DNA of 64,000 nt from Cyanobacteria bacterium SIG27 (GTDB lineage Bacteria > Cyanobacteriota > Vampirovibrionia > Gastranaerophilales > Gastranaerophilaceae). The notes beneath the pieces are model-generated. The model saw only the letters and a program-made list of their open reading frames with translations, was not told the DNA's origin and searched no databases. The translations under genes were made by a program, and so were the position numbers. Within the stretch, counting starts at the first letter, position 1. Each line of letters starts with the position of its first letter. The stretch is from the NCBI GenBank assembly GCA_015152565.1, contig SUTT01000006.1:1-64000 (forward strand), written 5' to 3'. Positions 1 through 64,000 of this stretch are shown piece by piece.

Positions 1-126
1 ATCAAAAAAGTTTGCTCCAGCTAAAGAATAGATTGTAACCAGTTTTTCAACTTCATTGCAATCTTCGTTTCCAGCTCCGCAAACGAGTTTGAAACATTTT
101 TTATTTTCTAATAAATCTTTTAACAT
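1..126 (-). CDS. LdpA-like Fe-S protein, N-terminal fragment (runs off left edge)
   Basis: The reverse strand from an ATG at 126 reads about 42 codons without a stop to the window edge. The peptide has the pattern FKLVCGAGNEDCNEVEKL followed by IYSLAGANFFD. This matches the opening of cyanobacterial LdpA (light-dependent period modulator, an Fe-S protein), whose N-terminus has the form FKLICGAS...IRNL...YTLAGADCID. If the match is right, it supports a cyanobacterial relative, although a clock role cannot be assumed in a non-photosynthetic organism. Only the N-terminus is present, so the downstream Fe-S motifs cannot be checked. It is divergent from the carbonic anhydrase gene with a 65-bp gap. 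Confidence 0.55.
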   Translation of the reverse strand, partial: MLKDLLENKKCFKLVCGAGNEDCNEVEKLVTIYSLAGANFFD

Positions 127-191
127 ATTTGCCTTATTTTTAATTTACTAGGAAAATTTTAGTACGATAGTTTTTAAAGGTAAAGTTTTTT

Positions 192-812
192 ATGAATATT
201 GCACCTGCTTCAAAAGAAATTTTAATAAAATTGTTAAAAGGAAATGAACAATTTGTTAATGGTAAATATGAGGCTAAAAATATTACAATTGAAACCCTAA
301 AAGCCCTTGCTCATTATCAAAATCCACACGCTTGTGTTTTGAGTTGTTCTGATTCTAGAATTGTGCCGGAGTTAATTTTTGAAGCAGGAATTGGTGAGTT
401 GTTTGTTGTTAGGGTTGCTGGTATCACAGTTGGTGCTAATGTGATGGAAAGTATTGAATATGCAATTAAAAAACTCCAAGTGCCACTATTAATGTTATTA
501 GGGCATGATAATTGCGGTGTAATGGAATATGCGCAAGAACATTACCCAGAAATTAGCGAACATTTTAAGACTATCTTAAATTGCGTATATCCTGCAATTG
601 AATGTGATAAATCCGCATTGGAATCTGAAAACTTGTTAGCAAAGCAGCATACTCTCTGGGTTGAAGAATATATTTTAAAACATTCCGATATTATTTCAAA
701 TGCAGTTAAGAATAATCAATTATATATTGCAAAATGCCACTTATCCCATGAAACTGGACAAGTGCATTTGCTTGATTCTAATTTAGAATATGTTGAAATA
801 GAAGAAATTTAG
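192..812 (+). CDS. beta-class carbonic anhydrase
   Basis: This 206-aa protein would interconvert CO2 and bicarbonate in the cytoplasm. The beta-class zinc ligands are visible as Cys52 (in SCSDSR), His105 and Cys108 (in GHDNCGV), with the Asp54-Arg56 dyad that completes the active site. Length is normal for the family. The N-terminus [21 protein letters not shown] matches the usual opening helix of CynT/Can proteins, so the ATG at 192 is well supported. It has no operon partner: the left neighbour is divergent and trpB is convergent, with the last codons overlapping by 4 bp. It may supply bicarbonate for biosynthetic carboxylations, which is inference. Confidence 0.93.
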
Positions 813-2002
813 CAAAGAGGATAATTCTCCATAATAAAATCAACATCTTTATCGCCTCTGCCTGAAAGGTTTACAAGGATTTTTTTGTTTTGAACTTGTG
901 ATGATAATTTTATGGCATAAGCAATTGCATGAGAACTTTCTAGCGCTGGAATTATTCCCTCTGTTTTAGATAGTTCATAAAAAGCGCTAATTGCTTCGCT
1001 ATCGCCAATTGTTTCATATTTTGCCAGTTTTTCTTCGTTTAAATGGCAATGTTTTGGACCAATTCCAGGGTAATCTAGCCCGCAAGCAACGCTGTAGGCA
1101 TCTTGGATATTTCCAAATTCATCTTGTAAAACTTTGCATTTAAAACCATGCAAAATGCCATCTTTTCCGTATTTAATACTAGCTGCATTTTCGCCAATTT
1201 TTTCACTTTTTCCTAATGGTTCAACACCTATTAATTGAACTTCTTTTTCATTCACAAAGCCGTTAAAAATTCCAATTGCATTTGAACCCCCGCCAACGCA
1301 AGCTATAACGTAGTTTGGCAAACCATTATATTGTTCTTTCATTTGTTTATTAGCTTCTATGCCAATTCTTGTTTGAAAATACTCAACAATTGTTGGAAAA
1401 GGATGAGGTCCTACAACAGAGCCTATAGCATAAAATGAATTATTAAAATCTTTTTTATAAGCAGCAAGTGCAGCATCAACTGCTTCTTTTAGACTTTTTG
1501 TACCATCAGATACAGCAATAATATTTGCACCTAATAAACGCATTTTATCAACATTTGATTTTGCTTTTTTAATATCAACTTCACCCATATAAATATCGCA
1601 TTGAAGCCCTAATAAAGCGCTTGCTGTGGCTAGTGCAAGTCCGTGTTGACCAGCACCAGTTTCACCGATTACTTTTGTTTTTCCCATTTTTTTAGCTAGC
1701 AAAGCTTCACCTAAGCAATGGTTGATTTTGTGCGCTCCTGTGTGGTTTAAATCTTCTCTTTTTAAATAAATTTCGTTACCTAATTTTTTAGACAGGTTTT
1801 TTGCGAAATAAATTGGGCTTGGTCTACCTACAAAGTTTTTCATTAAATAATCAAGCTCATTTTGAAAGGTTTTATCTTTAATTATTTCAAAAAAAGCTTT
1901 TTCAATTTTTTGAAGCTCATCTTTTAAATCCTGCTCAATAAATTGTCCGCCGTAGTTTCCAAAAAAACCATTTTTATCAGCTAAAATATTTAAATTATTC
2001 AT
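809..2002 (-). CDS. trpB: tryptophan synthase beta chain
   Basis: This 397-aa PLP enzyme condenses indole with serine to make tryptophan. The PLP lysine is Lys92 in the motif [15 protein letters not shown], and the phosphate-binding glycine loop is seen as GGGSNAIG. Full length compared with TrpB1 proteins. It is the second gene of a two-gene unit: its start overlaps the end of the TrpR-family gene by 8 bp, so the two are translationally coupled. No trpA or other trp gene is next to it, so the alpha subunit must lie elsewhere or be absent. Transcription is probably controlled by the repressor in the same operon. Confidence 0.97.
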
Positions 2003-2261
2003 TATTTTTCTCCTTTATCAAAAATTTTGTTGTTATAGCGTTTTTGTTTTTTAAAATTTTAGAGCCTCTTGTGACTTTACAAAGGCTAACATTTAAATCT
2101 TGTGCAATTTGCCTTTGTGTTTCGCCTTTGGCTAAGAGTTTTAAAATACGCCATCGTTTTGATAAGGTTTTAAGCTCGTTGTCTGTGAAAATTTCGCTAA
2201 AAAATTGCGATATTTCTTTTGGTGATTTTAATTTATTAATGATTTCAAATATTTCATTCAT
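1995..2261 (-). CDS. trpR: Trp repressor family protein (TrpR/YerC-like)
   Basis: An 88-aa all-helical DNA-binding protein. Residues 30-70 carry the TrpR-superfamily pattern [18 protein letters not shown], followed by the helix-turn-helix [20 protein letters not shown]. coli TrpR is slightly longer (about 108 aa), and the related YerC/YecD group is about 100 aa. Placement directly upstream of trpB with an 8-bp overlap argues for a tryptophan-responsive repressor, as in chlamydial trpR-trpB operons. A near-palindrome at 2269-2290 abuts its start codon and overlaps the predicted promoter, consistent with autoregulation. Whether it binds tryptophan cannot be read from sequence alone. Confidence 0.85.
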
Positions 2262-2268
2262 ATCTAAT

Positions 2269-2290
2269 ATGTTTCTATCTATAGTAACAT
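2269..2290. promoter_or_regulatory. candidate TrpR operator (22-bp imperfect palindrome)
   Basis: The 22-bp sequence has arms ATGTTTCTATC and, on the opposite strand, ATGTTACTATA, matching at 9 of 11 positions. It begins 8 bp from the trpR start codon and overlaps the predicted -10 box of the trpR-trpB promoter, which is where a repressor would block initiation. The CTAT/ATAG half-sites loosely resemble the CTAG core of the E. coli trp operator. Assignment to TrpR is inferred from position. Confidence 0.55.
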
Positions 2291-2316
2291 AATAACATAT
2301 TTAAAATTGAAGTCAA
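2289..2316 (-). promoter_or_regulatory. predicted sigma70-type promoter of trpR-trpB
   Basis: On the minus strand a -35 box TTGACT (2316-2311) is followed by a 16-bp spacer and a -10 box TATTAT (2294-2289). The expected start of transcription lies inside the palindrome at 2269-2290. No other good promoter lies between trpR and gdhA in this orientation. Confidence 0.6.
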
Positions 2317-2340
2317 GATATAAAAATCATATAAAGAAAA

Positions 2341-2369
2341 TTGCGCATATTGAGCTATAATGCTATAAT
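2341..2369 (+). promoter_or_regulatory. predicted sigma70-type promoter of gdhA
   Basis: A -35-like TTGCGC (2341-2346) is separated by 17 bp from a perfect -10 TATAAT (2364-2369). The octamer GCTATAAT occurs twice in direct succession (2354-2361 and 2362-2369), so a second -10 is possible 8 bp upstream. The ribosome site GGAG at 2385-2388 precedes the ATG at 2399. Confidence 0.55.
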
Positions 2370-2385
2370 TTTTTCAAAATTATAG
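2363..2385. promoter_or_regulatory. perfect inverted repeat across the gdhA -10 region
   Basis: CTATAATTTT at 2363-2372 and AAAATTATAG at 2376-2385 form a perfect 10-bp inverted repeat with a 3-bp centre. The left arm contains the -10 box and the right arm ends at the ribosome-binding site. Since transcription should start near 2376, the two arms would not both be in the RNA, so a DNA-level binding site fits better than an RNA hairpin. Confidence 0.4.
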
Positions 2386-2398
2386 GAGTAGAAGCATT

Positions 2399-3745
2399 AT
2401 GAACAATTACATCGAAAAAGTTTTAAGCGAAGTTTGTGAAAAAAACGCAACAGAACCTGAGTTCGTTCAAGCGGTAAAAGAAGTAATTAAAAGTATCGCA
2501 CCTGTTATTAAAGAAGAGCATGAAGCTTTAGCGTTGTTAGAGCGAATGGTTGAACCAGAAAGAATTATAACTTTTAGAGTTCCTTGGATTGATGATAATG
2601 GAAAAGTTCAAGTTAATCGTGGATATAGAGTTCAATTTAATGGCGCAATTGGACCGTTTAAAGGTGGTTTAAGGTTTCATCCATCAGTTAATCAAAGCAT
2701 TATGAAATTCTTAGCTTTTGAACAAACATTCAAAAATTCATTAACAGGCTTGCCTATTGGCGGCGGAAAAGGCGGTTCTGATTTCAATCCAAAAGGCAAA
2801 TCAGATAATGAAATTATGCGTTTTTGCCAAAGTTTTATGAATGAATTACAACGTCATATAGGTCATGACTTAGACGTTCCTGCTGGTGATATTGGAGTTG
2901 GTGCTCGTGAAGTAGGTTATTTATTTGGACAATATAGAAAAATTAAAAATGTTTATGAAGCTGGTGTTTTAACTGGAAAAGGACTTGATTACGGTGGTAG
3001 CTTAGCTCGTAAAGAAGCAACAGGTTTTGGTTTAATTTATTTTATGAGAGAAATGCTTGCTGCTAATAATTCTAGTTTAGAAAATAAAGTTGTTACAATT
3101 TCGGGTTCTGGAAACGTTGCAATTTATGCTGCACAAAAAGCCATGGAATTAGGCGCTAAAGTTGTTGCAATGTCTGATTCTAATGGTTGTATTTATGATG
3201 AAAACGGAATTGATTTAGATGAAATCAAAAGAATTAAAGAAGTTGAAAGATTAAGAATTAAAGAATATCAAACTAAATATCCATCTGCAAAATATTTAGA
3301 AAATGTTCAAGGTCAATCTCCTATGGTTTATACAATTAAAGCAGATGTTGTATTACCTTGCGCTACTCAAAATGATATTAACCTTGAAACTGCTAAAATT
3401 TTAGTTTCAAATGGTGTTATGGCAGTGGGTGAGGGTGCTAATATGCCAACAACAATTGAAGCAATTGACTATTTAATTGAAAATAATGTTCTTTTAGCTC
3501 CAGCTAAAGCTGCTAATGCAGGTGGTGTGGCAACATCAGCATTAGAAATGAGCCAAAACTCAATGCGCTATTCTTGGAGTTTTGAAGAAGTTGATAACAA
3601 GTTAAATCAAATTATGACAAATATTTTTGCTGCTTGTTTAACAACTTCAAAAGAATTTAATCTTGGTATTAATTACGTTGCGGCAGCTAACATTGCTGGC
3701 TTTAAAAAAGTTGCAAATGCTATGATAGCTCAAGGAGTTATTTAA
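2399..3745 (+). CDS. gdhA: NADP-type glutamate dehydrogenase
   Basis: This 448-aa enzyme assimilates ammonia by reductive amination of 2-oxoglutarate. Hallmarks are GPFKGGLRFHPSVN near residue 85, the catalytic lysine around Lys124 in PIGGGKGGSDF, and a Rossmann domain with VTISGSGNVA near residue 232. Length is typical of the hexameric class (about 450 aa). It is monocistronic: it has its own promoter and leader, and is followed at once by a strong terminator shared with the convergent zinc-ribbon gene. NADP preference is inferred from subfamily resemblance, not from a specific residue test. Confidence 0.96.
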   Translation: MNNYIEKVLSEVCEKNATEPEFVQAVKEVIKSIAPVIKEEHEALALLERMVEPERIITFRVPWIDDNGKVQVNRGYRVQFNGAIGPFKGGLRFHPSVNQSIMKFLAFEQTFKNSLTGLPIGGGKGGSDFNPKGKSDNEIMRFCQSFMNELQRHIGHDLDVPAGDIGVGAREVGYLFGQYRKIKNVYEAGVLTGKGLDYGGSLARKEATGFGLIYFMREMLAANNSSLENKVVTISGSGNVAIYAAQKAMELGAKVVAMSDSNGCIYDENGIDLDEIKRIKEVERLRIKEYQTKYPSAKYLENVQGQSPMVYTIKADVVLPCATQNDINLETAKILVSNGVMAVGEGANMPTTIEAIDYLIENNVLLAPAKAANAGGVATSALEMSQNSMRYSWSFEEVDNKLNQIMTNIFAACLTTSKEFNLGINYVAAANIAGFKKVANAMIAQGVI

Positions 3746-3763
3746 AAATAAATTATTTCATAT

Positions 3764-3791
3764 AAAAACCCTCTTTTTTTAGAGGGTTTTT
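3764..3791. terminator. bidirectional intrinsic terminator between gdhA and zinc-ribbon gene
   Basis: An 11-bp stem, AAAAACCCTCT pairing with AGAGGGTTTTT around a T6 loop, has T-tracts on both strands. The last codons and the stop of the convergent gene at 3779 lie inside the hairpin, so the hairpin also encodes protein. Confidence 0.9.
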
Positions 3792-4237
3792 TTGTTGTTT
3801 AATTTATCTTTTTCTTCTTGCTGTTTTTGTTGGACTGCTTTATCAAGAAACTCGCTAAAGGCTTTTGAACGTTCGTTTTCAGTGTTAAATTCACCTCTAT
3901 ATTCTTGTAATTCTCCGCCATCTAAAAATTTAGCGCCACAAGTATAACAGTCATCAATTTTGATACCTAAATTGTTTTTAACCATTGTAGCACCGCAACT
4001 TGGACAGATTCTTGTACCTTCGTTTCTGATTTTCATTAATTCTTTATCTTTTAAAAATTCTTCAATTTCTTCAATGCTTTCGCATTTTTCATCCATAAGT
4101 TTAAATTCTCGATTGTCAAAGAAAATTCCGCCACATTTTGCGCAAATATCAATATTTCTTCCTAATCTTTGAATAAAAATTTTGTCCATTTTGTTATCGC
4201 AAGCTGGGCAAACAATAATTTCTTCTGAATCAGCCAT
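3779..4237 (-). CDS. double zinc-ribbon protein (zf-TFIIB-like)
   Basis: This 152-aa protein has two four-cysteine zinc ribbons: Cys10-Cys13/Cys32-Cys35 and Cys78-Cys81/Cys97-Cys100. Each is followed by a pattern like CGGIFFD or CGAKFLD. This is the signature of the small zf-TFIIB family (PF13453-like) of unknown function, usually 70-150 aa. The C-terminal 40 residues are charged (Glu, Lys, Gln) and likely disordered or coiled. There is no signal peptide, so it is predicted cytosolic. It stands alone between convergent gdhA and the nadA gene; no partner suggests a role. Confidence 0.7.
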   Translation of the reverse strand: MADSEEIIVCPACDNKMDKIFIQRLGRNIDICAKCGGIFFDNREFKLMDEKCESIEEIEEFLKDKELMKIRNEGTRICPSCGATMVKNNLGIKIDDCYTCGAKFLDGGELQEYRGEFNTENERSKAFSEFLDKAVQQKQQEEKDKLNNKKTL

Positions 4238-4307
4238 AAATATCTTCCTCTTAAATTAAATCTAAGAAAATATTAGTTTATTTATATATAGCTGTCAAAT
4301 AAATTGG

Positions 4308-5234
4308 TTATTTTATAGGAGAAGTGATTTTAAACATTTTATCTATACAATTAACAGCTTTTTTAGCGATTTCAGGGTCTATTTTGATTTCATTTGTTTC
4401 GTTTAATAGAGTATTGTAAATACCTTCAAGAGTGTTCTTTTTCATATCTGGACAAATGATATTTTCATCAATTAAAATAAATTCTTTATTCCAATTATAT
4501 TTTTTAGAATCTCTATTTAATCTATCAACTACACCTTTTTCTGTTGCTATAACAAATTGTTTTTTGTCTGATTTTACAACGTACTCCATAATTTCTTTTG
4601 TGGAGCCTATGAAATCAGAACGCTTTGCAACTTCTTGATTGCATTCAGGATGAGTTAAAATTAAAGCATTTGGATAATTTTTGCGAGCAAGTTCAATTTC
4701 CTCTACTCTAATTCTTTGATGAATTGGACAAAAGCCATTAAAAGTGATTACTTCGATATTAGGCAATTGCTCTTGAACATATTTTCCTAAATAATTATCA
4801 GGCACAAAAAGAACTTTTGGTGCGTTTAATTTTTTAACAACTTCAATTGCATTTGATGATGTGCAACAAACATCGCAAAGTGCTTTAACTTCGGCGGTTG
4901 AATTAATATAGCAAACTACAGGTGTGTTTGGATATTTTGATTTAAAGTTTCTTAAATTTTCTACATTAATCATATCTGCCATCATGCAACCGGAAGATAT
5001 TTCAGGCAGTAGGACTTTTTTGTTTGGAGATAATAATTTAGCGCTTTGCGCCATAAAATAAACGCCAGCAAAAAGAATAATGTCAGCATTTGTTGAAGCT
5101 GCCATTTTGCTTAAATATAGAGAATCTCCAACAAAATCAGACACTTCGTCTATTTCAACATTTTGATAACAATGCGTTAAAATAATTGCATTTTTTTCTT
5201 TTTTTAATTGGTTTATTTTATCTATTAAACTCAT
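4308..5234 (-). CDS. nadA: quinolinate synthase A
   Basis: A 308-aa [4Fe-4S] enzyme that condenses iminoaspartate with dihydroxyacetone phosphate to quinolinate in de novo NAD synthesis. Candidate cluster ligands are Cys83 (SSGCMMAD), Cys198 (THPECN) and Cys261 (IICPDMKKNT), in the family's expected order. The short length matches the thermophile-type NadA rather than the longer E. coli form. nadB and nadC are not in the window. A ribosome site AGGA lies 6-7 bases before the ATG. A long-stem hairpin at 5254-5306 sits between the upstream ddh gene and this start. Confidence 0.95.
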   Translation of the reverse strand: MSLIDKINQLKKEKNAIILTHCYQNVEIDEVSDFVGDSLYLSKMAASTNADIILFAGVYFMAQSAKLLSPNKKVLLPEISSGCMMADMINVENLRNFKSKYPNTPVVCYINSTAEVKALCDVCCTSSNAIEVVKKLNAPKVLFVPDNYLGKYVQEQLPNIEVITFNGFCPIHQRIRVEEIELARKNYPNALILTHPECNQEVAKRSDFIGSTKEIMEYVVKSDKKQFVIATEKGVVDRLNRDSKKYNWNKEFILIDENIICPDMKKNTLEGIYNTLLNETNEIKIDPEIAKKAVNCIDKMFKITSPIK

Positions 5235-5253
5235 AATTATCCTGTATATAAAA

Positions 5254-5306
5254 ACCGCACATCATAAGCGTATTGTATTAATTAAACTACAACAATAATG
5301 TGCGGT
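5254..5306 (-). terminator. hairpin between ddh and nadA (terminator or attenuator)
   Basis: ACCGCACAT at 5254-5262 pairs perfectly with ATGTGCGGT at 5298-5306. Within the 35-nt loop, TTGTA/TACAA can form an inner stem. Reading in the gene direction the stem is followed by TTTTTATATA, as in an intrinsic terminator. It would end ddh transcripts or attenuate entry into nadA. Confidence 0.65.
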
Positions 5307-5317
5307 CAAATATTTTC

Positions 5318-6295
5318 TTATAGCATTGCTGCTCTTAACTCTTCATTTGTTTTAGGGCTTAGATAAGCTGGAGCTATATCAAACACTGTTTTGCAGCCAA
5401 AATTTCCTTCTTTGCTTAATTTATTACATGCTCTTGCATAAGCAACAAGAACTGAAGATGTAAATTCTGGGTTTGAATCAAGTTTTAGACTATATTCAAT
5501 TAAATGTTTTGTGTTTTTTGAGGTTTCGCCGCTTCTTAAAACAAAACCACCGTGCGGAATGCCTGAATGTTTTTCATTTAGTTCTTCTTGGGTTATAAAA
5601 TGAACAGTTGTATCATAATCAGCAAAATAATTTGGCATTGATTTAATTTCTTGTTCGATTTTTTCTGCATCTGCGCCATCTTTTAAAACAACAAAACATT
5701 CTCTTTTGTGTTTTTCTCTTGTTGCAAGCTCTGGGTTTTCGCCTTTTCTTACTTTTTCAAGTGCTGTTTCAATTGGAATAGTGTATTGTTTAGCATCAGC
5801 TACACCCTCAATTCTTCTTATAGCGTCAGAGTGTCCTTGGCTTACACCTTTACCCCAAAAAGTATAATCTTTTCCATCCGGTAAAATTGCATTTGCATAG
5901 AGTCTGTTTAATGAAAACATGCCAGGGTCCCAGCCAACAGATATAATTGCAGTTTTGTTTGATGCTTTTGCTATTTCATCAACATTTTTAAAATGTTCAG
6001 GGATTTTTGCATGGGTATCAAAACTATCTATAACATTAAATAATTTAGCGTATTTTGGAGTTTGAACAGGTAAATCTGTAGCACTTCCGCCGCAAATTAT
6101 TAAAACATCAACTTTATCTTGCCAAGCTTCAATTTTTTCAACTGAAACAACTTCAGCGCTAGAATTAATTTTTAAATCAGATGGATTTCTTCTTGTAAAA
6201 ATTGCAACAAGCTCCATATCGGGGTTTTTCTTTATTGCTGCTTCAACTCCACGACCCAAATTTCCATAACCCAAAATTGCTACTCTTGTTGTCAT
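5318..6295 (-). CDS. ddh: meso-diaminopimelate D-dehydrogenase
   Basis: This 325-aa NADPH enzyme makes meso-diaminopimelate from tetrahydrodipicolinate in one step, feeding lysine and peptidoglycan synthesis. The N-terminus RVAILGYGNLGRGVEAAIK is the Rossmann fold, and DMELVAIFTRR follows as in Corynebacterium Ddh. Further family blocks include VGWDPGMFSLNR and GKGVSQGHSDAIRRIEGV. Length equals the family norm of about 320-326 aa. The enzyme is patchily distributed in bacteria, so this organism has at least the single-step DAP branch. Start ATG at 6295 is preceded by GGAGG-like bases at about 6304-6308. Confidence 0.95.
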   Translation of the reverse strand: MTTRVAILGYGNLGRGVEAAIKKNPDMELVAIFTRRNPSDLKINSSAEVVSVEKIEAWQDKVDVLIICGGSATDLPVQTPKYAKLFNVIDSFDTHAKIPEHFKNVDEIAKASNKTAIISVGWDPGMFSLNRLYANAILPDGKDYTFWGKGVSQGHSDAIRRIEGVADAKQYTIPIETALEKVRKGENPELATREKHKRECFVVLKDGADAEKIEQEIKSMPNYFADYDTTVHFITQEELNEKHSGIPHGGFVLRSGETSKNTKHLIEYSLKLDSNPEFTSSVLVAYARACNKLSKEGNFGCKTVFDIAPAYLSPKTNEELRAAML

Positions 6296-6343
6296 ATGCT
6301 TACCTCCAATTTTTTTTAATTATATATCTTTTTTTTTCAAAAA

Positions 6344-6367
6344 AAAAGTCGGTTTTTGCCGACTTTT
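6344..6367 (-). terminator. intrinsic terminator of the ferritin-like gene
   Basis: A 9-bp stem AAAAGTCGG/CCGACTTTT with a 6-nt loop is followed on the minus strand by a long run of T. It lies just downstream of the gene ending at 6385 and upstream of ddh, separating the two transcripts. Confidence 0.85.
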
Positions 6368-6384
6368 CTAATCTTAATAAATTT

Positions 6385-7680
6385 TTAATATAGATAAATT
6401 TTTGAGTCAATTTCGCTAAATTTGTCATACATTTTAGGTGAAACCGTGTTTGGTGCTTGATATTTTTCAAGACTTTTTTCTAATAGTTCACTTTGCATAT
6501 TTAGCAAGCTTTCTTTTCCTGAGGCGATATCTCTACAATGAGTATTTATTGCAAGATGAACTGCTTGTTCAGATGGTGCGCCATATTTACAAGTTGCTTC
6601 TTGAATGGCATAACTTGCCCAAGCGTCATCTAATTTATCGACTGTGTTAAATGTGCCATCTTTATCTACTCTTTTATTTGTTTCTTTTTTAATGATTTTT
6701 TCGACATATTCTTTTTGTGATTCAAAATGACATGGTTCAATCATCTCTTCGCCAATTATTTCGCTTGCGTCACGTTTTTCGTATTTTTCTAAATGTTGCG
6801 CTGCGATTTTAGTATGCTCTATTTCCATCATAAACATTTCTTCAAAAATCTGTTTAATTCTTTCATCTGTTTCATCTTTATAGCAATTGTAATAACAACA
6901 TGCTTCTGCAAATTCGTGCAATAGCCATTTTTCGTACATTGTTTCATTTGGATCAATTAATGTTTCATACATTGTAACGTGTTCTTCTTCAACGTCGCAT
7001 ATTTCAGCATATAAGCGTTTTAAATCGGTATTTCCATACATAAAGCCGTGTTCTGCGTAGAAGTTATGCGTTTGTTGTTCTGCTGAAACTAAAGTTAAAA
7101 TGTTTACTTTTGTTTGTGTGCTCGTTTTATCTTTATCATAAGGATTTCTTATTCTTATGGCATTGCAATTGTGGTGATATTGCGTTGGGCGAGCTAGTAA
7201 AACATCTGTCATATTATGAAGAATTTCATTTGGGTCTGTTTCTTCAATTAAATTTGCAAATTGAGAATAACGATATAAATGGTCAAAATCTTCTAACAAA
7301 CCAAAGTCAAATGTTTCTTTAACGTATGAATCTGGTTCGTTTTGCGCAAGCCAAGAAGTAAGATCAACTGCGACTTGTTCGTAACCCAAAGTTGTATCTA
7401 GTACAGTTTGCCTTGAGGGAGTTAGCCAATTCATTGTAGTTTGTTGCATATCTTCGATTCTTCTAATTGAAACCAATATTTTTTTAAGTTCAATATCATC
7501 TAATTTTCGAACCCAACAATGTTTAAAACCCCAAGCTTCAACTTCAATTCCGTTCATTAGAATTTGGCGTGTTCTTGTGTAATTATCAACCATATCTCTA
7601 TTGAATGGTCTTTTTACGATATCTTGCCAAGTTTTAACTTGTTTATCTAGGCTAATACCTTTTTCTTTTAAAATATTCAT
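6385..7680 (-). CDS. ferritin-like (di-iron) domain protein, function unknown
   Basis: A 431-aa soluble protein dominated by predicted long helices. Carboxylate/histidine pairs of ferritin-like proteins are visible as ICDVEEEHVTMYE and EEMFMMEIEHTKIAAQHL, with SAEQQTHNFYAEHG a little earlier as a possible further ligand helix. This spacing suggests a four-helix metal-binding bundle in the middle of the protein, embedded in a larger chain than rubrerythrin (about 190 aa). I do not recognise the full-length family. The gene follows the glycosidase-like gene by only 12 bp, so they are probably cotranscribed. Role in iron or oxidative stress is possible but not shown. Confidence 0.5.
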   Translation of the reverse strand: MNILKEKGISLDKQVKTWQDIVKRPFNRDMVDNYTRTRQILMNGIEVEAWGFKHCWVRKLDDIELKKILVSIRRIEDMQQTTMNWLTPSRQTVLDTTLGYEQVAVDLTSWLAQNEPDSYVKETFDFGLLEDFDHLYRYSQFANLIEETDPNEILHNMTDVLLARPTQYHHNCNAIRIRNPYDKDKTSTQTKVNILTLVSAEQQTHNFYAEHGFMYGNTDLKRLYAEICDVEEEHVTMYETLIDPNETMYEKWLLHEFAEACCYYNCYKDETDERIKQIFEEMFMMEIEHTKIAAQHLEKYEKRDASEIIGEEMIEPCHFESQKEYVEKIIKKETNKRVDKDGTFNTVDKLDDAWASYAIQEATCKYGAPSEQAVHLAINTHCRDIASGKESLLNMQSELLEKSLEKYQAPNTVSPKMYDKFSEIDSKIYLY

Positions 7681-7692
7681 TTTTTGTCCTTT

Positions 7693-9021
7693 CTATAAAC
7701 ATAAAGCATGCGCAAAAAGTTCACCAACTTGACGGTTATAGTTCCTACCGTCGTCTTTTGTAAATAAATTTTCAATATGACTCTCAGCAGTCCCATCTGT
7801 TGAATAATTTGGATTACTCATCATAATATGATGTGTATTTGTATCATATCGAAGAGGAAATATATCATTTGTTTGCATAAAACTTGCCAATTTATCGGAA
7901 GCAAATTCATAGCCAAATAAAGCATTTCTAATTCTATTTAAGCGCTGCTCATAAGTCATTCCGCCTTCATAATTATCATTTTCTATTGTTATTCCTGGTG
8001 CATAAGTGCGATTGTATTTCATTTTATGTGATAGATTTTTTACCTCGTTAAAATCATCTCCAAAAATAAAATCGGTTCCTGCATTCATTCCTAAATTTTG
8101 ATATCTTATAAAATCATCGTTGGTCTTTTCACCCACTATTGCAATGCTTTGACAGTTTGAGCGACTTCTGATTTCATGGAAAATATATTGCGCTTGATGA
8201 TATTGTGGTAGCGCTCCAACTCCTGTATAATTTCCCATTTCATATCCTCCGATATGCTTTGCGCTATCAACAAAAATTGCTTCAAAGCCAAGTTTAACCA
8301 ATTTAGCGTGTTCATTGATATAAAGTTCAACATGTTTTTCGTTATTCCAATTGAAATTTTCTTCATATTGCGGATAAACAACCTTTATTTGATCGGCTGA
8401 AATTACCGTTCTAAAGCCTGTTTTAATTCCTCTAAAGTGTGCTAAAAGATTAAATGCTCTAAGCTGCTCCTCACTTTTAATTTTATCTTCTAAGCAATAA
8501 TCAATCACATTAGCACTGTAGCCACAGTTTAGCTTTATTCCATAAATTGAATTTTCGATATTGATGGCTTTAGTATACCCATCTCCATAAATATTAGGAA
8601 AAATTTGAGATAATATTATGCAGTTTGCCCAAGATTTTGCGCTCGGTGGAATTGCTGGTAAAAGTTTAATCATGTTAATTATTCCACAACATGATTTATT
8701 GTTTTGCATTTGTGATATTGCCCTATTATTTATTTCAATATAGTTTGCAAATCTTCCCCAATTATCTCCATAATTAGGCGTTTGTATTTCGGGTGGGAAA
8801 AATTCAAAAAATATTTCACTTTCTGATAGTGTTGCTATCAAGTCGATTGCTTGTTTAATGTTTAACTTAAGCAATTCAAAAGGTAAGATATTTGCAATCC
8901 ATTTTTTATTTTTATAACACCCAATAGAATGAAAAATTTTTTCATTAAAACAGTTGTTTATTTCTAGCTTATTTGAGCAATTATATGCACTTAATAATAA
9001 ATTTACACTTGAAGAATTCAT
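7693..9021 (-). CDS. glycoside-hydrolase-like TIM-barrel candidate
   Basis: A 442-aa protein with no signal peptide. The block KLGFEAIFVDSAKHIGG resembles alpha-amylase-family region II (GFRxDxxKH, nucleophile Asp), and IAIVGEKTNDDF resembles region III (acid Glu). The Arg two residues before the nucleophile, invariant in GH13, is replaced here by Phe, so it is not a canonical GH13 enzyme. It might be a divergent or inactive barrel. It starts about 50 bp after the M16 peptidase gene ends and runs into the ferritin-like gene 12 bp later, so the three may form one operon. Without a structural search the call stays tentative. Confidence 0.35.
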   Translation of the reverse strand: MNSSSVNLLLSAYNCSNKLEINNCFNEKIFHSIGCYKNKKWIANILPFELLKLNIKQAIDLIATLSESEIFFEFFPPEIQTPNYGDNWGRFANYIEINNRAISQMQNNKSCCGIINMIKLLPAIPPSAKSWANCIILSQIFPNIYGDGYTKAINIENSIYGIKLNCGYSANVIDYCLEDKIKSEEQLRAFNLLAHFRGIKTGFRTVISADQIKVVYPQYEENFNWNNEKHVELYINEHAKLVKLGFEAIFVDSAKHIGGYEMGNYTGVGALPQYHQAQYIFHEIRSRSNCQSIAIVGEKTNDDFIRYQNLGMNAGTDFIFGDDFNEVKNLSHKMKYNRTYAPGITIENDNYEGGMTYEQRLNRIRNALFGYEFASDKLASFMQTNDIFPLRYDTNTHHIMMSNPNYSTDGTAESHIENLFTKDDGRNYNRQVGELFAHALCL

Positions 9022-9071
9022 AATGTGTAATTTATTACAAGAATATTATTAAAACATTGCCAAAATTGGCA

Positions 9072-11969
9072 TTATGCGCTTTGAGCTTGTTCTAATTTTC
9101 CTAATGTTTGTAAATATGCTATTTGAGAGTTTATTGTGTCAGGGCTTGCCAAAATTGAAGTTGTTGGATTGTGAGAGAAGATAAATTGTGCAGCTTGCAT
9201 GATATCTTCTTTTGTAATTTTATCAATTGCTTCAACATATTTATCAATACGTTTAATGCCATAAGGCTCTAGAACATTCATTGCTAAAAGTTCGTTTTCG
9301 GATAATGGATTTTGACATTGTCCTATAATTTTTTGTTTTAATCTCATTTTAGCTGAGTCTAATTCTTCATCAGTTACTAGTTCGCTGCATAATAAATCAG
9401 CGTGCTTTTTAAAGCCTTCAAGAGATTTTTGAACATTATCATAGCTTTGAACGCCAGCTTCTTTATTGTCTGTTGTTGTTTGAATTTGCATTGTTAAAAT
9501 GCCTGTATTTTCAAACGATTGAATAGTTGATGATACGCTATAAGCAAGGTTTTGTTTTTCTCTTAAATCAGAAAATAATCTAGCGTTAGAGCTTCCGCCT
9601 AATATTGTGTGAACTAATTCAAATTTTGCCTCATCTTCAATGTTACCTGACATTGGGAATTTGAATGATTGATATATTTGAGCCTGGTTTAAATCATCCG
9701 TATCATAAATTACGTTTGGATATGGGTTTGCTTCAAAAATTGGAGTTAATTTTTGAACATTTTCCTTAAAGATAATATTTGGCATATTTTGATGCGAAAT
9801 TACTTCATTAGCTAATTGCGGATGTTTATCTAGCGGAAGTGTTGCAACAAAAGAAGATGAAGCGTTTTTTAACATTTCATTATAGAAAGCTTTAACGTCT
9901 TCTAATCTTAAATCATCAATTGTTTTAAGCATTTTATCTGCATTAGGGAAATATCCTGGGTATAATCTATCTAATAAGTTATCGGAAGCGTCTTTTGTTG
10001 TTGCCATTAACATTGACTTAACGTATTTTTTTGCAGCTTCAAAATCTTTTTGGGTTAATTTTGGATGATACATTAGCTCGTTAATTATACTAAGAGTTTT
10101 TGAAACGTTTTCAGGCAAACAATCGCCTGTGATTTCAATACTTCTTCCATTAACAAACGTGCTGATATCAATTCCGTTTAATTCTTTATATCTATCTAGG
10201 TCATTTTGGTCTTGATATTGAGTGCCTTTTGTAAACATATATTTTAAAACCGCAGGAATATTTGGGTTTTTAGGCTTAATCGGAGGAGTATTTACGCACC
10301 AATTAAAAATACAAAGGTTTGAATTTGTTTTGTTTAAAACAAGATGAGTATTGTTTGAAAGCCTATATTCTTTAACTTCATCGGTGTTAATTTTTTTCAT
10401 TCCAGTAAAAGAAATGCTTGATTGTTTTTGAATGTTATGCGAAGCATATTTTGAATTTGAATAATTTTGCTGAATTTGATTTTTTGTAACACTTGATGGG
10501 TGCACAACCATAATTGAAGCTTTGTTTAAATCATAATATTTTCTTGCAAAGTTCATTATATCTTCTTTTGTAATTGATTGCATAATTTCTCTAAAATTTG
10601 TGAAAAAGTCCAAAGAGTTATCCCTCAAACAATCGCCTAAGGTGTCACAAACTGCTTCAGAATCACACATCATATATTCTAAATTTTTATTTAGGTAGTT
10701 TCTGATTGCCGTCATATCGTCGTCTGATAGGGCTTGTGTTTGAAGCTTTTTAATTGCATCATAGAAATTATCAAGTGCAATTTGTTCTTCGTTTGGATTT
10801 GTTTCCATTACGCTAATTAAAGCGTATGGGTCATGGGCTTCTAAGCCAACTTTTTGTATTGTTGAATCATACATTGCATCCATATCTTCAAGGTTGTTTT
10901 TTAAGTCAGATGTTGAACAGCTTGAAAGATAGTAACTAATCATTTTTTCAATTATAAAGTCTTTTGAACTTGATGCTTTTGGACCTGCAAAACCAAGATA
11001 AATTGTTGTTGAATTTGTTTTTGTGCTAATTATATCTTCACGAGTTGCCTGCTGAATTGGTCTTAAAACCTCTCTTTTTTCAGGAATTTTTAAATTATGT
11101 TCATAACTTGGCTTAAAGTTTTTAGCAACTTCTTGCATAACAATTTCAGGGCTGATTGAATCGTCGCAAACAATAACAGTGTGCATTTTATCAGGTGAAT
11201 AATATGTTTGATGATAATTGTGCATATCTGTTTTAGTTAGTGCTTGAACTGTATCAATTGAGCCAGCCACCATGTTTTCGCTATTTGATTGAATTTGGAA
11301 AAGATTTCTAATCATCTTATCAAAAGCTTTGGTTGTAGGATCATCGTTTATCATTGAAATTTCAGAACAAACCGGTCCTTTTTCTGATTCCATTGCTTTT
11401 TCATCAAATGTTGGATTATAAATCATATCTCCTTGGATTTCTATTGTTTTTTTAAGTTCCTCAAAACCCATATATGGAGCTGTAATATAATAATTTATTT
11501 GAGCATAATCGGTTGAAGCGTTTGTATAAGCGCCCATTTGACCAGTTAATTTAAAAACATCGCCATCTTTTAATTTAGATGAACCTTTAAAAAGTCCGTG
11601 TTCGTTAACGTGTTGAACACCTCTTTTTTCATCTGTTTCATTCATTGAGCCCGCATCTACAAAGGTTTTAACCACACTTTGTTCATCGCTTCTTGGCATA
11701 ATTGCAACTTCATGACCGTTTGAAAGTCGATACATGTGCGTAATTTCACCATTTGGCGCTGTGATTTCTCCTAATTTTACGTAAGGAGCATTTGTTGGAC
11801 TATTTAAAATTGGCATGTAAGGGAACATCAAGCTTTGGTTGTAAAAGCTTGCTTGGTAAGGATTTGCCATATAATAATTAGTATTTACATTTGGAATATA
11901 ATTTACTTGTCTAAAATCGTAATTAAATTGTTTTGGCAAGTAAATTGGTGATATATTTTGAAAAGACAT
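9072..11969 (-). CDS. M16 family zinc metallopeptidase (two tandem units)
   Basis: A 965-aa protein with two M16 repeats. The N-terminal unit carries the inverted zinc motif HVNEH inside VQHVNEHGLFKGS, with a downstream Glu in MESEKGPVCSEIS as the third ligand. The C-terminal unit begins near EVKEYRLSNNTHLVLNK and lacks HxxEH, as expected for the non-catalytic partner lobe. The first 80 residues are rich in Asn, Tyr and Pro and look unstructured. There is no signal peptide, which suggests a cytosolic oligopeptidase or export by a non-Sec route. SSISFTGMKK between the units resembles the short FxG motif seen in other proteins here. It is divergent from the CoA-activase-like gene. Confidence 0.85.
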   Translation of the reverse strand: MSFQNISPIYLPKQFNYDFRQVNYIPNVNTNYYMANPYQASFYNQSLMFPYMPILNSPTNAPYVKLGEITAPNGEITHMYRLSNGHEVAIMPRSDEQSVVKTFVDAGSMNETDEKRGVQHVNEHGLFKGSSKLKDGDVFKLTGQMGAYTNASTDYAQINYYITAPYMGFEELKKTIEIQGDMIYNPTFDEKAMESEKGPVCSEISMINDDPTTKAFDKMIRNLFQIQSNSENMVAGSIDTVQALTKTDMHNYHQTYYSPDKMHTVIVCDDSISPEIVMQEVAKNFKPSYEHNLKIPEKREVLRPIQQATREDIISTKTNSTTIYLGFAGPKASSSKDFIIEKMISYYLSSCSTSDLKNNLEDMDAMYDSTIQKVGLEAHDPYALISVMETNPNEEQIALDNFYDAIKKLQTQALSDDDMTAIRNYLNKNLEYMMCDSEAVCDTLGDCLRDNSLDFFTNFREIMQSITKEDIMNFARKYYDLNKASIMVVHPSSVTKNQIQQNYSNSKYASHNIQKQSSISFTGMKKINTDEVKEYRLSNNTHLVLNKTNSNLCIFNWCVNTPPIKPKNPNIPAVLKYMFTKGTQYQDQNDLDRYKELNGIDISTFVNGRSIEITGDCLPENVSKTLSIINELMYHPKLTQKDFEAAKKYVKSMLMATTKDASDNLLDRLYPGYFPNADKMLKTIDDLRLEDVKAFYNEMLKNASSSFVATLPLDKHPQLANEVISHQNMPNIIFKENVQKLTPIFEANPYPNVIYDTDDLNQAQIYQSFKFPMSGNIEDEAKFELVHTILGGSSNARLFSDLREKQNLAYSVSSTIQSFENTGILTMQIQTTTDNKEAGVQSYDNVQKSLEGFKKHADLLCSELVTDEELDSAKMRLKQKIIGQCQNPLSENELLAMNVLEPYGIKRIDKYVEAIDKITKEDIMQAAQFIFSHNPTTSILASPDTINSQIAYLQTLGKLEQAQSA

Positions 11970-12113
11970 AATTTTCCTTAAAAATTCCCTTATATTATTT
12001 TAAAACAAATAATGTCTAAAAATTGACTTAAAGTAACAAAAATTAAATTATTTTATATAAATACCGCTTTGTTTGTTGTATTATTGGTTTATAGATAATT
12101 TTTGGATAAATTT

Positions 12114-13148
12114 ATGAACAAAGAAAAAATAATTGGAATCCCTAAAGCAATGTTATATTACACCTATTTTCCTTTTTGGTGCGGTTTTTTTGTTGATTTA
12201 GGTATCGAAGTTGTATTATCTGATAACACTACTAAAAAAACTGTTTCAGATGGAGCTTCCTTGGTTGTTACTGAAACTTGTTTGCCAATTAAAGTTTTTG
12301 TTGGTCATGTTTTAAATTTAATCAACAAAGGTGTTAAAAATATCTTTGTTCCGTCTATTCAATCGATTGCGCCAAAAATTTATAACTGTTCTAAAATTAG
12401 AGGACTTCCTGATTTAATCAGAAATATCATAAAAGCTGATTTTAATTTAATTGAAGCAACTTTGGATAGATCTGAAAAAAATATGGATATTGAAGATTTC
12501 GCTAAAGAAATTGCTTTTCAATTTAACATTAAAGATGATGAAGTAATTAAAAATGCTATAAAAGCTGGAAATATTGTTCAAAATAACTTTAATGTAATGG
12601 TTCAAAACGGGCTAGACTTTGATGAAGCACTCAAAAACGCTAGAGCTTCAAGAGTCATTATTTCGCCTAAAAAAGAATCTAAACCCATATCGGTTGCTTT
12701 AGTTGGTCATGGATATAATATTTATGATAAACGAGTGTGTATGGATATAGCTAAAAAGCTTGATGATATGGATGTTCAAGTATATAACGCTTATCAATTA
12801 ACTCAAGAGCAGCTTGAAGGCGGCTTAAATGCGCTAAATACATCTTTGTATTGGGCTAACCAATATGAAATGACAGGTTGTGCTGGGCATTATTTCCAAG
12901 AAGAAAAAATCGACGGTGTTATAACGGTTACTGCTTTTGGCTGTGGACCCGATAGCTTAATGCTTGAAGATATCAGAAGAAAAGCTAAAAATTTCAATAA
13001 ACCTCTTTTGAATTTAACAATCGACGAGCATACTGGCGAAGCTGGTTTTATTACTCGTCTTGAAGCATTTTGTGATATGTTATATAGAAAAAAACGAGCT
13101 AAAATTTTAAAAGATAAACAAAAAGTTGAAGAATTAATTCGAAGATAA
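12114..13148 (+). CDS. acyl-CoA dehydratase activase-related protein (DUF2229-like)
   Basis: About 344 aa. The opening KIIGIPKAMLYYTYFPFW, followed by FFVDLGIEVVLSDNTTKKTV and VVTETCLPIKVFVGHV, matches the CoA-enzyme-activase-related family (COG3581/DUF2229). That family often sits next to 2-hydroxyacyl-CoA dehydratase activators. Conserved cysteines (TETCLP, YNCSK, GCAGHYF, FGCGPDS) suggest Fe-S binding. The large BcrAD/HgdC ATPase partner is not in the window. I place the start at ATG 12114 because GGAT at 12104-12107 is a well-spaced ribosome site; an upstream TTG at 12102 would overlap it. A terminator follows directly. Confidence 0.7.
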   Translation: MNKEKIIGIPKAMLYYTYFPFWCGFFVDLGIEVVLSDNTTKKTVSDGASLVVTETCLPIKVFVGHVLNLINKGVKNIFVPSIQSIAPKIYNCSKIRGLPDLIRNIIKADFNLIEATLDRSEKNMDIEDFAKEIAFQFNIKDDEVIKNAIKAGNIVQNNFNVMVQNGLDFDEALKNARASRVIISPKKESKPISVALVGHGYNIYDKRVCMDIAKKLDDMDVQVYNAYQLTQEQLEGGLNALNTSLYWANQYEMTGCAGHYFQEEKIDGVITVTAFGCGPDSLMLEDIRRKAKNFNKPLLNLTIDEHTGEAGFITRLEAFCDMLYRKKRAKILKDKQKVEELIRR

Positions 13149-13154
13149 TGATAT

Positions 13155-13187
13155 AAATAAAAGCCACAAATTTTGTGGCTTTTATTT
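13155..13187. terminator. bidirectional intrinsic terminator
   Basis: AAATAAAAGCCAC pairs with GTGGCTTTTATTT around an AAATTTT loop. It lies between the convergent genes ending at 13148 and 13206 and can serve both. Confidence 0.85.
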
Positions 13188-13205
13188 ATATTGAAAACTT
13201 GTTTA

Positions 13206-13490
13206 CTATATACGATTGTGCCAAACACCGCCATCTCTGTCGATAATTGCGTCATAGAATGACCAAATTCTAAATACACCAGTCAAACCTAATACTGCGT
13301 GAGTTACATTTTTTTCTGTAGTTTGTCCATTAATTGCTTGTCCAATTCCTGGCCAAATTAATAATGAACATACTGCTGCACCAACGCTTCTTCCTGAAAT
13401 TTGACCATCTCTACCATGAGTTCCTGCCATAGCTGGTGTTGCTAGAGATAAAATTGCCATAAGTGCAACTAGAGTAAATAATTTTTTCAT
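13206..13490 (-). CDS. small exported protein of unknown function
   Basis: A 94-aa protein with a clear Sec signal peptide: MKKLFTLVALMAILSLATPAMA, with cleavage expected after AMA. The mature part has two hydrophobic stretches (AAVCSLLIWPGIGQAI and AVLGLTGVFRIW), so it may remain in a membrane. The pattern WPGIGQAINGQTTEKN followed by FYDAIIDRDGGVW is reminiscent of small cyanobacterial and proteobacterial YgdR-like or TM2-like exported proteins, but I do not recognise a family. A GAGGG ribosome site lies 5 bases before the ATG. It stands alone upstream of pepA with a 35-bp gap on the other side. Confidence 0.65.
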   Translation of the reverse strand: MKKLFTLVALMAILSLATPAMAGTHGRDGQISGRSVGAAVCSLLIWPGIGQAINGQTTEKNVTHAVLGLTGVFRIWSFYDAIIDRDGGVWHNRI

Positions 13491-13525
13491 TTTTCCCTCA
13501 CTTTCCTAATTCCTAAATGTCGATA

Positions 13526-15013
13526 TTACGATATTAAATAGTTTATTAGTGTTCTAATCATAACCCCTGTTGGGCCAGATGGTGTTTCTTTGTTAGATTT
13601 TTCGGGTGCTGCCGTTCCTGCAATATCTAAATGTAGCCAAGAGTTTGATTTAGTAAAGTTAGATAAAAACCAAGCAGCGGTTGAAGTGCCTGCGTTTCTT
13701 CCGCCAGTGTTTTTCATATCTGCAATTTCAGATTTTAAATTATCTTTCATTTCTTCTAAAATTGGCATTTGCCAAGTGTTTTCGCCACTTTTTTTAGAAA
13801 TTTCAATAAATTTATCAATTTGTTTTTGGTTATTTCCCATAACTCCAGTTATATTATGCCCTAGTGAAACTATAACTGCTCCTGTTAGGGTTGCAATATC
13901 AATCACTTCATCAACATCTAGCGTATCAGCATAGCATAATGCGTCTGCTAAAGTAATTCTGCCCTCAGCATCTGTGTTATCTACTTCGATAGTTTTCCCG
14001 TTTTTAGCTGTTAACACGTCACCTTGTTTATAAGCGCTTCCTGATGGCATGTTTTCGCAAAGTGCGCTAATTACGTGTAGTTCGATTTCTGGTTGAAGCT
14101 TTGCAATTGCTTGAATGATGCCTAAAACACTTGCTGCTCCTGACATATCTGTTTTCATTGTGAGCATTGAAGCTGCTGGTTTAATATCAAGACCTCCAGC
14201 GTCAAATGTGATACCTTTTCCAATTAGGGCGATTTTTTTTCTTATTGCGCCTTGCGGTCTATACGTTAGATGAACAAATTTTGGCTCGTTAACACTTCCT
14301 TGTCCAACTGCCAAAAAGGCGTTCATACCCAGTTCTTTTATTTGGTTTTTGCTTAAAACTTTTGCTTCTAATTTATGTTCTTTAGCTATTTCGCAAGCCA
14401 ATCCTGCTACATAAGCAGGTGTTACAATTTGAGCTGATTCATTGATTAAATCTTTTGCAAATTTCATTGCAAATGATGTATAAGCGCCAATTTGCGCTCC
14501 TTGTTCAACATTTGCCGAAAGGTCGGTATCTATTAGCTCAATTGTTTCTATTTGTTCTTTTTTGTCTGATAGATATTTATCAAATTCATAAAGTCCAATT
14601 CTAACAGCGCAAAGTGCAATTTGAGCAAATTCCCCTTTGGTAAAATTTGAATAATTGCAATCGCATTGGTTATTATTTTCAATTATTTCAATTGCTAAAG
14701 ATTTATTTCCAATAATTGTTTTAGCGCATCTTGCAGCACTTGCGATTGTTTGAGAAAGCTTTTGTCTTGTTAATTTTTCTTTTTTTCCTAATCCAACAAT
14801 GATTGCTTTTTTGTCTTTTGAAACCGAATATTTAAAAATTTCTCCTAATGAACCTTTGATTATGTTGTATTCATAAATTTGCTTTGAAAGTTCATTGTTT
14901 GATAATTTATCTAGATAATTAAAAACATCGCTTTTTGTTTTAACGTCTTCATATATAAAACTTATTATTACTCCTGAAGTATTATCTTCAATTTTATTGG
15001 TTAAAAATCTCAT
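13526..15013 (-). CDS. pepA: leucyl aminopeptidase (M17)
   Basis: A 495-aa cytosolic dinuclear-metal aminopeptidase. The metal and catalytic signature NTDAEGRITLADALCYAD is present. Upstream lie GKGITFDAGGLDIKP, with the metal-binding Lys and Asp, and MKTDMSGAA. The N-terminal 150 residues form the regulatory/DNA-binding-type domain seen in PepA. Length matches the family (about 500 aa). It is probably cotranscribed with trmFO, whose stop is only 2 bp before this start. Expected role is peptide turnover; a DNA-binding role as in E. coli XerA-type recombination is not indicated by context. Confidence 0.95.
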   Translation of the reverse strand: MRFLTNKIEDNTSGVIISFIYEDVKTKSDVFNYLDKLSNNELSKQIYEYNIIKGSLGEIFKYSVSKDKKAIIVGLGKKEKLTRQKLSQTIASAARCAKTIIGNKSLAIEIIENNNQCDCNYSNFTKGEFAQIALCAVRIGLYEFDKYLSDKKEQIETIELIDTDLSANVEQGAQIGAYTSFAMKFAKDLINESAQIVTPAYVAGLACEIAKEHKLEAKVLSKNQIKELGMNAFLAVGQGSVNEPKFVHLTYRPQGAIRKKIALIGKGITFDAGGLDIKPAASMLTMKTDMSGAASVLGIIQAIAKLQPEIELHVISALCENMPSGSAYKQGDVLTAKNGKTIEVDNTDAEGRITLADALCYADTLDVDEVIDIATLTGAVIVSLGHNITGVMGNNQKQIDKFIEISKKSGENTWQMPILEEMKDNLKSEIADMKNTGGRNAGTSTAAWFLSNFTKSNSWLHLDIAGTAAPEKSNKETPSGPTGVMIRTLINYLIS

Positions 15014-15015
15014 TT

Positions 15016-16353
15016 TTACTCCTCATTGATTATTTTTTTAATTTTTTCTATCACATTTAATGCTCTTGAAGAGCGAAGTTCGTTTTTGTATTTTTTGTCT
15101 TTTAATTTCTTTTTATCGCCCTCAACTTCTTTTATTATCCCCCAATTAGAGTTAATCGGCTGAAGTTTTTGATGATCTTTGAAGGTTATATAATCAATCA
15201 AAGCGCCCAACATAGTTTGATTATCAAGCTCTATCATTGGTTTGTTGTTTAAAAATCTATCCATATTAATTGCTGAAAAAAGACCTGTTGAAATGCTTTC
15301 GCAGTACCCTTCAACCCCTGTTAATTGTCCTGCAAAAAATATATTTTCATATTTATTTGTTTGAAGTGCTTTGTTTAAAATTTTAGGTGAATTGATAAAT
15401 GTATTAGCATGCATTACCCCATAGCGTACAATTGAGGCATTTTCTAGCCCCGGGATAGATTGAATTAAACGTTTTTGTTCTCCCCATTTTAGGTTAGTCT
15501 GAAAGCCTACTAAATTATATAAGTTTGCCTGTTTGTCGTCTTGACGAAGCTGCACAACGGCGTAAAATTGATTTTTCTTAAATTCTGTTGGTATTCTTTT
15601 ATCAAAAAGCCCAACCGGTTTCATTGGGCCAAATCGAAGCGTATCTACTCCTCTTGAAGCCATAACTTCAATTGGCATACATCCCTCAAAATATCCTGCT
15701 TCAAAATCGTGAATTGGTGCACGCTCTGAAGTTGTTAAAATTTCATAAAAATTTTCATATTCAATTTTATTCATCGGGCAATTGATGAAATCTGCATTTC
15801 CTTTATCCCATCTTGAAGCCCAAAATGCTTTATCAAAATTAATTGAATCTTTTTCAATAATTGGCGCTATAGCGTCAAAAAAATGAAAATTATCTTCGCC
15901 GAATTCTTCTTTGATGTTATTTGCTAGTTCATTTGCGCTTAGTGGACCAGTAGCGATTATTGTTGGGATTGTTGGGTCAATTTTTTCGTATTTTTCATTT
16001 ACCCAATTGATATTTGAATGAGAATCAATTATTTTTTTAATTTCTTCACAAAAGCCAAATCTATCAATTGATAAAGAATTACCAGAAGGGACTGCGCATT
16101 GCTTTGCCACTTTAAAAAGAGTTGAATTAAGTCTTAAAGCCTCTTCCTTTAATAATCCTGAAGCTGATAGTAAATCGGTTGAACCAAGGCTGTTTGAACA
16201 AACAAGTTCAGCTGGATAGTCGCTTGTGTGTGCTCCTGTTTTATACTTTGGGCGCATTTCTATTAAATCAATCTCGTATCCTTTTTTTGCTAAATATATT
16301 GCAGCTTCGCTGCCCGCTAAACCTGCTCCGATTATCCTAACTTTTTTTGCCAT
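15016..16353 (-). CDS. trmFO: folate-dependent tRNA (uracil-5)-methyltransferase
   Basis: A 445-aa FAD enzyme that uses methylenetetrahydrofolate to methylate U54 of tRNA. The FAD-binding N-terminus RIIGAGLAGSEAAIYLAKKG is followed by DLIEMRP and TGAHTSDYPAELVCSNSLGS, which are diagnostic of TrmFO rather than its homologue GidA/MnmG. GVEGYCESISTG near residue 345 is another family block. Length is normal. TrmFO replaces SAM-dependent TrmA in Firmicutes, Cyanobacteria and other groups. A TATAAT box lies about 15 bases before the ATG, so the leader should be very short. Confidence 0.95.
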   Translation of the reverse strand: MAKKVRIIGAGLAGSEAAIYLAKKGYEIDLIEMRPKYKTGAHTSDYPAELVCSNSLGSTDLLSASGLLKEEALRLNSTLFKVAKQCAVPSGNSLSIDRFGFCEEIKKIIDSHSNINWVNEKYEKIDPTIPTIIATGPLSANELANNIKEEFGEDNFHFFDAIAPIIEKDSINFDKAFWASRWDKGNADFINCPMNKIEYENFYEILTTSERAPIHDFEAGYFEGCMPIEVMASRGVDTLRFGPMKPVGLFDKRIPTEFKKNQFYAVVQLRQDDKQANLYNLVGFQTNLKWGEQKRLIQSIPGLENASIVRYGVMHANTFINSPKILNKALQTNKYENIFFAGQLTGVEGYCESISTGLFSAINMDRFLNNKPMIELDNQTMLGALIDYITFKDHQKLQPINSNWGIIKEVEGDKKKLKDKKYKNELRSSRALNVIEKIKKIINEE

Positions 16354-16470
16354 AACTTAATTATAGCGCAAAATTTATAGCTTAATAATAATTAATATTT
16401 TTTAAAATATTATTAAAGAAATTGAAAAACATGTCGATAACATTAATATAGATAAATGCATGGTGTATAT

Positions 16471-16614
16471 ATGTTTAAAGCGGCAAAAAGACAAAAGCAA
16501 CATTTAAATTCTAATGATTTAATTATCAAAGGCATGTTTAAAAGAAGAAAACTTGCTTATTCTATGATTGCTCATATTTGTGATGATAGACAGCTTTTAA
16601 GGGTTGTTAAATAA
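16471..16614 (+). CDS. small basic peptide, hypothetical
   Basis: An open frame of 47 codons from ATG 16471 to TAA 16612-16614. An in-frame ATG at 16456 would add five residues. The peptide MFKAAKRQKQHLNSNDLIIK continues with GMFKRRKLAYSMIAHICDDR and is strongly basic with no hydrophobic segment. It fills the gap between divergent trmFO and the convergent FtsB-like gene, ending 1 bp before the latter's stop. There is no strong ribosome site, which lowers confidence. I recognise no family. Conservation of this frame in related genomes would decide. Confidence 0.35.
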   Translation: MFKAAKRQKQHLNSNDLIIKGMFKRRKLAYSMIAHICDDRQLLRVVK

Positions 16615-17067
16615 TTAATCTGAGATTTTTTCAGGTTCCATGTCTTTGTTAAATTTAGAAGAAAAGGTTTCTAAAAATTTAGTAAATTTGTTTTCTGAAA
16701 CTTTTTTGGGTTGAGGAGTTTCAATTGTCGGCTGATTGATGATGATTAATACTTCATCTTTAGCTGCCATTTTAAGGTTGTTTCTAGCGATTGATTCGAC
16801 TTTGTGCATTGTGCTAAAGTTTTGAATTTCGCTTTTTAGAAATTGATTTCTTTTTTGAGCTTGCTCTTGCAGCTCCTGTGCTTTTATAATTTTTGATTGA
16901 TATACAACGCATTTTGCAAGATTTAAAAGAGCGCTGTAGCTAATTTGGCAAACGCACAACAACAAAACAATCGTTAAAAAAGAATGATAAAATTTAATTT
17001 TTCTTATTTTCTTTTTTTGCTGTTTTTGTATTCTTGTTTTTAAATTCATGTAGTTAGAAGCTGCCAT
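16615..17067 (-). CDS. FtsB/DivIC-like septum formation protein
   Basis: A 150-aa single-pass membrane protein. A basic N-terminus (KQQKKKIRKIKFYHS) precedes a transmembrane segment near residues 29-48. A coiled coil follows near 60-95, then the family-like block VESIARNNLKMAAKDEVLII. This is the FtsB/DivIC layout: N-terminus in the cytoplasm, coiled coil outside, interaction with FtsL and FtsQ at the division site. The C-terminal 35 residues are polar and probably disordered. It may be cotranscribed with the following-strand gene that ends upstream at 17106 (38-bp gap). Confidence 0.75.
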   Translation of the reverse strand: MAASNYMNLKTRIQKQQKKKIRKIKFYHSFLTIVLLLCVCQISYSALLNLAKCVVYQSKIIKAQELQEQAQKRNQFLKSEIQNFSTMHKVESIARNNLKMAAKDEVLIIINQPTIETPQPKKVSENKFTKFLETFSSKFNKDMEPEKISD

Positions 17068-17105
17068 AGAATAATTTTATATTAAAACGAATTAAATTAG
17101 CAATC

Positions 17106-17858
17106 CTAGTCGCTAATATTTAACATTTTTTTAAGACGTTTTTTCATAATAATGTTTTCGTTTTCAAGTCTGGCAATTTCTCTTTGCATTCTTGTTATTT
17201 GATCTTGTTCGTCTTCTTGGTTTGTAAATTTGGTTGAAATAAAACCTACACCAACAGGTAAACGTTTTCTTGCCTCTTCTTTTAATAGTAACAAGCTATC
17301 AAGACCTGTATCGGTTACAAAGCCAAGTTTAATTAAAATGCTTGCCATTTTAATATGGCGACCTTCATCGTTTAATTCTTTTTGGTGGCGAATTGCTTGT
17401 TCTAGTTGAATTGCACTGATTTTATTAATTCTTTTTAAAAATTCACCCGTTTTAAGTTTCCCTGCTATAAACATTGCCACTGCAACATTTTTATTTGTCG
17501 CATAATCTGTGATATTTAAATATTCTAATTCTATTAACCTGCAAAATATTTTTGCACTATCAGCTAATGTCCAATTGTTTTTAATTGTGATTTCAAAAAT
17601 TGTGTTACCATCTATTAAATCTTGAAGAAAAATGTAATATCCTTGTGATAAGTTTAAATTACGCTCCTGAAGCTCTTGTTTGCCTTTAAAGGTTACTTTG
17701 GGGCACATATATTGAAACAAGTCTTCAATGCTTGCTAATTCTGAAAATTCACGTAATTTTTTGTTTAAATCATCGAAAATTTCTTTGGTTATTACTTGTT
17801 TTACCCATAAAGGCAAATTTTTAATGTTTTCAATAAAAAGATCAGATATTTTTTGCAT
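17106..17858 (-). CDS. conserved protein with MshEN/GspE-N-like and coiled-coil regions
   Basis: A 250-aa cytosolic protein of unknown function. The middle, LKTGEFLKRINKISAIQLEQ through IKLGFVTDTGLDSLL, resembles the N-terminal small domain of type II secretion ATPases, which in some proteins binds cyclic di-GMP. Here no ATPase domain follows. The C-terminal 30 residues (ARLENENIIMKKRLKKML) form a coiled coil. It is divergent from the flaG-fliS cluster with about 100 bp between, and upstream of ftsB-like, so a link to motility or envelope is possible but only positional. GGAG 8 bases before ATG 17858 supports the start. Confidence 0.45.
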   Translation of the reverse strand: MQKISDLFIENIKNLPLWVKQVITKEIFDDLNKKLREFSELASIEDLFQYMCPKVTFKGKQELQERNLNLSQGYYIFLQDLIDGNTIFEITIKNNWTLADSAKIFCRLIELEYLNITDYATNKNVAVAMFIAGKLKTGEFLKRINKISAIQLEQAIRHQKELNDEGRHIKMASILIKLGFVTDTGLDSLLLLKEEARKRLPVGVGFISTKFTNQEDEQDQITRMQREIARLENENIIMKKRLKKMLNISD

Positions 17859-17942
17859 GTCATTATCTCCAAAACTATTATAACAAGTTATAAATATCTA
17901 TAAATACACTATTTGATTTATTAAATGTGTCTTAAAATTATG

Positions 17943-17948
17943 TATAAT
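17943..17948 (+). promoter_or_regulatory. predicted -10 box of the flaG-fliS operon
   Basis: A perfect TATAAT lies 17 bases before the flaG start codon, with only a weak -35 (TTAAAT at 17921-17926). Given the short distance the leader would be about 10 nt. No FliA-type (TAAA / GCCGATAA) promoter was found here. Confidence 0.4.
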
Positions 17949-17964
17949 TGTCTTGGAGATTGCT

Positions 17965-18378
17965 ATGGGACTTGATGGAATTTCTATAAACCAGCTTAGA
18001 GTTACGCAAGAAAATAATTCTGCTGAGATGAATAGAATAAATAAAACTTCAACGAACGAACACAAAGTTGTTGATAGCCTTTCTGATAGTCAAAAGATTG
18101 ATCCAGATAAAGAAAAAGACCATCAAAACCCAGAGTTTGAAAACTTTAGCGAAGAAAATGAAGAAAATCAAGAAGAGACCACACTTGTTGAAACAATAAA
18201 ATATGATTTATCTGATAGCGGAAAATATCTCTTGAAACTTGATGAAGAATCCAATAATATATTAATTATTGAAAAAGCATCTAAAAACATAGTTCAAGCC
18301 ATCAATGCGGACGAAATGTCTAGTTTTGTAGGATGTATGTTAAATTCGCAAGGAAGCATGGTAAATAGGAAGTTTTAA
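17965..18378 (+). CDS. flaG: FlaG-like flagellar protein
   Basis: About 137 aa. The C-terminal half (GKYLLKLDEESNNILIIEKA, then IVQAINADEMSSFVGCML) matches the FlaG domain, which has the form VVDxxTGEVIRQIPxEE. The N-terminal half is Asn, Glu and Ser rich and probably disordered. The gene directly precedes fliS with no gap, the usual flaG-fliD-fliS order with fliD missing here. FlaG influences filament length in several bacteria. I choose ATG 17965, which has GGAG 7 bases upstream; a TTG at 17953 would overlap that ribosome site. Confidence 0.65.
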   Translation: MGLDGISINQLRVTQENNSAEMNRINKTSTNEHKVVDSLSDSQKIDPDKEKDHQNPEFENFSEENEENQEETTLVETIKYDLSDSGKYLLKLDEESNNILIIEKASKNIVQAINADEMSSFVGCMLNSQGSMVNRKF

Positions 18379-18852
18379 ATGAACCAATATGTAAAACAAT
18401 ACCAAAAATCTAGCATAGAAACAGCTTCAAGAGAACAAATTCTTATAATGCTGTATGATGGTGCTATTCAATTTTTAAACAAAGCCCGTGTTGCAATGCA
18501 AAATAAAGAAATTGAAGCAACTAACGATAATTTAATAAAAGCACAAAATATTATTCAAGAATTTATCAATTCCATGGATAGAGAAGTGGCTCCTCAGTTG
18601 GCTGAAAATTTGATTAGTTTATATGAGTATTCTATTCGTCGTTTAATTCAGGCCAACATGAAAAGACAACTTGAACCAATTGATGAAGTTTTAAAATATT
18701 TAAAAAGCTTAAAAGCTACTTGGGAACAAGCAATTATTCTTGCACAAAAAGAAGCCCAAGAATCTGCTTCTGCTTCTAACATCGATTATTATGATTCTGA
18801 TGATGAAGATGATGATGACGATGAAGAAGACGACGAGGATGAGGATGAATAA
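18379..18852 (+). CDS. fliS: FliS flagellin export chaperone with acidic tail
   Basis: A 157-aa cytosolic chaperone that binds the flagellin C-terminus. The core MNQYVKQYQKSSIETASREQ followed by ILIMLYDGAIQFLNKA is diagnostic of FliS. The body is about 125 residues as usual. The last 20 residues are almost entirely Asp and Glu, which is unusual for FliS and adds about 25 aa to the normal length. The gene starts immediately after flaG, and its stop overlaps the next start (TAATG), so the three genes are one unit. Confidence 0.92.
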   Translation: MNQYVKQYQKSSIETASREQILIMLYDGAIQFLNKARVAMQNKEIEATNDNLIKAQNIIQEFINSMDREVAPQLAENLISLYEYSIRRLIQANMKRQLEPIDEVLKYLKSLKATWEQAIILAQKEAQESASASNIDYYDSDDEDDDDDEEDDEDEDE

Positions 18853-19232
18853 TGTTAAGTATTAACGATTACAACTATCTTAAATTGCTTTATGATAAAT
18901 TTTTTAAATCAAACGCTCATATTAGGGCTTTAATTAAAGCTGACGATTGGGATAGTGTTGATATTGCGGTTCAAGAAAAAGAATCTTTAATCAGGCAAAT
19001 TATATTTTTTGAAAAAGCAAGGTTAGAAGAAGTTAAAGCTAATAAAGAGCTTATGGGTTTAAGAAATAAGCTTGTTGAGCTTGAAAAAGAAAATATTGAG
19101 CTTGTTAAATCTATTAAAGAAGATTACTTTAAGCAAATTTCAAACATTAAAAAAACAAAAAAAGTTTTAAATGCTTATGAACCTGGCCTAAATAGTAATG
19201 TTTCAACTTTTGAAGTAAATTTAGATGATTAA
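18852..19232 (+). CDS. FliT-like coiled-coil protein
   Basis: A 126-aa soluble, helical protein. The pattern WDSVDIAVQEKESLIRQI followed by a long heptad region (LVELEKENIELVKSIKEDY) resembles FliT/FlgN-type flagellar chaperones, in which a helical hairpin is built around an E(K/R)xxLI segment. The start codon overlaps the fliS stop (TAATG), the position usually taken by fliT. Sequence similarity alone is weak because such chaperones are short and divergent. It converges on the permease gene, with stops 1 bp apart. Confidence 0.55.
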   Translation: MLSINDYNYLKLLYDKFFKSNAHIRALIKADDWDSVDIAVQEKESLIRQIIFFEKARLEEVKANKELMGLRNKLVELEKENIELVKSIKEDYFKQISNIKKTKKVLNAYEPGLNSNVSTFEVNLDD

Positions 19233-20735
19233 TTATCTTCTTAAATTTTTATAGCTAAAGCCAAAGTATATTAAAGCACCGATAAAAATCCAAAGTGGAA
19301 ACATAACTGTGCTTGTTGTTAGTTGCTGAAGTGAATATATCATTAAACTTAAACAAGCAATTATTCCTAAAATTGGGAATAATGGCACAAAAGGTACCTT
19401 GAAAGGTCTTTTGAGGTTTGGTTCTGTTTTTCTTAGGATTATTACAGCTATGCAAATAGCAATAAAAGAAGTGAATGTACCATAATTACATAATTCTGCT
19501 GATATATTCAAATCCATAAATAAGCTGCAAATAATAATTACAAGCCCAACAATCCATGTCATAATGTGCGGAGTTCTGTGTTTTTTGTGAATTGAGCGAA
19601 GAATTTTTGGCAAGAATTTATCCCTGCTCATAGCATAAAGTATTCTTGTTGAAGCTAATTGACAAATTAAAAATACAGAAGCCAAAGCGCATACTGCGGC
19701 AACTGATATAAAGCCTGCTAAAAAGTTTTTGTTAATCAGCGTTAATGCGGCTGCAATTGGTGCGCTTGGGTTGATTTGATTAATTGGAACAATTCCTGTC
19801 AAAACTAGCGCAACTAAAATGTATAAAATTGTACAGAAGATTAATGTTCCTAAAATTGCAACCGGTAAGTCTTTTTGAGGGTTTTTAGTTTCTTCTGCTG
19901 CGGTGGATACGGCATCAAAACCAATGTATGCAAAGAAGATTATAAAAGCACCCATTAAAATTCCTGATATTCCGTTTGGTGCAAAAGGAACCCAGTTTTC
20001 AGGTTTAACATAAAAAGCGCCAACTATAATAAAAGAAATTATCATAAATAAGTTTAAACCAACCATTATGGTTGCAAATCTTGTTGATTCTTTAATACCT
20101 TTAATTAAAATTAAAGTTGAAAGTAATGTTAGAGCGATAACTGGCAAATTTATTGCAAAAGGGATTTTGTCAAATAAAAACGGAATTTTATCGTGCACAT
20201 CAAGCCCATATCTTTCGCACATGTGATAAATTGAGCGAACATCGCTTCTAAGCCAAATTGGACAATTTGTGATAAAACTTGGAAGATATTGAGAAAAACC
20301 TTTTAAAAGTTGTGTTAAATATCCACACCAAGAGCTCGCAACGGTAATATTTCCAATTACATAGTTAAGCATTAAGACCCAGCCGACTATCCAAGCGGCA
20401 AATTCGCCTAATGTCGCATAACAATATGTATAAACACTTCCTGAAACAGGAATAATGGAAGCTACTTCGCTGTAGCATAGCGCGCTAAATACGCAAGCTA
20501 ATGCTGCTAAAATCATTGATATAACTATAGCAGGACCTGCTCCAATGCTTTCGGGTCCGCCTTGTATTGCTGTTCCGATAATTGTCAAAATTCCAGTGCC
20601 AACAACGGCGCCAATGCCTATAACAAATAAATCAAAGGCATTAAGCGTTTTTTTGAGTGAGCCGCTTCGAGCCCTGTCTATCAGTTGTTGAGCACTTTTT
20701 CTTGATAATAAATTGGAAACAACTTTTTTAAACAT
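19233..20735 (-). CDS. APC-family amino acid permease (copy 2)
   Basis: About 500 aa with 12 predicted membrane helices. The first helix carries NAFDLFVIGIGAVVGTG, the amino-acid/polyamine/organocation family signature for substrate binding. FAYIGFDAVSTAAEETKNPQ marks the YhdG/cationic amino acid transporter branch. I choose ATG 20735: it overlaps the upstream stop by 3 bases and has GAGG as ribosome site, whereas an earlier start would overlap the upstream gene by 80 bp. It is a tandem paralogue of the next gene with colinear motifs throughout. Substrate is unknown. Confidence 0.9.
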   Translation of the reverse strand: MFKKVVSNLLSRKSAQQLIDRARSGSLKKTLNAFDLFVIGIGAVVGTGILTIIGTAIQGGPESIGAGPAIVISMILAALACVFSALCYSEVASIIPVSGSVYTYCYATLGEFAAWIVGWVLMLNYVIGNITVASSWCGYLTQLLKGFSQYLPSFITNCPIWLRSDVRSIYHMCERYGLDVHDKIPFLFDKIPFAINLPVIALTLLSTLILIKGIKESTRFATIMVGLNLFMIISFIIVGAFYVKPENWVPFAPNGISGILMGAFIIFFAYIGFDAVSTAAEETKNPQKDLPVAILGTLIFCTILYILVALVLTGIVPINQINPSAPIAAALTLINKNFLAGFISVAAVCALASVFLICQLASTRILYAMSRDKFLPKILRSIHKKHRTPHIMTWIVGLVIIICSLFMDLNISAELCNYGTFTSFIAICIAVIILRKTEPNLKRPFKVPFVPLFPILGIIACLSLMIYSLQQLTTSTVMFPLWIFIGALIYFGFSYKNLRR

Positions 20736-22299
20736 TATTTTCCTCGTTAGTATTTTGCTGGGCGAGTCTTTGTTGTCTATAGCTATAAAGCAAGTAGCAA
20801 GCCACACCTATTACTATCCAAGCTAAAAATAGCATTGTTGATAGTGGTTTTAGTGTCATTGAATAAACCATTAAACCACCACAGCACAATGCTCCTAAAA
20901 TTGGAAATAACGGACAACAAGGTACTTTAAACGGTCTATGTCTTTGTGGGTCTTTCTTTCTTAAAATTAACACTGCAAGACATACGATTATAAATGCTGC
21001 AACAGCGCCAAAATTAACCAAGTCTGCTGCTTTTTGAATATCTAAAAATAGTGAACCAATAATGCAGATTGCACCAACCATATATGTTAAAACGTGTGGG
21101 GTTTGAAATTTTGGATGTATTTTTTGAAATGCTTTTGGTAAGAAATTATCTCTGCTCATTGAAAAAAGTATTCTTGTTCCAGCTAACATTAAAACAAGTA
21201 GAACTGAGGTTAACCCAGTTAAAGCGCCAATTGAAATAAAACCAGCTACCCAGTTTTGCCCAACCATAGCCATAGCACTTGCAATTGGTGCTTGCGTATC
21301 AATCATATCAAGCGGAACAAGCCCTGTCAAAACTAACGCAACTAATACATAGCAAATTGTGCAAACTATTAAAGAGCCGATAATTCCTATTGGTAAGTTT
21401 TTTTGAGGATTTTTTGTTTCTTCTGCTGCTGTTGCAATAGCATCAAAACCAATGTATGCAAAGAAAATAGTAAATGCACTTGCAAACATTCCGCTAATGC
21501 CGTTTGGCATAAATGGAGTCCAGTTTTCTGGTTTTACATAGAAAAATCCTGTTATAACAAAAGCTGCAACTACTGCAATTTTTATTACAACAAGTATTCC
21601 TGTCATGTTTTTTGATTCTTGCATACCTTTAATTAAAGTTGCAATTATAAAAAATGTTATTAATAACCCTGGAATATTAATACAAAGTGGAATTCCTAAA
21701 AACTGTGGAATTACTGTACTTGGGTCAATTCCTTGGCTTGTTAATTGAGAAACAGCTGTAGAATAATCATGAATTAGATATATTGGCGGATTAGAAAGCC
21801 AATGAGGTATTCCTGGTATTCCACTAATAAGTTGCATTAGATAACCGCTCCAAGCGCTTACTACTGCAATATATCCAACCAAATATTCAAGCATTAATAC
21901 CCAGCCTACTATCCAAGCCATAAATTCGCCCATCGTAGCGTATGTGTATGTATAAGCACCACCTGAAGCAGGAATCATTGCTGCAAATTCACTATAGCAA
22001 AGTGCACTAAAAACACATGCTAATGATGCTAAAATCATTGATAATGTTAAAGATGGACCTGATTCAAGTGCAGCTAAACCAACAACAGTGAAAATGCCGC
22101 TACCAATAATTGCTCCGACCCCTAATATAATTAAATCAAAACCGCCAAGAGTTTTCTTTAAGCCGCCATCTTGCGCTTGCTTAATCATGTTATCAGGGTT
22201 TTTAACAGTTAGAATATTTTTTACAAAATTAGAAATCTTGCTTAATTCCTTGCTGTTTTGAAAATTGGGCGTAAAATCCCCATTGTTGTTTTCTGCCAT
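20728..22299 (-). CDS. APC-family amino acid permease (copy 1)
   Basis: A 523-aa inner-membrane permease with 12 predicted helices. The signature GGFDLIILGVGAIIGSGIF lies in helix 1, and FAYIGFDAIATAAEETKNPQ in the middle identifies the YhdG/CAT-like branch of APC transporters. It has about 40 polar residues before the first helix. It shares order and many blocks with the following gene, for example YVKPENWTPFMPNGISG against YVKPENWVPFAPNGISG, so the pair arose by tandem duplication. It lies 10 bp downstream of glyQ's stop and may be cotranscribed with it. Confidence 0.92.
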   Translation of the reverse strand: MAENNNGDFTPNFQNSKELSKISNFVKNILTVKNPDNMIKQAQDGGLKKTLGGFDLIILGVGAIIGSGIFTVVGLAALESGPSLTLSMILASLACVFSALCYSEFAAMIPASGGAYTYTYATMGEFMAWIVGWVLMLEYLVGYIAVVSAWSGYLMQLISGIPGIPHWLSNPPIYLIHDYSTAVSQLTSQGIDPSTVIPQFLGIPLCINIPGLLITFFIIATLIKGMQESKNMTGILVVIKIAVVAAFVITGFFYVKPENWTPFMPNGISGMFASAFTIFFAYIGFDAIATAAEETKNPQKNLPIGIIGSLIVCTICYVLVALVLTGLVPLDMIDTQAPIASAMAMVGQNWVAGFISIGALTGLTSVLLVLMLAGTRILFSMSRDNFLPKAFQKIHPKFQTPHVLTYMVGAICIIGSLFLDIQKAADLVNFGAVAAFIIVCLAVLILRKKDPQRHRPFKVPCCPLFPILGALCCGGLMVYSMTLKPLSTMLFLAWIVIGVACYLLYSYRQQRLAQQNTNEENNV

Positions 22300-22308
22300 G
22301 CTTCTTCC

Positions 22309-23184
22309 TTATTTCTTAATTAGAGGAAAACCAAGTTTTTCTCTTTGTTCCACGTATAATTTAGCAACACCTGCCGCTAAAGTCCTAACTCTATTGATAA
22401 AATTAATTCTTTCGTCTTTTGAAATAACCCCTCTTGCGTCAAGCAGGTTAAATGTGTGTGAACATTTTAACACCCAATCGTAAGCAGGGAGTACAATTCC
22501 TGCTTCCATGCATTTATTTGCTTCATCTGAAGCTAAGTCGAAAAGTTTAAAAAGATGTTCAGGGGTTGAATATTCGAAGTTGTATTTTGATTGTTCGATT
22601 TCGTTTTGAAGATAAATATCTCCATATTTTAATTCGTTATTCCATTGAATATCAAATACGCTATCAACATTTTGAAGATACATTGCGATACGTTCTAGTC
22701 CGTATGTAATTTCTAATACTACAGGTTTAACTTCCAAGCCGCCAACTTGTTGGAAATATGTAAATTGAGTGATTTCCATACCATCAAGCCAAACTTCCCA
22801 GCCAACACCCGCAGCTCCTAGTGTTGGAGATTCCCAGTTATCTTCAACAAAACGAACGTCGTGTTTTTCAAGGTCAATTCCCATTGCACTTAATGAATTT
22901 AAATATAAATCTTGGGAATTTTCCGGATTTGGTTTTAAGATAACTTGATATTGGAAATAATGCCCAAGTCTGTTTGGGTTTTCGCCGTATCTTGCGTCAG
23001 TTGGACGTCTGCAAGGTTCAACCATAGCGCAATTAAAAGGTTCAGGTCCTAATGCCCTTAGGAATGTTGCAGGGTTCATTGTACTTGCGCCTTTTTCGAT
23101 GTCATAAGGTTGCTGAATAACACAACCGTTATCTGACCAATATTTTGATAAATTTAAAATTAATTCTTGAAAAGTTAATGCCAT
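22309..23184 (-). CDS. glyQ: glycyl-tRNA synthetase alpha subunit
   Basis: A 291-aa catalytic subunit of the bacterial alpha2-beta2 GlyRS. Diagnostic blocks are [40 protein letters not shown] and [17 protein letters not shown]. Length equals the family norm (about 290-300). The beta subunit gene glyS, usually next to it, is not in the window. The preceding DAHP synthase gene ends 14 bp upstream, so they may share a transcript with the permeases. Confidence 0.97.
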
Positions 23185-23198
23185 TATTTTTTCCTATA

Positions 23199-24245
23199 TT
23201 AATATGTTTGTGGGTTATTTTTGTTGTCGTAGTCAATTCTTCCAATAACTTTGTTTAAAGCTCTTGTTACGTCTTTGAATTGTTCAATATTTAAGCTTTG
23301 AGCTCCGTCACACATAGCATTATCAGGATCATGATGAACTTCATACATTAATCCATGCGCTCCTGCAACTAAAGCTGCTTTTCCCATTGGTTCAATCAGA
23401 TATCTTTTTCCTGTTCCGTGAGATGGGTCAACTATTACAGGCAAGTGTGAGTATTTTCTGATTATTGGAATAGCTGCAATATCAAGAGTATTTCTTGAAT
23501 ATTGGTTATCGAAGCCCTTAATTCCTCTTTCGCAAAGAATTACATTTGGGTTGCCGTTTGCAACAACGTATTCTGCTGCTAAAAGCAGTTCTTTAATTGT
23601 TGCCGCTGGCCCTCTTTTAATCATTACAGGTTTTTTAATTCTTCCCAATGCTTTTAAAAGTTTGAAGTTTTGCATGTTTCTAGCGCCAACTTGTAAAACG
23701 TCTGCATATTGACAAAGTAGTGCTATATCCATTGTATCCATAACTTCTGTAACGACTAGAAGCCCTGTTTTTTCTCTTGCTTTTGCAAGATATTGTAAGC
23801 CCTTTTCTTCTAAACCTTGAAAATCATAAGGGCTTGTTCTTGGCTTAAATGCGCCGCCTCTTAAAAATTGGCAACCCATTTCTTTTGCTGCTATTGCAAC
23901 TTTTAAAAGTCCATCAAAATCTTTTTCAACCGAACAAGGTCCAACCATTAAAACTGGTTTTTCTAATCCACCAATTTTAACGCCGTTTGAAAATGTGATA
24001 ACAGTGTCTTCTGGATGCGCAACACGAGAAACAAGCTTGAATGGCTCTTGGATTTTTTTAATTTCTCGAACTCCATCCATTGCAGCAATATTTTCAGCAT
24101 TTATTCCTGATTTATCACCAATTACAGCCACTACGTTTAAAACCGTACCATTATTGACTTGGGTTTGAAGTCCTTTATTTTCAATATATTTAACAACACG
24201 ATTCAATTGTTCCGCTGTTGCATTATGCTCCATAACTATTATCAT
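23199..24245 (-). CDS. aroF: 3-deoxy-7-phosphoheptulonate (DAHP) synthase, type I-beta
   Basis: A 348-aa enzyme for the first step of the shikimate pathway. The C-terminal barrel has VGPCSVEKD, RGGAFKPRTSPYDFQG and VDPSHGTGKR. The N-terminal 70 residues (IIVMEHNATAEQLNRVVKYI and following) form the ferredoxin-like regulatory domain found in Thermotoga-type and Bacillus-type AroAI-beta enzymes, which binds aromatic amino acids for feedback control. Together with trpB about 22 kb away it shows aromatic amino acid synthesis. The gene is divergent from rnhA. Confidence 0.95.
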   Translation of the reverse strand: MIIVMEHNATAEQLNRVVKYIENKGLQTQVNNGTVLNVVAVIGDKSGINAENIAAMDGVREIKKIQEPFKLVSRVAHPEDTVITFSNGVKIGGLEKPVLMVGPCSVEKDFDGLLKVAIAAKEMGCQFLRGGAFKPRTSPYDFQGLEEKGLQYLAKAREKTGLLVVTEVMDTMDIALLCQYADVLQVGARNMQNFKLLKALGRIKKPVMIKRGPAATIKELLLAAEYVVANGNPNVILCERGIKGFDNQYSRNTLDIAAIPIIRKYSHLPVIVDPSHGTGKRYLIEPMGKAALVAGAHGLMYEVHHDPDNAMCDGAQSLNIEQFKDVTRALNKVIGRIDYDNKNNPQTY

Positions 24246-24354
24246 TTGTTGTTTTCTCCAATTTTGTCGTTAATATCGCAAATTACATTCAATCATAAAC
24301 ATGGAAATATGTATATATTATATTAAGATATGTTGTTTGTGGTATCATTTTTTT

Positions 24355-24840
24355 ATGAATAAACCAAATGTTTCAATTTATACGGATGGAGCTTGTGCTA
24401 ATAACCCTGGGCGTGGTGGTTATGGTATTGTTTTGATGTATGAAAAATCAGATGGCACTTTAATACAAAAAAATCTTTCTCGCGGTTTTGAGTTGACCAC
24501 AAATAATAGAATGGAGTTATTAGCTGTAATTGATGCGCTAAACGCTCTTAAAACTCCTTGTAAAATTAAGCTTTATTCAGATTCAAAATATGTGGTTGAT
24601 GCGATTAATCAAAAATGGCTTGATGGCTGGCAAGCAAAAAATTGGAAATTAAACACTAAAAATCCTGTTAAAAATATTGATTTATGGAAAAAGCTACTAA
24701 GTGCAATGCGTCCTCATGAAATTGAATTTATTTGGGTTAAAGGTCATGCGTCAAATGAATTTAATAATTTGTGCGATAAATTAGCAGTTGAAGCTCGCTC
24801 TAAAGATAACTTAGAAATTGATAGCGGATTTATTGACTAA
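24355..24840 (+). CDS. rnhA: ribonuclease HI
   Basis: About 161 aa. Active-site residues are visible: Asp in YTDGACANNPGRGGYG, Glu in NNRMELLAVIDAL, Asp in YSDSKYVVDAI, and the final His/Asp block KGHASNEFNNLCDKLA. It degrades RNA in RNA-DNA hybrids. An in-frame ATG at 24301 would add 18 residues unlike other RNases HI, so I prefer ATG 24355; neither has a clear ribosome site. Its last codons overlap the end of the frameshifted gene on the opposite strand. Confidence 0.93.
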   Translation: MNKPNVSIYTDGACANNPGRGGYGIVLMYEKSDGTLIQKNLSRGFELTTNNRMELLAVIDALNALKTPCKIKLYSDSKYVVDAINQKWLDGWQAKNWKLNTKNPVKNIDLWKKLLSAMRPHEIEFIWVKGHASNEFNNLCDKLAVEARSKDNLEIDSGFID

Positions 24841-25336
24841 AACTTTCAAAACAACTGGCAGATGTGATTTTGTGTAGTCATAAAATTCCTCATCTTCTTC
24901 AAAAGATATATCCAAAAACTCTTGCGATACTGAATTTGACTCGTAGCCTTGTATATAAGGACCGTAGCGCTGATTGTTTATTGTAACATTTCCGTTTTCA
25001 TCAAATTTTGCGATGAAATTTTTTCCGTTTAAGGTTGTTACAAAAAGCAGGGCTTTGATATGTTTTATGTGAAGATATGTGGGATAATTTCATATCTTGC
25101 TAAAACAACTAAAAAATAAAAATTGCCCTCTAAAACATTCTTCTTGCGTTTGAGCAAGGTAGTGCAGTTGTATGGATTATAAAATCATTAATTGGTTTGA
25201 CATATTGAATTAAAAATTTTTTATTTGTGATTTTTTCAGCACAAATTGTTGAATCAAGCTCTTGTGTGAAATATTCGCCTAATTCAGCTTGCAGAGGGGT
25301 TTTTGCGTAATCCTTTAGCAGTTTTATTATTTCCAT
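24811..25336 (-). pseudogene. frameshifted gene, product unknown
   Basis: Three adjacent protein-like segments lie in different reading frames. An N-terminal part (25336-25130, 68 codons) begins MEIIKLLKDYAKTPLQAELG. A middle part (about 25150-25065) reads VLEGNFYFLVVLARYEIIPH. A C-terminal part (25089-24811) contains LFVTTLNGKNFIAKFDENGN and ends at a TAA inside rnhA. All three have normal codon use for this genome and together would give about 175 aa. At least two frameshifts separate them. Either this is a decaying gene or the sequence has indel errors here. I do not recognise the product. A strong hairpin precedes the start codon. Confidence 0.55.
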
Positions 25337-25344
25337 ATAATAAA

Positions 25345-25370
25345 TAATATCCTCCAGATGGAGGATATTA
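25345..25370 (-). terminator. perfect 11-bp hairpin between rmuC and the frameshifted gene
   Basis: TAATATCCTCC and GGAGGATATTA pair perfectly around an AGAT loop. It follows rmuC and so may be its terminator, but on the minus strand it is followed only by TTTATTATAT rather than a clean T-run. The 3' arm contains GGAGG 14 bases before the ATG at 25336, so the stem would also hide a ribosome-binding-like sequence. Confidence 0.5.
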
Positions 25371-25399
25371 TACTAAAGTATTAGAAAATGTTACATTTG

Positions 25400-26371
25400 T
25401 TAACTAAGAAAATCTTGATGGATTTTGATTTCATGGAGTTTTTTACCCTCTTTTTTGCTTGTTGTTTGAATGCCAAGGTTTCTTAATTCTTCAATTTGTT
25501 TAAAAAGCTTTGTGTTTGAGGATATTTTTTCATATTCTTTGTTAAATTTAAGCGTATTTTCTTCTATGATTTCTTTGATTTTATATAAGTTTTGGCTATG
25601 AATTGAAATATATTCATAAATATTCTGTGCTATTTCAATAATTTTATCTATATTTTTTTCTTGTGTATCTTGTGCCCAAAGCTGTTTAATTAGTTTAATT
25701 GTAGTTAATATTGAAGAGTTTCCAACAATAATTATATTTTTATCATTTGCATTTTTAATTACATTTAAAAAGTCACTGTCCGTGTAAATCAATGTAATAA
25801 TAGGTTCTAGAGGTATATACATTAAAATAAAGCTCGGTTGGTTTAAATCAATTGCCGTTTCATATTTTTTATTTGATAAAAGATTAATTGTTGAGTTTAA
25901 ATCTTTTATAAATTCGTTTTTTAGGCTTGGATTTTGCTTATATTCTAAATATTTATCTAAATTTAGCTTACAATCAATTAGAATTGATTTATTGTTTGGA
26001 AGTTTTACTAAGTAGTCTGGTTTGATATCTTCATCGTTTTCATTTTTTGTTCGGTATTGTTTAAAATAATTTATATTTTCATTTGGATAACAAGTTTTTA
26101 AAATTGCTTCAAGGCAATCTTCTCCATATTGACCTTTAAGGTTTTGATTTGTTGTAAGAGTTTTTGTTAAATCAGAAGCTGTTTTAATGGCGGAATTTAT
26201 TTCTTTTGTGTTTATAATTGTTTGATTTTTATATTCATCAATCGATTTTTTAAATTCGTTTAGCATTGTAAAAAGAGCTAAATCGTTGTTTTTTCTTTTG
26301 AAAATTAAAAATGCTAACACGAAGCCAACAAAAAAAGATATCACTCCAATGATTATGTAATAATAATTCAT
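25400..26371 (-). CDS. rmuC: RmuC-like DNA recombination protein
   Basis: A 323-aa protein with an N-terminal membrane segment (residues 5-24), a short coiled-coil stretch, and a C-terminal nuclease-like domain. Family blocks are LKGQYGEDCLEAILKTCYP, PDYLVKLPNNKSILIDCKLN and FILMYIPLEP. RmuC limits DNA inversions at short inverted repeats in E. coli; the fold is of the PD-(D/E)xK type, with Asp and Lys in ILIDCK. It is shorter than E. coli RmuC (475 aa) but has the conserved core. Divergent from a secreted protein gene. Confidence 0.9.
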   Translation of the reverse strand: MNYYYIIIGVISFFVGFVLAFLIFKRKNNDLALFTMLNEFKKSIDEYKNQTIINTKEINSAIKTASDLTKTLTTNQNLKGQYGEDCLEAILKTCYPNENINYFKQYRTKNENDEDIKPDYLVKLPNNKSILIDCKLNLDKYLEYKQNPSLKNEFIKDLNSTINLLSNKKYETAIDLNQPSFILMYIPLEPIITLIYTDSDFLNVIKNANDKNIIIVGNSSILTTIKLIKQLWAQDTQEKNIDKIIEIAQNIYEYISIHSQNLYKIKEIIEENTLKFNKEYEKISSNTKLFKQIEELRNLGIQTTSKKEGKKLHEIKIHQDFLS

Positions 26372-26463
26372 TTAAATCCCCTTAAATATGAGCAAATTAT
26401 AACTTTTTTTAAAGTTTTTTGCAATTTTTTGTGCTGATTATAGAATAAAACTAGGGAGATATT

Positions 26464-26865
26464 ATGAAAAAGATATTTTTAACTTTAGTTTTATTTTTAT
26501 GTGTAAATTCAGCTTTTGCAATTGATTGGATTAATTTAAAAAGCGCCACTGGTAATATGTTTGCTCTCGATAAAGACAGCATAACCGAGAAAAACGGATA
26601 TTATTTTTATAATTTAAAAGTTTATACAAATGGGCTTGATGATGCGGTTGTTACTATGCAATCTAAAATCAATTCTCCATTTTGCACTCGAATTGAGTTT
26701 TATAAACTTTCTCAATATGAAACTTTAAATGGTAACTACAAAAACATTTCAAAAAATATGACAGATAGACTAGAACCCGTTCCTTACGAATCTAGTGCTT
26801 ATACTGCATATAAAAAAGTAAAAGAAATTTTGAGTAATAAAAACAAGCCACAGATTACGTTTTAA
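26464..26865 (+). CDS. small exported protein (surface-adhesin-E-like)
   Basis: A 133-aa protein with a Sec signal peptide, MKKIFLTLVLFLCVNSAFA, and predicted cleavage after AFA. The mature part begins IDWINLKSATGNMFALDKDS, resembling the small periplasmic family in which a Trp near the start precedes a DxxSI strand (surface-adhesin protein E-like, PF16747). Predicted mostly beta-strand. GGGAG at 26452-26456 is well placed for the ATG. The stop is 2 bp before the next start, so it is cotranscribed with the flavoprotein. Function unknown. Confidence 0.6.
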   Translation: MKKIFLTLVLFLCVNSAFAIDWINLKSATGNMFALDKDSITEKNGYYFYNLKVYTNGLDDAVVTMQSKINSPFCTRIEFYKLSQYETLNGNYKNISKNMTDRLEPVPYESSAYTAYKKVKEILSNKNKPQITF

Positions 26866-26867
26866 TT

Positions 26868-28379
26868 ATGAATAAAGATAAACAAATAGCTTTAATAATT
26901 GGGGCTGGTCCTGCTGGGCTTGCTGTTGCGTATGAATTGATTGTTAATAATTCTAATATCAAACCAATAATTATTGAAAAAAATTCTTGTGTTGGGGGTT
27001 TATCAAGGACTGTTTATAAAGATGGCTCAGGTGTTGATATTGGTGGGCACAGGCTACATACTAATAATGAATATATTAAAAAAATTTGGATGAAATTTTT
27101 AACTGTTCAAAATTCCCCTTCGATTGATGATATTATAGCAAAGCGAGATAACAAATATCCGACTAACGGCAAAAACCCCGAGCTTGAAGATGATGTTATG
27201 CTTATTCGAAGAAGATTTTCAAGCATTATTTATAATTCTAATTTTTTCCCTTACCCTTTAAAAATGTCGCTTGAAACTTTTAAAAAGCTTGGGTTTAAAA
27301 CATCTTTTTTAGCTGGTTTAAGTTACATTAAAAGTATGTTCTTTAAGCACAAAGAAAATAGCCTCGAAGATTTTATGATTAATCGCTTTGGAAATGTATT
27401 ATATGGAATTTTCTTTAAAGACTACACTAAAAAAGTTTGGGGAAAAGACCCAAGCGAATTATCAAGCGAATGGGGACATCAAAGAATAAGGAAATTATCC
27501 TTATTTAAAACAGTTTTAAATGCTATATTATCTCAGTTTAAATTTTTAAAATTTAAAAAAGAAACATCGTTGATTGATGAATTTTATTATCCTAAATTTG
27601 GCTGTTCTCAACTGTGGGATTTAATGGCAAAGTTTATAGTTGAAAATGGCGGAGAGATTATCTTGAATTCTCAATTTGAAGATTTTAACTGCGTTGATAA
27701 TAAGATTATTGGGGTTAAATATCGAAATCAGTATAATTTAATCGATGAAATTTTGGTTAATTATGTTGTTTCAACTATACCTATAAAGGACTTAATTAAA
27801 GGACTTGATGCTCCTTATGATATTAAACAAGAAGCGCTAAATCTTCCCTATAGGGATTATATTTTAGTTAGTTTTTATACTAATAATTTCAATCTAAAAA
27901 ACCATACTGATTATAAAACCATAAACAATATCACTCCTGACTGTTGGATTTATCTTCAAGAAAACGGAGCAATTGCAGCAAGAATACAGATGATGAACAA
28001 TTGGTCGCCTTATCTTGTTTCTGATTTTCAAAACAAATATCTGATTTCTTTAGAATATTTTGTTAATGAAAACGAAGAATTTTGGAATAAAACTGATGAT
28101 GAAATTATTTCAATTGCCCTAATGGAAGCTCAAAAGTATAATTTATTTTCATCTAATGATGTATTAAAATCCTTTGTCATAAAAGAAAAATGTGCTTATC
28201 CATCGTATTTTGGCAGTTATAAAAACATAGACAAGATAAAAAATCATTTATCAAAAACTAAAAACCTATATCTTGCAGGAAGAAATGGTCAACATAAATA
28301 CAATAATATGGATGAAGCCATGGTTTGTGGTATAAATATTGCAAGGGAAATCATCAAAAATGGGTGCAAAAATGACTAA
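26868..28379 (+). CDS. FAD-dependent amine oxidase / protoporphyrinogen-oxidase-like protein
   Basis: A 503-aa flavoprotein. The N-terminal dinucleotide-binding motif LIIGAGPAGLAVAYELI is followed by IIEKNSCVGGLSRT and DIGGHRLHTNNEYI, as in the HemY/UDP-galactopyranose-mutase-like group (COG1232). A C-terminal FAD-contact block LYLAGRNGQHKYNNMDEAM is typical of members found in glycan loci. True protoporphyrinogen oxidase function is unlikely because no haem gene is nearby; a sugar-related oxidoreductase role is an alternative. It is followed by a gene overlapping its stop. Confidence 0.7.
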   Translation: MNKDKQIALIIGAGPAGLAVAYELIVNNSNIKPIIIEKNSCVGGLSRTVYKDGSGVDIGGHRLHTNNEYIKKIWMKFLTVQNSPSIDDIIAKRDNKYPTNGKNPELEDDVMLIRRRFSSIIYNSNFFPYPLKMSLETFKKLGFKTSFLAGLSYIKSMFFKHKENSLEDFMINRFGNVLYGIFFKDYTKKVWGKDPSELSSEWGHQRIRKLSLFKTVLNAILSQFKFLKFKKETSLIDEFYYPKFGCSQLWDLMAKFIVENGGEIILNSQFEDFNCVDNKIIGVKYRNQYNLIDEILVNYVVSTIPIKDLIKGLDAPYDIKQEALNLPYRDYILVSFYTNNFNLKNHTDYKTINNITPDCWIYLQENGAIAARIQMMNNWSPYLVSDFQNKYLISLEYFVNENEEFWNKTDDEIISIALMEAQKYNLFSSNDVLKSFVIKEKCAYPSYFGSYKNIDKIKNHLSKTKNLYLAGRNGQHKYNNMDEAMVCGINIAREIIKNGCKND

Positions 28380-30339
28380 TAAATGTCCAAACTGCGGATT
28401 TGAATATGGTGAAGAAGATATATTTTGTTCAAGATGTGGTTTTAAAATTTCTTCTATAAATTCACCAACCGTCAGAGAAATTAATAAATTTACTCGTGAA
28501 AATTATAATAATAAAGAGATTAAATCGTCATTTTCTGGAAAAAATGTTTTAAAGTTTTTTGACAATATGGCATTTAATGCTGTTATTTTTATGATTGTTG
28601 TGCTCGGGGTTTTGTGCATATCTTTAATGGTTATTTTGAGCAGGCATGATAACCAAAGAATTACTCTTCAATATAAAAATCTTATTCAAAATCCTGCTCA
28701 AATTCCAATGTTAAAAGAACCTAAAACATATATTGAATTAAGCCACAATTTAAAAGATGTTGAAGACTTTTTGACTTTATATCTTGAAAATTCGGATGAT
28801 TCGCAAGATAGAAAAAATCAAATTTTTGCTTCTTACTTAACTCAAATTCAAAAAATGCCAAACGTTTTAAATCAGAAGTTTAATCCTGATACTATAACTG
28901 AATGCACAAATTCTAAAAATGCCGTAAATTGCGTTAAAATTTTGAATGAAAAATATAACAATAGAACAGTTTCTGTTTATTTGGCGGGAGATATGATTTA
29001 TCTTTATCCTAATTACAAAAAAATTGATGATAAATATAAAAAATATCTTTCAAACGATTTTAAAGATTATTTATCACTTTTAGCTAAGTATGATACACCT
29101 GTCCAATTTGGCTTGGGTACTACAATTGAGCCTAAAAAGCTTGTAAATAAAATATACGATTTTGAGCAGTTTAGTAAGAAAAATGAAAATCAATTCATTG
29201 ATGAAGAGCTTAAAAAAACTCTGTATTTTGATTTGAGAAAGCTTTTGTTCACTCCTGCAAATTACGCTACTTTAACTCATGAGCTTGATAAAAGGTATAA
29301 AAATGCATATTTATACTTTATTAATTCTAAAAAAGATTCTATTTTTAAACCTATAATTATGAGCTATATGGAAAAAGGAAAAAATTATACCACTGATAAT
29401 TTTAAAAATGACTATCCACTAAAGCAATATAATCCGGAAGATTTTAATAAGAATATTGAACAAAGTTCTTTTGATGATGTTTTTATGCAGCTGAGGAAGA
29501 AATTCTTCGATGATAAAAGTGCGATTTTACCCTTGACTTTTGTTTATAATGTCAGAGAGGGAAAATGGCGTAAATACACTGCGGATATGCGTCTTTCTTC
29601 TGGTGAATTTGTTATTTCAGAACCTGATGAAAATAATAATATTGCAATTTATAACCACATGTTTTCACCTATGCAAGAGTTGAATATTTTGAAATATTCT
29701 AAACTGTATCTCATTTCGGATGTTGTATATGCTTTTAACAAAGATAAATTAACTCTTTTTAAAATTACATATAATGGAAGAACATTTAATTTATATACCT
29801 TGAATAATATCGACGTTACTTCTGTATTTCCTGGAATTGAAGTAATTAATATGGATTCTTTAGCTAGTTATGATGCAGTTGTTTTAAAGGATAACGCTAA
29901 AGCACATTTTATTATTCTTTCAAGATATTCGCAAGGTTGGAATGACTATAATCTTGCACCTGTTTCAGGGGATTATTCTGAATCGATTTTACCAAATATG
30001 TTTAGCGTAAATAGCAATAGTGATGTTGTGATTTCTTTTGGTGAGTCTTTGTCTGAACAAAATCAAGAGTTTAGCGAAAATAAACCATCTTATAAATTTA
30101 TTGTAAGAACAAGAGGGCATAAAGAAGAAACACAAGCTTCGCAAGAACAAAACACTCAACTTGAAGATAGATTTAACCAAGAAAACACTGAACTTCAAGA
30201 GGAACATTCTCCAAATATTATGCCAAAATTACCAGAAGGAGAAAAAGAGGATGCTAAAGAAGATAAGCAAGATGATTTATTAACTCCTCCAAAGCAAGAA
30301 ATTGAACCACCAATTGAAATTGAAGATGTTGTTGAATAA
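28372..30339 (+). CDS. zinc-ribbon, single-pass membrane protein of unknown function
   Basis: About 655 aa. It begins with a zinc ribbon, CPNCGFEYGEEDIFCSRCG, then a linker, then a transmembrane segment (AVIFMIVVLGVLCISLMVIL). A roughly 530-residue domain outside the membrane follows, and the last 70 residues are rich in Glu, Gln and Pro. The layout resembles TcaA/YvbJ-type envelope proteins. The start at ATG 28372 overlaps the upstream stop and sits 11 bases after a GGG run; ATG 28360 is also possible. Cotranscription with the flavoprotein and the small secreted protein is likely. Confidence 0.6.
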   Translation: MTNKCPNCGFEYGEEDIFCSRCGFKISSINSPTVREINKFTRENYNNKEIKSSFSGKNVLKFFDNMAFNAVIFMIVVLGVLCISLMVILSRHDNQRITLQYKNLIQNPAQIPMLKEPKTYIELSHNLKDVEDFLTLYLENSDDSQDRKNQIFASYLTQIQKMPNVLNQKFNPDTITECTNSKNAVNCVKILNEKYNNRTVSVYLAGDMIYLYPNYKKIDDKYKKYLSNDFKDYLSLLAKYDTPVQFGLGTTIEPKKLVNKIYDFEQFSKKNENQFIDEELKKTLYFDLRKLLFTPANYATLTHELDKRYKNAYLYFINSKKDSIFKPIIMSYMEKGKNYTTDNFKNDYPLKQYNPEDFNKNIEQSSFDDVFMQLRKKFFDDKSAILPLTFVYNVREGKWRKYTADMRLSSGEFVISEPDENNNIAIYNHMFSPMQELNILKYSKLYLISDVVYAFNKDKLTLFKITYNGRTFNLYTLNNIDVTSVFPGIEVINMDSLASYDAVVLKDNAKAHFIILSRYSQGWNDYNLAPVSGDYSESILPNMFSVNSNSDVVISFGESLSEQNQEFSENKPSYKFIVRTRGHKEETQASQEQNTQLEDRFNQENTELQEEHSPNIMPKLPEGEKEDAKEDKQDDLLTPPKQEIEPPIEIEDVVE

Positions 30340-30356
30340 TTTATAATGGCAATAAA

Positions 30357-30379
30357 AAACCTCCCGTTTTGGGAGGTTT
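30357..30379. terminator. bidirectional intrinsic terminator
   Basis: A 9-bp stem AAACCTCCC/GGGAGGTTT with a GTTTT loop lies between convergent genes ending at 30339 and 30386, with T-rich tails on both strands. Confidence 0.88.
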
Positions 30380-30385
30380 AATTTT

Positions 30386-32248
30386 TTATGAATTTTGTCT
30401 TCTTTGTTTTACTTTTTCAACTATTTCATCAAATTCTTCTGCGTTTATGCTTTCGTTTTCTAATAAAGACATTGCTAATTCGTTTAAAATATCTCTATTT
30501 TCAATTAAAATTTGACGAGCAAGTTCATATTTTTCATCAATTATTCTTTTAATTTCCTTATCAAGTTCATAGGCAACTTGTTCTGAGTAATCTTTTGTTT
30601 GACCAAAGTCACGTCCCATAAATACGTGTTCATTTGGTTGTCCGTAGGTCATATTGCCCATTTTTTCACTCATACCCCATTGAGTTACCATATTTCTTGC
30701 AAGTTTTGTAGCTCTTTGCATATCGTTTGAAGCGCCTGTTGAGATGTTATCTCCATATACAAGCTCTTCTGCTACTCTTCCGCCTAACAGGTCTGTAATA
30801 TGAGCTAATAATTTTCTTTTTGTTTGATGTTTTGAGTCGTCTTTTGGAGTGTACCAAGTTAAACCCAAAGCTCTGCCACGAGGAATGATGGAGATTTTTT
30901 GAACTTCTTCACAATCTTCAAGCATTTTTAATATAACAGCATGGCCTGCTTCATGGTAGCTTGTTCTTTCTTTATCTTCTTGGGTTAGAACGGTTGATTT
31001 CTTTTCAATACCTGCAATAACTCTATCAATTGATTTATCAATATCGCCCATTGTGATTGATTCGCCATTGTTTCTTGCTGCTAAAAGCGCTGCTTCGTTT
31101 AAAAGGTTTTTAAGGTCAGCTCCAGTAAAACCGGGAACTCTTTTTGCTAGAGCTTTTAAATCTACATCTGCGGCTAATTTTTTATTTTTAGCATGAACGT
31201 TTAAAATTTCTTCTCTACCTTTAACGTCTGGTTCATTAACGTAAATTTGTCTATCAAAGCGCCCTGGTCTTAATAGAGCGCTATCTAGAATATCTGGTCT
31301 ATTTGTTGCAGCAATTACAATAATATTGGTGCTTTCATCAAAACCATCCATTTCAACAAGCAATTGGTTTAATGTTTGTTCACGTTCATCGTGTCCACCA
31401 CCCATGCCAGCACCTCTTTGGCGACCAACGGCGTCAATTTCATCAATAAATATCATACAAGGTTGATTTTTCTTTGCTTGTTCAAATAAATCACGAACAC
31501 GGCTTGCGCCCACACCTACAAACATTTCAACAAAATCTGAACCGGAAATTGAGAAAAACGGAACGCCTGCTTCTCCTGCAACAGCTTTAGCCATCAATGT
31601 TTTACCGGTACCAGGAGCGCCAACTAAAAGAACGCCTTTTGGAATTTTTGCTCCAAGTTTGGTATATTTTTCGCTATTTTTAAGAAAATCTACAATTTCT
31701 TCTAGTTCTTGACGTTCTTCGTCTATTCCTGCCACATCTTTAAATGTGATTTTAATTTTATCATCTTGCAATAATTTTGCTTTAGATTTTCCAAAATTAA
31801 GAGCAGACGAACCTGTTTGTTGAATGCCTTTTAAGATTAAAATTATCATTATTGCGATGAAAATGATAGGTATAATAACAGAACCCACCATACTCATCCA
31901 AGAGCCGTCTTGCGGTTTTGCAACCTGTATTTCAACATTTTTTTCTTTTAATAAACTGTATAGTGTTTCATCTCCTTGTGGAATTTGCACTCTAAATTGT
32001 GTTTTTGGTTGCTTTATCGGTGTTTTTTCTTCTGTAGAAGTATTATTTGTTGTTTCAGTTGGTGTTGCAATAAGTGTATCTTTAGATATTTGCACCTTTT
32101 CGATTGAGCCCAGTTGTACTTTGTTTAAAAATTGAGTATAAGAAATTTCGCTTGTTGAAGTTGCTGGACCTTCAAAAGCTACAGATAAAAGTGCAATAAG
32201 GATTATGGCAACTATTATGATGATGCCTGTTGATTGATTTTTATTCAT
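30386..32248 (-). CDS. ftsH: ATP-dependent zinc metalloprotease FtsH
   Basis: A 620-aa membrane protease for quality control of membrane proteins. Two transmembrane segments (residues about 7-25 and 117-138) flank a periplasmic domain. The AAA module has Walker A GAPGTGKT, Walker [17 protein letters not shown] and the second region of homology [19 protein letters not shown]. The zinc motif is HEAGH. The periplasmic insert contains a Thr/Lys-rich run. Single copy in this window; cyanobacteria usually have several. A GAGGAGC ribosome site precedes ATG 32248. Divergent from folK. Confidence 0.98.
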
Positions 32249-32331
32249 AAGCTCCTCTAAAATACTAATTACTTATTGATATTATAGCAAAATAATTATA
32301 AAATGTATAATATACTAAAGGAATATTAATA

Positions 32332-32841
32332 ATGGCTCGAGTTTTTCTTTCTCTTGGTTCAAACCTAGGCGATAGACTATCTAACATTCAACATGCGGTA
32401 AGTTCGCTTAGTATGTCCGATAAAATAAAAATAGTTAAAACTTCATCTTTTTACGAAACTGAACCTTGGGGAAATAAAAATCAAGAATGGTTTATAAATG
32501 CAGCAATTGCAATTGACACCGAGTTTTCTTGTGAAGAGTTGTTAGAATTTTGCCAAAATATCGAAGTTCAACTTGGAAGAATTCGCCATCAAGGCGATAA
32601 ATGGTGTCAAAGAGCTATTGATATCGATATTTTAATGTATGATGATTGTGTTATAGCTAAAGGCGAGCAACTTGTTGTACCTCATCCTTTAATGCATTTA
32701 AGGGCATTTGTGCTTGTTCCTATGCTTGAAGTTAAATCAGATTTAGTTCATCCGGTTTATAAAAAAACCATTTCTGAGTTATATGATGAACTAGAAAGCC
32801 CAGAGGACGTGTTTCTTTATGGAACAGTGTTGCCAAAATAA
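32332..32841 (+). CDS. folK: 2-amino-4-hydroxy-6-hydroxymethyldihydropteridine pyrophosphokinase
   Basis: A 169-aa enzyme of folate synthesis that transfers pyrophosphate from ATP to the pterin. Blocks: LGSNLGDRLSNIQHAV, TSSFYETEPWGNKNQ, and the ATP/metal site KWCQRAIDIDILMYDD. Length normal. GGAAT serves as ribosome site before ATG 32332 and a TATAAT lies at 32306-32311. folP is about 25 kb away rather than adjacent. The next gene overlaps its end by 23 bp. Confidence 0.95.
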   Translation: MARVFLSLGSNLGDRLSNIQHAVSSLSMSDKIKIVKTSSFYETEPWGNKNQEWFINAAIAIDTEFSCEELLEFCQNIEVQLGRIRHQGDKWCQRAIDIDILMYDDCVIAKGEQLVVPHPLMHLRAFVLVPMLEVKSDLVHPVYKKTISELYDELESPEDVFLYGTVLPK

Positions 32842-33934
32842 AATCAAAATTGCAATCGTCGGGGCTGGTCCTGCTGGAATATATTGCGCACTTCATATTG
32901 CTTTCGGCTTTAACAAATTAAACTTTTTTGATTATTCAATTGATATTTTTGATAAATCTCAAGCATTAAGAACAATTCTTCCAACCGGAGGAATGAGGTG
33001 TAATTTATCTAATGCAATTTATGACATTAAAGAATTTGCAAGCAATTATCCTCGAGGAGAAAAATTCTTATATTCAATTTTTTCAAAGCATTTTGTCTAT
33101 GATACTTTAGATTTTTTTAGCTCAATTGGACTTGAAACATATACTCAAGATGACAATCGAATTTTTCCAAAATCCAATTCTTCTAAAGATGTTAAAGACA
33201 AGCTTTTAAATGCTTTATCTAAATTTAAAAATATTAAACTTGTTCACAAGGAAATTAATTCAAAAGATGATTTAAAAAAATACGATAAAATTATAATTTC
33301 TTGCGGCTCAAAAAGGACTGAAAAATTAATTGAAAGTTTTAATCAACCAATTGTTCCTTTTAAAAGAGCGCTTTGTGCCCTAAAAGTTCAAGATTTTAAA
33401 TATCCAAAAGGAGTGAGTGTAAAATCTTTAGATGGTGATTTTATATTTAGTGAAGATGGCATTTCTGGACCATTAGCGTTTAAGATTTCTTCTTTAAATG
33501 TTGATAAAAATTTCCCTTATGATGTTAGAATTAAGCTTTTTGAAGTTAATGAATTGTTTGATTTAATTTCAAAAAATTCCAAAAAATCTATAGGCAATAT
33601 TGTTTCAATGCTCATTCCTAAATCACTTGCAAGTGTTATTGTTGATGATTTTGATAAAAAAGCAGCAGAAGTTTCAAAAGAAAAAATTGAAAAGTATTCA
33701 TATTTAAATTTGACAATCATAAATAACGCTAATCAAGGTGAAATTGTCCATGCGGGCGGAGTTGCACTTTCTTCTATTGATAAAAATTGCAAATCTAAAA
33801 TAACCGATAATCTTTGGTTTTGTGGCGAAGTGCTTGATATTGATGGTTTTTGCGGCGGTTTTAATTTACAAAACTGTTGGTCGAGCGCTTTTGTTGTTGC
33901 AAAAGATGTTATAAAGTCTATAATAGAAAAATAA
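32819..33934 (+). CDS. HI0933/BaiN-like flavoprotein
   Basis: A 371-aa NAD(P)/FAD-dependent oxidoreductase-like protein. The N-terminus KIAIVGAGPAGIYCAL binds FAD. The HI0933-family signature TGGMRCNLSNA (GGGRCNxTN in relatives) is present, along with ISCGSKRTEKL and a C-terminal block FCGEVLDIDGFCGGFNLQ, which is diagnostic of the family. The family function is largely unknown, although a few members act as bile-acid or aminoacetone oxidoreductases. It overlaps folK by 23 bp and is followed 13 bp later by the Lpd-like gene, forming a three-gene unit. Confidence 0.85.
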   Translation: MEQCCQNKIKIAIVGAGPAGIYCALHIAFGFNKLNFFDYSIDIFDKSQALRTILPTGGMRCNLSNAIYDIKEFASNYPRGEKFLYSIFSKHFVYDTLDFFSSIGLETYTQDDNRIFPKSNSSKDVKDKLLNALSKFKNIKLVHKEINSKDDLKKYDKIIISCGSKRTEKLIESFNQPIVPFKRALCALKVQDFKYPKGVSVKSLDGDFIFSEDGISGPLAFKISSLNVDKNFPYDVRIKLFEVNELFDLISKNSKKSIGNIVSMLIPKSLASVIVDDFDKKAAEVSKEKIEKYSYLNLTIINNANQGEIVHAGGVALSSIDKNCKSKITDNLWFCGEVLDIDGFCGGFNLQNCWSSAFVVAKDVIKSIIEK

Positions 33935-33947
33935 ACTTGGAGTATAA

Positions 33948-35261
33948 ATGTACGATATAGCAATCATAGGGTTGGGAATAGCAGGACTTGAAGCGGCATT
34001 ATGTGCAGCTAAAAATGGTTTAAAAGTGATTGCTTTTGAAAAAAATGAAATCGGCGGAAGTTATTTAAATTTTAATTCTATTCCAACGAAAACAATTTCA
34101 TATAGTTCTCAGCTATTAAAAAAGATTGAGCAATCTTCAAAATTTGGGATAAATTTATTTGCTAAGCCCGGCTATAATTGGCAAATTATGCTTGATAGAA
34201 AGATTGAAATCACAAATAAATTTTCCAAGCTTTTAAACTCCGAGCTTAATAAAAATATAACAGTAGTTAAAGCCGAAGCTGAATTATCCATTAATTACGA
34301 TGAAATTGAAATTTATGCTGATGATAATATTTATCAAGCTAAATACATTATAATTGCAACGGGTTCTAAGCCAAAAGAGCTTGCAGGTTTGACTTTTGAT
34401 GGTGAATTTGTTGTAAAACCGGATGATATGCTTAAAAAGATAGATATACCAAAAAAAGTTGCAATTGTTGGTAGTGGCTCAATTGGGCTTGAATGGGCGC
34501 AAATTCTTTCTGATTTAGGTTCTGAAGTAAAAATAATTGAAATAGAAAAACAACTTGCTTTTAATTATGATGTTGAATTGCAAAAAAGAGCAGAAAAAAT
34601 CTTAAAATCTAATAAGGTTCAAATATTCAAAAATGATTGTATAATTAGAGTTTCAAACGATCAAGTATTTTTAAAATCTGGAATTGCTTTTGATGTTGAT
34701 TGTATTTTGGTTGCAATAGGAAATGAGTCTAATCCTTGCAAAATCTCAATCAATGGCTGTGCTGAGCAGTTTTTAATTAAACCACAGGATGATGGAAGCT
34801 GTGATATAGATAATCTATATCTTGCCGGAAGTGCTTTTTGTGGTAATTTTGCACCACATGAAGTTTTGTTTCAGGCAAAAAGTGTTATGAATAAAATTTT
34901 ATTTAATAAAGAAATTGAGAATAAAATTTCTCCTTATATTATAAATATTTCTCCTGAAATTGCGACAATTGGCGTTAAAGAGCAAGATGTTGATTTGTTT
35001 GACGGTTATGAAATAAGGAAAATTTCGCTATCTTCCTTAATGGAATATTGGTGTGAAGATTGCCAAGATGGAATGATTAAAATTATAATCAAAGATGATA
35101 TTATTGTTGGCGCTCATATAGTTTCTAAAAATGCAAGCTTGCTTATTTCAATATTTAGTATTTTAATCAACCATAAAATTAAACTGAATGAAATTGAAAA
35201 CTTGGTGTTTCCGCTTCCAAGCTTGGCACATGGTGTTTTGGAAGTATTAAAAAGCGAATAG
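33948..35261 (+). CDS. dihydrolipoamide-dehydrogenase-like flavoprotein lacking the redox disulfide
   Basis: A 437-aa class I pyridine nucleotide-disulfide oxidoreductase by fold: FAD motif IIGLGIAGLEAAL, NAD motif VGSGSIGLEWAQIL, and a C-terminal dimer domain. The redox site normally read as GGTCLNxGCIPSK is GGSYLNFNSIPTK here, so both catalytic cysteines are replaced (Tyr and Ser). The C-terminal catalytic HPT...E segment is also changed (FPLPSLAHGVLE). It therefore cannot act as normal lipoamide dehydrogenase. It may bind FAD for another reaction or be a non-catalytic paralogue. Cotranscribed with the HI0933-like gene. GGAG lies 6 bases before the ATG. Confidence 0.75.
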   Translation: MYDIAIIGLGIAGLEAALCAAKNGLKVIAFEKNEIGGSYLNFNSIPTKTISYSSQLLKKIEQSSKFGINLFAKPGYNWQIMLDRKIEITNKFSKLLNSELNKNITVVKAEAELSINYDEIEIYADDNIYQAKYIIIATGSKPKELAGLTFDGEFVVKPDDMLKKIDIPKKVAIVGSGSIGLEWAQILSDLGSEVKIIEIEKQLAFNYDVELQKRAEKILKSNKVQIFKNDCIIRVSNDQVFLKSGIAFDVDCILVAIGNESNPCKISINGCAEQFLIKPQDDGSCDIDNLYLAGSAFCGNFAPHEVLFQAKSVMNKILFNKEIENKISPYIINISPEIATIGVKEQDVDLFDGYEIRKISLSSLMEYWCEDCQDGMIKIIIKDDIIVGAHIVSKNASLLISIFSILINHKIKLNEIENLVFPLPSLAHGVLEVLKSE

Positions 35262-35266
35262 CAAAG

Positions 35267-35662
35267 CTATTTTTCAGCTTTAGGCTTTCTTCCTCTCCTT
35301 GCGGTTTTTTCAATATTATTTTCTTGGATTTTTGTGTCTATTCCAGCTTTTTTTGCAACTTTATCGATTATAGACATATAATCCATCGGTTTAACATTCA
35401 TTTCTTCAAGAATAGCAAGGATTATTTTTACGCCTGATAAATTTAGTGCTAAATTTCTTGTCAAAAACAAGATTAATTTTGCTTTTTCAAGATCATCAAG
35501 ACTGTAGTTTCGTCTGTTTTTTTCTGTTCTTTGAGGACAAAGAATTCCTTGCGTGTCATAAATTCTCAATGTTCTTTGGTGAACGTTAAGTGCCTGAGCA
35601 ACTGCGCTAATTGGTAAAATTGGTAGTGTTGTATTGATTGTTTCTTGTTTTGTTGCGCTCAT
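35267..35662 (-). CDS. MerR-family regulator, HspR-like
   Basis: A 131-aa DNA-binding protein. Residues 17-75 (LPISAVAQALNVHQRTLRIY, then ILCPQRTEKNRRNYSLDDLE) match the HspR branch of MerR regulators, including the HxRTLRxYd turn and the wing with RRxYS. A helical middle (LALNLSGVKIILAILEEMNV) is the HspR-style dimer region. HspR normally represses dnaK-type heat-shock genes, none of which are next to it. The C-terminus ends in RRGRKPK, like an AT-hook. It shares a short convergent junction with the Lpd-like gene and lies 23 bp after the rimO stop, perhaps cotranscribed. Confidence 0.75.
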   Translation of the reverse strand: MSATKQETINTTLPILPISAVAQALNVHQRTLRIYDTQGILCPQRTEKNRRNYSLDDLEKAKLILFLTRNLALNLSGVKIILAILEEMNVKPMDYMSIIDKVAKKAGIDTKIQENNIEKTARRGRKPKAEK

Positions 35663-35685
35663 TTTCTTAATTCCAGATAAACTTC

Positions 35686-36990
35686 CTATACTATTCCATA
35701 CATATCATAGCTGGTTACTTTTGTGATTTTAACATCAACAATGTCCCCGCATGTTAAATATTCGTCACTTTTTATGTATACTAATCCATCTACTTCAGGT
35801 GCATCTTTGTAACTTCTTGCAACGATTGTTCCATCAGAATGAATTTCTTCTATTATACATTGAATTTTTTTGTTTTGGCAATTTTTATTTACTTCAAGAG
35901 AAATGTTTTTTTGAAGTTTCATTAATGCATTTCTTCTTTTCTTTTTAATATTTGATTTTATTTGCGGTTTTAAGCCGTATGCGTACGTATTTTTTTCTCT
36001 TGAATATTCAAAAACACCAACTTTATCAAACTTCATTTCTTCTATAAAGTTATACAAATCTTGATATTCTTCTTCGGTTTCACCTGGATAACCAACAATA
36101 AAAGTTGTTCTTATGGCAACATTTTTAATTTTTTTTCTTAACTTTTTAATGAATTTTCGATAATCTATTGCAGGGCGTTTCATCCTTTTTAATACGCTAA
36201 TATGTGAATGCTGAAGCGGAATATCGATATATTTAACAACTTTATCTAAATTGTTAATAGCATCCATTAATTCATCGTTAAAGTTTGTAGGATAAGCATA
36301 CATTACCCTTATCCAATTAAGATTTTCAATTTTGTTTAATTCTTTTAAAAGTTCAGCAAGCATTGGCTTTTTATATAAATCAAGTCCATAGCTTGTGGTG
36401 TCTTGTGCAATTAAAATAATTTCTGATACGCCTTTATCAGCTAGCATTTTGGCTTCTTCAATAATGCATTCCATTTTTCTTGATTTATAACTTCCCCTGA
36501 GATGAGGAATTACACAATATCCGCAATTATAATAGCAACCCTCCGCTATTTTTATATAGCTTGATGAGCCTACTGTTATTTGTTCTCTTTTAATGTCTTC
36601 TCGATAGTTGTAGTCAGGCTTTTTTGAAATATTGTGATAATTTTTATTCTCAATTGCTTCAATGATTTTGTCGTATTCACATGTGCCAATAAAATTAGTA
36701 ATTTCAGGAAGTAATTTTGGAAGCTCGTCTGGATGTTTTTGAGGAAGGCATCCTGTTAAAATTACCCTTTTTCCTTTTTGAATCATATCCAAAATTGCAC
36801 TAACACTTTCTTTTTCGGCGTCAGATATAAAAGAACAGGTATTTATTATTACTGTTTTAATTTTTTCATCATCAGGATTTAAGCTATAGCTATAGCCGTT
36901 TTTTACCAATAAACCTAACATTAATTCCATATCTATTAGGTTTTTTGCGCATCCAAACTGTAAAATTCCGATTGTTTCTTTATTTTTCAT
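35686..36990 (-). CDS. rimO: ribosomal protein S12 methylthiotransferase
   Basis: A 434-aa radical-SAM enzyme that methylthiolates Asp of ribosomal protein S12. N-terminal UPF0004 domain (ILQFGCAKNLIDMELMLG, INTCSF, LTGCLPQ) supplies three Cys for the auxiliary cluster. The radical-SAM motif is CYYNCGYC in AEGCYYNCGYCVIPHLRG. A TRAM domain occupies the last 65 residues. IPLQH in the middle and GCAKN at the start favour RimO over MiaB. Its first 11 bp overlap the end of the upstream membrane protein gene. Confidence 0.94.
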   Translation of the reverse strand: MKNKETIGILQFGCAKNLIDMELMLGLLVKNGYSYSLNPDDEKIKTVIINTCSFISDAEKESVSAILDMIQKGKRVILTGCLPQKHPDELPKLLPEITNFIGTCEYDKIIEAIENKNYHNISKKPDYNYREDIKREQITVGSSSYIKIAEGCYYNCGYCVIPHLRGSYKSRKMECIIEEAKMLADKGVSEIILIAQDTTSYGLDLYKKPMLAELLKELNKIENLNWIRVMYAYPTNFNDELMDAINNLDKVVKYIDIPLQHSHISVLKRMKRPAIDYRKFIKKLRKKIKNVAIRTTFIVGYPGETEEEYQDLYNFIEEMKFDKVGVFEYSREKNTYAYGLKPQIKSNIKKKRRNALMKLQKNISLEVNKNCQNKKIQCIIEEIHSDGTIVARSYKDAPEVDGLVYIKSDEYLTCGDIVDVKITKVTSYDMYGIV

Positions 36991-38563
36991 TTAGCTTAAA
37001 AATTAACACTTTCATATTGTTATCAATTGTCGCCACTTTGGTATAATTATCTATTATATAATAACAAAAATCAACAGCATAATCATAGCAGATTGTCTGG
37101 GCTCCGTAATCAAGTGTATTTCTTGGGTAAAAAATTATGTAGTCAGTTTTGTTATTTTTTAAATTTTGTATAATTTCCTCTTCTTTAAATGTTTCAAAAT
37201 CTAGTGGTGTAAAAGTATAATTTGGGTAATTGTAGCTTTTTTTGTGAATTAAATTAAACAATTGCCCCTCGGGCAATACAACAAAACTTTCGTTTGGTTT
37301 GATGTTTTTTTCTATATAGTAATTTGTTTTTTTAAATATTTCACTTTCATTTTTGTTAATATAGAGATTTCCAATTTTTGTTTTTATTTTTTCTTTTGGA
37401 AGTTCAACATAGTAAGTTACATTTTTAACTGTGCTAAAAATCAAAAATATTATTAAAGTATTCATTAACCATTTTTTATTTAAGTTTTTTTGTAAAAGTA
37501 AAAAACAGCTTAAAATTAACAAAAAATATCCAAAATTAGCATAATTTAGCGAATTTGTGGCAAATATCGATTTTAGACAAATTGCTAAGCTTGTAAGTAT
37601 TAAAATTAATTCATTTTTTTCAATTTTGCCTTTTTTAAAGTAAATTATCGTAAGAATTATTGTAAAAATTCCTAATAAATTAAAAGCATTTGTAGCATCT
37701 ATAAATAGTAAACCAATTATAAAAACAAAATAAGCTATATTTTCTTTTTTTGTTAAAGCAAAAAAATACGATATCGAGCTAATTAAAAGTAATTTTATAG
37801 AAATTATTAAATTGAATTTAAAATAATTTATTTCAAAAAAGCTTCCCATACCTTTGTAAAGATGTTTTAGAGAATTAGCGTTTAGCATATTTGATAAATA
37901 ATATGAATTTTTGATGATATCTTCCAGATTTATTGAATTAATTAAAAAATAAAGTAAACAAATGCTTGGAAAGATTAATATATAACAAATTTCTTTTTTG
38001 AAATTTTTTTTTGAATGAATTAAATGTAACAGGCTTATTATAAAAACCGGAATGAAAAATTCTATCCTTGCAGATAAAATTAAACCTAAAGAAAGAAAAA
38101 GTGTTGTTTTTTTATCATAAAGTAGGCTAAAAATAGCTAAATATATCCCCAATATTGCAACTAATGTTGAATATGAATAGGGAAGTACGAATGAAAAAGT
38201 CGAAAACGAAAAAATACTAATTAAAACAAAAAACACGCTTAAAATTAAACTTGCTTTGTTTGATAAAAATTTATTTGCAATTAAATAAAAAAGAATTAAT
38301 ATTCCATAAGAGATAACATGTGCTTCAATTAAAATTAGATTAATATTTGTGCTAATTTTATATAAAAATGAGTTTAAAATATAACCCAAAGGTCCGTAAA
38401 TTAATAAAATATTTTTTATAAGATGTTCGTTATTATTGATTTGAAACGGAATATAACTTTCTCTTGAAAAATCAATTAGCATATTTCCTGTTTTGCCATA
38501 GAAAAAAATGCTGATTATTACAAAAAATATAGTTAAAATTATTATATTTTTTTTGTTTTCCAT
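36980..38563 (-). CDS. multi-pass membrane protein, GT-C-like
   Basis: A 527-aa protein with roughly ten to twelve hydrophobic helices over the first 380 residues and a soluble C-terminal domain of about 140 residues (IKTKIGNLYINKNESEIF and following). The plan resembles GT-C glycosyltransferases (PMT/ArnT-like), but the first loop, FSRESYIPFQIN, lacks an obvious DD/DE motif. Asn, Ile and Leu dominate. It overlaps rimO and is divergent from the repeat-protein gene. Together with the gene at 46961-48811 it could belong to surface glycosylation. Enzymatic role unproven. Confidence 0.5.
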   Translation of the reverse strand: MENKKNIIILTIFFVIISIFFYGKTGNMLIDFSRESYIPFQINNNEHLIKNILLIYGPLGYILNSFLYKISTNINLILIEAHVISYGILILFYLIANKFLSNKASLILSVFFVLISIFSFSTFSFVLPYSYSTLVAILGIYLAIFSLLYDKKTTLFLSLGLILSARIEFFIPVFIISLLHLIHSKKNFKKEICYILIFPSICLLYFLINSINLEDIIKNSYYLSNMLNANSLKHLYKGMGSFFEINYFKFNLIISIKLLLISSISYFFALTKKENIAYFVFIIGLLFIDATNAFNLLGIFTIILTIIYFKKGKIEKNELILILTSLAICLKSIFATNSLNYANFGYFLLILSCFLLLQKNLNKKWLMNTLIIFLIFSTVKNVTYYVELPKEKIKTKIGNLYINKNESEIFKKTNYYIEKNIKPNESFVVLPEGQLFNLIHKKSYNYPNYTFTPLDFETFKEEEIIQNLKNNKTDYIIFYPRNTLDYGAQTICYDYAVDFCYYIIDNYTKVATIDNNMKVLIFKLNEK

Positions 38564-38628
38564 AATTTTTTTATAACAAATTGAAATCTTTGTGGCAATT
38601 TTTTAATAAAATAATACTTTATTTTAAT

Positions 38629-40545
38629 ATGTATAGCGGAGTTAACAATACGGGATATAATTTAATGTCCAGCGCAGATCTTTGCGGTCAAAGAGTGTTG
38701 GGGGTTAATGGCTCGTTAAAGAACTGGATTAATACCGGCTCTGCTGATGTTGTTGTGACTTCTAAAAATAATCAAGCTAAACAAAAAGAACCTAAAAACA
38801 ACAATTTTAGTTCAGTTTTGAAAGGTGCAATAATTGCTCTTGGTGCAGTTAGTGCAGGTGCTTTATTGTTTAATGGCAAAAAAGTTGATTTTTCTAAGTT
38901 TAAAAAATATCTTAGCGACGCTTTTTCTTCTTTTAAAACTTCAAAACCGGCTAAAGCACTTGATAAAGCGGTCGAAGATGTCGGTATAGAAGCACAGAAG
39001 GTTAAAAAATCTATTAAAAAATTTGAATTTCCTAAGTTTGAGTTTAAAAAACCGGAATTTAAATCAAGAAAAAAATCCGCCAATGAAAAACAAGCTTTAA
39101 ATGTTAAACAGTGGTTTTCAAATACTTTTAAGTTAAATATGCCCAAAAAAGCTGCTAGAGTTAAAACTAATCAATCTGAAAACGTTACTTCAAAAAACAA
39201 AAAAACTATAAAAAGTTTTTTTGCAGGGTTTTTTGCCAAATTTAAAAAAACAAAGCCTCAAATAGAAACAAATAATCCAAAAGCTTTATATAAAGGCAAT
39301 CCTAAAGTAAGAAAAAATACATTAACTCAATTCCAAAGAAATCAGCAAAAACTTGAAAATGCTGTTGTTGAAGAAGTTGTTGAAGATACTACTTCAAAAA
39401 CTTTATACAAAGGCAATCCTAATGCAAGAAAAAACACTGTTTCTAAATATCAAAAGTTAGCTGATAATTCTCCAGCTGCTCAAGATGTAATTGAAGAAGT
39501 TATTGAAGATACTGCTCCAAAAGCATTATATAAAGGTAATCCTAAAGTAAGAAAAAATACTTTAACAAAAGCTCAAAAACAACAACAAGAACTTCAAAAG
39601 TTTGATATCGAAGATATTATTGCTGAATTTAGTGATAAACCTCAACAACAGCCAAAATATTCTGGTAGCGTAGCTGCAAGAAAAAACGCTGTTTCTAAAT
39701 ATCAAAAGTTAGCTGATAATTCTCCAACTGCCCAAGATGCAATTGATGAAGTTATCGAAGATACTGCTCCAAAAGCATTATATAAAGGCGATTCTAATGT
39801 AAGAAAAAATACTTTAACAAAAGCTCAAAAACAACAACAAGAACTTGAAAAGTTTGATATCGAAGATATTATTGCTGAATTTAGTGATAAACCTCAACAA
39901 CAGCCAAAATATTCTGGTAGCGTAGCTGCAAGAAAAAGCACTTTAAGCAAAGTTCAAAAACAGCAACTTGAACTTGAAAAAAATAGAATAAAAATAGGTG
40001 ATGAAATTGAAATTCCAAGAAGGGATAATTCTTCTTTGTTTTTAAAATATGGTATTGATGAAGCTGGAAATTCAATCTTTCAGGAAGTTTCAGAGCAACC
40101 AAAGTCTAAGCCTGTTTATTCAGAAAAACAAATGCAAAAAATGGAAGCTCAAAGGCTTAAAAAAATTGAACAATTACAAAAGCATCTAAACGAAGCTATG
40201 AACTACAGTCAAGAAGAAATTCAAGCCAAACTTCAAAAAATTAAAGATTTCGGCTACAGTTATTATACTCTTGATGGCAAAAATGGCTTTAACAGAGATT
40301 TTGTTGTTAGTAAAAAAATGATAGACGAACTAGAACAAGTTGGTTTTCCTTTTAATGTTAAACCAAATGACATTCTAGAGGCTTTAGAAATTGATGACCT
40401 TAATGAGGGCGAATGTTGCAGAATTTTGTTTAATCCTAATCCACGCTTTAGATTAGGCGAATATAAGCTAAATTCTAAGGGTCTACAAACTCTTGTTGGA
40501 ATTACTAAAAAACAAGATGGAACTTTGTCGTTTATTTATGTATAG
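38629..40545 (+). CDS. repeat-rich protein with one hydrophobic segment, function unknown
   Basis: About 638 aa, very rich in Lys, Gln, Asn and Ser. Residues near 65-85 (LKGAIIALGAVSAGALLF) form one hydrophobic helix. A Lys-Phe-rich region follows. Then come six repeats of 38-45 aa, each opening with a form of ALYKGNPKVRKNTLT or YSGSVAARKNAVSK. The C-terminal 170 residues look folded and are not repeated. I take ATG 38629 as start; an in-frame TTG at 38581 would add 16 hydrophobic residues. Neither has a clear ribosome site. I recognise no family; it is probably lineage-specific, perhaps attached to the membrane. Confidence 0.6.
   Translation: MYSGVNNTGYNLMSSADLCGQRVLGVNGSLKNWINTGSADVVVTSKNNQAKQKEPKNNNFSSVLKGAIIALGAVSAGALLFNGKKVDFSKFKKYLSDAFSSFKTSKPAKALDKAVEDVGIEAQKVKKSIKKFEFPKFEFKKPEFKSRKKSANEKQALNVKQWFSNTFKLNMPKKAARVKTNQSENVTSKNKKTIKSFFAGFFAKFKKTKPQIETNNPKALYKGNPKVRKNTLTQFQRNQQKLENAVVEEVVEDTTSKTLYKGNPNARKNTVSKYQKLADNSPAAQDVIEEVIEDTAPKALYKGNPKVRKNTLTKAQKQQQELQKFDIEDIIAEFSDKPQQQPKYSGSVAARKNAVSKYQKLADNSPTAQDAIDEVIEDTAPKALYKGDSNVRKNTLTKAQKQQQELEKFDIEDIIAEFSDKPQQQPKYSGSVAARKSTLSKVQKQQLELEKNRIKIGDEIEIPRRDNSSLFLKYGIDEAGNSIFQEVSEQPKSKPVYSEKQMQKMEAQRLKKIEQLQKHLNEAMNYSQEEIQAKLQKIKDFGYSYYTLDGKNGFNRDFVVSKKMIDELEQVGFPFNVKPNDILEALEIDDLNEGECCRILFNPNPRFRLGEYKLNSKGLQTLVGITKKQDGTLSFIYV
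39277..39960 (+). repeat. in-gene tandem repeats, 252-bp higher-order period
   Basis: Six protein repeats begin near 39277, 39397, 39517, 39655, 39769 and 39901. Two long copies starting at 39517 and 39769 are nearly identical for about 180 bp, a period of 252 bp or 84 codons made of two different repeat types. This points to recent duplication of a two-repeat block. Confidence 0.85.
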
Positions 40546-41002
40546 CAGGACGACTATTGTTTAGCATCATATCTTTTTTTAATTCTTTAAAGGTGCTTTT
40601 TTGTTCTTCGTTTAACATGTTTTCAAAAGATTTTCTGTATTCCATTCTTAATTTATCGGCTTCTTGTTTTAATAAAACAAGTTCAGCTTTCATTGGCGCA
40701 GTTCTGATATCTGCTTGAAATTTTGGAATTCCAATCATATAAATTTCTTTTATATTATCGTGTTTTGTTTCCATTTTTTTGATGATTTTACTCATCTCTT
40801 TTCTGTGTTGCGTGCGGTTTTTGCTAATTTGCTCTTGTTGTGTTTCGGATAAATTTAATTTTTCCTTTAAAAAATCATCCATTTTCTTTTGCTCTTGAAT
40901 GGTTGGTTTTCTAGGCACGAATTTTTCTGTACACTCGTATGCAAAGGCGCCACATTGTGTTACAAAAATTATCGTTAAAATGGTTAAAATATTTTTAATC
41001 AT
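40532..41002 (-). CDS. periplasmic Spy/CpxP/CnrX-like protein
   Basis: A 156-aa protein with a signal peptide, MIKNILTILTIIFVTQCGAFA. The mature chain is helical and charged and contains LNLSETQQEQI, the LTxxQ-type motif of Spy/CpxP and the metal-sensing CnrX/ZraP group. Two further helical blocks (QHRKEMSKIIKKMETKHDNI and MLNEEQKSTFKELKKDM) fit the hairpin dimer fold of that group. The gene overlaps the ECF sigma gene by 8 bp. In this context it is either a periplasmic sensor controlling the sigma factor or a stress chaperone produced by it. Confidence 0.7.
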   Translation of the reverse strand: MIKNILTILTIIFVTQCGAFAYECTEKFVPRKPTIQEQKKMDDFLKEKLNLSETQQEQISKNRTQHRKEMSKIIKKMETKHDNIKEIYMIGIPKFQADIRTAPMKAELVLLKQEADKLRMEYRKSFENMLNEEQKSTFKELKKDMMLNNSRPAIHK

Positions 41003-41504
41003 TTTCGTTATCCTCTTTCATTAAGAAACTTAGTTTTTCTTTTAAAATTTTTCTTGCGTTATTAATTCTTGATTTTACGGTGCCTTCTGGAATTTTTAGT
41101 TTTTGAGAAATTTTTTCATAAGAATAATCTTCAAATTCGTACAGAATAATAACTTCTTTCATCTTTTTAGGAAGAGCGTTTATTTCTTTTAAGATTATTT
41201 TTTGGCGTTCTTTTTGTGTATATTGAATTTCTGGATTTTTTGTTTCTTTGATATTATTTAAAATTTCTTCGTCACTTGTCGAATTTTGTGCAATTTTAAA
41301 TTTAGAACTTCTTAAATAATCTCTGCATAAATTTGCTGCAATTGTGCAAATCCATTGTGAAAATTTATTTTTTTCGCTATATTTATCGAGGTTTTTATAC
41401 GTTTTAATATAAACCTCTTGTTCTAAATCTTCGTTATATTCGCCTGTAAAATTTTTAATTATTTGTCTAATTTTATAGCTATTTTTATTTATTATGTCTT
41501 TCAA
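40995..41504 (-). CDS. ECF-type RNA polymerase sigma factor
   Basis: A 169-aa sigma factor with regions 2 and 4 only. Region 2 has TGEYNEDLEQEVYIKTYKNL followed by KNKFSQWICTIAANLCRDYL. Region 4 has LPKKMKEVIILYEFEDYSYE followed by the helix-turn-helix KISQKLKIPEGTVKSRINNA. Size and layout match the SigW/RpoE group. It is the middle gene of a three-gene operon with 4- and 8-bp overlaps, between a small membrane protein and a Spy-like periplasmic protein. An ECF-type motif precedes the operon, suggesting positive autoregulation. Confidence 0.92.
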   Translation of the reverse strand: MKDIINKNSYKIRQIIKNFTGEYNEDLEQEVYIKTYKNLDKYSEKNKFSQWICTIAANLCRDYLRSSKFKIAQNSTSDEEILNNIKETKNPEIQYTQKERQKIILKEINALPKKMKEVIILYEFEDYSYEKISQKLKIPEGTVKSRINNARKILKEKLSFLMKEDNEND

Positions 41505-41731
41505 TTGTGAAGTCCTAAAAGCCCATATTCGTCGTCCATTAATTCGTATTGCAATACGTTTCTATCCAAGGACAAATAAATGTCATTACCTTGTAGATAT
41601 GTTTGGCAAATACTCGTCATTAAAAAGACAGGCATTGTAAGCCCAAGTACAAGCTTTGCTATTGTTTTTCTTGTTTTTCTTTGTCTGTATAAAGGCTTTG
41701 CTTCTTTTAAAAGTTCTGATAATTTATCCAT
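41501..41731 (-). CDS. small single-pass membrane protein, candidate anti-sigma factor
   Basis: A 76-aa protein. About 26 basic, cytosolic residues (MDKLSELLKEAKPLYRQRKT and on) precede one transmembrane segment (LVLGLTMPVFLMTSIC). About 30 residues follow on the far side, ending MDDEYGLLGLHN. The layout matches CnrY-like anti-sigma factors, which bind the sigma factor with a short cytosolic N-terminus and sit in the membrane. There is no recognisable ASD or zinc motif, so the role is inferred from topology and from being the first gene of the ECF operon, overlapping the sigma gene by 4 bp. Confidence 0.5.
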   Translation of the reverse strand: MDKLSELLKEAKPLYRQRKTRKTIAKLVLGLTMPVFLMTSICQTYLQGNDIYLSLDRNVLQYELMDDEYGLLGLHN

Positions 41732-41765
41732 ATTGTTTTTTCTTTTTTATCTCTACATAAATTAT

Positions 41766-41789
41766 AACGAAAATTTTTTATTTTTGTTC
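41766..41789 (-). promoter_or_regulatory. candidate ECF-type promoter of the sigma operon
   Basis: On the minus strand GAAC (41789-41786) is followed by exactly 16 bp and CGTT (41769-41766), the GAAC-N16-CGT pattern of many ECF sigma promoters. It lies about 35 bp before the first start codon of the operon. The CGTT is continued by ATAAT, so a housekeeping -10 (TATAAT) overlaps it and cannot be excluded. Confidence 0.45.
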
Positions 41790-41800
41790 ATTTTAAAATA

Positions 41801-41830
41801 AAAAGCTACTTAAATTTTTAAGTAGCTTTT
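41801..41830 (-). terminator. intrinsic terminator of the 763-aa repeat protein gene
   Basis: A 14-bp stem AAAAGCTACTTAAA/TTTAAGTAGCTTTT lies 19 bp after the stop at 41849 and is followed on the minus strand by a T-rich tail. It also separates that gene from the ECF operon promoter. Confidence 0.88.
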
Positions 41831-41848
41831 GTTGTATTACATGTCTGA

Positions 41849-44140
41849 TTATTTTTTCTTGAATAAGCTTGTTACTTTTGATGCTAAGCTTGATGCTGCT
41901 TTACTTACCGCACTTGCTGCCTTGCTTGCAACGTTACTTACTGCGTTTGCTGCCTTGCTTACTGTATTGCTCACGGCTGTTGCTGCTTTTGCAACTGTTG
42001 CGTTGTTTGTTGATGCTGCTACCTTGTTTGCAACGTTACTTACTGCGCTTGCTGCTTTACTTGCCGCATTGCTTACTGATGATGCTGCTTTGCTTGCAGT
42101 ATTACTTACTGTAGTTGCTACTTTATTTGCCGCATTACTTACTGTGGTTGCTACTTTGCTTGCGCTTGATGATGAACCTGAATTGTTGCTTGATGATTTG
42201 GCTGCATTTGCTGCATTTTTTGCCATGTTTACTGCTGTTGTTATAACTTGTCCGCCGTAAGAGTCTGCTTTTTGAAGAGTTTCTTGGACTGTCGTTCCAA
42301 TGTCTGTTATAGTATCTTTAATTACAGCGTTATTGTAATCTATTTGTGCTGCAGTTGTATTAAGATGGTCGCCGATGCGTTCTAAAATTGAGCCAGATAA
42401 TGATGTGCTTTCGTTGTTTTTAGTTTCGTTTTTTGCTTCGTCTAGTCTTTTTTCTGCTTCTATTTTTGCCTGTTCTGATCCATCTCTTAGGCTTTGGTTT
42501 TGGGCTTCAATTCTAGCCCTATCTGCCTCATATTCTTTATTTATTTTATCGTTTCCTTTTGTTAAGGTGTCTATAATACTTTGAGTTGGTTGTGTAACTG
42601 TTTCGCTTAAAACCGTTTCGCCATTTTCTGAGTGTTGAACTATTCTTTCAACAACAGTTCCGTCAGCTTTTTTTGTTGTTTCTTTTACTGTTGAATGTCT
42701 TGTGCTGCCGTTTAAAACTTCGTATGTTGTTTCTTCAAGTACTTTTTCACCTTGTTCTGAATGTTGTATAATTTTTTCAACCGTGCTTCCATCTCTTTGT
42801 TGTGTTGTTTCTTTTACTGTTGAATGTCTTGTGCTACCGTTTAAAACTTCTGTTGTTCTTGTTTCTAGTACTTTTGTGCCGTTTTCTGAGTATTGTATGA
42901 TTTTTTCAGTAACTGTGCCATCATTATTTTGGGTAGTTTCCCTTATTGTTGAATGTCTTGTACTGCTGTTTAAAACTTCTTTTTTGATGTTTGAGTTATT
43001 TTTTTCTTTGCTATCACTATCATTATCTTTTCCGCTACCAAGAGGTTTTTTGTTGGTAGTTGTGCCATTTTCATCTATCGTATCATCAAAGGTTCCATTG
43101 TTTGTTGTGTCGTTTTGCTCTCCGGTATTATTTGTACCATTAGTATCTGTTACACCATTATTTGTTTCTGAGTCTTGTTCGCCTTGACTAGGTCCTATTT
43201 GAATATCTTCATTATTTTCGTTTAATTCATTTATTCTTTCTTTTGCTGCATTTCTTATTGATTGAATTTTTTCTTGTGTTTTATTTTTTAACACTTTAAT
43301 TGAATCAAACGCTGCACTAATTTCTTCTGTTGTTTCGTTTTTCACGCTATTCAATATAGAAGCTTCTTCTTTTTCAAATTCTGCTTCAAGCTCATCTATT
43401 TTTTTATTCATGATGTCAATTACTTCTTGCGCAGTTTTTGCATCTTTAAATAAAGCCTTATAGCCTATTTCTTCTTCTTTTGTTTTCTCAGGTGGTATTC
43501 CGGAAACAAAACTTTGTGTTGCTGTGTTTTTTTCAACAGTTGCATATTGAGTTTCTTCTGTTTTGTTTGTTTGAGTTGTTGCTTCTGCTTCTGAGTTTAC
43601 AGGAGTTGTGTTTTGCGTGGTCGTGGGTTTGTCTGTTGGTTGTGTTTCTGTTTTTGATGTTGTTGCATCTTCTTTTTTAGCTGTTTGTGCTGTTTGTGCT
43701 GTTTGTGCCGCATTTTGCTTTTGTTGTTCTTCTTGTTTTAAAAGAATTGCTTTTTGTTGTGCTAGGTTGCTATAGTTTGCTTTGGCAGCCAGACTTTGCA
43801 CTTCTGTTGTATTGTTGATTTCCATGTGAATGCTGCTTTTTAAAATTTCAAGCACACGAGCATTTATATGGTCACCACTTTCTTTTTTCTGTGTAATTTC
43901 AGCTTCAAGTGAGTCTTTTGCAGTTTTAGCTATCATTTCAAGGTTATCTAATAAAGCTTTCTCTCTTTGTTTAAGCTCTTCTTGGGATAATTCTTTTAGG
44001 TCTTTGCTGTCAATATTTCCATCTTTATTAACATCTAGCGATTTATTATGTTCTTCTACTAATTTATTGCTGTTTTCTGCAAATTTTTTGTAAAACGCAT
44101 TGTTGTTGTACACAAAATTAAAATTATTGCCAAGACTCAT
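41849..44140 (-). CDS. EF-hand and repeat protein with 11-residue amphipathic repeats
   Basis: A 763-aa protein, function unknown. Near the start is one EF-hand loop, DVNKDGNIDSKD (residues 36-47). A Thr/Gln/Asn-rich, low-complexity middle follows. Next come three 43-aa repeats, each with EVLNGSTRHSTVKETT then DGTVxEKIIQHSENG. A helical stretch leads to about 100 C-terminal residues built of 11-residue units such as SKAASAVSNVA, ending KVTSLFKKK. Hendecads of this kind form amphipathic helices that bind lipid surfaces in perilipins and synuclein. No signal peptide is visible. GGAG about 9 bases before ATG 44140. Ser/Ala/Thr bias is unlike its neighbours. Confidence 0.7.
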   Translation of the reverse strand: MSLGNNFNFVYNNNAFYKKFAENSNKLVEEHNKSLDVNKDGNIDSKDLKELSQEELKQREKALLDNLEMIAKTAKDSLEAEITQKKESGDHINARVLEILKSSIHMEINNTTEVQSLAAKANYSNLAQQKAILLKQEEQQKQNAAQTAQTAQTAKKEDATTSKTETQPTDKPTTTQNTTPVNSEAEATTQTNKTEETQYATVEKNTATQSFVSGIPPEKTKEEEIGYKALFKDAKTAQEVIDIMNKKIDELEAEFEKEEASILNSVKNETTEEISAAFDSIKVLKNKTQEKIQSIRNAAKERINELNENNEDIQIGPSQGEQDSETNNGVTDTNGTNNTGEQNDTTNNGTFDDTIDENGTTTNKKPLGSGKDNDSDSKEKNNSNIKKEVLNSSTRHSTIRETTQNNDGTVTEKIIQYSENGTKVLETRTTEVLNGSTRHSTVKETTQQRDGSTVEKIIQHSEQGEKVLEETTYEVLNGSTRHSTVKETTKKADGTVVERIVQHSENGETVLSETVTQPTQSIIDTLTKGNDKINKEYEADRARIEAQNQSLRDGSEQAKIEAEKRLDEAKNETKNNESTSLSGSILERIGDHLNTTAAQIDYNNAVIKDTITDIGTTVQETLQKADSYGGQVITTAVNMAKNAANAAKSSSNNSGSSSSASKVATTVSNAANKVATTVSNTASKAASSVSNAASKAASAVSNVANKVAASTNNATVAKAATAVSNTVSKAANAVSNVASKAASAVSKAASSLASKVTSLFKKK
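41858..42180 (-). repeat. 33-bp (11-residue) tandem repeats in the 763-aa gene
   Basis: Degenerate units of 33 bp encode NKVATTVSNTA, SKAASSVSNAA, SKAASAVSNVA and relatives, about nine in a row with one extra residue in the middle. The antisense strand is open over the same stretch because of the Ala/Ser codon bias; that is a shadow. Confidence 0.75.
42590..42990 (-). repeat. three 129-bp tandem repeats in the 763-aa gene
   Basis: The marker ttgaatgtct recurs at 42691, 42820 and 42949, an exact 129-bp (43-codon) period. The three copies are similar but not identical, so the duplication is not very recent. They encode charged beta-strand-like units. Confidence 0.85.
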
Positions 44141-44387
44141 CTTTCAAGCTCCTTATTTATAAAAAATCAATGTTTTATTTATCGTTTTTTTTTTCAACTT
44201 TAGGCTTTTACCTTGTTTTTGTTTAAATTGTTACATATCTTAAAATATCCAACAAAGCGTCTTGTGGTCTGAGTTTAAGGCTTTTTTTTATGAAGTTTAT
44301 ATATACTTTTTAAATAAAAAAAGGCAATTTTTTAGCTAAAAAATACTTTATTTGTATATAGAGAAAATATCAAGAGAGAGTTAAACA

Positions 44388-44651
44388 ATGGCAAGATTTC
44401 AAAACAGAACAAATTTAATGGAAGAAACATTCAACCCTTTTAATCCGGTTGATAATTCTGAAAGTTTGAAGTCTAACTTGAATGAAATTGATTCAAGAAG
44501 CATTAGAAGTCGTTTTAAAGCTACAGATGATCCTATTCAATATGTTTTTGATAGCTTTGATAATACTTCTTTGAAAACTTTAGCAAAAGATTTTGTTAAA
44601 GAGGGCTTTTCTGATATTATTTCGTTCGTATCAAATATGATAAACAATTAA
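44388..44651 (+). CDS. small hypothetical protein
   Basis: An 87-aa polar protein with no signal peptide. It opens MARFQNRTNLMEETFNPFNP and ends with a helical stretch (TLAKDFVKEGFSDIISFVSN). GAGAGAG 8 bases before ATG 44388 is a good ribosome site. It has its own terminator at 44699-44716. About 90 bp upstream lies TATATACTTTTTAAAT (44300-44315), which resembles part of the 31-bp element found before the calpain-like genes. I recognise no family. Confidence 0.55.
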   Translation: MARFQNRTNLMEETFNPFNPVDNSESLKSNLNEIDSRSIRSRFKATDDPIQYVFDSFDNTSLKTLAKDFVKEGFSDIISFVSNMINN

Positions 44652-44698
44652 TTTTAATTGTTTAGCTGAATGGGGGAATAAAGGTAGGTTTACGAATC

Positions 44699-44716
44699 AG
44701 GCGCTTGTTAGCGCCT
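44699..44716 (+). terminator. intrinsic terminator of the 87-aa protein gene
   Basis: A GC-rich 7-bp stem AGGCGCT/AGCGCCT with a TGTT loop is followed by TTTATTTTAT. It lies about 50 bp after the stop at 44651. The bases between the stop and the hairpin hold no open frame. Confidence 0.8.
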
Positions 44717-44748
44717 TTTATTTTATGAAAATATATTATTTTATACAA

Positions 44749-44778
44749 AAAAAGTCGATACCGAAGTATCGACTTTTT
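44749..44778 (-). terminator. intrinsic terminator of fusA
   Basis: A 13-bp perfect stem AAAAAGTCGATAC/GTATCGACTTTTT with a CGAA loop lies 13 bp after the fusA stop, with further T residues on the minus strand. Confidence 0.9.
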
Positions 44779-44791
44779 ATCTATATACTTG

Positions 44792-46879
44792 CTATTCTTG
44801 AGAACCAGCTTTTGAAATAATTTCTTTTTCAATATTTGCTGGAACTTGCTCGTAGCATTTGAATTCCATAGAGAATGTACCACGACCTTGAGTATTTGAA
44901 CGCAAGTCTGTAGCATAACCAAACATGTTAGCTAATGGAACGATACCACGAACGATAACGTTACCGGTATTACCAACAGGCTCTTGACCTTCAATTCTGC
45001 CACGACGTCTTGAAATGTCACCGATGATTGTACCTGTGAATTCGTCTGGAATTTCGATTTCAACTTTCATCATTGGTTCAAGTATGCAAGGTTGAGCTTT
45101 TTTAGTACCTTCTTTGATTGCCATAGAACCAGCGATTTTGAATGCCATTTCAGAAGAGTCAACTTCGTGGAATGAACCATCGTAAAGTTCAACTTTAACG
45201 TCAATCATAGGATATCCAGCTAAGATACCGCCTTCAAGAGCTTCTTCCATACCTTTTCTTGCAGGTTCAATATATTCTTTAGGAATAGCACCACCAACGA
45301 TTTTGTTTTCAAATACGAAACCTTCGTTTTCGCCAGCTGGACTGATTTTAATTTTAACGTGACCGTATTGACCTTTACCACCTGATTGACGTATGAATTT
45401 AGAGTCTTGATCAGCATTGCCACGAATTGTTTCACGGTATGCTACTTGAGGTTTACCGATGTTAGCTTCAACTTTGAATTCTCTAAGCATACGGTCAACA
45501 ATGATATCTAAGTGAAGTTCGCCCATACCAGAGATGATAGTTTGACCAGTTTCAACATCTGATTTAACTCTGAAAGATGGATCTTCTTCAGCAAGTTTTT
45601 GTAAAGCGATACCCATTTTATCTTGGTCTGCTTTTGTTTTTGGTTCAATTGCAACAGAGATAACTGGCTCTGGGAAGCTCATTTTTTCAAGGATGATTGG
45701 AGCTTTTTCATCACATAATGTATCACCTGTTGTTGTGTCTTTTAAACCAACTGCTGCGCAGATGTCGCCAGCAAAGATTTCATTTTCTTCAATACGTTGG
45801 TCAGCATACATACGAACTAAACGAGAAATTCTTTCTTTTTTGCCGTTTGTAGCATTTAATACATAAGAACCAGAAGCGATTGAACCAGAGTATATTCTCA
45901 TGAATGTTAAACGACCAACGAATGGGTCTGTCATAACTTTGAATGCTAAAGCTGAGAATGGTTCATCATCTGATGAATGACGTTCTGTTTTAGTTCCGTC
46001 TTCTAATTCACCTTCGATAGCTTTAACGTCAACTGGAGAAGGCATATACCAAACAACGTTGTCTAATAATAATTGAACACCTTTGTTTTTAAATGCTGTA
46101 CCGCAGTTAACAGGAACGATTTTATTATCGCAAACAGCTTTTCTTAAAGCAGCTTTTAATTCATCAACTGTAATTGTTGAAGGATCTTCGAAGAATTTTT
46201 CCATTAAAGCATCATCTTCGCCAGCGATTGCTTCAACCATTTCATCTCTGTATTGTTGAGCTTTTTCAACTAAATCAGCAGGGATGTCTGTAACTTGAAT
46301 ATCTGTACCAAGGTCATTTGTATAAATGTGTGCTTTCATTTCAAATAAGTCAACGATACCTTTGAAAGAATCTTCAGCACCGATTGGAAGTTGAATTGGA
46401 ATAGCATTTGCATTTAATCTATTTCTCAATTGGTCAACTACACGGTAAAAATCTGCACCAGTTCTATCCATTTTGTTAACAAATACCATACGAGGTACTT
46501 CGTATCTGTTAGCTTGTCTCCAAACTGTTTCAGATTGAGATTGTACTCCACCAACAGCACAGAATACTGCAACAACGCCATCTAATACACGTAAAGAACG
46601 TTCTACTTCGATTGTGAAGTCAACGTGCCCAGGGGTGTCGATGATGTTAATTTGGTGGTTTTTCCATGAAGCTGTAACAGCAGCTGATTGGATTGTAATA
46701 CCTCTTTCTCTTTCTTGTTCCATAAAGTCGGTTACAGCAGCACCTTCGTGAGTTTCGCCGATTTTGTGAGTTTTACCTGTATAGAATAAAATACGCTCAG
46801 TGGTAGTTGTTTTACCTGCGTCGATGTGCGCAGCGATACCAATATTGCGGATTTTTTCCAATGGAGTTTTTCTTGGCAT
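44792..46879 (-). CDS. fusA: translation elongation factor G
   Basis: A 695-aa GTPase that drives ribosomal translocation. G motifs: [23 protein letters not shown] and [10 protein letters not shown]. Domains II-V are full length, with [13 protein letters not shown] in domain IV and a C-terminal block [26 protein letters not shown] serves as ribosome site. Unusually, it is not joined to rpsL, rpsG or tuf: upstream is a membrane glycosyltransferase-like gene on the same strand and downstream a convergent small protein, with its own terminator. GC content looks a little higher than its neighbours, as expected for a highly expressed gene. Confidence 0.98.
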
Positions 46880-46960
46880 ATTTTGTTTCCTTTTTTAAAT
46901 AGTATCTATTCTAATATTCTAATTTTCGCACAAACAAACCCCTTGGCAAGCAATTTTGAC

Positions 46961-48811
46961 CTATTGTTTTTGATATGTTACAAATATCCAACCGGCGGTG
47001 CTTTTGGTCATTAAATCGTTAATATTTATACTGTTTGCGCTTGTTTCAAAATGTTTAAAATATTTTCCATTGTCATTTTGAATAAATTGCTCTATTTTTA
47101 TAGCTTTAAAATATTTTTCAATTACTTCTATAATAAGTTTAATTGAATAACTATTAACTATTTCACCAAGATAGCTTTGAGTTAAAAATTCTTTGTCTTT
47201 TTTATTGAGTTGATATTTTAAAGTAGAAGTTTCTTTCTTATGGCTGTAGTCCATCTCTAAAAGAGAGTTGATTTCTTCATTGCTAAAGCGAAAAATTTTT
47301 CCATCGGTATTATAAATGAGAATAAAATTTTCCTTTTGTTTGATTTTGTCTATAAATTCTTTTAATAAAAATTCTTCAAGTTTTTTGCTTTGTTTTTTCT
47401 CTTGGATGAAAGGTTTTATTAGCTCTTTAAAGTTTTTTGCATTTGCATTTTTGGCAATTTTTTCTCCATATATTAATTCAATCCATTTTCTTGAATGAGA
47501 GCCTTCAAGTTCTTCAAAATCAATATCAAAAATATTTTTATCTTTGTAATAATGTTTTGCAAACCTTGCTGCATCAAACATCATAATTGGAGTTTTATTG
47601 TCAATTTTGGAAATTTCATAGTCTAAATTTCCAAAAAGTTTATATTTATTTTCTCTTTTTTCTATCGGATAAGCGTTTGTTATAATAAGCTGAGCTATAA
47701 CAAGATAGCTTATTAAAAAAGCCCTTAGTTTTTTATTTTTAATCGAATATAAGCCAAAAGTTGAAATAATAATTAAAGCTAAGCCGGAGCTAAATTGATA
47801 AATTGGCAAATAGCCTGTTATCTCAAGTGCAATCAATGTTAAATATATTAAAATATTTACACTTGTTATAATTAGCAAAAAATCTATTGTTTTATCTTTT
47901 TTGACCGCTTTAAAAATGCCAAAAATCCCTATTAATACAGGAATTAAAGACAATAAAACAAAGCTTATAAATGATACCCAATCAAAATTAATACCCTCTT
48001 GCAAGCTTTTTAGACTTTTTATCAATAATGGAATACTCTCAATGGTTTGTGTGTTACAAGAATAATTAATCAAAGGGGAAAAATAATCATTTAAAAAGGT
48101 AAAAAAGCCCAAAAAAGATATTGATGGATAATCTCCATGTGCTGATATTATGCTATTAAAAGCGCTTTTGGTCTGTACAAATAAAATTGGAAGATATAAT
48201 ATAAAGCTAAAAAACGTGATTGAAAAAGAATTTAAAAGTTTTTTGCTTTTTTTGATTTTATATAATAAAAGATTTTCCACAAAAACCCATAAAAACCCAA
48301 GAGTATTGCTTAATATAAAAAATGAATTTGTAATTGCCAGTTTAATTTCGTTTTTATCTTTTTTTATAAATTTAATCAAATAATAAATTGAAATTGAAAA
48401 CAGCAAAAAAGCTAAACAATAGAATTTTATAAAGTTTGCTATTGAAATCTGCAAGTGGTTAACCGCTAAAAGCAAGGCTAAAACTAAGCCAAAGTGCTTA
48501 TTTATTAATAATTTTCCAATTTTATAAAAAACATAAACGTTAATCAGTGAAAAAATGATATTTAACAATCTAAGAATTAAATCAGAATTTATAAGGTTAA
48601 CAAAGGGGTGAATTACTAAATAATAAAGCGGTGCGTGATAGTCAATTTGCGCTATTGTTTTAAAAATTTGTGAAATATTATCTTTCGCAACTGAAACCAT
48701 TGCAAATTCGTCAAAATTATAGCCTAAAATAAATGTGTCATAATTTAATCTTAAAAACACGCTTAAAATTAAAATAAGTATTAAAAAGATATTTCTTTTT
48801 AAAAAATTCAT
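46961..48811 (-). CDS. GT-C-type membrane glycosyltransferase candidate
   Basis: A 616-aa protein with about ten to eleven hydrophobic helices in the first 390 residues and a soluble C-terminal region of about 220 residues. The first non-cytosolic loop has GYNFDEFAMV, and the second HAPLYYLVIHP. This Asp-Glu plus HxPLYY pair is typical of PMT/ArnT-like GT-C glycosyltransferases, which use lipid-linked sugars. Substrate unknown. It could modify surface glycans or proteins such as flagellin. Upstream of fusA on the same strand, with an 81-bp gap. Confidence 0.65.
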   Translation of the reverse strand: MNFLKRNIFLILILILSVFLRLNYDTFILGYNFDEFAMVSVAKDNISQIFKTIAQIDYHAPLYYLVIHPFVNLINSDLILRLLNIIFSLINVYVFYKIGKLLINKHFGLVLALLLAVNHLQISIANFIKFYCLAFLLFSISIYYLIKFIKKDKNEIKLAITNSFFILSNTLGFLWVFVENLLLYKIKKSKKLLNSFSITFFSFILYLPILFVQTKSAFNSIISAHGDYPSISFLGFFTFLNDYFSPLINYSCNTQTIESIPLLIKSLKSLQEGINFDWVSFISFVLLSLIPVLIGIFGIFKAVKKDKTIDFLLIITSVNILIYLTLIALEITGYLPIYQFSSGLALIIISTFGLYSIKNKKLRAFLISYLVIAQLIITNAYPIEKRENKYKLFGNLDYEISKIDNKTPIMMFDAARFAKHYYKDKNIFDIDFEELEGSHSRKWIELIYGEKIAKNANAKNFKELIKPFIQEKKQSKKLEEFLLKEFIDKIKQKENFILIYNTDGKIFRFSNEEINSLLEMDYSHKKETSTLKYQLNKKDKEFLTQSYLGEIVNSYSIKLIIEVIEKYFKAIKIEQFIQNDNGKYFKHFETSANSININDLMTKSTAGWIFVTYQKQ

Positions 48812-48928
48812 TTTTAAATTCTAGCAAAATTTGCTTTAAATTGTCTAAATTTAATAATTTTTCATACATTTTGAGGTTTTACTTTTAAAAAAAAATAATT
48901 AAACTATTAAAAAAAAGTGAGGTAAATT

Positions 48929-49465
48929 ATGGCAAATTTAATAGGTTCAAGTTTATTTACTAGTGCAATTTCAGGGCTAAATTCCAACTATTTATTGCTT
49001 TTAAATGGTGCCGACGGTCTAACTATGGATAACATTTTAAATCCAAAAGATGATACCATCCGCTACACTGTTAATCAAACATTTAGAAGCTATATGATGA
49101 CTAATTTTAACCAAATCGACATGGATGGGGACGGAAAATTAGGAATTGATGATGTAAATAATTATGTTACACGACTTAAAACCCAGGGTATGACTTATAA
49201 CGAATTAACTCAATTGTGTGCTAATGGTAGTGGTTCAATGTCTAGTTTATTAGATACAGTTTTATCTAATTTTACAAAAATTGATACAAACCATGATGGT
49301 AGAGTTACTCAAAGCGAAATTAACGCATATCGAATTAATGAAGAAATTAAGGATGTTAAAGAAAAATATCCAAAAATTAATCCAACTCAAATGTCTATGT
49401 TTTATGAATCAAAGGTTGATAGCCCCGATTCAACGTCATCTAAAGAAGATAAAGTATTTGGTTAA
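48929..49465 (+). CDS. EF-hand calcium-binding protein
   Basis: A 178-aa protein with two canonical EF-hand loops: DMDGDGKLGIDD (residues 64-75) and DTNHDGRVTQSE (119-130). Both carry the expected acidic residues at loop positions 1, 3, 5 and 12 (Asn at position 3 in the second). The N-terminal 50 residues (LFTSAISGLNSNYLLLLNGA) are moderately hydrophobic but not a clear signal peptide. The C-terminus is polar. GAGG at 48919-48922 supports the ATG. A terminator follows. It is one of two EF-hand proteins in this window. Partner unknown. Confidence 0.75.
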   Translation: MANLIGSSLFTSAISGLNSNYLLLLNGADGLTMDNILNPKDDTIRYTVNQTFRSYMMTNFNQIDMDGDGKLGIDDVNNYVTRLKTQGMTYNELTQLCANGSGSMSSLLDTVLSNFTKIDTNHDGRVTQSEINAYRINEEIKDVKEKYPKINPTQMSMFYESKVDSPDSTSSKEDKVFG

Positions 49466-49466
49466 T

Positions 49467-49494
49467 AAAAAAGAGGCTTAAAGCCTCTTTTTTT
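49467..49494. terminator. bidirectional intrinsic terminator
   Basis: AAAAAAGAGGC and GCCTCTTTTTT pair around TTAAA, directly after the EF-hand gene. On the other strand it also follows the 50-aa frame ending at 49493. Confidence 0.85.
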
Positions 49495-49645
49495 ATGTTT
49501 TTAATTTCCTTTCATTTGTATCTTTTATTGAGTTTTCAAATTTATAAAGTTTATATTTTTCTCGAAAACTTTTTGTCGTTAAGTATCCATAAAACTCCAA
49601 GTTGTGGTTAAGCGCACATTTTTGCGCAAACGCATTTTTTTGCAT
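49493..49645 (-). CDS. small basic protein, hypothetical (50 aa)
   Basis: An open frame from ATG 49645 to TAA 49493 encodes MQKNAFAQKCALNHNLEFYG, then TTKSFREKYKLYKFENSIKD and ends NERKLKT. GAGG stands 7 bases before the start codon, an ideal ribosome site; a second ATG at 49651 is too close to it. The frame ends inside the terminator shared with the EF-hand gene, as other genes here do. The peptide is basic and has Lys/Tyr/Phe-rich helices but no membrane segment. No family recognised. The rest of the gap to 49790 holds only AT-rich promoter-like sequence. Confidence 0.5.
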   Translation of the reverse strand: MQKNAFAQKCALNHNLEFYGYLTTKSFREKYKLYKFENSIKDTNERKLKT

Positions 49646-49790
49646 AAACATACCTCATTTCTTATTGGTTTAAAAACCATGTGCTATATTTTCCCCTATA
49701 TTTATAAAAAGTATTTTTTCGCTTTGCGATTGCTTTTTTGTATATACTTTTTTAACAATAGTTAACATTTTTTTGTTTTATAATTTGGAC

Positions 49791-50315
49791 ATGAATCAAA
49801 TAATAGTAATCTCAGGAAAACAATATAGTGGAAAAGACACTCTTGCAAAGATTTTGCTGGATTTAATGCCAAATTTTAAAAGAGTTGGGCTTGGTGATGC
49901 TATAAAAATCGAATATGGTAAACGTGTTGGATTAACTTTTGAAGAAATTGAAGTGAAAAAACATTTATATAGGGCTGATTTAATTGAGCTGGGTAATTGG
50001 GGACGAGCTCAGGATGCTGACTTTTGGCTTAAAAATTTAGCTAATATGAATAATATCATCGTGCCCGATGTTCGAGTTAATCACGAGGTAGATTTTTTTA
50101 AACAAAAAGGTGCATATTTAATTAGAGTTGAATCAAGTGTTGAAAACCGCTCTAAAAGAGGGATATTGGTTAATGCTGATGATGATACCGAAATCGCTCT
50201 TGATAACTATCAAGATTGGAATATTGTCATAGAAAACAATTCTACTTACGAAGATTTAATTAAAAAAGCCGAACAAATCGTGCAATTATACAAAGAATTT
50301 GTCGGCTTATTGTAG
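49791..50315 (+). CDS. P-loop nucleotide/nucleoside kinase-like protein
   Basis: About 174 aa. The Walker A motif GKQYSGKDTLA near the N-terminus has the SGKD form seen in deoxynucleoside monophosphate kinases and phosphomevalonate-kinase-like proteins. A second block, IIVPDVRVNHEVDFFKQKGA with Asp and Arg, fits the DVR(x)xxE motif of that group. The NMP/lid region (NWGRAQDADFWLKNLA) also fits. Substrate cannot be told. I choose ATG 49791; an in-frame TTG at 49773 overlaps a TATAAT at 49779-49784. Only about 6 bases then separate the box and the start, so the mRNA may be leaderless. Confidence 0.7.
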   Translation: MNQIIVISGKQYSGKDTLAKILLDLMPNFKRVGLGDAIKIEYGKRVGLTFEEIEVKKHLYRADLIELGNWGRAQDADFWLKNLANMNNIIVPDVRVNHEVDFFKQKGAYLIRVESSVENRSKRGILVNADDDTEIALDNYQDWNIVIENNSTYEDLIKKAEQIVQLYKEFVGLL

Positions 50316-50364
50316 CAACTATATGTAATATATTATATTTTTATATGATTATAGTTTTATTTTA

Positions 50365-50832
50365 TTAAATTTGAATTGCTGAAGACTCGATTTCTGAGCT
50401 AATTTGTTCTTTTACAACGTCAAATTCTGCTCTCATTGCTTCCAATTGCGCTTCAACGGTTGTTTGTTCTTGTTGCAACATAGATTCTTGATCGCTGGCT
50501 TCTTGTTCAAGTCTTGCTAATTCATCATCATACAATTCGCTAATGTCCATTTTTTCGGCTTCGTAGTCTTCTTTAGCCAATTGATAATCCATGTACCATT
50601 CGTTATATTCGTCGCTCTTTTTATCTTCTGGTCTATCTTCTTTAATTTCATCAAAGATATTTTTTGCTTCTCTTAATTCAACAGCCTTATTATTTTTAGT
50701 AATAGACTGGTCATAAGCATATTCTCTTTGAGAACCTCTTAATGTACGACTTATTTGTAAGTCCCTCATTTCAAGGCTACTTAAAGATAATCTTAAAGAT
50801 TGTTTTCTTGCTGCTAATGTTACCCAGCCCAT
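50365..50832 (-). CDS. coiled-coil protein of unknown function (31-bp-element regulon)
   Basis: A 155-aa, highly charged, helical protein. After the opening MGWVTLAARKQSLRLSLSSL, the chain is almost all helix, with heptads from about residue 85 (DISELYDDELARLEQEASDQ and on). There is no signal peptide or membrane segment. It carries a copy of the 31-bp element about 59 bp before its ATG, the same element found ahead of both calpain-like genes. The opening block with MxWVTLAARKxxL recalls short N-termini in other lineage-specific proteins, but I recognise no family. Confidence 0.55.
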   Translation of the reverse strand: MGWVTLAARKQSLRLSLSSLEMRDLQISRTLRGSQREYAYDQSITKNNKAVELREAKNIFDEIKEDRPEDKKSDEYNEWYMDYQLAKEDYEAEKMDISELYDDELARLEQEASDQESMLQQEQTTVEAQLEAMRAEFDVVKEQISSEIESSAIQI

Positions 50833-50890
50833 TATCTTTATCCTTTTGCTGCTACGTCTGGATACTAACGACCTATTTTTGTATCCGTAT

Positions 50891-50921
50891 ATATATAAAG
50901 TATATACTCATTACATAATTG
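50891..50921 (-). promoter_or_regulatory. 31-bp promoter element, copy A
   Basis: In gene direction: CAATTAT, six variable bases, then the 18-mer AGTATATACTTTATATAT. It shares all 25 fixed positions with copies B and C. The likely -10 box is TATACT inside the 18-mer, giving a leader of about 60 nt before the coiled-coil gene. AGTATATACT is itself a perfect palindrome. Confidence 0.6.
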
Positions 50922-50961
50922 CAAAACTCGTTAAAATTGTTACATAACTTTACATAACAAA

Positions 50962-50986
50962 AAAATAACCAGCAATAGTGCTGGTT
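50962..50986 (-). terminator. intrinsic terminator of the rpmH-rnpA-kinase unit
   Basis: AACCAGCA/TGCTGGTT form an 8-bp stem around ATAG, followed on the minus strand by ATTTTTTTG. It lies about 25 bp beyond the stop of the uridine-kinase-like gene at 51011. Confidence 0.85.
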
Positions 50987-51010
50987 TTGTTTTATATGTT
51001 TTTTAATAAA

Positions 51011-51874
51011 TTATTCTGTAAAATTATTCGTTATTAAGTTTATATATTCAACCATGTGTGCAAAGTAATTTAAGTCGCATTCGCCATTAATTATAATATC
51101 GCAATACTTTTTATTTGGTTGAATATATTTTTTACCTGCTTGTTGAATGTAATCCCAGTGCTTAAGAGCGTTTTGCTCATCTTGATTTCTTGAAAATGCT
51201 CTATTTAAAAAGCGTCTTTTTCTTTCTTGTTCGTCTAAATCAATGTATATTTTAATATCAAATATATCTTGAACTTTATCATAAATCGAGCACATTCCCT
51301 CAACTATGATAATTTTTTTAGATTTAACCGGAATTGAATTTGGTTTAGAAATGCCTGTTCCGTTAACAAGATATTCAGGAGTTAATATATCAATTCCTTT
51401 TTGGAGTTTCAAAATGTCTTCTTTTAGTAAATCTAGATAAAAGTTGTCAGGCGAATCAATATCGTAGCCTGCATCTCTTAGCGCATCAAAACCACCATAT
51501 TTTTTAATTAATTCTGAAATATCGTTAAAATAATTGTCAGCAGTCAAAATTTCAACAGGAAGATTAAGTTCTTCGATGCATCTTGTAATTTGCTTGCAAA
51601 TTGTTGATTTGCCGCTTGCAGATTCCCCGCTTAGTGCAATTAAAATTTTGTCATCAGGACGGTTGATTAATCTATCTGTGAAATTATCCAAAAAGTTGTT
51701 TTTATAGTTGATAATTACTTGTTTATCTGATTTTTTGTCGTGGTTGATTATTTGCTTAAATTTTGTTTGCAAATAAAACGCAAGAAAGCTTCTTCCTGCT
51801 CTTGTTTGGCAGTTTGGCTTTTGAATTTTCTCTTTTGTTTGAGTTTCTAGAAGATTTTTAACTAAAATGTCCAT
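51011..51874 (-). CDS. uridine kinase / phosphoribulokinase-family P-loop kinase
   Basis: A 287-aa kinase. The Walker A motif GESASGKSTICKQI and ILTADNYFNDISELIKKYGG (with the Asp that binds metal and base) match the uridine kinase / PRK fold. IIIVEGMCSIYDKV is the second conserved strand of the family. The N-terminal 90 residues are an extra basic region not found in standard Udk (about 210 aa). Substrate uridine is the default for the family, not proven. It lies 19 bp downstream of rnpA, where yidD/yidC are usually found. Confidence 0.75.
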   Translation of the reverse strand: MDILVKNLLETQTKEKIQKPNCQTRAGRSFLAFYLQTKFKQIINHDKKSDKQVIINYKNNFLDNFTDRLINRPDDKILIALSGESASGKSTICKQITRCIEELNLPVEILTADNYFNDISELIKKYGGFDALRDAGYDIDSPDNFYLDLLKEDILKLQKGIDILTPEYLVNGTGISKPNSIPVKSKKIIIVEGMCSIYDKVQDIFDIKIYIDLDEQERKRRFLNRAFSRNQDEQNALKHWDYIQQAGKKYIQPNKKYCDIIINGECDLNYFAHMVEYINLITNNFTE

Positions 51875-51893
51875 TGTACTTTATATAATAATT

Positions 51894-52262
51894 CTAAATA
51901 TTTTTATTTGCTAATTTATCCATTAATATTAAGATTGTGTTACGAATTTCTTCAAAATTTTTATCGAGTATATCTTCTTTTGCCATGAAAATTAGGCTTT
52001 GATAATTATTTAGTTGTGCTAATTCGTTATTTTTTAACATTAGTCTTATGTTTTCTCGAATTAGTCTTTTTATTCTGTTTCTTTTTGTTGCACGTTTGTG
52101 AACTTTTTTAGAAACGACAAAACCTACCCTGGTAGGGCAGTTTTCGTCTGTTTTTATTTTTCCTGCATATACTACCATATTTTCATCACTAACAATGTTT
52201 CTATTATTATATGTTGCAGTATATGAACGTTTGCTTTTTAGCCTATTTGTTTGCTTAAGCAC
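51894..52262 (-). CDS. rnpA: ribonuclease P protein component
   Basis: A 122-aa basic protein that helps the RNase P RNA mature tRNA 5' ends. The signature [20 protein letters not shown] followed by [14 protein letters not shown] includes the RNR core. Start is GTG at 52262, overlapping the rpmH stop by 8 bp, the classic rpmH-rnpA arrangement; the N-terminus [17 protein letters not shown] is as in other RnpA. Followed at once by the uridine-kinase-like gene rather than yidD/yidC. Confidence 0.95.
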
Positions 52263-52407
52263 GGTTTTTTGGTGTGATTGCTACTTGGTGACGACCTTTA
52301 GCACGTCTAGCGTTAATTACTCGTCTGCCGTTTTTTGTAGCCATTCTTGCTCTGAAACCGCTAACGTGTTGTCTTTTTCTTTTAGTACCTTCCAAAGTAC
52401 GACGCAT
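52255..52407 (-). CDS. rpmH: ribosomal protein bL34
   Basis: A 50-aa basic ribosomal protein. The frame [20 protein letters not shown], then [20 protein letters not shown], and an end at TPKNRA is the standard L34 sequence with a few extra C-terminal residues. AAGGAG lies 8 bases before ATG 52407. Its last 8 bp overlap rnpA. In many bacteria this gene marks the origin region with dnaA upstream; here the upstream neighbour is divergent proC and no dnaA is visible. Confidence 0.97.
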
Positions 52408-52505
52408 TTTATTTTCTCCTTGTGATTAAGTTTTTATAAGTTTTTGACATTCTTATAATGTCGGTATTTACTATACTATATTAGACAAAATGAGGTGTCA
52501 AGGTT

Positions 52506-53321
52506 ATGTGCGCATTTAGTAAAGATGATGTTAAGTTGGGTGTTGTTGGTTGTGGAAAAATGGCAAGTGCTATATTAGGAGGCGTTGCTAAAAACAAATT
52601 TATGAGAGCGGATGATATTTATGTCTATGATATAAATATGGATTCGTCTGGTGTATTGTGTCGTGAATATGGTTTTAGAGAGGCTTATTCATTAAAAGAA
52701 CTTGTAAAATCGACAGATGTTATTTTACTTGCTGTTAAACCTTTTGTTGTTGGTGAAATTTTAGCTGAACTTAAAGAATATATTGATGAACAGCTTATTT
52801 TATCGATTTTAGCAGGTGTAAAAATTAAAAAATATACTTCAGTGTTAAAAAATTCTAAAGTAATTAGAATTATGCCAAATACTCCGGCGCTGGTCAATGA
52901 GGGAATGAGCGCTATTTGTGCTGATAATAAAGTTACTAATGATGAACTTGATTTTGCTTTTAGCTTAATGTCAAATTGTGGAAAAGTAATTAAAACAACT
53001 GAAGATAAAATTGATATAATTACTGCGCTATCCGGTTCTGGACCTGCTTTTTATTTTAAAATTATTGATTTAATGGCAAAAAGTGCAGCAAAACTTGGGT
53101 TAAATCCTGATGAAGCATTGTTACTGTCTTCTCAAACTGCTCTTGGAAGCTCTAAAATGATATTTGAAAATGATTTTAATATCGAACAATTAATCAAAAA
53201 CGTTACAACCCCGGGCGGTTGCACCGAGGTTGGAAACAATGTTTTATTAAATTCTGATATTGAAACAGTTTTTGATGAATTAATTGAAAAAACCATGCAA
53301 AAAGCAATAGAGCTTGGTTAG
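52506..53321 (+). CDS. proC: pyrroline-5-carboxylate reductase
   Basis: A 271-aa NAD(P)H enzyme for the last step of proline synthesis. The Rossmann motif LGVVGCGKMASAILGG, the middle block RIMPNTPALVNEGMSAI and the C-terminal LSGSGPAFYFKIIDLMAKSA followed by TTPGGCTEVGN are diagnostic. Length normal. It is monocistronic and divergent from rpmH. Its stop (TTAG) overlaps the stop of the convergent gene, with no terminator between them. Confidence 0.96.
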   Translation: MCAFSKDDVKLGVVGCGKMASAILGGVAKNKFMRADDIYVYDINMDSSGVLCREYGFREAYSLKELVKSTDVILLAVKPFVVGEILAELKEYIDEQLILSILAGVKIKKYTSVLKNSKVIRIMPNTPALVNEGMSAICADNKVTNDELDFAFSLMSNCGKVIKTTEDKIDIITALSGSGPAFYFKIIDLMAKSAAKLGLNPDEALLLSSQTALGSSKMIFENDFNIEQLIKNVTTPGGCTEVGNNVLLNSDIETVFDELIEKTMQKAIELG

Positions 53322-54961
53322 CCCTGATGTGCTTGGCATATTATTTTAACTTCTTCATCTTCAATAGCGTCAATTCCTTGTTCTCGAATTAGCTTGATGA
53401 TTTCTTGAGCACGCTTCATGCCGGCTTTGTATTCGTCTTGACCTGCGATGTCCCACATTAATCCGTAGGTTTTTGCTGTTGCAATTTCTTCTTGTTGGGT
53501 TAATTTTTCAAGTTGCATTTCAAGCTCTTCCACTTCTTCAGGTTTTAAGTTTACATCCGCAAGTGCGTCTTTTAGTTCTTTAATTTGTTTTTGAATTCCT
53601 TTTAATAATTCTTCGTTTTGTGCAAATGCTTGACTTGCGGCGTTTTTTGTATTTGGACAAAAATGCCAAGCAAGTTTGCTCCTTAATGATGTTAGTGAAT
53701 TATTTTCTTGTCTGTGTAATTCTCTTTCAAATTGCATTCTGTCTAAAAATGCTTGATTTTTCTTTGTTGCAGTGTTAATTTTTATCGTTTTTTCGCCACT
53801 ACCAATACATTCTCTAATTGGAACAATTTCACCTGATAAAATTGCATCTTCAATTACTGTAGCGTTTGTTTTGGCTCTTTGTGCCATCTGCTCTACATTG
53901 CAAAGATTTTTATTGTTTGTTTCTAAATATTGTAACACACCTCTTGCTTTGGGTGTATCAATATCTATAGCAGCAACCATTCCATCTTTAGCTTTAACCA
54001 TTCTGGTTGGAATTTTGTAATTTTTAAGAGCTTCTTCTATTTCTTTTGTTGTTCCAAAGCCTATTTTTGATAAATAATCTAATGGAACTAAAACAGGTTT
54101 ACCTTGACTTTTTAAACTTTCAACACCTTTTGATGTTCTTGGAGTTAAATCGTATAATTTTTTTAGTCTTTCTAAGCCTGCTTGTGTTGTTTCGCTTTGC
54201 CAATCAATTGCTCTAATCGCTACTTCTTTTCCGGTTTGCTTGTCTATTAAGGTAACTGGTTCAAAGAAGCCACTATTAATATATCTTCTGATATCTTGCG
54301 GACTCATACCTGTTTCTTGGGCTACTTTTGTAATCGACCAAGGCAGTGCGCCATTTAATCTTGCGACATTTTCAGCGTTTAGTTTGTTTGATAAATCTAT
54401 AAAAATTTGCCCTTCGCCAATCGCTTTTTCGTCGAAATATTTTTTCGATGTTATAACGGATTTTACTGTTGGATGTTGTTTGTATAAGTCATGAAGTCTT
54501 ATAATTTCTGGCTTTTGGGCTAATATTGCTTTTTTCTCTTCAAATGACAAAAGAGGGTCGTACAAAAAGCTTGTGTTCGGTGCTTTTGTATCTTCTTCAA
54601 GAAAGCGTTGAATAAGTTGTGGGCTTTCTTCGTGCTTAGCTTTTCTTTCTGTAATTTCTTTTAGTGCTGTTTGAGCTTTTTTATATTCGTTGTATGCTGC
54701 TCTTCTGCCTTTGCCATTTTGTGCTGCAGGAGTTGTCGAGTTGTATTTTTGAGTTGCTTCTTCTAAATGTTCTTTTGCCTGCGCAATTAACAAGTCAAAT
54801 TTTTTCATTATGGCTTGAATGCCTTCTTCATCAAAAACTTTTCCGCCAAATGAATCGTTTGGCATCTCTAATTTAGCCAATGGCATTGTTGCTACTTGTG
54901 TTGTAATTTTTTGTACTGCGCCAATACTTGCGTTTGCAACTTTACCAAAATCAATAGCCAT
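53318..54961 (-). CDS. helical protein with helix-turn-helix-like segments, unknown function
   Basis: A 547-aa soluble protein. The middle contains LPWSITKVAQETGMSPQDIR followed by RYINSGFFEPV, which looks like a MerR/excisionase-type helix-turn-helix. A second similar unit (VEQMAQRAKTNATVIEDAIL then SGEIVPIRE) occurs about 150 residues later. The N-terminal quarter and the region LLKGIQKQIKELKDALADVN are coiled coil. It could be a DNA-binding or scaffold protein. The first residues MAIDFGKVANASIGAVQK give no export signal. GGAG 8 bases upstream supports ATG 54961. Not recognised as a known family. Confidence 0.5.
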   Translation of the reverse strand: MAIDFGKVANASIGAVQKITTQVATMPLAKLEMPNDSFGGKVFDEEGIQAIMKKFDLLIAQAKEHLEEATQKYNSTTPAAQNGKGRRAAYNEYKKAQTALKEITERKAKHEESPQLIQRFLEEDTKAPNTSFLYDPLLSFEEKKAILAQKPEIIRLHDLYKQHPTVKSVITSKKYFDEKAIGEGQIFIDLSNKLNAENVARLNGALPWSITKVAQETGMSPQDIRRYINSGFFEPVTLIDKQTGKEVAIRAIDWQSETTQAGLERLKKLYDLTPRTSKGVESLKSQGKPVLVPLDYLSKIGFGTTKEIEEALKNYKIPTRMVKAKDGMVAAIDIDTPKARGVLQYLETNNKNLCNVEQMAQRAKTNATVIEDAILSGEIVPIRECIGSGEKTIKINTATKKNQAFLDRMQFERELHRQENNSLTSLRSKLAWHFCPNTKNAASQAFAQNEELLKGIQKQIKELKDALADVNLKPEEVEELEMQLEKLTQQEEIATAKTYGLMWDIAGQDEYKAGMKRAQEIIKLIREQGIDAIEDEEVKIICQAHQG

Positions 54962-55043
54962 AAAAACTCCTTATCAATAACTTTATAGATAATTAAAAAC
55001 ATTTTTTATAAAAAAATTGCGTCTTGTGTGTTAAAATTCAACT

Positions 55044-57035
55044 ATGAAGCATAATTTATTCAAAATTCATTCTGATATGTCACCCTCGGGTGATCAGCCA
55101 AAAGCAATTAACGCTCTTGTTGATGGACTAAAACAAGGTGCTTCATCTCAAACGTTATTAGGTGTTACTGGAAGCGGTAAAACTTTTACTATAGCAAATG
55201 TCATTGAGCAACTACAAAAACCAACTCTTGTTATTGCTCACAATAAAACTCTTGCAGCTCAATTATATAACGAATTTAAAGAGTTGTTTCCAAACAATGC
55301 TGTTGAATATTTTATTTCATATTATGATTACTACCAACCAGAAGCTTATATTCCAAGAACAGATACATATATTGAAAAATCAGCAACAATTAACGATGAA
55401 ATTGATAGGCTTCGCCACAACACTACACGAAGTCTTTATGAAAGAAATGATGTAATTGTTGTTGCTTCTGTTTCTTGTATTTATGGTTTGGGCTTGCCGG
55501 AAAACTATTTTAAAGGAACTGTTACTCTTGTTGTTGGGCAAGAAGTATCAAGAAAAGATTTATTAACTTATCTTGTCGGTGTTCGTTATGAAAGAAATGA
55601 TGTTGAATTAAAACGCTCGACTTTTAGAGCCAGAGGCGATGTTGTTGAAATTATGCCAAGTTATGAAAAAGTAATTAATAGGATTTCTTTTTTTGGAGAT
55701 GAAATAGAATCAATTACCAGAATTGATGCAATAACTGGTGAAATAATTGAAAAACCATCTGAAATTGTGATTTATCCTGCGGTGCATTATCTTTCTTATG
55801 ACGAAGAAGTAGATGAAACTTTGGATTTAATTAGAAATGAATTAAATAATCGTTTAGTAGAATTAAAAAATGAAAATAAAATTGTAGAAGCTCAAAGGCT
55901 TTCTCAAAGAGTAAATTATGATATTGAAATGATTAAGGAGATGGGCTATTGCTCTGGTATTGAAAACTATTCTAGAATTATTGAGCGACGCGCTCCAGGG
56001 ACTCCTCCTGCAACATTACTTGATTATTTTGGAGATGATTTTTTAGTTGTAATTGATGAATCTCATGTTACTATCCCTCAGCTAAAAGGAATGTTTTTTG
56101 GAGATAGAGCAAGAAAAGATGTCTTAGTTGATTTTGGGTTTAGATTGCCTTGTGCTCGAGATAATCGCCCTTTAACTTTTGATGAATTTTATAATAAAAT
56201 TAATCAAAAAATATTTATTTCAGCAACCCCAGCGGAATTTGAAAAGAAAGAATCCTCTCAAATAGTAGAACAAATTATTCGCCCAACTGGTTTATTAGAC
56301 CCAGAAATTGAGGTTAAACCTACAATTGGTCAAGTTCAAGATTTAATTTCTGAAATAAATAAAGTAATTGAAAGAAAAGATAGAGTCTTAGTTACTACTT
56401 TAACTAAAAAAATGGCAGAAGAATTATCAACCTATCTATCAAACCAAGGTTTAAGAGTTCGCTATTTACACTCTGAAGTAAAATCTTTAGAGCGTGTTGA
56501 GATTTTAAGAGATTTGCGTCTTGGGGAGTTTGATATTTTAGTTGGAGTAAATCTTTTAAGAGAGGGGCTGGATATTCCAGAAGTTTCGCTTGTAGCTATA
56601 ATGGATGCCGATAAAGAAGGGTTTTTAAGGTGTGAAACATCGCTAATTCAAACAATAGGAAGAAGCGCTAGAAACGTTAATGGCAGAGTTATAATGTATG
56701 CTGATAAAATAACCGATTCGATGAATGTTGCAATTGAAGAAACAAAAAGAAGAAGAGCGCTTCAAGTTGAATACAATAAAACCCATGGAATTACTCCAAA
56801 AACAATTAAAAAATCTATTCAAAACAATCTTTTATCTCTTGTTCAAAGCTATAGAAGCATAGAAGACGTTGTGGCAGAACAAATGGTTGAATTGAACGTT
56901 AAAACAAAAGACTTACCAAAGCTTCTTGAACAATTAGAAAAAGATATGCACAAAGCTGCAAAATTACTTGATTTTGAACGTGCAATTCAGTTGAGAGATG
57001 AAATTAAAAAGATTAAAAGCCTAATTGAAAATTAA
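55044..57035 (+). CDS. uvrB: excinuclease ABC subunit B
   Basis: A 663-aa helicase-like damage-verification subunit of nucleotide excision repair. Walker A is [18 protein letters not shown], the beta-hairpin region is [20 protein letters not shown], the DEAD-like box is VVIDESHVT, and the C-terminal UVR motif is [16 protein letters not shown]. Length normal. uvrC begins about 6.4 kb downstream on the same strand but is not in an operon with it. The stop overlaps that of convergent folP by 4 bp. Confidence 0.98.
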
Positions 57036-58189
57036 AAAGTATAAAGTCTATCGTTAAACTTTAGTGCTTGGTTTGATAATTCAACATTATGAACTCTAAC
57101 GTATTCAATTTCATTTTGAATTAACCAGCTTGTTGCAAGCACTGTTTGAATATCAGCATCTTTTGGCTCTTTTGTATTTATGACATCTTGCAAGAAGCGC
57201 TTTCTTGAAACTCCGGCTAAAATTGGAAAACCAAGTGATTTAAACTCTTTTATTCTCTTTAAAAGCATAAAGTTTTGTTCTGTGGTTTTTGCAAAACCAA
57301 AACCAACATCAACTATTATGTTTTCTTTTGGCATTCCAAGCGATGTTGCTAATTCTATTTTTTCAGATAATTCTTGATATACTTCATCTACAACATTTTC
57401 ATAACTTGTTAGGTCATCCATTGTATATGAGTTACCTCGAGAATGCATTATAACCAGCTTTTTATCATGTTCTTTGCATAGATTAATAAATTCGGGATTA
57501 TTTAAAAAACTAACATCATTAATAATATCAGCTCCAGCATCTATTGCAGCCTTAGCACAACTAAGAGTCATTGTATCAACTGAAATTTCAATATGAGGAT
57601 ATGCAGTTTTAAGAGCCGTTACTATTGGAACAACTTTTTCTATTTCATAAACCACGCTAACAAGGTCTGCTTTTGGTTTTGTCGATTGTGCCCCAATATC
57701 AATTATGGTTGCACCTTGTTCAATCATATCTATAGCATGATTTATGGCTTTATCAATTTCAACAAATTCACCACCATCCGAAAATGAATTTGGAGTTAAA
57801 TTTAAAATTCCAACAATTTTTGTTCTTGGTGTATCTTTTTGATAAAACTCAATCTGCTCCTGAATTTTAGAAGATAATTTTGCTAAAGAAAAAGGTTGAC
57901 CTTCTAATTTTTTAGCGACATTTGATAATTGTGCTATAGTTCCTGATAAAACGCAGTTTGAAAAATCAATTGAGCAATCTATAACTCCACGATTTACTGC
58001 ACAATCACAATCGCAAGATAAGGCAGTTTGCTTGATTATAGAAGCTTGCGAAGGTGTTACATTAAAGATTTTGATAGATAAAAAAGAATGTTTTTTCACA
58101 GCGTGAGAAACATAACTCTCGTCAAAACCCACTGATGAAATTTCTTTATTTATAAACTTTTTTAAAACTGTTTTTGATAAAAATTGCAT
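57032..58189 (-). CDS. folP: dihydropteroate synthase with N-terminal extension
   Basis: About 385 aa. The catalytic barrel starts near residue 120 with [18 protein letters not shown]. Other DHPS blocks follow: [38 protein letters not shown] and GVSRKRFL. It joins p-aminobenzoate to the pterin made by FolK. The first 120 residues form an extra domain with two Cys ([12 protein letters not shown]), similar in length to the larger DHPS forms of some Clostridia and thermophiles. I use ATG 58189; an in-frame TTG at 58204 would add five residues. Neither has a clear ribosome site. Confidence 0.92.
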
Positions 58190-58263
58190 ATTTTTTTTTA
58201 ACAAATATAATGTAATACATAACTATTAAAAATTAAGCAAAACATTAAGTCAAGGAGAATAAA

Positions 58264-58542
58264 ATGGCAAACGCTAAACTTACAATTTTAGAAAGAGAAA
58301 CAGACAAAAACCCACGCCAAATCAGATCCGCAGGTTTCTTACCTGGTTCTATTTATGGTAAAGGTATGGAAGCTAAATCAATCCAAATTAATACTCATGA
58401 TTTTGAAATGGCTTACAAAAATAACCAAGAAGGTACTTGGGAATTAGAATTAGGTAAAGAAAAATTCAATGCTAAAATTCAAGAATTGCAAATGAACTTT
58501 GCTACTAATGAACTTTTAAATGTTGAATTTGCTTTAGTTTAA
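58264..58542 (+). CDS. rplY: ribosomal protein bL25 (short form)
   Basis: A 92-aa 5S-rRNA-binding protein. The opening ANAKLTILERETDKNPRQIR, then GFLPGSIYGKGMEAKSIQIN and the final strand LLNVEFALV match the bL25/Ctc N-terminal domain. It lacks the C-terminal TL5/CTC domain, as in E. coli RplY (94 aa). AAGGAG lies 8 bases before the ATG. Monocistronic with a terminator; divergent from folP. Pth, often adjacent to rplY, is absent. Confidence 0.85.
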   Translation: MANAKLTILERETDKNPRQIRSAGFLPGSIYGKGMEAKSIQINTHDFEMAYKNNQEGTWELELGKEKFNAKIQELQMNFATNELLNVEFALV

Positions 58543-58572
58543 TTTATTTGTTATTAAAAATTAATTTAAATT

Positions 58573-58606
58573 AAAAACCGCAAATGCATTTGCCTTTGCG
58601 GTTTTT
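58573..58606. terminator. bidirectional intrinsic terminator after rplY
   Basis: A 12-bp stem AAAAACCGCAAA/TTTGCGGTTTTT encloses a 10-nt loop. It lies between convergent rplY and the 94-aa gene ending at 58622. Confidence 0.88.
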
Positions 58607-58621
58607 AACACCATATAAATT

Positions 58622-58906
58622 TTAAATTTCATCGTCATCCAAAAAAGATGCACTAAAGACTTCTTGTGAATTAAGCGAATCGATAAAGTGGTTGTATCGC
58701 TCCATTCTCAATTTTAGCCAGCTCAACATTGAATTTGAACCAATAATTTTTACCACACGAACGGGAGCAAAGCAGTTTCTTGTTGTGTTGTATTTTTCTT
58801 CCATAAATGTTTGAGCTTTGCAATTTAGCTCATCAATTAATTCGTAAAGTGTTTTAAGCCAAGCACTCTGGACTGATAATTCGTCTACTTTAAATTCTAA
58901 AATCAT
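58622..58906 (-). CDS. small hypothetical protein (94 aa)
   Basis: A soluble, mainly helical protein. MILEFKVDELSVQSAWLKTL starts with a short strand and helix; a middle FAPVRVVKIIGSNSMLSW and a polar, acidic end (SFLDDDEI) follow. GGTGGG close before ATG 58906 may be the ribosome site. It lies 87 bp after the stop of the calpain-like gene on the same strand, but with no obvious shared promoter. Function unknown and no family recognised. It could be a partner of the protease upstream, by position only. Confidence 0.55.
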   Translation of the reverse strand: MILEFKVDELSVQSAWLKTLYELIDELNCKAQTFMEEKYNTTRNCFAPVRVVKIIGSNSMLSWLKLRMERYNHFIDSLNSQEVFSASFLDDDEI

Positions 58907-58993
58907 ATTCCCACCTGCCTTTGCAATTACCTATAAATCTAACTTCAATAGTTATGTTCCACGAAAATTACTTTTGTAACAGGTATGATATTT

Positions 58994-60478
58994 TTATAAG
59001 TTAATATTATATACTACTTCCTTAAGAGTTGCGTTTGGATTGTCTTTTAAATATGCCATTGCTTTATCAAATTCAGCATCACTTAAATCTCTAGCAAGTA
59101 CAAATACGTCGCTTGCTGATAAATTATCGTATTGTAAAATTTGATAGTTATCATCAATGCGTTTGCCGATTTCATCAGTCATTTCGACAAAGGTATATTT
59201 CAAATTGCCGTCTTTATCTACTTCGCCAAGCTGGTATCCACTTCTATTGTCGCCATTATCCATATTAAATGTTAATGTTGTTTTAGTATCTTTATTTCCT
59301 AAAAATCCCGAAGTATAGTTTTTATCTTCGTCAAAGTTAAAGCCACCACAGAAGCCTGAATCGTAAATGTATTCATATCTTACTTTTGATAGTTCGTTTT
59401 CGTCATTGTAGTAATATTTATATGTTCTTGTATATTTTTCTTCTTCAACTCTTTCTTCTGTTCTATCTACCATACCATTTGAATTGTAGAATGCTTTTTG
59501 TTTGAAATAGTTTACTTTTTCATTGTTTTTTGATAGATCACACACATCCATTCCTTGAAAAGCTTTAAAAAACTCTTTTTTGGGTAAAACTATCTCATGT
59601 CCTGAATCCCAAGGATTTATTACTGTTACATTGACGCCATCATAATCCTTGACTGAATAAGCATGGTTGCCAACTATTGGAGTTGGTATGCCATTTGCAT
59701 TAAGTACGACGCTTGATTTGTCTGTATCAACTGCAACTGCAAAATCTTTTTTATTATTATTTTTAAATTTTTCAAGTTGCTCTTCCATTTCTTCAACTGT
59801 ATTATAACTTTCACCCATTTTTCCTGTAATTAAATACATTGCTGCTCTTGACCAGCCACCTGTAGTTGAAGAATGTCCTGGTTTTGTAGGATCCTCATTT
59901 GTTAACCAATGCAGCACACTAGGCGCGTCTTTCGATAGTTCAATTGTTCCATTTATGCAGTCATCTATCATTTTTTCTAATGCAAGTTCAAATATTATCA
60001 TATCATCGTCACCGCTTGAATATTGAAATGAACCTTTTGTTCTTGCTATCTCATCATCCGTTACCACGTAATCACCACATGCTGTATGAACTACTGTATG
60101 GTCTGATTTATAGTCTAGTGACTCTCTGATTAATTTTTTGCCTTCTTGTGTTGTATTGAGCGCATTTACTCCAGATAATAACCAACAATTTCCTGTCCCA
60201 ACCTGATTTGTATCTCCAATTTCACCATCTTTCGATTCTCCATCTAAATCATCAATTATTCCGCCGATAATATCTGCTAAACCTGGAAATAATTCTGCTC
60301 CGCATTGATTTATTTCTTCTGGTCTTGTTTCTTGTGGTGTATCTTCTATGTTTAAAAAACTACTAGAATTGTCTTCTGTGTCTACTGGCAATCTGTTTTG
60401 TTGTGCTGTGTTTGAAGTTTTTTCAAGCCCAAATTTATCTGCAAATAATACACTTATGTTGATACTATTTGATGACAT
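58994..60478 (-). CDS. calpain-like cysteine protease 1 (family C2-like)
   Basis: A 494-aa protein. The catalytic triad is visible: Cys98 in VGTGNCWLLSGVNAL, His272 in VGNHAYSVKDYD and Asn288 in VTVINPWDSG, in the order and context of calpain papain-fold proteases (QGxLGDCW / GHAYS / NPWG). Immediately before the Cys comes DDLDGESKDGEIGD, resembling a calcium-binding loop. The first 65 residues are polar and end before the domain. The C-terminal 200 residues have Tyr-rich beta repeats (RTYKYYYNDENEL), then a helical end conserved in the paralogue. No Sec signal. The 31-bp element and a GAGG site precede ATG 60478. Confidence 0.82.
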   Translation of the reverse strand: MSSNSINISVLFADKFGLEKTSNTAQQNRLPVDTEDNSSSFLNIEDTPQETRPEEINQCGAELFPGLADIIGGIIDDLDGESKDGEIGDTNQVGTGNCWLLSGVNALNTTQEGKKLIRESLDYKSDHTVVHTACGDYVVTDDEIARTKGSFQYSSGDDDMIIFELALEKMIDDCINGTIELSKDAPSVLHWLTNEDPTKPGHSSTTGGWSRAAMYLITGKMGESYNTVEEMEEQLEKFKNNNKKDFAVAVDTDKSSVVLNANGIPTPIVGNHAYSVKDYDGVNVTVINPWDSGHEIVLPKKEFFKAFQGMDVCDLSKNNEKVNYFKQKAFYNSNGMVDRTEERVEEEKYTRTYKYYYNDENELSKVRYEYIYDSGFCGGFNFDEDKNYTSGFLGNKDTKTTLTFNMDNGDNRSGYQLGEVDKDGNLKYTFVEMTDEIGKRIDDNYQILQYDNLSASDVFVLARDLSDAEFDKAMAYLKDNPNATLKEVVYNINL

Positions 60479-60505
60479 TTTCTATCCTCTTTTTATGTCG
60501 ATTAA

Positions 60506-60536
60506 ATATATAAAGTATATACTATGTAAATAATTG
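60506..60536 (-). promoter_or_regulatory. 31-bp promoter element, copy B
   Basis: Same fixed 25 positions as copies A and C: CAATTAT, six variable bases and AGTATATACTTTATATAT in gene direction. It ends 27 bp before the start of calpain-like protease 1. A further upstream stretch (AATATTTCTTTACAAAAAGA) is shared with copy C only. Confidence 0.62.
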
Positions 60537-60561
60537 TCTTTTTGTAAAGAAATATTTAAAA

Positions 60562-60593
60562 AAACAAGCGAGAACTATTGCTCTCACTTGTTT
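60562..60593 (-). terminator. intrinsic terminator of calpain-like protease 2
   Basis: CAAGCGAGA pairs with TCTCACTTG (one C-A mismatch), extended by A/T pairs and followed on the minus strand by TTTTTTT. It lies just after the stop at 60614 and just before promoter copy B, so the two protease genes are separate transcripts. Confidence 0.8.
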
Positions 60594-60613
60594 GTAATTT
60601 TATTTGATTTTCA

Positions 60614-62128
60614 TTAGTCAATGTTATTCATAACTTCTTGGTATGTGGCATTTGGGTGTTGTTTTAAATAGTCTATTGCTTTATCTAGTTGTGTATCGTT
60701 TAAATTTTTCGCTAAAGAAAAAATATCTTGCGCTGAAAGCTGTTCGTAACTTAGCATATCGTTATCTAAAATTCTATCTGCAATATCTGAATTCATTTCG
60801 GTAAATGTATATTTTAATCCGCCATTACTATCTAATTCTCCAAAATATACATTGGTTATGTTTCCTTCATCATCATAATTTCTTATTAAAGCAATATTAG
60901 TGTCTTTATTGCCATTTTGAGCATATGTGCATTTGCCATCAGCATTCCATTTGTATTCTAAATATCTTCCATCAATGTAATTTGCATTGCAATTAATATC
61001 TGTCAACTCCCCTTTTTTGTTATAGTTGTATGTGTATTTTGTGACATTTCCTTCTTTGTCTTTATCAATAGATTTTTCCAAATCTCCATTTTTGTTGTAA
61101 TACATTTTTGGTCTAAAGTAATCTTGTGTCGGATTTGCACTTGATAAGTCGCAAGATTCTACGTCAGAACAATATTCCATAAATGTTTCTCTGTCTAGTA
61201 CGATATCCTTACTTGAATCCCAAGGATTAACAATTGTAACGTATTTATCATCAACATTTTTGACAGAAAATGCATGCGATGTTATTAATTCAACATCATT
61301 TCCGTGTGCATCTTTAACGACATATGAACTTTTTTTACCTGATTCATCAATATTTGCTTTAAACCCACAAGTCATAGTGAAGTTTTTGTTGCCATTTTTG
61401 GAAAAAGTATCTAATTGAGCAGATATATCTTCACTTTTAGTGTAGCGTTTTGCCATTTTTCCGGTCAATATGTAAATTAAACCGCCAGAATTTCCACCTT
61501 CTGTGGAAGATTTTCCTGTTGTAGTTCCTTGTTCGCCTTTTACTGCATTTTTTAATAAATCACTTGCTTCGGCATCTATGCTTACTCTACCATTTGCAAC
61601 ATCGTCAATAATTTTTTCGACCGCAAGTTCAAAAATAATCATGTCGTCGTCGCCATCAGAATATTGTCTATCTGCCTTGGTTAATCTAACTTCTTCGTCA
61701 GAAACTACATAATCGCCACATGCAGTATGTACAACAGTGTAACCTTTTTTATATTCAAGGGCATCAGAAATCATTTTTTTGCCCTCTTGGGTGTAGCTTA
61801 GTGCATTTACACCAGCCAATAGCCAACAGTCACCAGTTGCTCCCTGTTTTGAATTTCCAATTTCGCCATCTTTGGACTCGCCATCTATAATATCTTTCCA
61901 GATGCCTTTTATATTATTCCAGAAATTATTATCAACAGCCGAACATTGCGTTACACCAATATCCGAAAAATTAAAATTATCTGAAATTTGCGGAAAAATT
62001 GGTTCATTTGTATTTAATTTGCTTTGTTCACCACTTTTTAATGATAGAATTGTTGTGCCATGAGACAAATAGTCTGGATTTAATGTGCTTTTTTTTGATG
62101 AATTTTTTCCAAAAAGTGAATTTATCAT
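60614..62128 (-). CDS. calpain-like cysteine protease 2 (family C2-like)
   Basis: A 504-aa paralogue of the neighbouring protease. The triad is Cys101 in GATGDCWLLAGVNAL (closest to the calpain GDCW consensus), His285 in SHAFSVKNVDD and Asn301 in YVTIVNPWDSS. The Ca-loop-like DGESKDGEIGNS precedes the Cys as in copy 1. C-terminal Tyr/Asn-rich repeats (VTKYTYNYNKKGELTDINC) resemble RHS/YD-type beta repeats. The last 40 residues (LSAQDIFSLAKNLNDTQLDK) match copy 1 closely. The first 70 residues differ from copy 1. No Sec signal. GAGG before ATG 62128; own promoter element and terminator. Confidence 0.82.
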   Translation of the reverse strand: MINSLFGKNSSKKSTLNPDYLSHGTTILSLKSGEQSKLNTNEPIFPQISDNFNFSDIGVTQCSAVDNNFWNNIKGIWKDIIDGESKDGEIGNSKQGATGDCWLLAGVNALSYTQEGKKMISDALEYKKGYTVVHTACGDYVVSDEEVRLTKADRQYSDGDDDMIIFELAVEKIIDDVANGRVSIDAEASDLLKNAVKGEQGTTTGKSSTEGGNSGGLIYILTGKMAKRYTKSEDISAQLDTFSKNGNKNFTMTCGFKANIDESGKKSSYVVKDAHGNDVELITSHAFSVKNVDDKYVTIVNPWDSSKDIVLDRETFMEYCSDVESCDLSSANPTQDYFRPKMYYNKNGDLEKSIDKDKEGNVTKYTYNYNKKGELTDINCNANYIDGRYLEYKWNADGKCTYAQNGNKDTNIALIRNYDDEGNITNVYFGELDSNGGLKYTFTEMNSDIADRILDNDMLSYEQLSAQDIFSLAKNLNDTQLDKAIDYLKQHPNATYQEVMNNID

Positions 62129-62152
62129 ATATTCCTCGTTATGCTTGATAAT

Positions 62153-62183
62153 ATATATAAAGTATATACTTTGTAAATAATTG
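62153..62183 (-). promoter_or_regulatory. 31-bp promoter element, copy C
   Basis: CAATTAT, six variable bases and AGTATATACTTTATATAT in gene direction, ending 25 bp before calpain-like protease 2. It differs from copy B in only one of 31 positions, and both are preceded by AATATTTCTT(T/A)ACAAAAAGA. Confidence 0.62.
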
Positions 62184-62211
62184 TCTTTTTGTTAAGAAAT
62201 ATTTTGCAAAT

Positions 62212-62248
62212 AAAAAAACAAAGAACGATTATTGTCCTTTGTTTTTTT
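62212..62248 (-). terminator. intrinsic terminator of the 363-aa protein gene
   Basis: AAAAAAACAAAG pairs with CTTTGTTTTTTT around a 13-nt loop that allows a few more pairs. It lies just after the stop at 62269, reading leftward, and ahead of promoter copy C. Confidence 0.65.
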
Positions 62249-62268
62249 ATTTGAGTGTTTTTATATAT

Positions 62269-63357
62269 TTATTTTGTGAAAATTCTAACAGATGTTTGTT
62301 TTAGAGTATCATTTTCTGTTTTGATGAATGTTCGCTCTGTTACTAAGCCGTTAAATATCTGCCTTGCAATCACTCTATTTTCTTTTTGAGCTATAGAAAC
62401 AATTGATTTATCAATTTCATTTACATAATCAAGTCTTTTAATTGAGCCATTTGGATTAAAATCAACTTCAAACGCAGTATTTCCTGCTATATCTTTTTGT
62501 GAAGCTCGAATGTAGTCGCCATTTTGATTGTTTCTTATTACTTCACATCTTGTACCAAGAATGTTAGTGTATAAATATGTTGATGTTCCATCTCCATTAT
62601 CTGTGATTTCTGGTTCACCTTGAAGTTCAATGTCGTTTGTTAAATTGTTAACAATTCCTCTAGCATTTCCTTTGAAACCATCGCCAATTATTCTAAAGAA
62701 CATTAAGTTTGAAGCTTTTGCTGTATCTTCAAGCGCTTCTTTTAGTCCTTCGGCTTTTGTTGTTTTAAATTTTTCTAGCATTTCTTCTTGCATTTCAAGG
62801 ATTTCAGGTAGCATTGCAAGTCCTCTTTGTGCTATGTTTTCCATGGTGTACGCTTCTTCGTTATCTAGCATTTCTTCCATATCGGGTAAATCTTCAATAT
62901 CTGGTAATTCTATAGTTTCAAGTTGAGCTTTTGTTTCTTGAATACTATTTTCTAGGTTTTGTATGTAATTTTTATATTCAAATTTAACAAATGCTGGGAC
63001 ATGTTGTGCTGCAATTGTTGTTGCACCTTTTGCAGCTGCAGCTGTTTTCAATGACATAATCACCATATCAGCACCCATATCTGATTGTTCAAAATCTTCA
63101 TTAGTTACATCGTATTCTGGTTTGATATCAATTGTTCCTTCTTCATCTTCTGTAAAAAATCCGTATTCTTCCAATCTATCAAAAGTTGAATTTATCTGCA
63201 TTTGCATATATGTTTCTGGTGTAAATCTTATTTCAAGACCGTTATTTTGTAAGCTCTCACTTCTGTTTTTATTTTCATTTTCTATTGGGTTTGAAGCGTT
63301 ATTTCCTTTAAAATTTAAAGTTCTATAAGAAAAATTAGAAACTGGAGAAATATTCAT
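62269..63357 (-). CDS. lineage-specific protein of unknown function
   Basis: About 362 aa. The N-terminus MNISPVSNFSYRTLNFKGNN has an NFKG motif I would associate with many proteins of this lineage. The middle is helical and Glu-rich (DLPDMEEMLDNEEAYTMENI). The C-terminal third forms beta strands (GEPEITDNGDGTSTYLYTNI then CEVIRNNQNGDYIRASQKDI). A short hydrophobic stretch near residue 115 (ADMVIMSLKTAAAAKGATTI) is too short and polar to be sure of a membrane helix. I start at ATG 63357, which has AAAGGTG 7 bases upstream; an earlier in-frame start at 63396 would add a Cys-rich, atypical peptide. Confidence 0.55.
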   Translation of the reverse strand: MNISPVSNFSYRTLNFKGNNASNPIENENKNRSESLQNNGLEIRFTPETYMQMQINSTFDRLEEYGFFTEDEEGTIDIKPEYDVTNEDFEQSDMGADMVIMSLKTAAAAKGATTIAAQHVPAFVKFEYKNYIQNLENSIQETKAQLETIELPDIEDLPDMEEMLDNEEAYTMENIAQRGLAMLPEILEMQEEMLEKFKTTKAEGLKEALEDTAKASNLMFFRIIGDGFKGNARGIVNNLTNDIELQGEPEITDNGDGTSTYLYTNILGTRCEVIRNNQNGDYIRASQKDIAGNTAFEVDFNPNGSIKRLDYVNEIDKSIVSIAQKENRVIARQIFNGLVTERTFIKTENDTLKQTSVRIFTK

Positions 63358-63438
63358 TAACACACCTTTCTTTAAATTACAAAAACAACAAAACAACTGA
63401 AAGAAAAAAATTGCCTAAAAATATGTTATTATTTATCT

Positions 63439-64000
63439 ATGGCTTTTAAAAACGAACAAATCAAACAACAAGTTAAAAATATGCCCAAACTTCCTGGGTG
63501 TTATCAATATTTTGATAATACAGGCGAGATAATTTATATTGGAAAAGCTAAAAATCTTTATAATCGAGTAAATAGCTATTTTATGGGAGATAAAAAAGAT
63601 TCTCCTAAGCTTCAAGTAATGGTTCCACAGATTGAGCGTGTTGAATGTATTGTTGTAAACTCTGAAATAGAAGCGTTAATTTTAGAAAACGAATTAATTA
63701 AAAAACACAAGCCTAAATACAATATCTTATTAAAAGATGACAAAAAATTCCCTTATTTTTTAATTACGAAAGAAGAATACCCCCGAATTTTAGTTGTTAG
63801 AAAATCTAACAGAAATCAATTAAAAGGTAAATACTATGGTCCATATACAGACTCTAGAGCAATGCATGCGACACTTGAAGTAATTAATAAAATATTTCCA
63901 ATTAAAAAATGCAATCATCCAAAATATAAAACTCGTCCTTGTTTATATTATGACATTGGGCAATGCAGTGCTCCTTGTCAAAAAAAGATAACAAGCGATG
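63439..64000 (+). CDS. uvrC: excinuclease ABC subunit C, N-terminal part (cut by right edge)
   Basis: Frame open from ATG 63439 to the window end, 187 codons. The GIY-YIG nuclease domain is present: LPGCYQYFDNTGEIIYIGKA, then KNLYNRVNSYF and EIEALILENELIKKHKPKYN. The beginning of the Cys-rich linker also shows (CLYYDIGQCSAPC). UvrC makes the dual incisions after UvrB loading. uvrB lies about 6.4 kb upstream on the same strand. The UVR and C-terminal RNase-H-like domains lie outside the window. Confidence 0.96.
   Translation, partial: MAFKNEQIKQQVKNMPKLPGCYQYFDNTGEIIYIGKAKNLYNRVNSYFMGDKKDSPKLQVMVPQIERVECIVVNSEIEALILENELIKKHKPKYNILLKDDKKFPYFLITKEEYPRILVVRKSNRNQLKGKYYGPYTDSRAMHATLEVINKIFPIKKCNHPKYKTRPCLYYDIGQCSAPCQKKITSD

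Follow-up and report, generated by a model that had tools for sequence, protein, structure and literature searches.

Calpains, known best from animal cells, are a textbook family of eukaryotic proteases under calcium control. Here we report that the window (the whole 64,000-nucleotide stretch of DNA analysed) carries two intact, tandem, minus-strand genes whose products belong to the same protease family, are predicted from sequence and structural modelling to be protease-competent, and form part of a clade that has expanded in the order Gastranaerophilales. Our combined view, held with considerable confidence, is that both proteins would be competent for catalysis as cysteine endopeptidases of the calpain family (MEROPS C2, clan CA), with possible Ca2+ coupling at site 1 and with flanking modules that may direct them. 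The family itself is a known one; the wider surprise lies in the order-wide expansion and in the fusion of some relatives to EF-hands.

Two paralogues with a calpain core

ORF2 (positions 60614..62128, minus strand) encodes a 504-aa calpain-family (C2) cysteine protease with Q95, C101, H285 and N301, and ORF1 (58994..60478, minus strand) encodes a 494-aa paralogue with Q92, C98, H272 and N288; NCBIfam has no name for either. The protease domain occupies residues ~75–330 of ORF2 (61139..61906, minus strand), as delimited by profile matches, and residues ~72–318 of ORF1 (59525..60265, minus strand), as placed by the family alignment and a profile match (E 1.8e-82). The two proteins are 44% identical over 448 residues (BLASTP) and probably arose by local duplication, as sister sequences in the family tree (support 100/99). 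Because their alignment starts only at residues 56 and 59, respectively, the N-terminal ~55–60 residues are unalike; the sequence-only reading had noticed this difference and put its extent at 70 residues.

Both proteins match Pfam Peptidase_C2 (PF00648) above its curated cut-off of 23.8 bits (29.0 bits for ORF1, 30.4 bits for ORF2), and the same model matches 78 of 86 family members at E<=0.01. A PDB search with a family profile built from 23 protease domains returned calpains exclusively (best E 2e-13), and profile-profile alignment with calpain-1 covered the entire core (hhalign, E 5e-11). The AlphaFold2 model of ORF2, computed with 64 sequences, has a mean pLDDT of 82.8, with values >90 in most blocks of the protease region and with residues 1–67 disordered. 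In Foldseek searches with this model, the top 29 PDB structures were all calpain cores (E 1e-6 to 5e-5). TM-scores against core-only calpain structures were mostly 0.45–0.50 (target-normalised), and the lobe details therefore either differ from those of known calpain cores or are imprecise.

Gln95, Cys101 and His285 (ORF2 numbering) are identical in 64/64 aligned sequences, while position 301 is Asn in 59/64 and Asp in the other 5/64; over sets of 64 to 86 sequences, C101 and H285 are invariant and N301 is near-invariant. Since the Pfam cut-off is exceeded and the catalytic columns are conserved across 64 relatives, the likeness to calpains is not due to chance. Calpain C2 membership is thus seen in sequence score, in the order and conservation of Gln, Cys, His and Asn, and in a papain-like (clan CA) fold. 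The earlier description of tandem calpain-like proteases with intact triads, made from the sequence alone, had coordinates and frames right and agrees with Pfam, the PDB profile match and the AlphaFold2 model. It had named an unrelated fold or poor conservation of Cys, His and Asn as grounds for abandoning the idea; the best matches of the model are calpain papain-like cores, and the residues are kept in 64/64, 64/64 and 59/64 sequences.

Catalysis would be carried out by the two-lobed papain-like core with its complete Gln/Cys/His/Asn machinery; by analogy with ordinary papain-like catalysis, the Cys would attack the peptide bond, with the His as base and the Asn orienting the His. That the proteins are instead decaying or inactive and merely bind partners seems to us highly improbable. 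Inactive calpain homologues are known in eukaryotes (PMC4631099), and one relative, L082 (5140-7335), carries an intact protease domain followed by a second, seemingly degenerate one whose Cys position is unlike Cys, but the catalytic positions are all intact in both paralogues of the window and in nearly every relative.

Segment aligned with calcium site 1, and flanking modules

The string DGESKDGEIG lies at residues 82–91 of ORF2 (61856..61885, minus strand) and 79–88 of ORF1 (60215..60244, minus strand), where an Asp follows it at Cys-9 and corresponds in position to Asp106 of calpain-1. It had been noted as a calcium-loop-like sequence about 20 residues before the catalytic Cys; it begins exactly 19 residues before it in both paralogues. 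As an EF-hand loop, this interpretation falls: the spacing departs by one residue from that of an EF loop, neither protein has an EF-hand match in Pfam, and HMMER and hhalign assign the string to the calpain site-1 segment. As a segment aligned with calpain calcium site 1, it stands. The exact string was confined to ORF1 and ORF2 among the sequences compared, and family-wide conservation at the loop comes down to [DN]-x-x-[ILVF], often accompanied by a Gly.

In calpain-2, site 1 comprises Ile89, Gly91, Asp96 and Glu175, and site 2 comprises Glu292, Asp299, Gln319 and Glu323 (Rawlings, PMC4631099); we transferred this numbering to calpain-1 by applying a shift of +10. The site-1 segment of calpain-1 is VDGATRTDICQG, with Gly at Cys-14 and Asp at Cys-9 (checked against PDB sequences), and the family [DN]G-x-I falls on this segment in HMMER and hhalign alignments, with a conserved GDDD motif opposite the site-1 Glu (hhalign). 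Among 94 distinct domains, the loop has Asp or Asn in 88, [DN]G occurs at Cys-13/-14 in 54, and an acid stands at Cys-9 in 31; at this last position, ORF1 has Asp and ORF2 has Asn. By a crude rule applied to sequence, the complete site-1 set is present in ~22 of the 94. The stretch after NPW that corresponds to calcium site 2 is absent across the family (hhalign against calpain-1). Because likeness to site 1 is patchy (22/94) and site 2 is missing, Ca2+ dependence is no more than a possibility for the pair, chiefly for ORF1. In members that keep the ligands, the loop preceding the active-site strand may serve to bring the two lobes into register when Ca2+ binds, which would be likelier for ORF1 than for ORF2.

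In the 84 non-redundant relatives, usually no further domain follows the protease, with a median length of ~50 residues beyond the His; the part ahead of the Cys spans 41 to 1660 residues. ORF1 and ORF2 differ from most relatives in having ~220 residues after the His. In the ORF2 model, this part consists of a beta-rich, Tyr-rich module (residues 338–432; 60833..61117, minus strand) that forms a single-layer sheet, OspA-like and weakly Rhs/YD-like, and of a helical end (residues 447–504; 60617..60790, minus strand), the latter also defined by sequence matches. The helical end and Tyr-rich part seen in the letters alone are thus borne out by the model, and the proposal that the protease is a module within longer proteins is supported by the architectures of many relatives.

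The Pfam scan of both ORFs returned Peptidase_C2 and an RHS_repeat match of 13.4 bits, below the cut-off of 22, and nothing else. In Foldseek searches, the C-terminal sheet of ORF2 gave weak matches to Rhs and Tse5 shells and stronger ones to OspA. The pair resembles Rhs/YD-repeat proteins in its Tyr-rich sheet after the protease, the weak RHS_repeat match and these structural links; however, the sheet is short and scores below the Pfam cut-off, and no Rhs core or shell was seen, so that we do not place the pair among the Rhs/YD-repeat toxins. The helical module was likewise considered as a general tag and rejected, as its clear matches are limited to the two calpains of the window and one same-genus calpain (G007).

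In other relatives, the added domains are of different kinds. N-terminal EF-hands score above the Pfam cut-off in L082 (5140-7335) and L106 (5659-6672), with weaker matches in L026, L052, L055 and L061; LysM occurs in one relative (L060), and annexin-like repeats occur below threshold in others. The AlphaFold2 model of L082 has a good calpain core and a weak N-terminus, so its EF-hands rest on Pfam. In L041 (3003-5897), the C-terminal end that follows a coiled-coil resembled a lytic transglycosylase (SLT) by eye, and Pfam gave no match there. More tentatively, the variable N-terminal segments and the Rhs/YD-like and helical C-terminal modules may choose location or substrate.

Distribution, locus and site of action

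A family profile matched 153 of the 192 Gastranaerophilales genomes at E<=1e-6, and one 2-Mb genome had as many as 8 matches. By hand count, ~40 of the 153 have weak best matches only (E above 1e-25), which makes ~113 genomes a conservative figure; some of these weak matches come from ~253-aa proteins whose alignment begins at position 26. Pfam Peptidase_C2 alone found 33 of 286 genomes and so understates the family. Outside the order, matches (E around 1e-11) were limited to three genomes of a phylum-wide sample. Most named relatives in databases come from Candidatus Gastranaerophilales or Melainabacteria, many from gut and rumen samples, and genomes of the source family carry close relatives of these named proteins, which would place the window in that order. 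In the tree, three records labelled Muribaculaceae or Acinetobacter branch inside the clade, probably because their contigs or bins were misfiled. Proteins of ~253–259 aa (G095, G080, G155 and others) match the profile weakly from position 26 and are possibly a separate compact papain-like family.

The pair lies between a conserved gene for a 94-aa protein (58622-58906) and uvrC, an arrangement found in 0 of 20 same-genus genomes read (in two of them, G016 and G011, uvrC fell outside the stretch read). At this spot, the 20 genomes are nearly empty, carry just a homologue of the 375-aa neighbour (62269-63396), or hold other genes. The pair has therefore either been inserted here as an accessory element or been retained specifically in this lineage. 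The 375-aa neighbour has homologues that evolve fast: in several genomes of the genus, those at this place are 26–33% identical, while the genes flanking those homologues are ~80–91% identical. The 94-aa neighbour occurs in 50 of 58 genomes with 81–92% identity within the genus; it was considered as an immunity or partner gene and dismissed, being widely conserved and having calpains beside it in 0 of 20 same-genus loci. Neighbour clustering of 80 loci revealed no recurrent close partner gene. A phage or plasmid origin found no match, PHROGs giving one weak, unnamed hit (E 0.044), and PADLOC gave no match to a defence system. An anti-phage or toxin-immunity element, in which a triggered protease cleaves proteins of the cell, would fit the accessory position amid conserved genes, but with PADLOC, phage and plasmid matches all absent, a 94-aa neighbour too widely conserved to be an immunity gene and no recurrent close partner, we consider it improbable.

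The regions upstream of the two genes contain copies of a 58-nt repeat, at 62147..62204 for ORF2 (minus strand) and 60500..60557 for ORF1 (minus strand, by sequence comparison); an intrinsic-terminator-like hairpin (60562..60593, minus strand) lies between ORF2 and ORF1. The two regions are 93% identical over the 58 nt, far closer than the coding parts. Both contain the 15-mer TATATACTTTATATA, which has nine perfect matches across the genome (0 for a reversed-pattern control): three in the window (the two within the repeats and one at 50892-50906) and six elsewhere (C12:9246, C21:16643, C21:18052, C35:90, C40:17010 and C42:69108). Because this element precedes all three calpain genes of the genome, at 26–29 nt from their start codons, shared control of the three is suggested. 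It is also found upstream of a gene for a 155-aa protein in the window and of a gene for a 278-aa protein on C42. Several of the other copies have a common upstream context, TGTAACA...CAATT, which may mark a special promoter class.

Hydropathy scans detected neither a Sec signal nor a transmembrane segment in ORF1 or ORF2, as the sequence-only reading had stated for Sec, and no convincing Sec signal in any of 86 family sequences; the sole flagged one (L082) owes its flag to a doubtful start codon. The genome contains a flagellar-type FliP/Q/R/FlhB/FlhA operon that scores as flagellar (C32; L173:8211-14593), a second gene of FlhA-like type, divergent and accompanied by FliE, FliF-like, FliH-like and SLT genes (C7; L174:5184-11136), and a third FHIPEP-type gene with the C-terminal FHIPEP part only (C52; L175:6789-8237); in most of the 25 genomes scanned, FHIPEP matched three times. 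A Sec-independent route thus exists in principle, given the flagellar-type operon and the second FlhA locus, with no tie to the calpains. The neighbourhood of the pair has no gene for a substrate, chaperone, inhibitor, translocator, secretion component or dedicated partner. A short N-terminal motif, M-x-I-x-x-I...F(K/S)G (e.g., MKINPISFGK), recurs on several proteins of the genome (62269-63396; L176:9241-9849, L177:11477-12049 and L175:9391-10764), and ORF2 itself begins MINSLFGK; the motif could be an unrecognised targeting signal.

We regard action in the cytosol and Sec-independent export as about equally likely. A plausible if tentative account is that the proteins are cytoplasmic, possibly calcium-regulated processing proteases that cut intracellular targets, with the extra modules choosing partners. 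The lack of a Sec signal or transmembrane segment, the EF-hands of some relatives and the mostly cytoplasmic location of eukaryotic calpains (PMC4631099) agree with this, whereas the LysM of L060 and the Rhs-like modules point to a role outside the cytoplasm in some members at least, and patchy presence with expansion speaks against a housekeeping role. Just as tentatively, they may be effector-like proteases exported without Sec, perhaps through a type III (flagellar-type) machine, onto host, protist or neighbouring bacterial cells. Sec-less, accessory, tandemly duplicated and modular proteins would suit such a role, as would the FliP/Q/R/FlhB/FlhA operon, the second divergent FlhA-type locus and the similarity that Foldseek found between the C-terminal sheet and the shells of Rhs and Tse5. 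Against export stand the absence of chaperone, translocator or secretion genes adjoining the calpains, the flagellar score of the export operon, the absence of a recognised secretion signal, and the weakness of the Rhs/Tse5 fold matches relative to those of OspA. A broader scenario, in which fast-diversifying calpains across the order, some regulated by Ca2+ through site 1 or fused EF-hands, leave the cell without Sec and act on the host or on neighbours, appears rather unlikely to us; if true, it would mean that bacteria have combined the calpain core with EF-hands independently of the classical eukaryotic arrangement.

Comparison with known calpains

The pair shares with the eukaryotic calpain core (CysPc; calpain-1, -3 and -9) the order and context of Gln, Cys, His and Asn, a two-lobed papain-like core, and a DG loop ahead of the active-site strand. 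It differs in its low identity (~15%), in lacking the calcium site 2 region, and in having N- and C-terminal modules of its own in place of the C2-like and penta-EF-hand domains. Further parallels are the bacterial and cyanobacterial C2 homologues (PMC4631099; Veselenyiova 2022, PMC9380684), which likewise place the C2 domain in varied architectures and some of which keep site 1 alone. In a 2015 survey, bacterial calpain homologues were rare and none had EF-hands (Rawlings, PMC4631099); here, in contrast, they are present in most sampled genomes of one order, with some fused to EF-hands or LysM. The word "melainabacteria" is absent from the text of PMC4631099 and PMC9380684, and none of the papers we searched joins Gastranaerophilales and calpain. 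The initial remark that bacterial relatives are scattered and poorly studied holds for the literature and not for Gastranaerophilales, where the family is widespread. The presence of calpain relatives in most sampled genomes of a non-photosynthetic, cyanobacteria-related gut order alters the known distribution of calpains, and opens their origin and their regulation by calcium to direct testing on small bacterial proteins.
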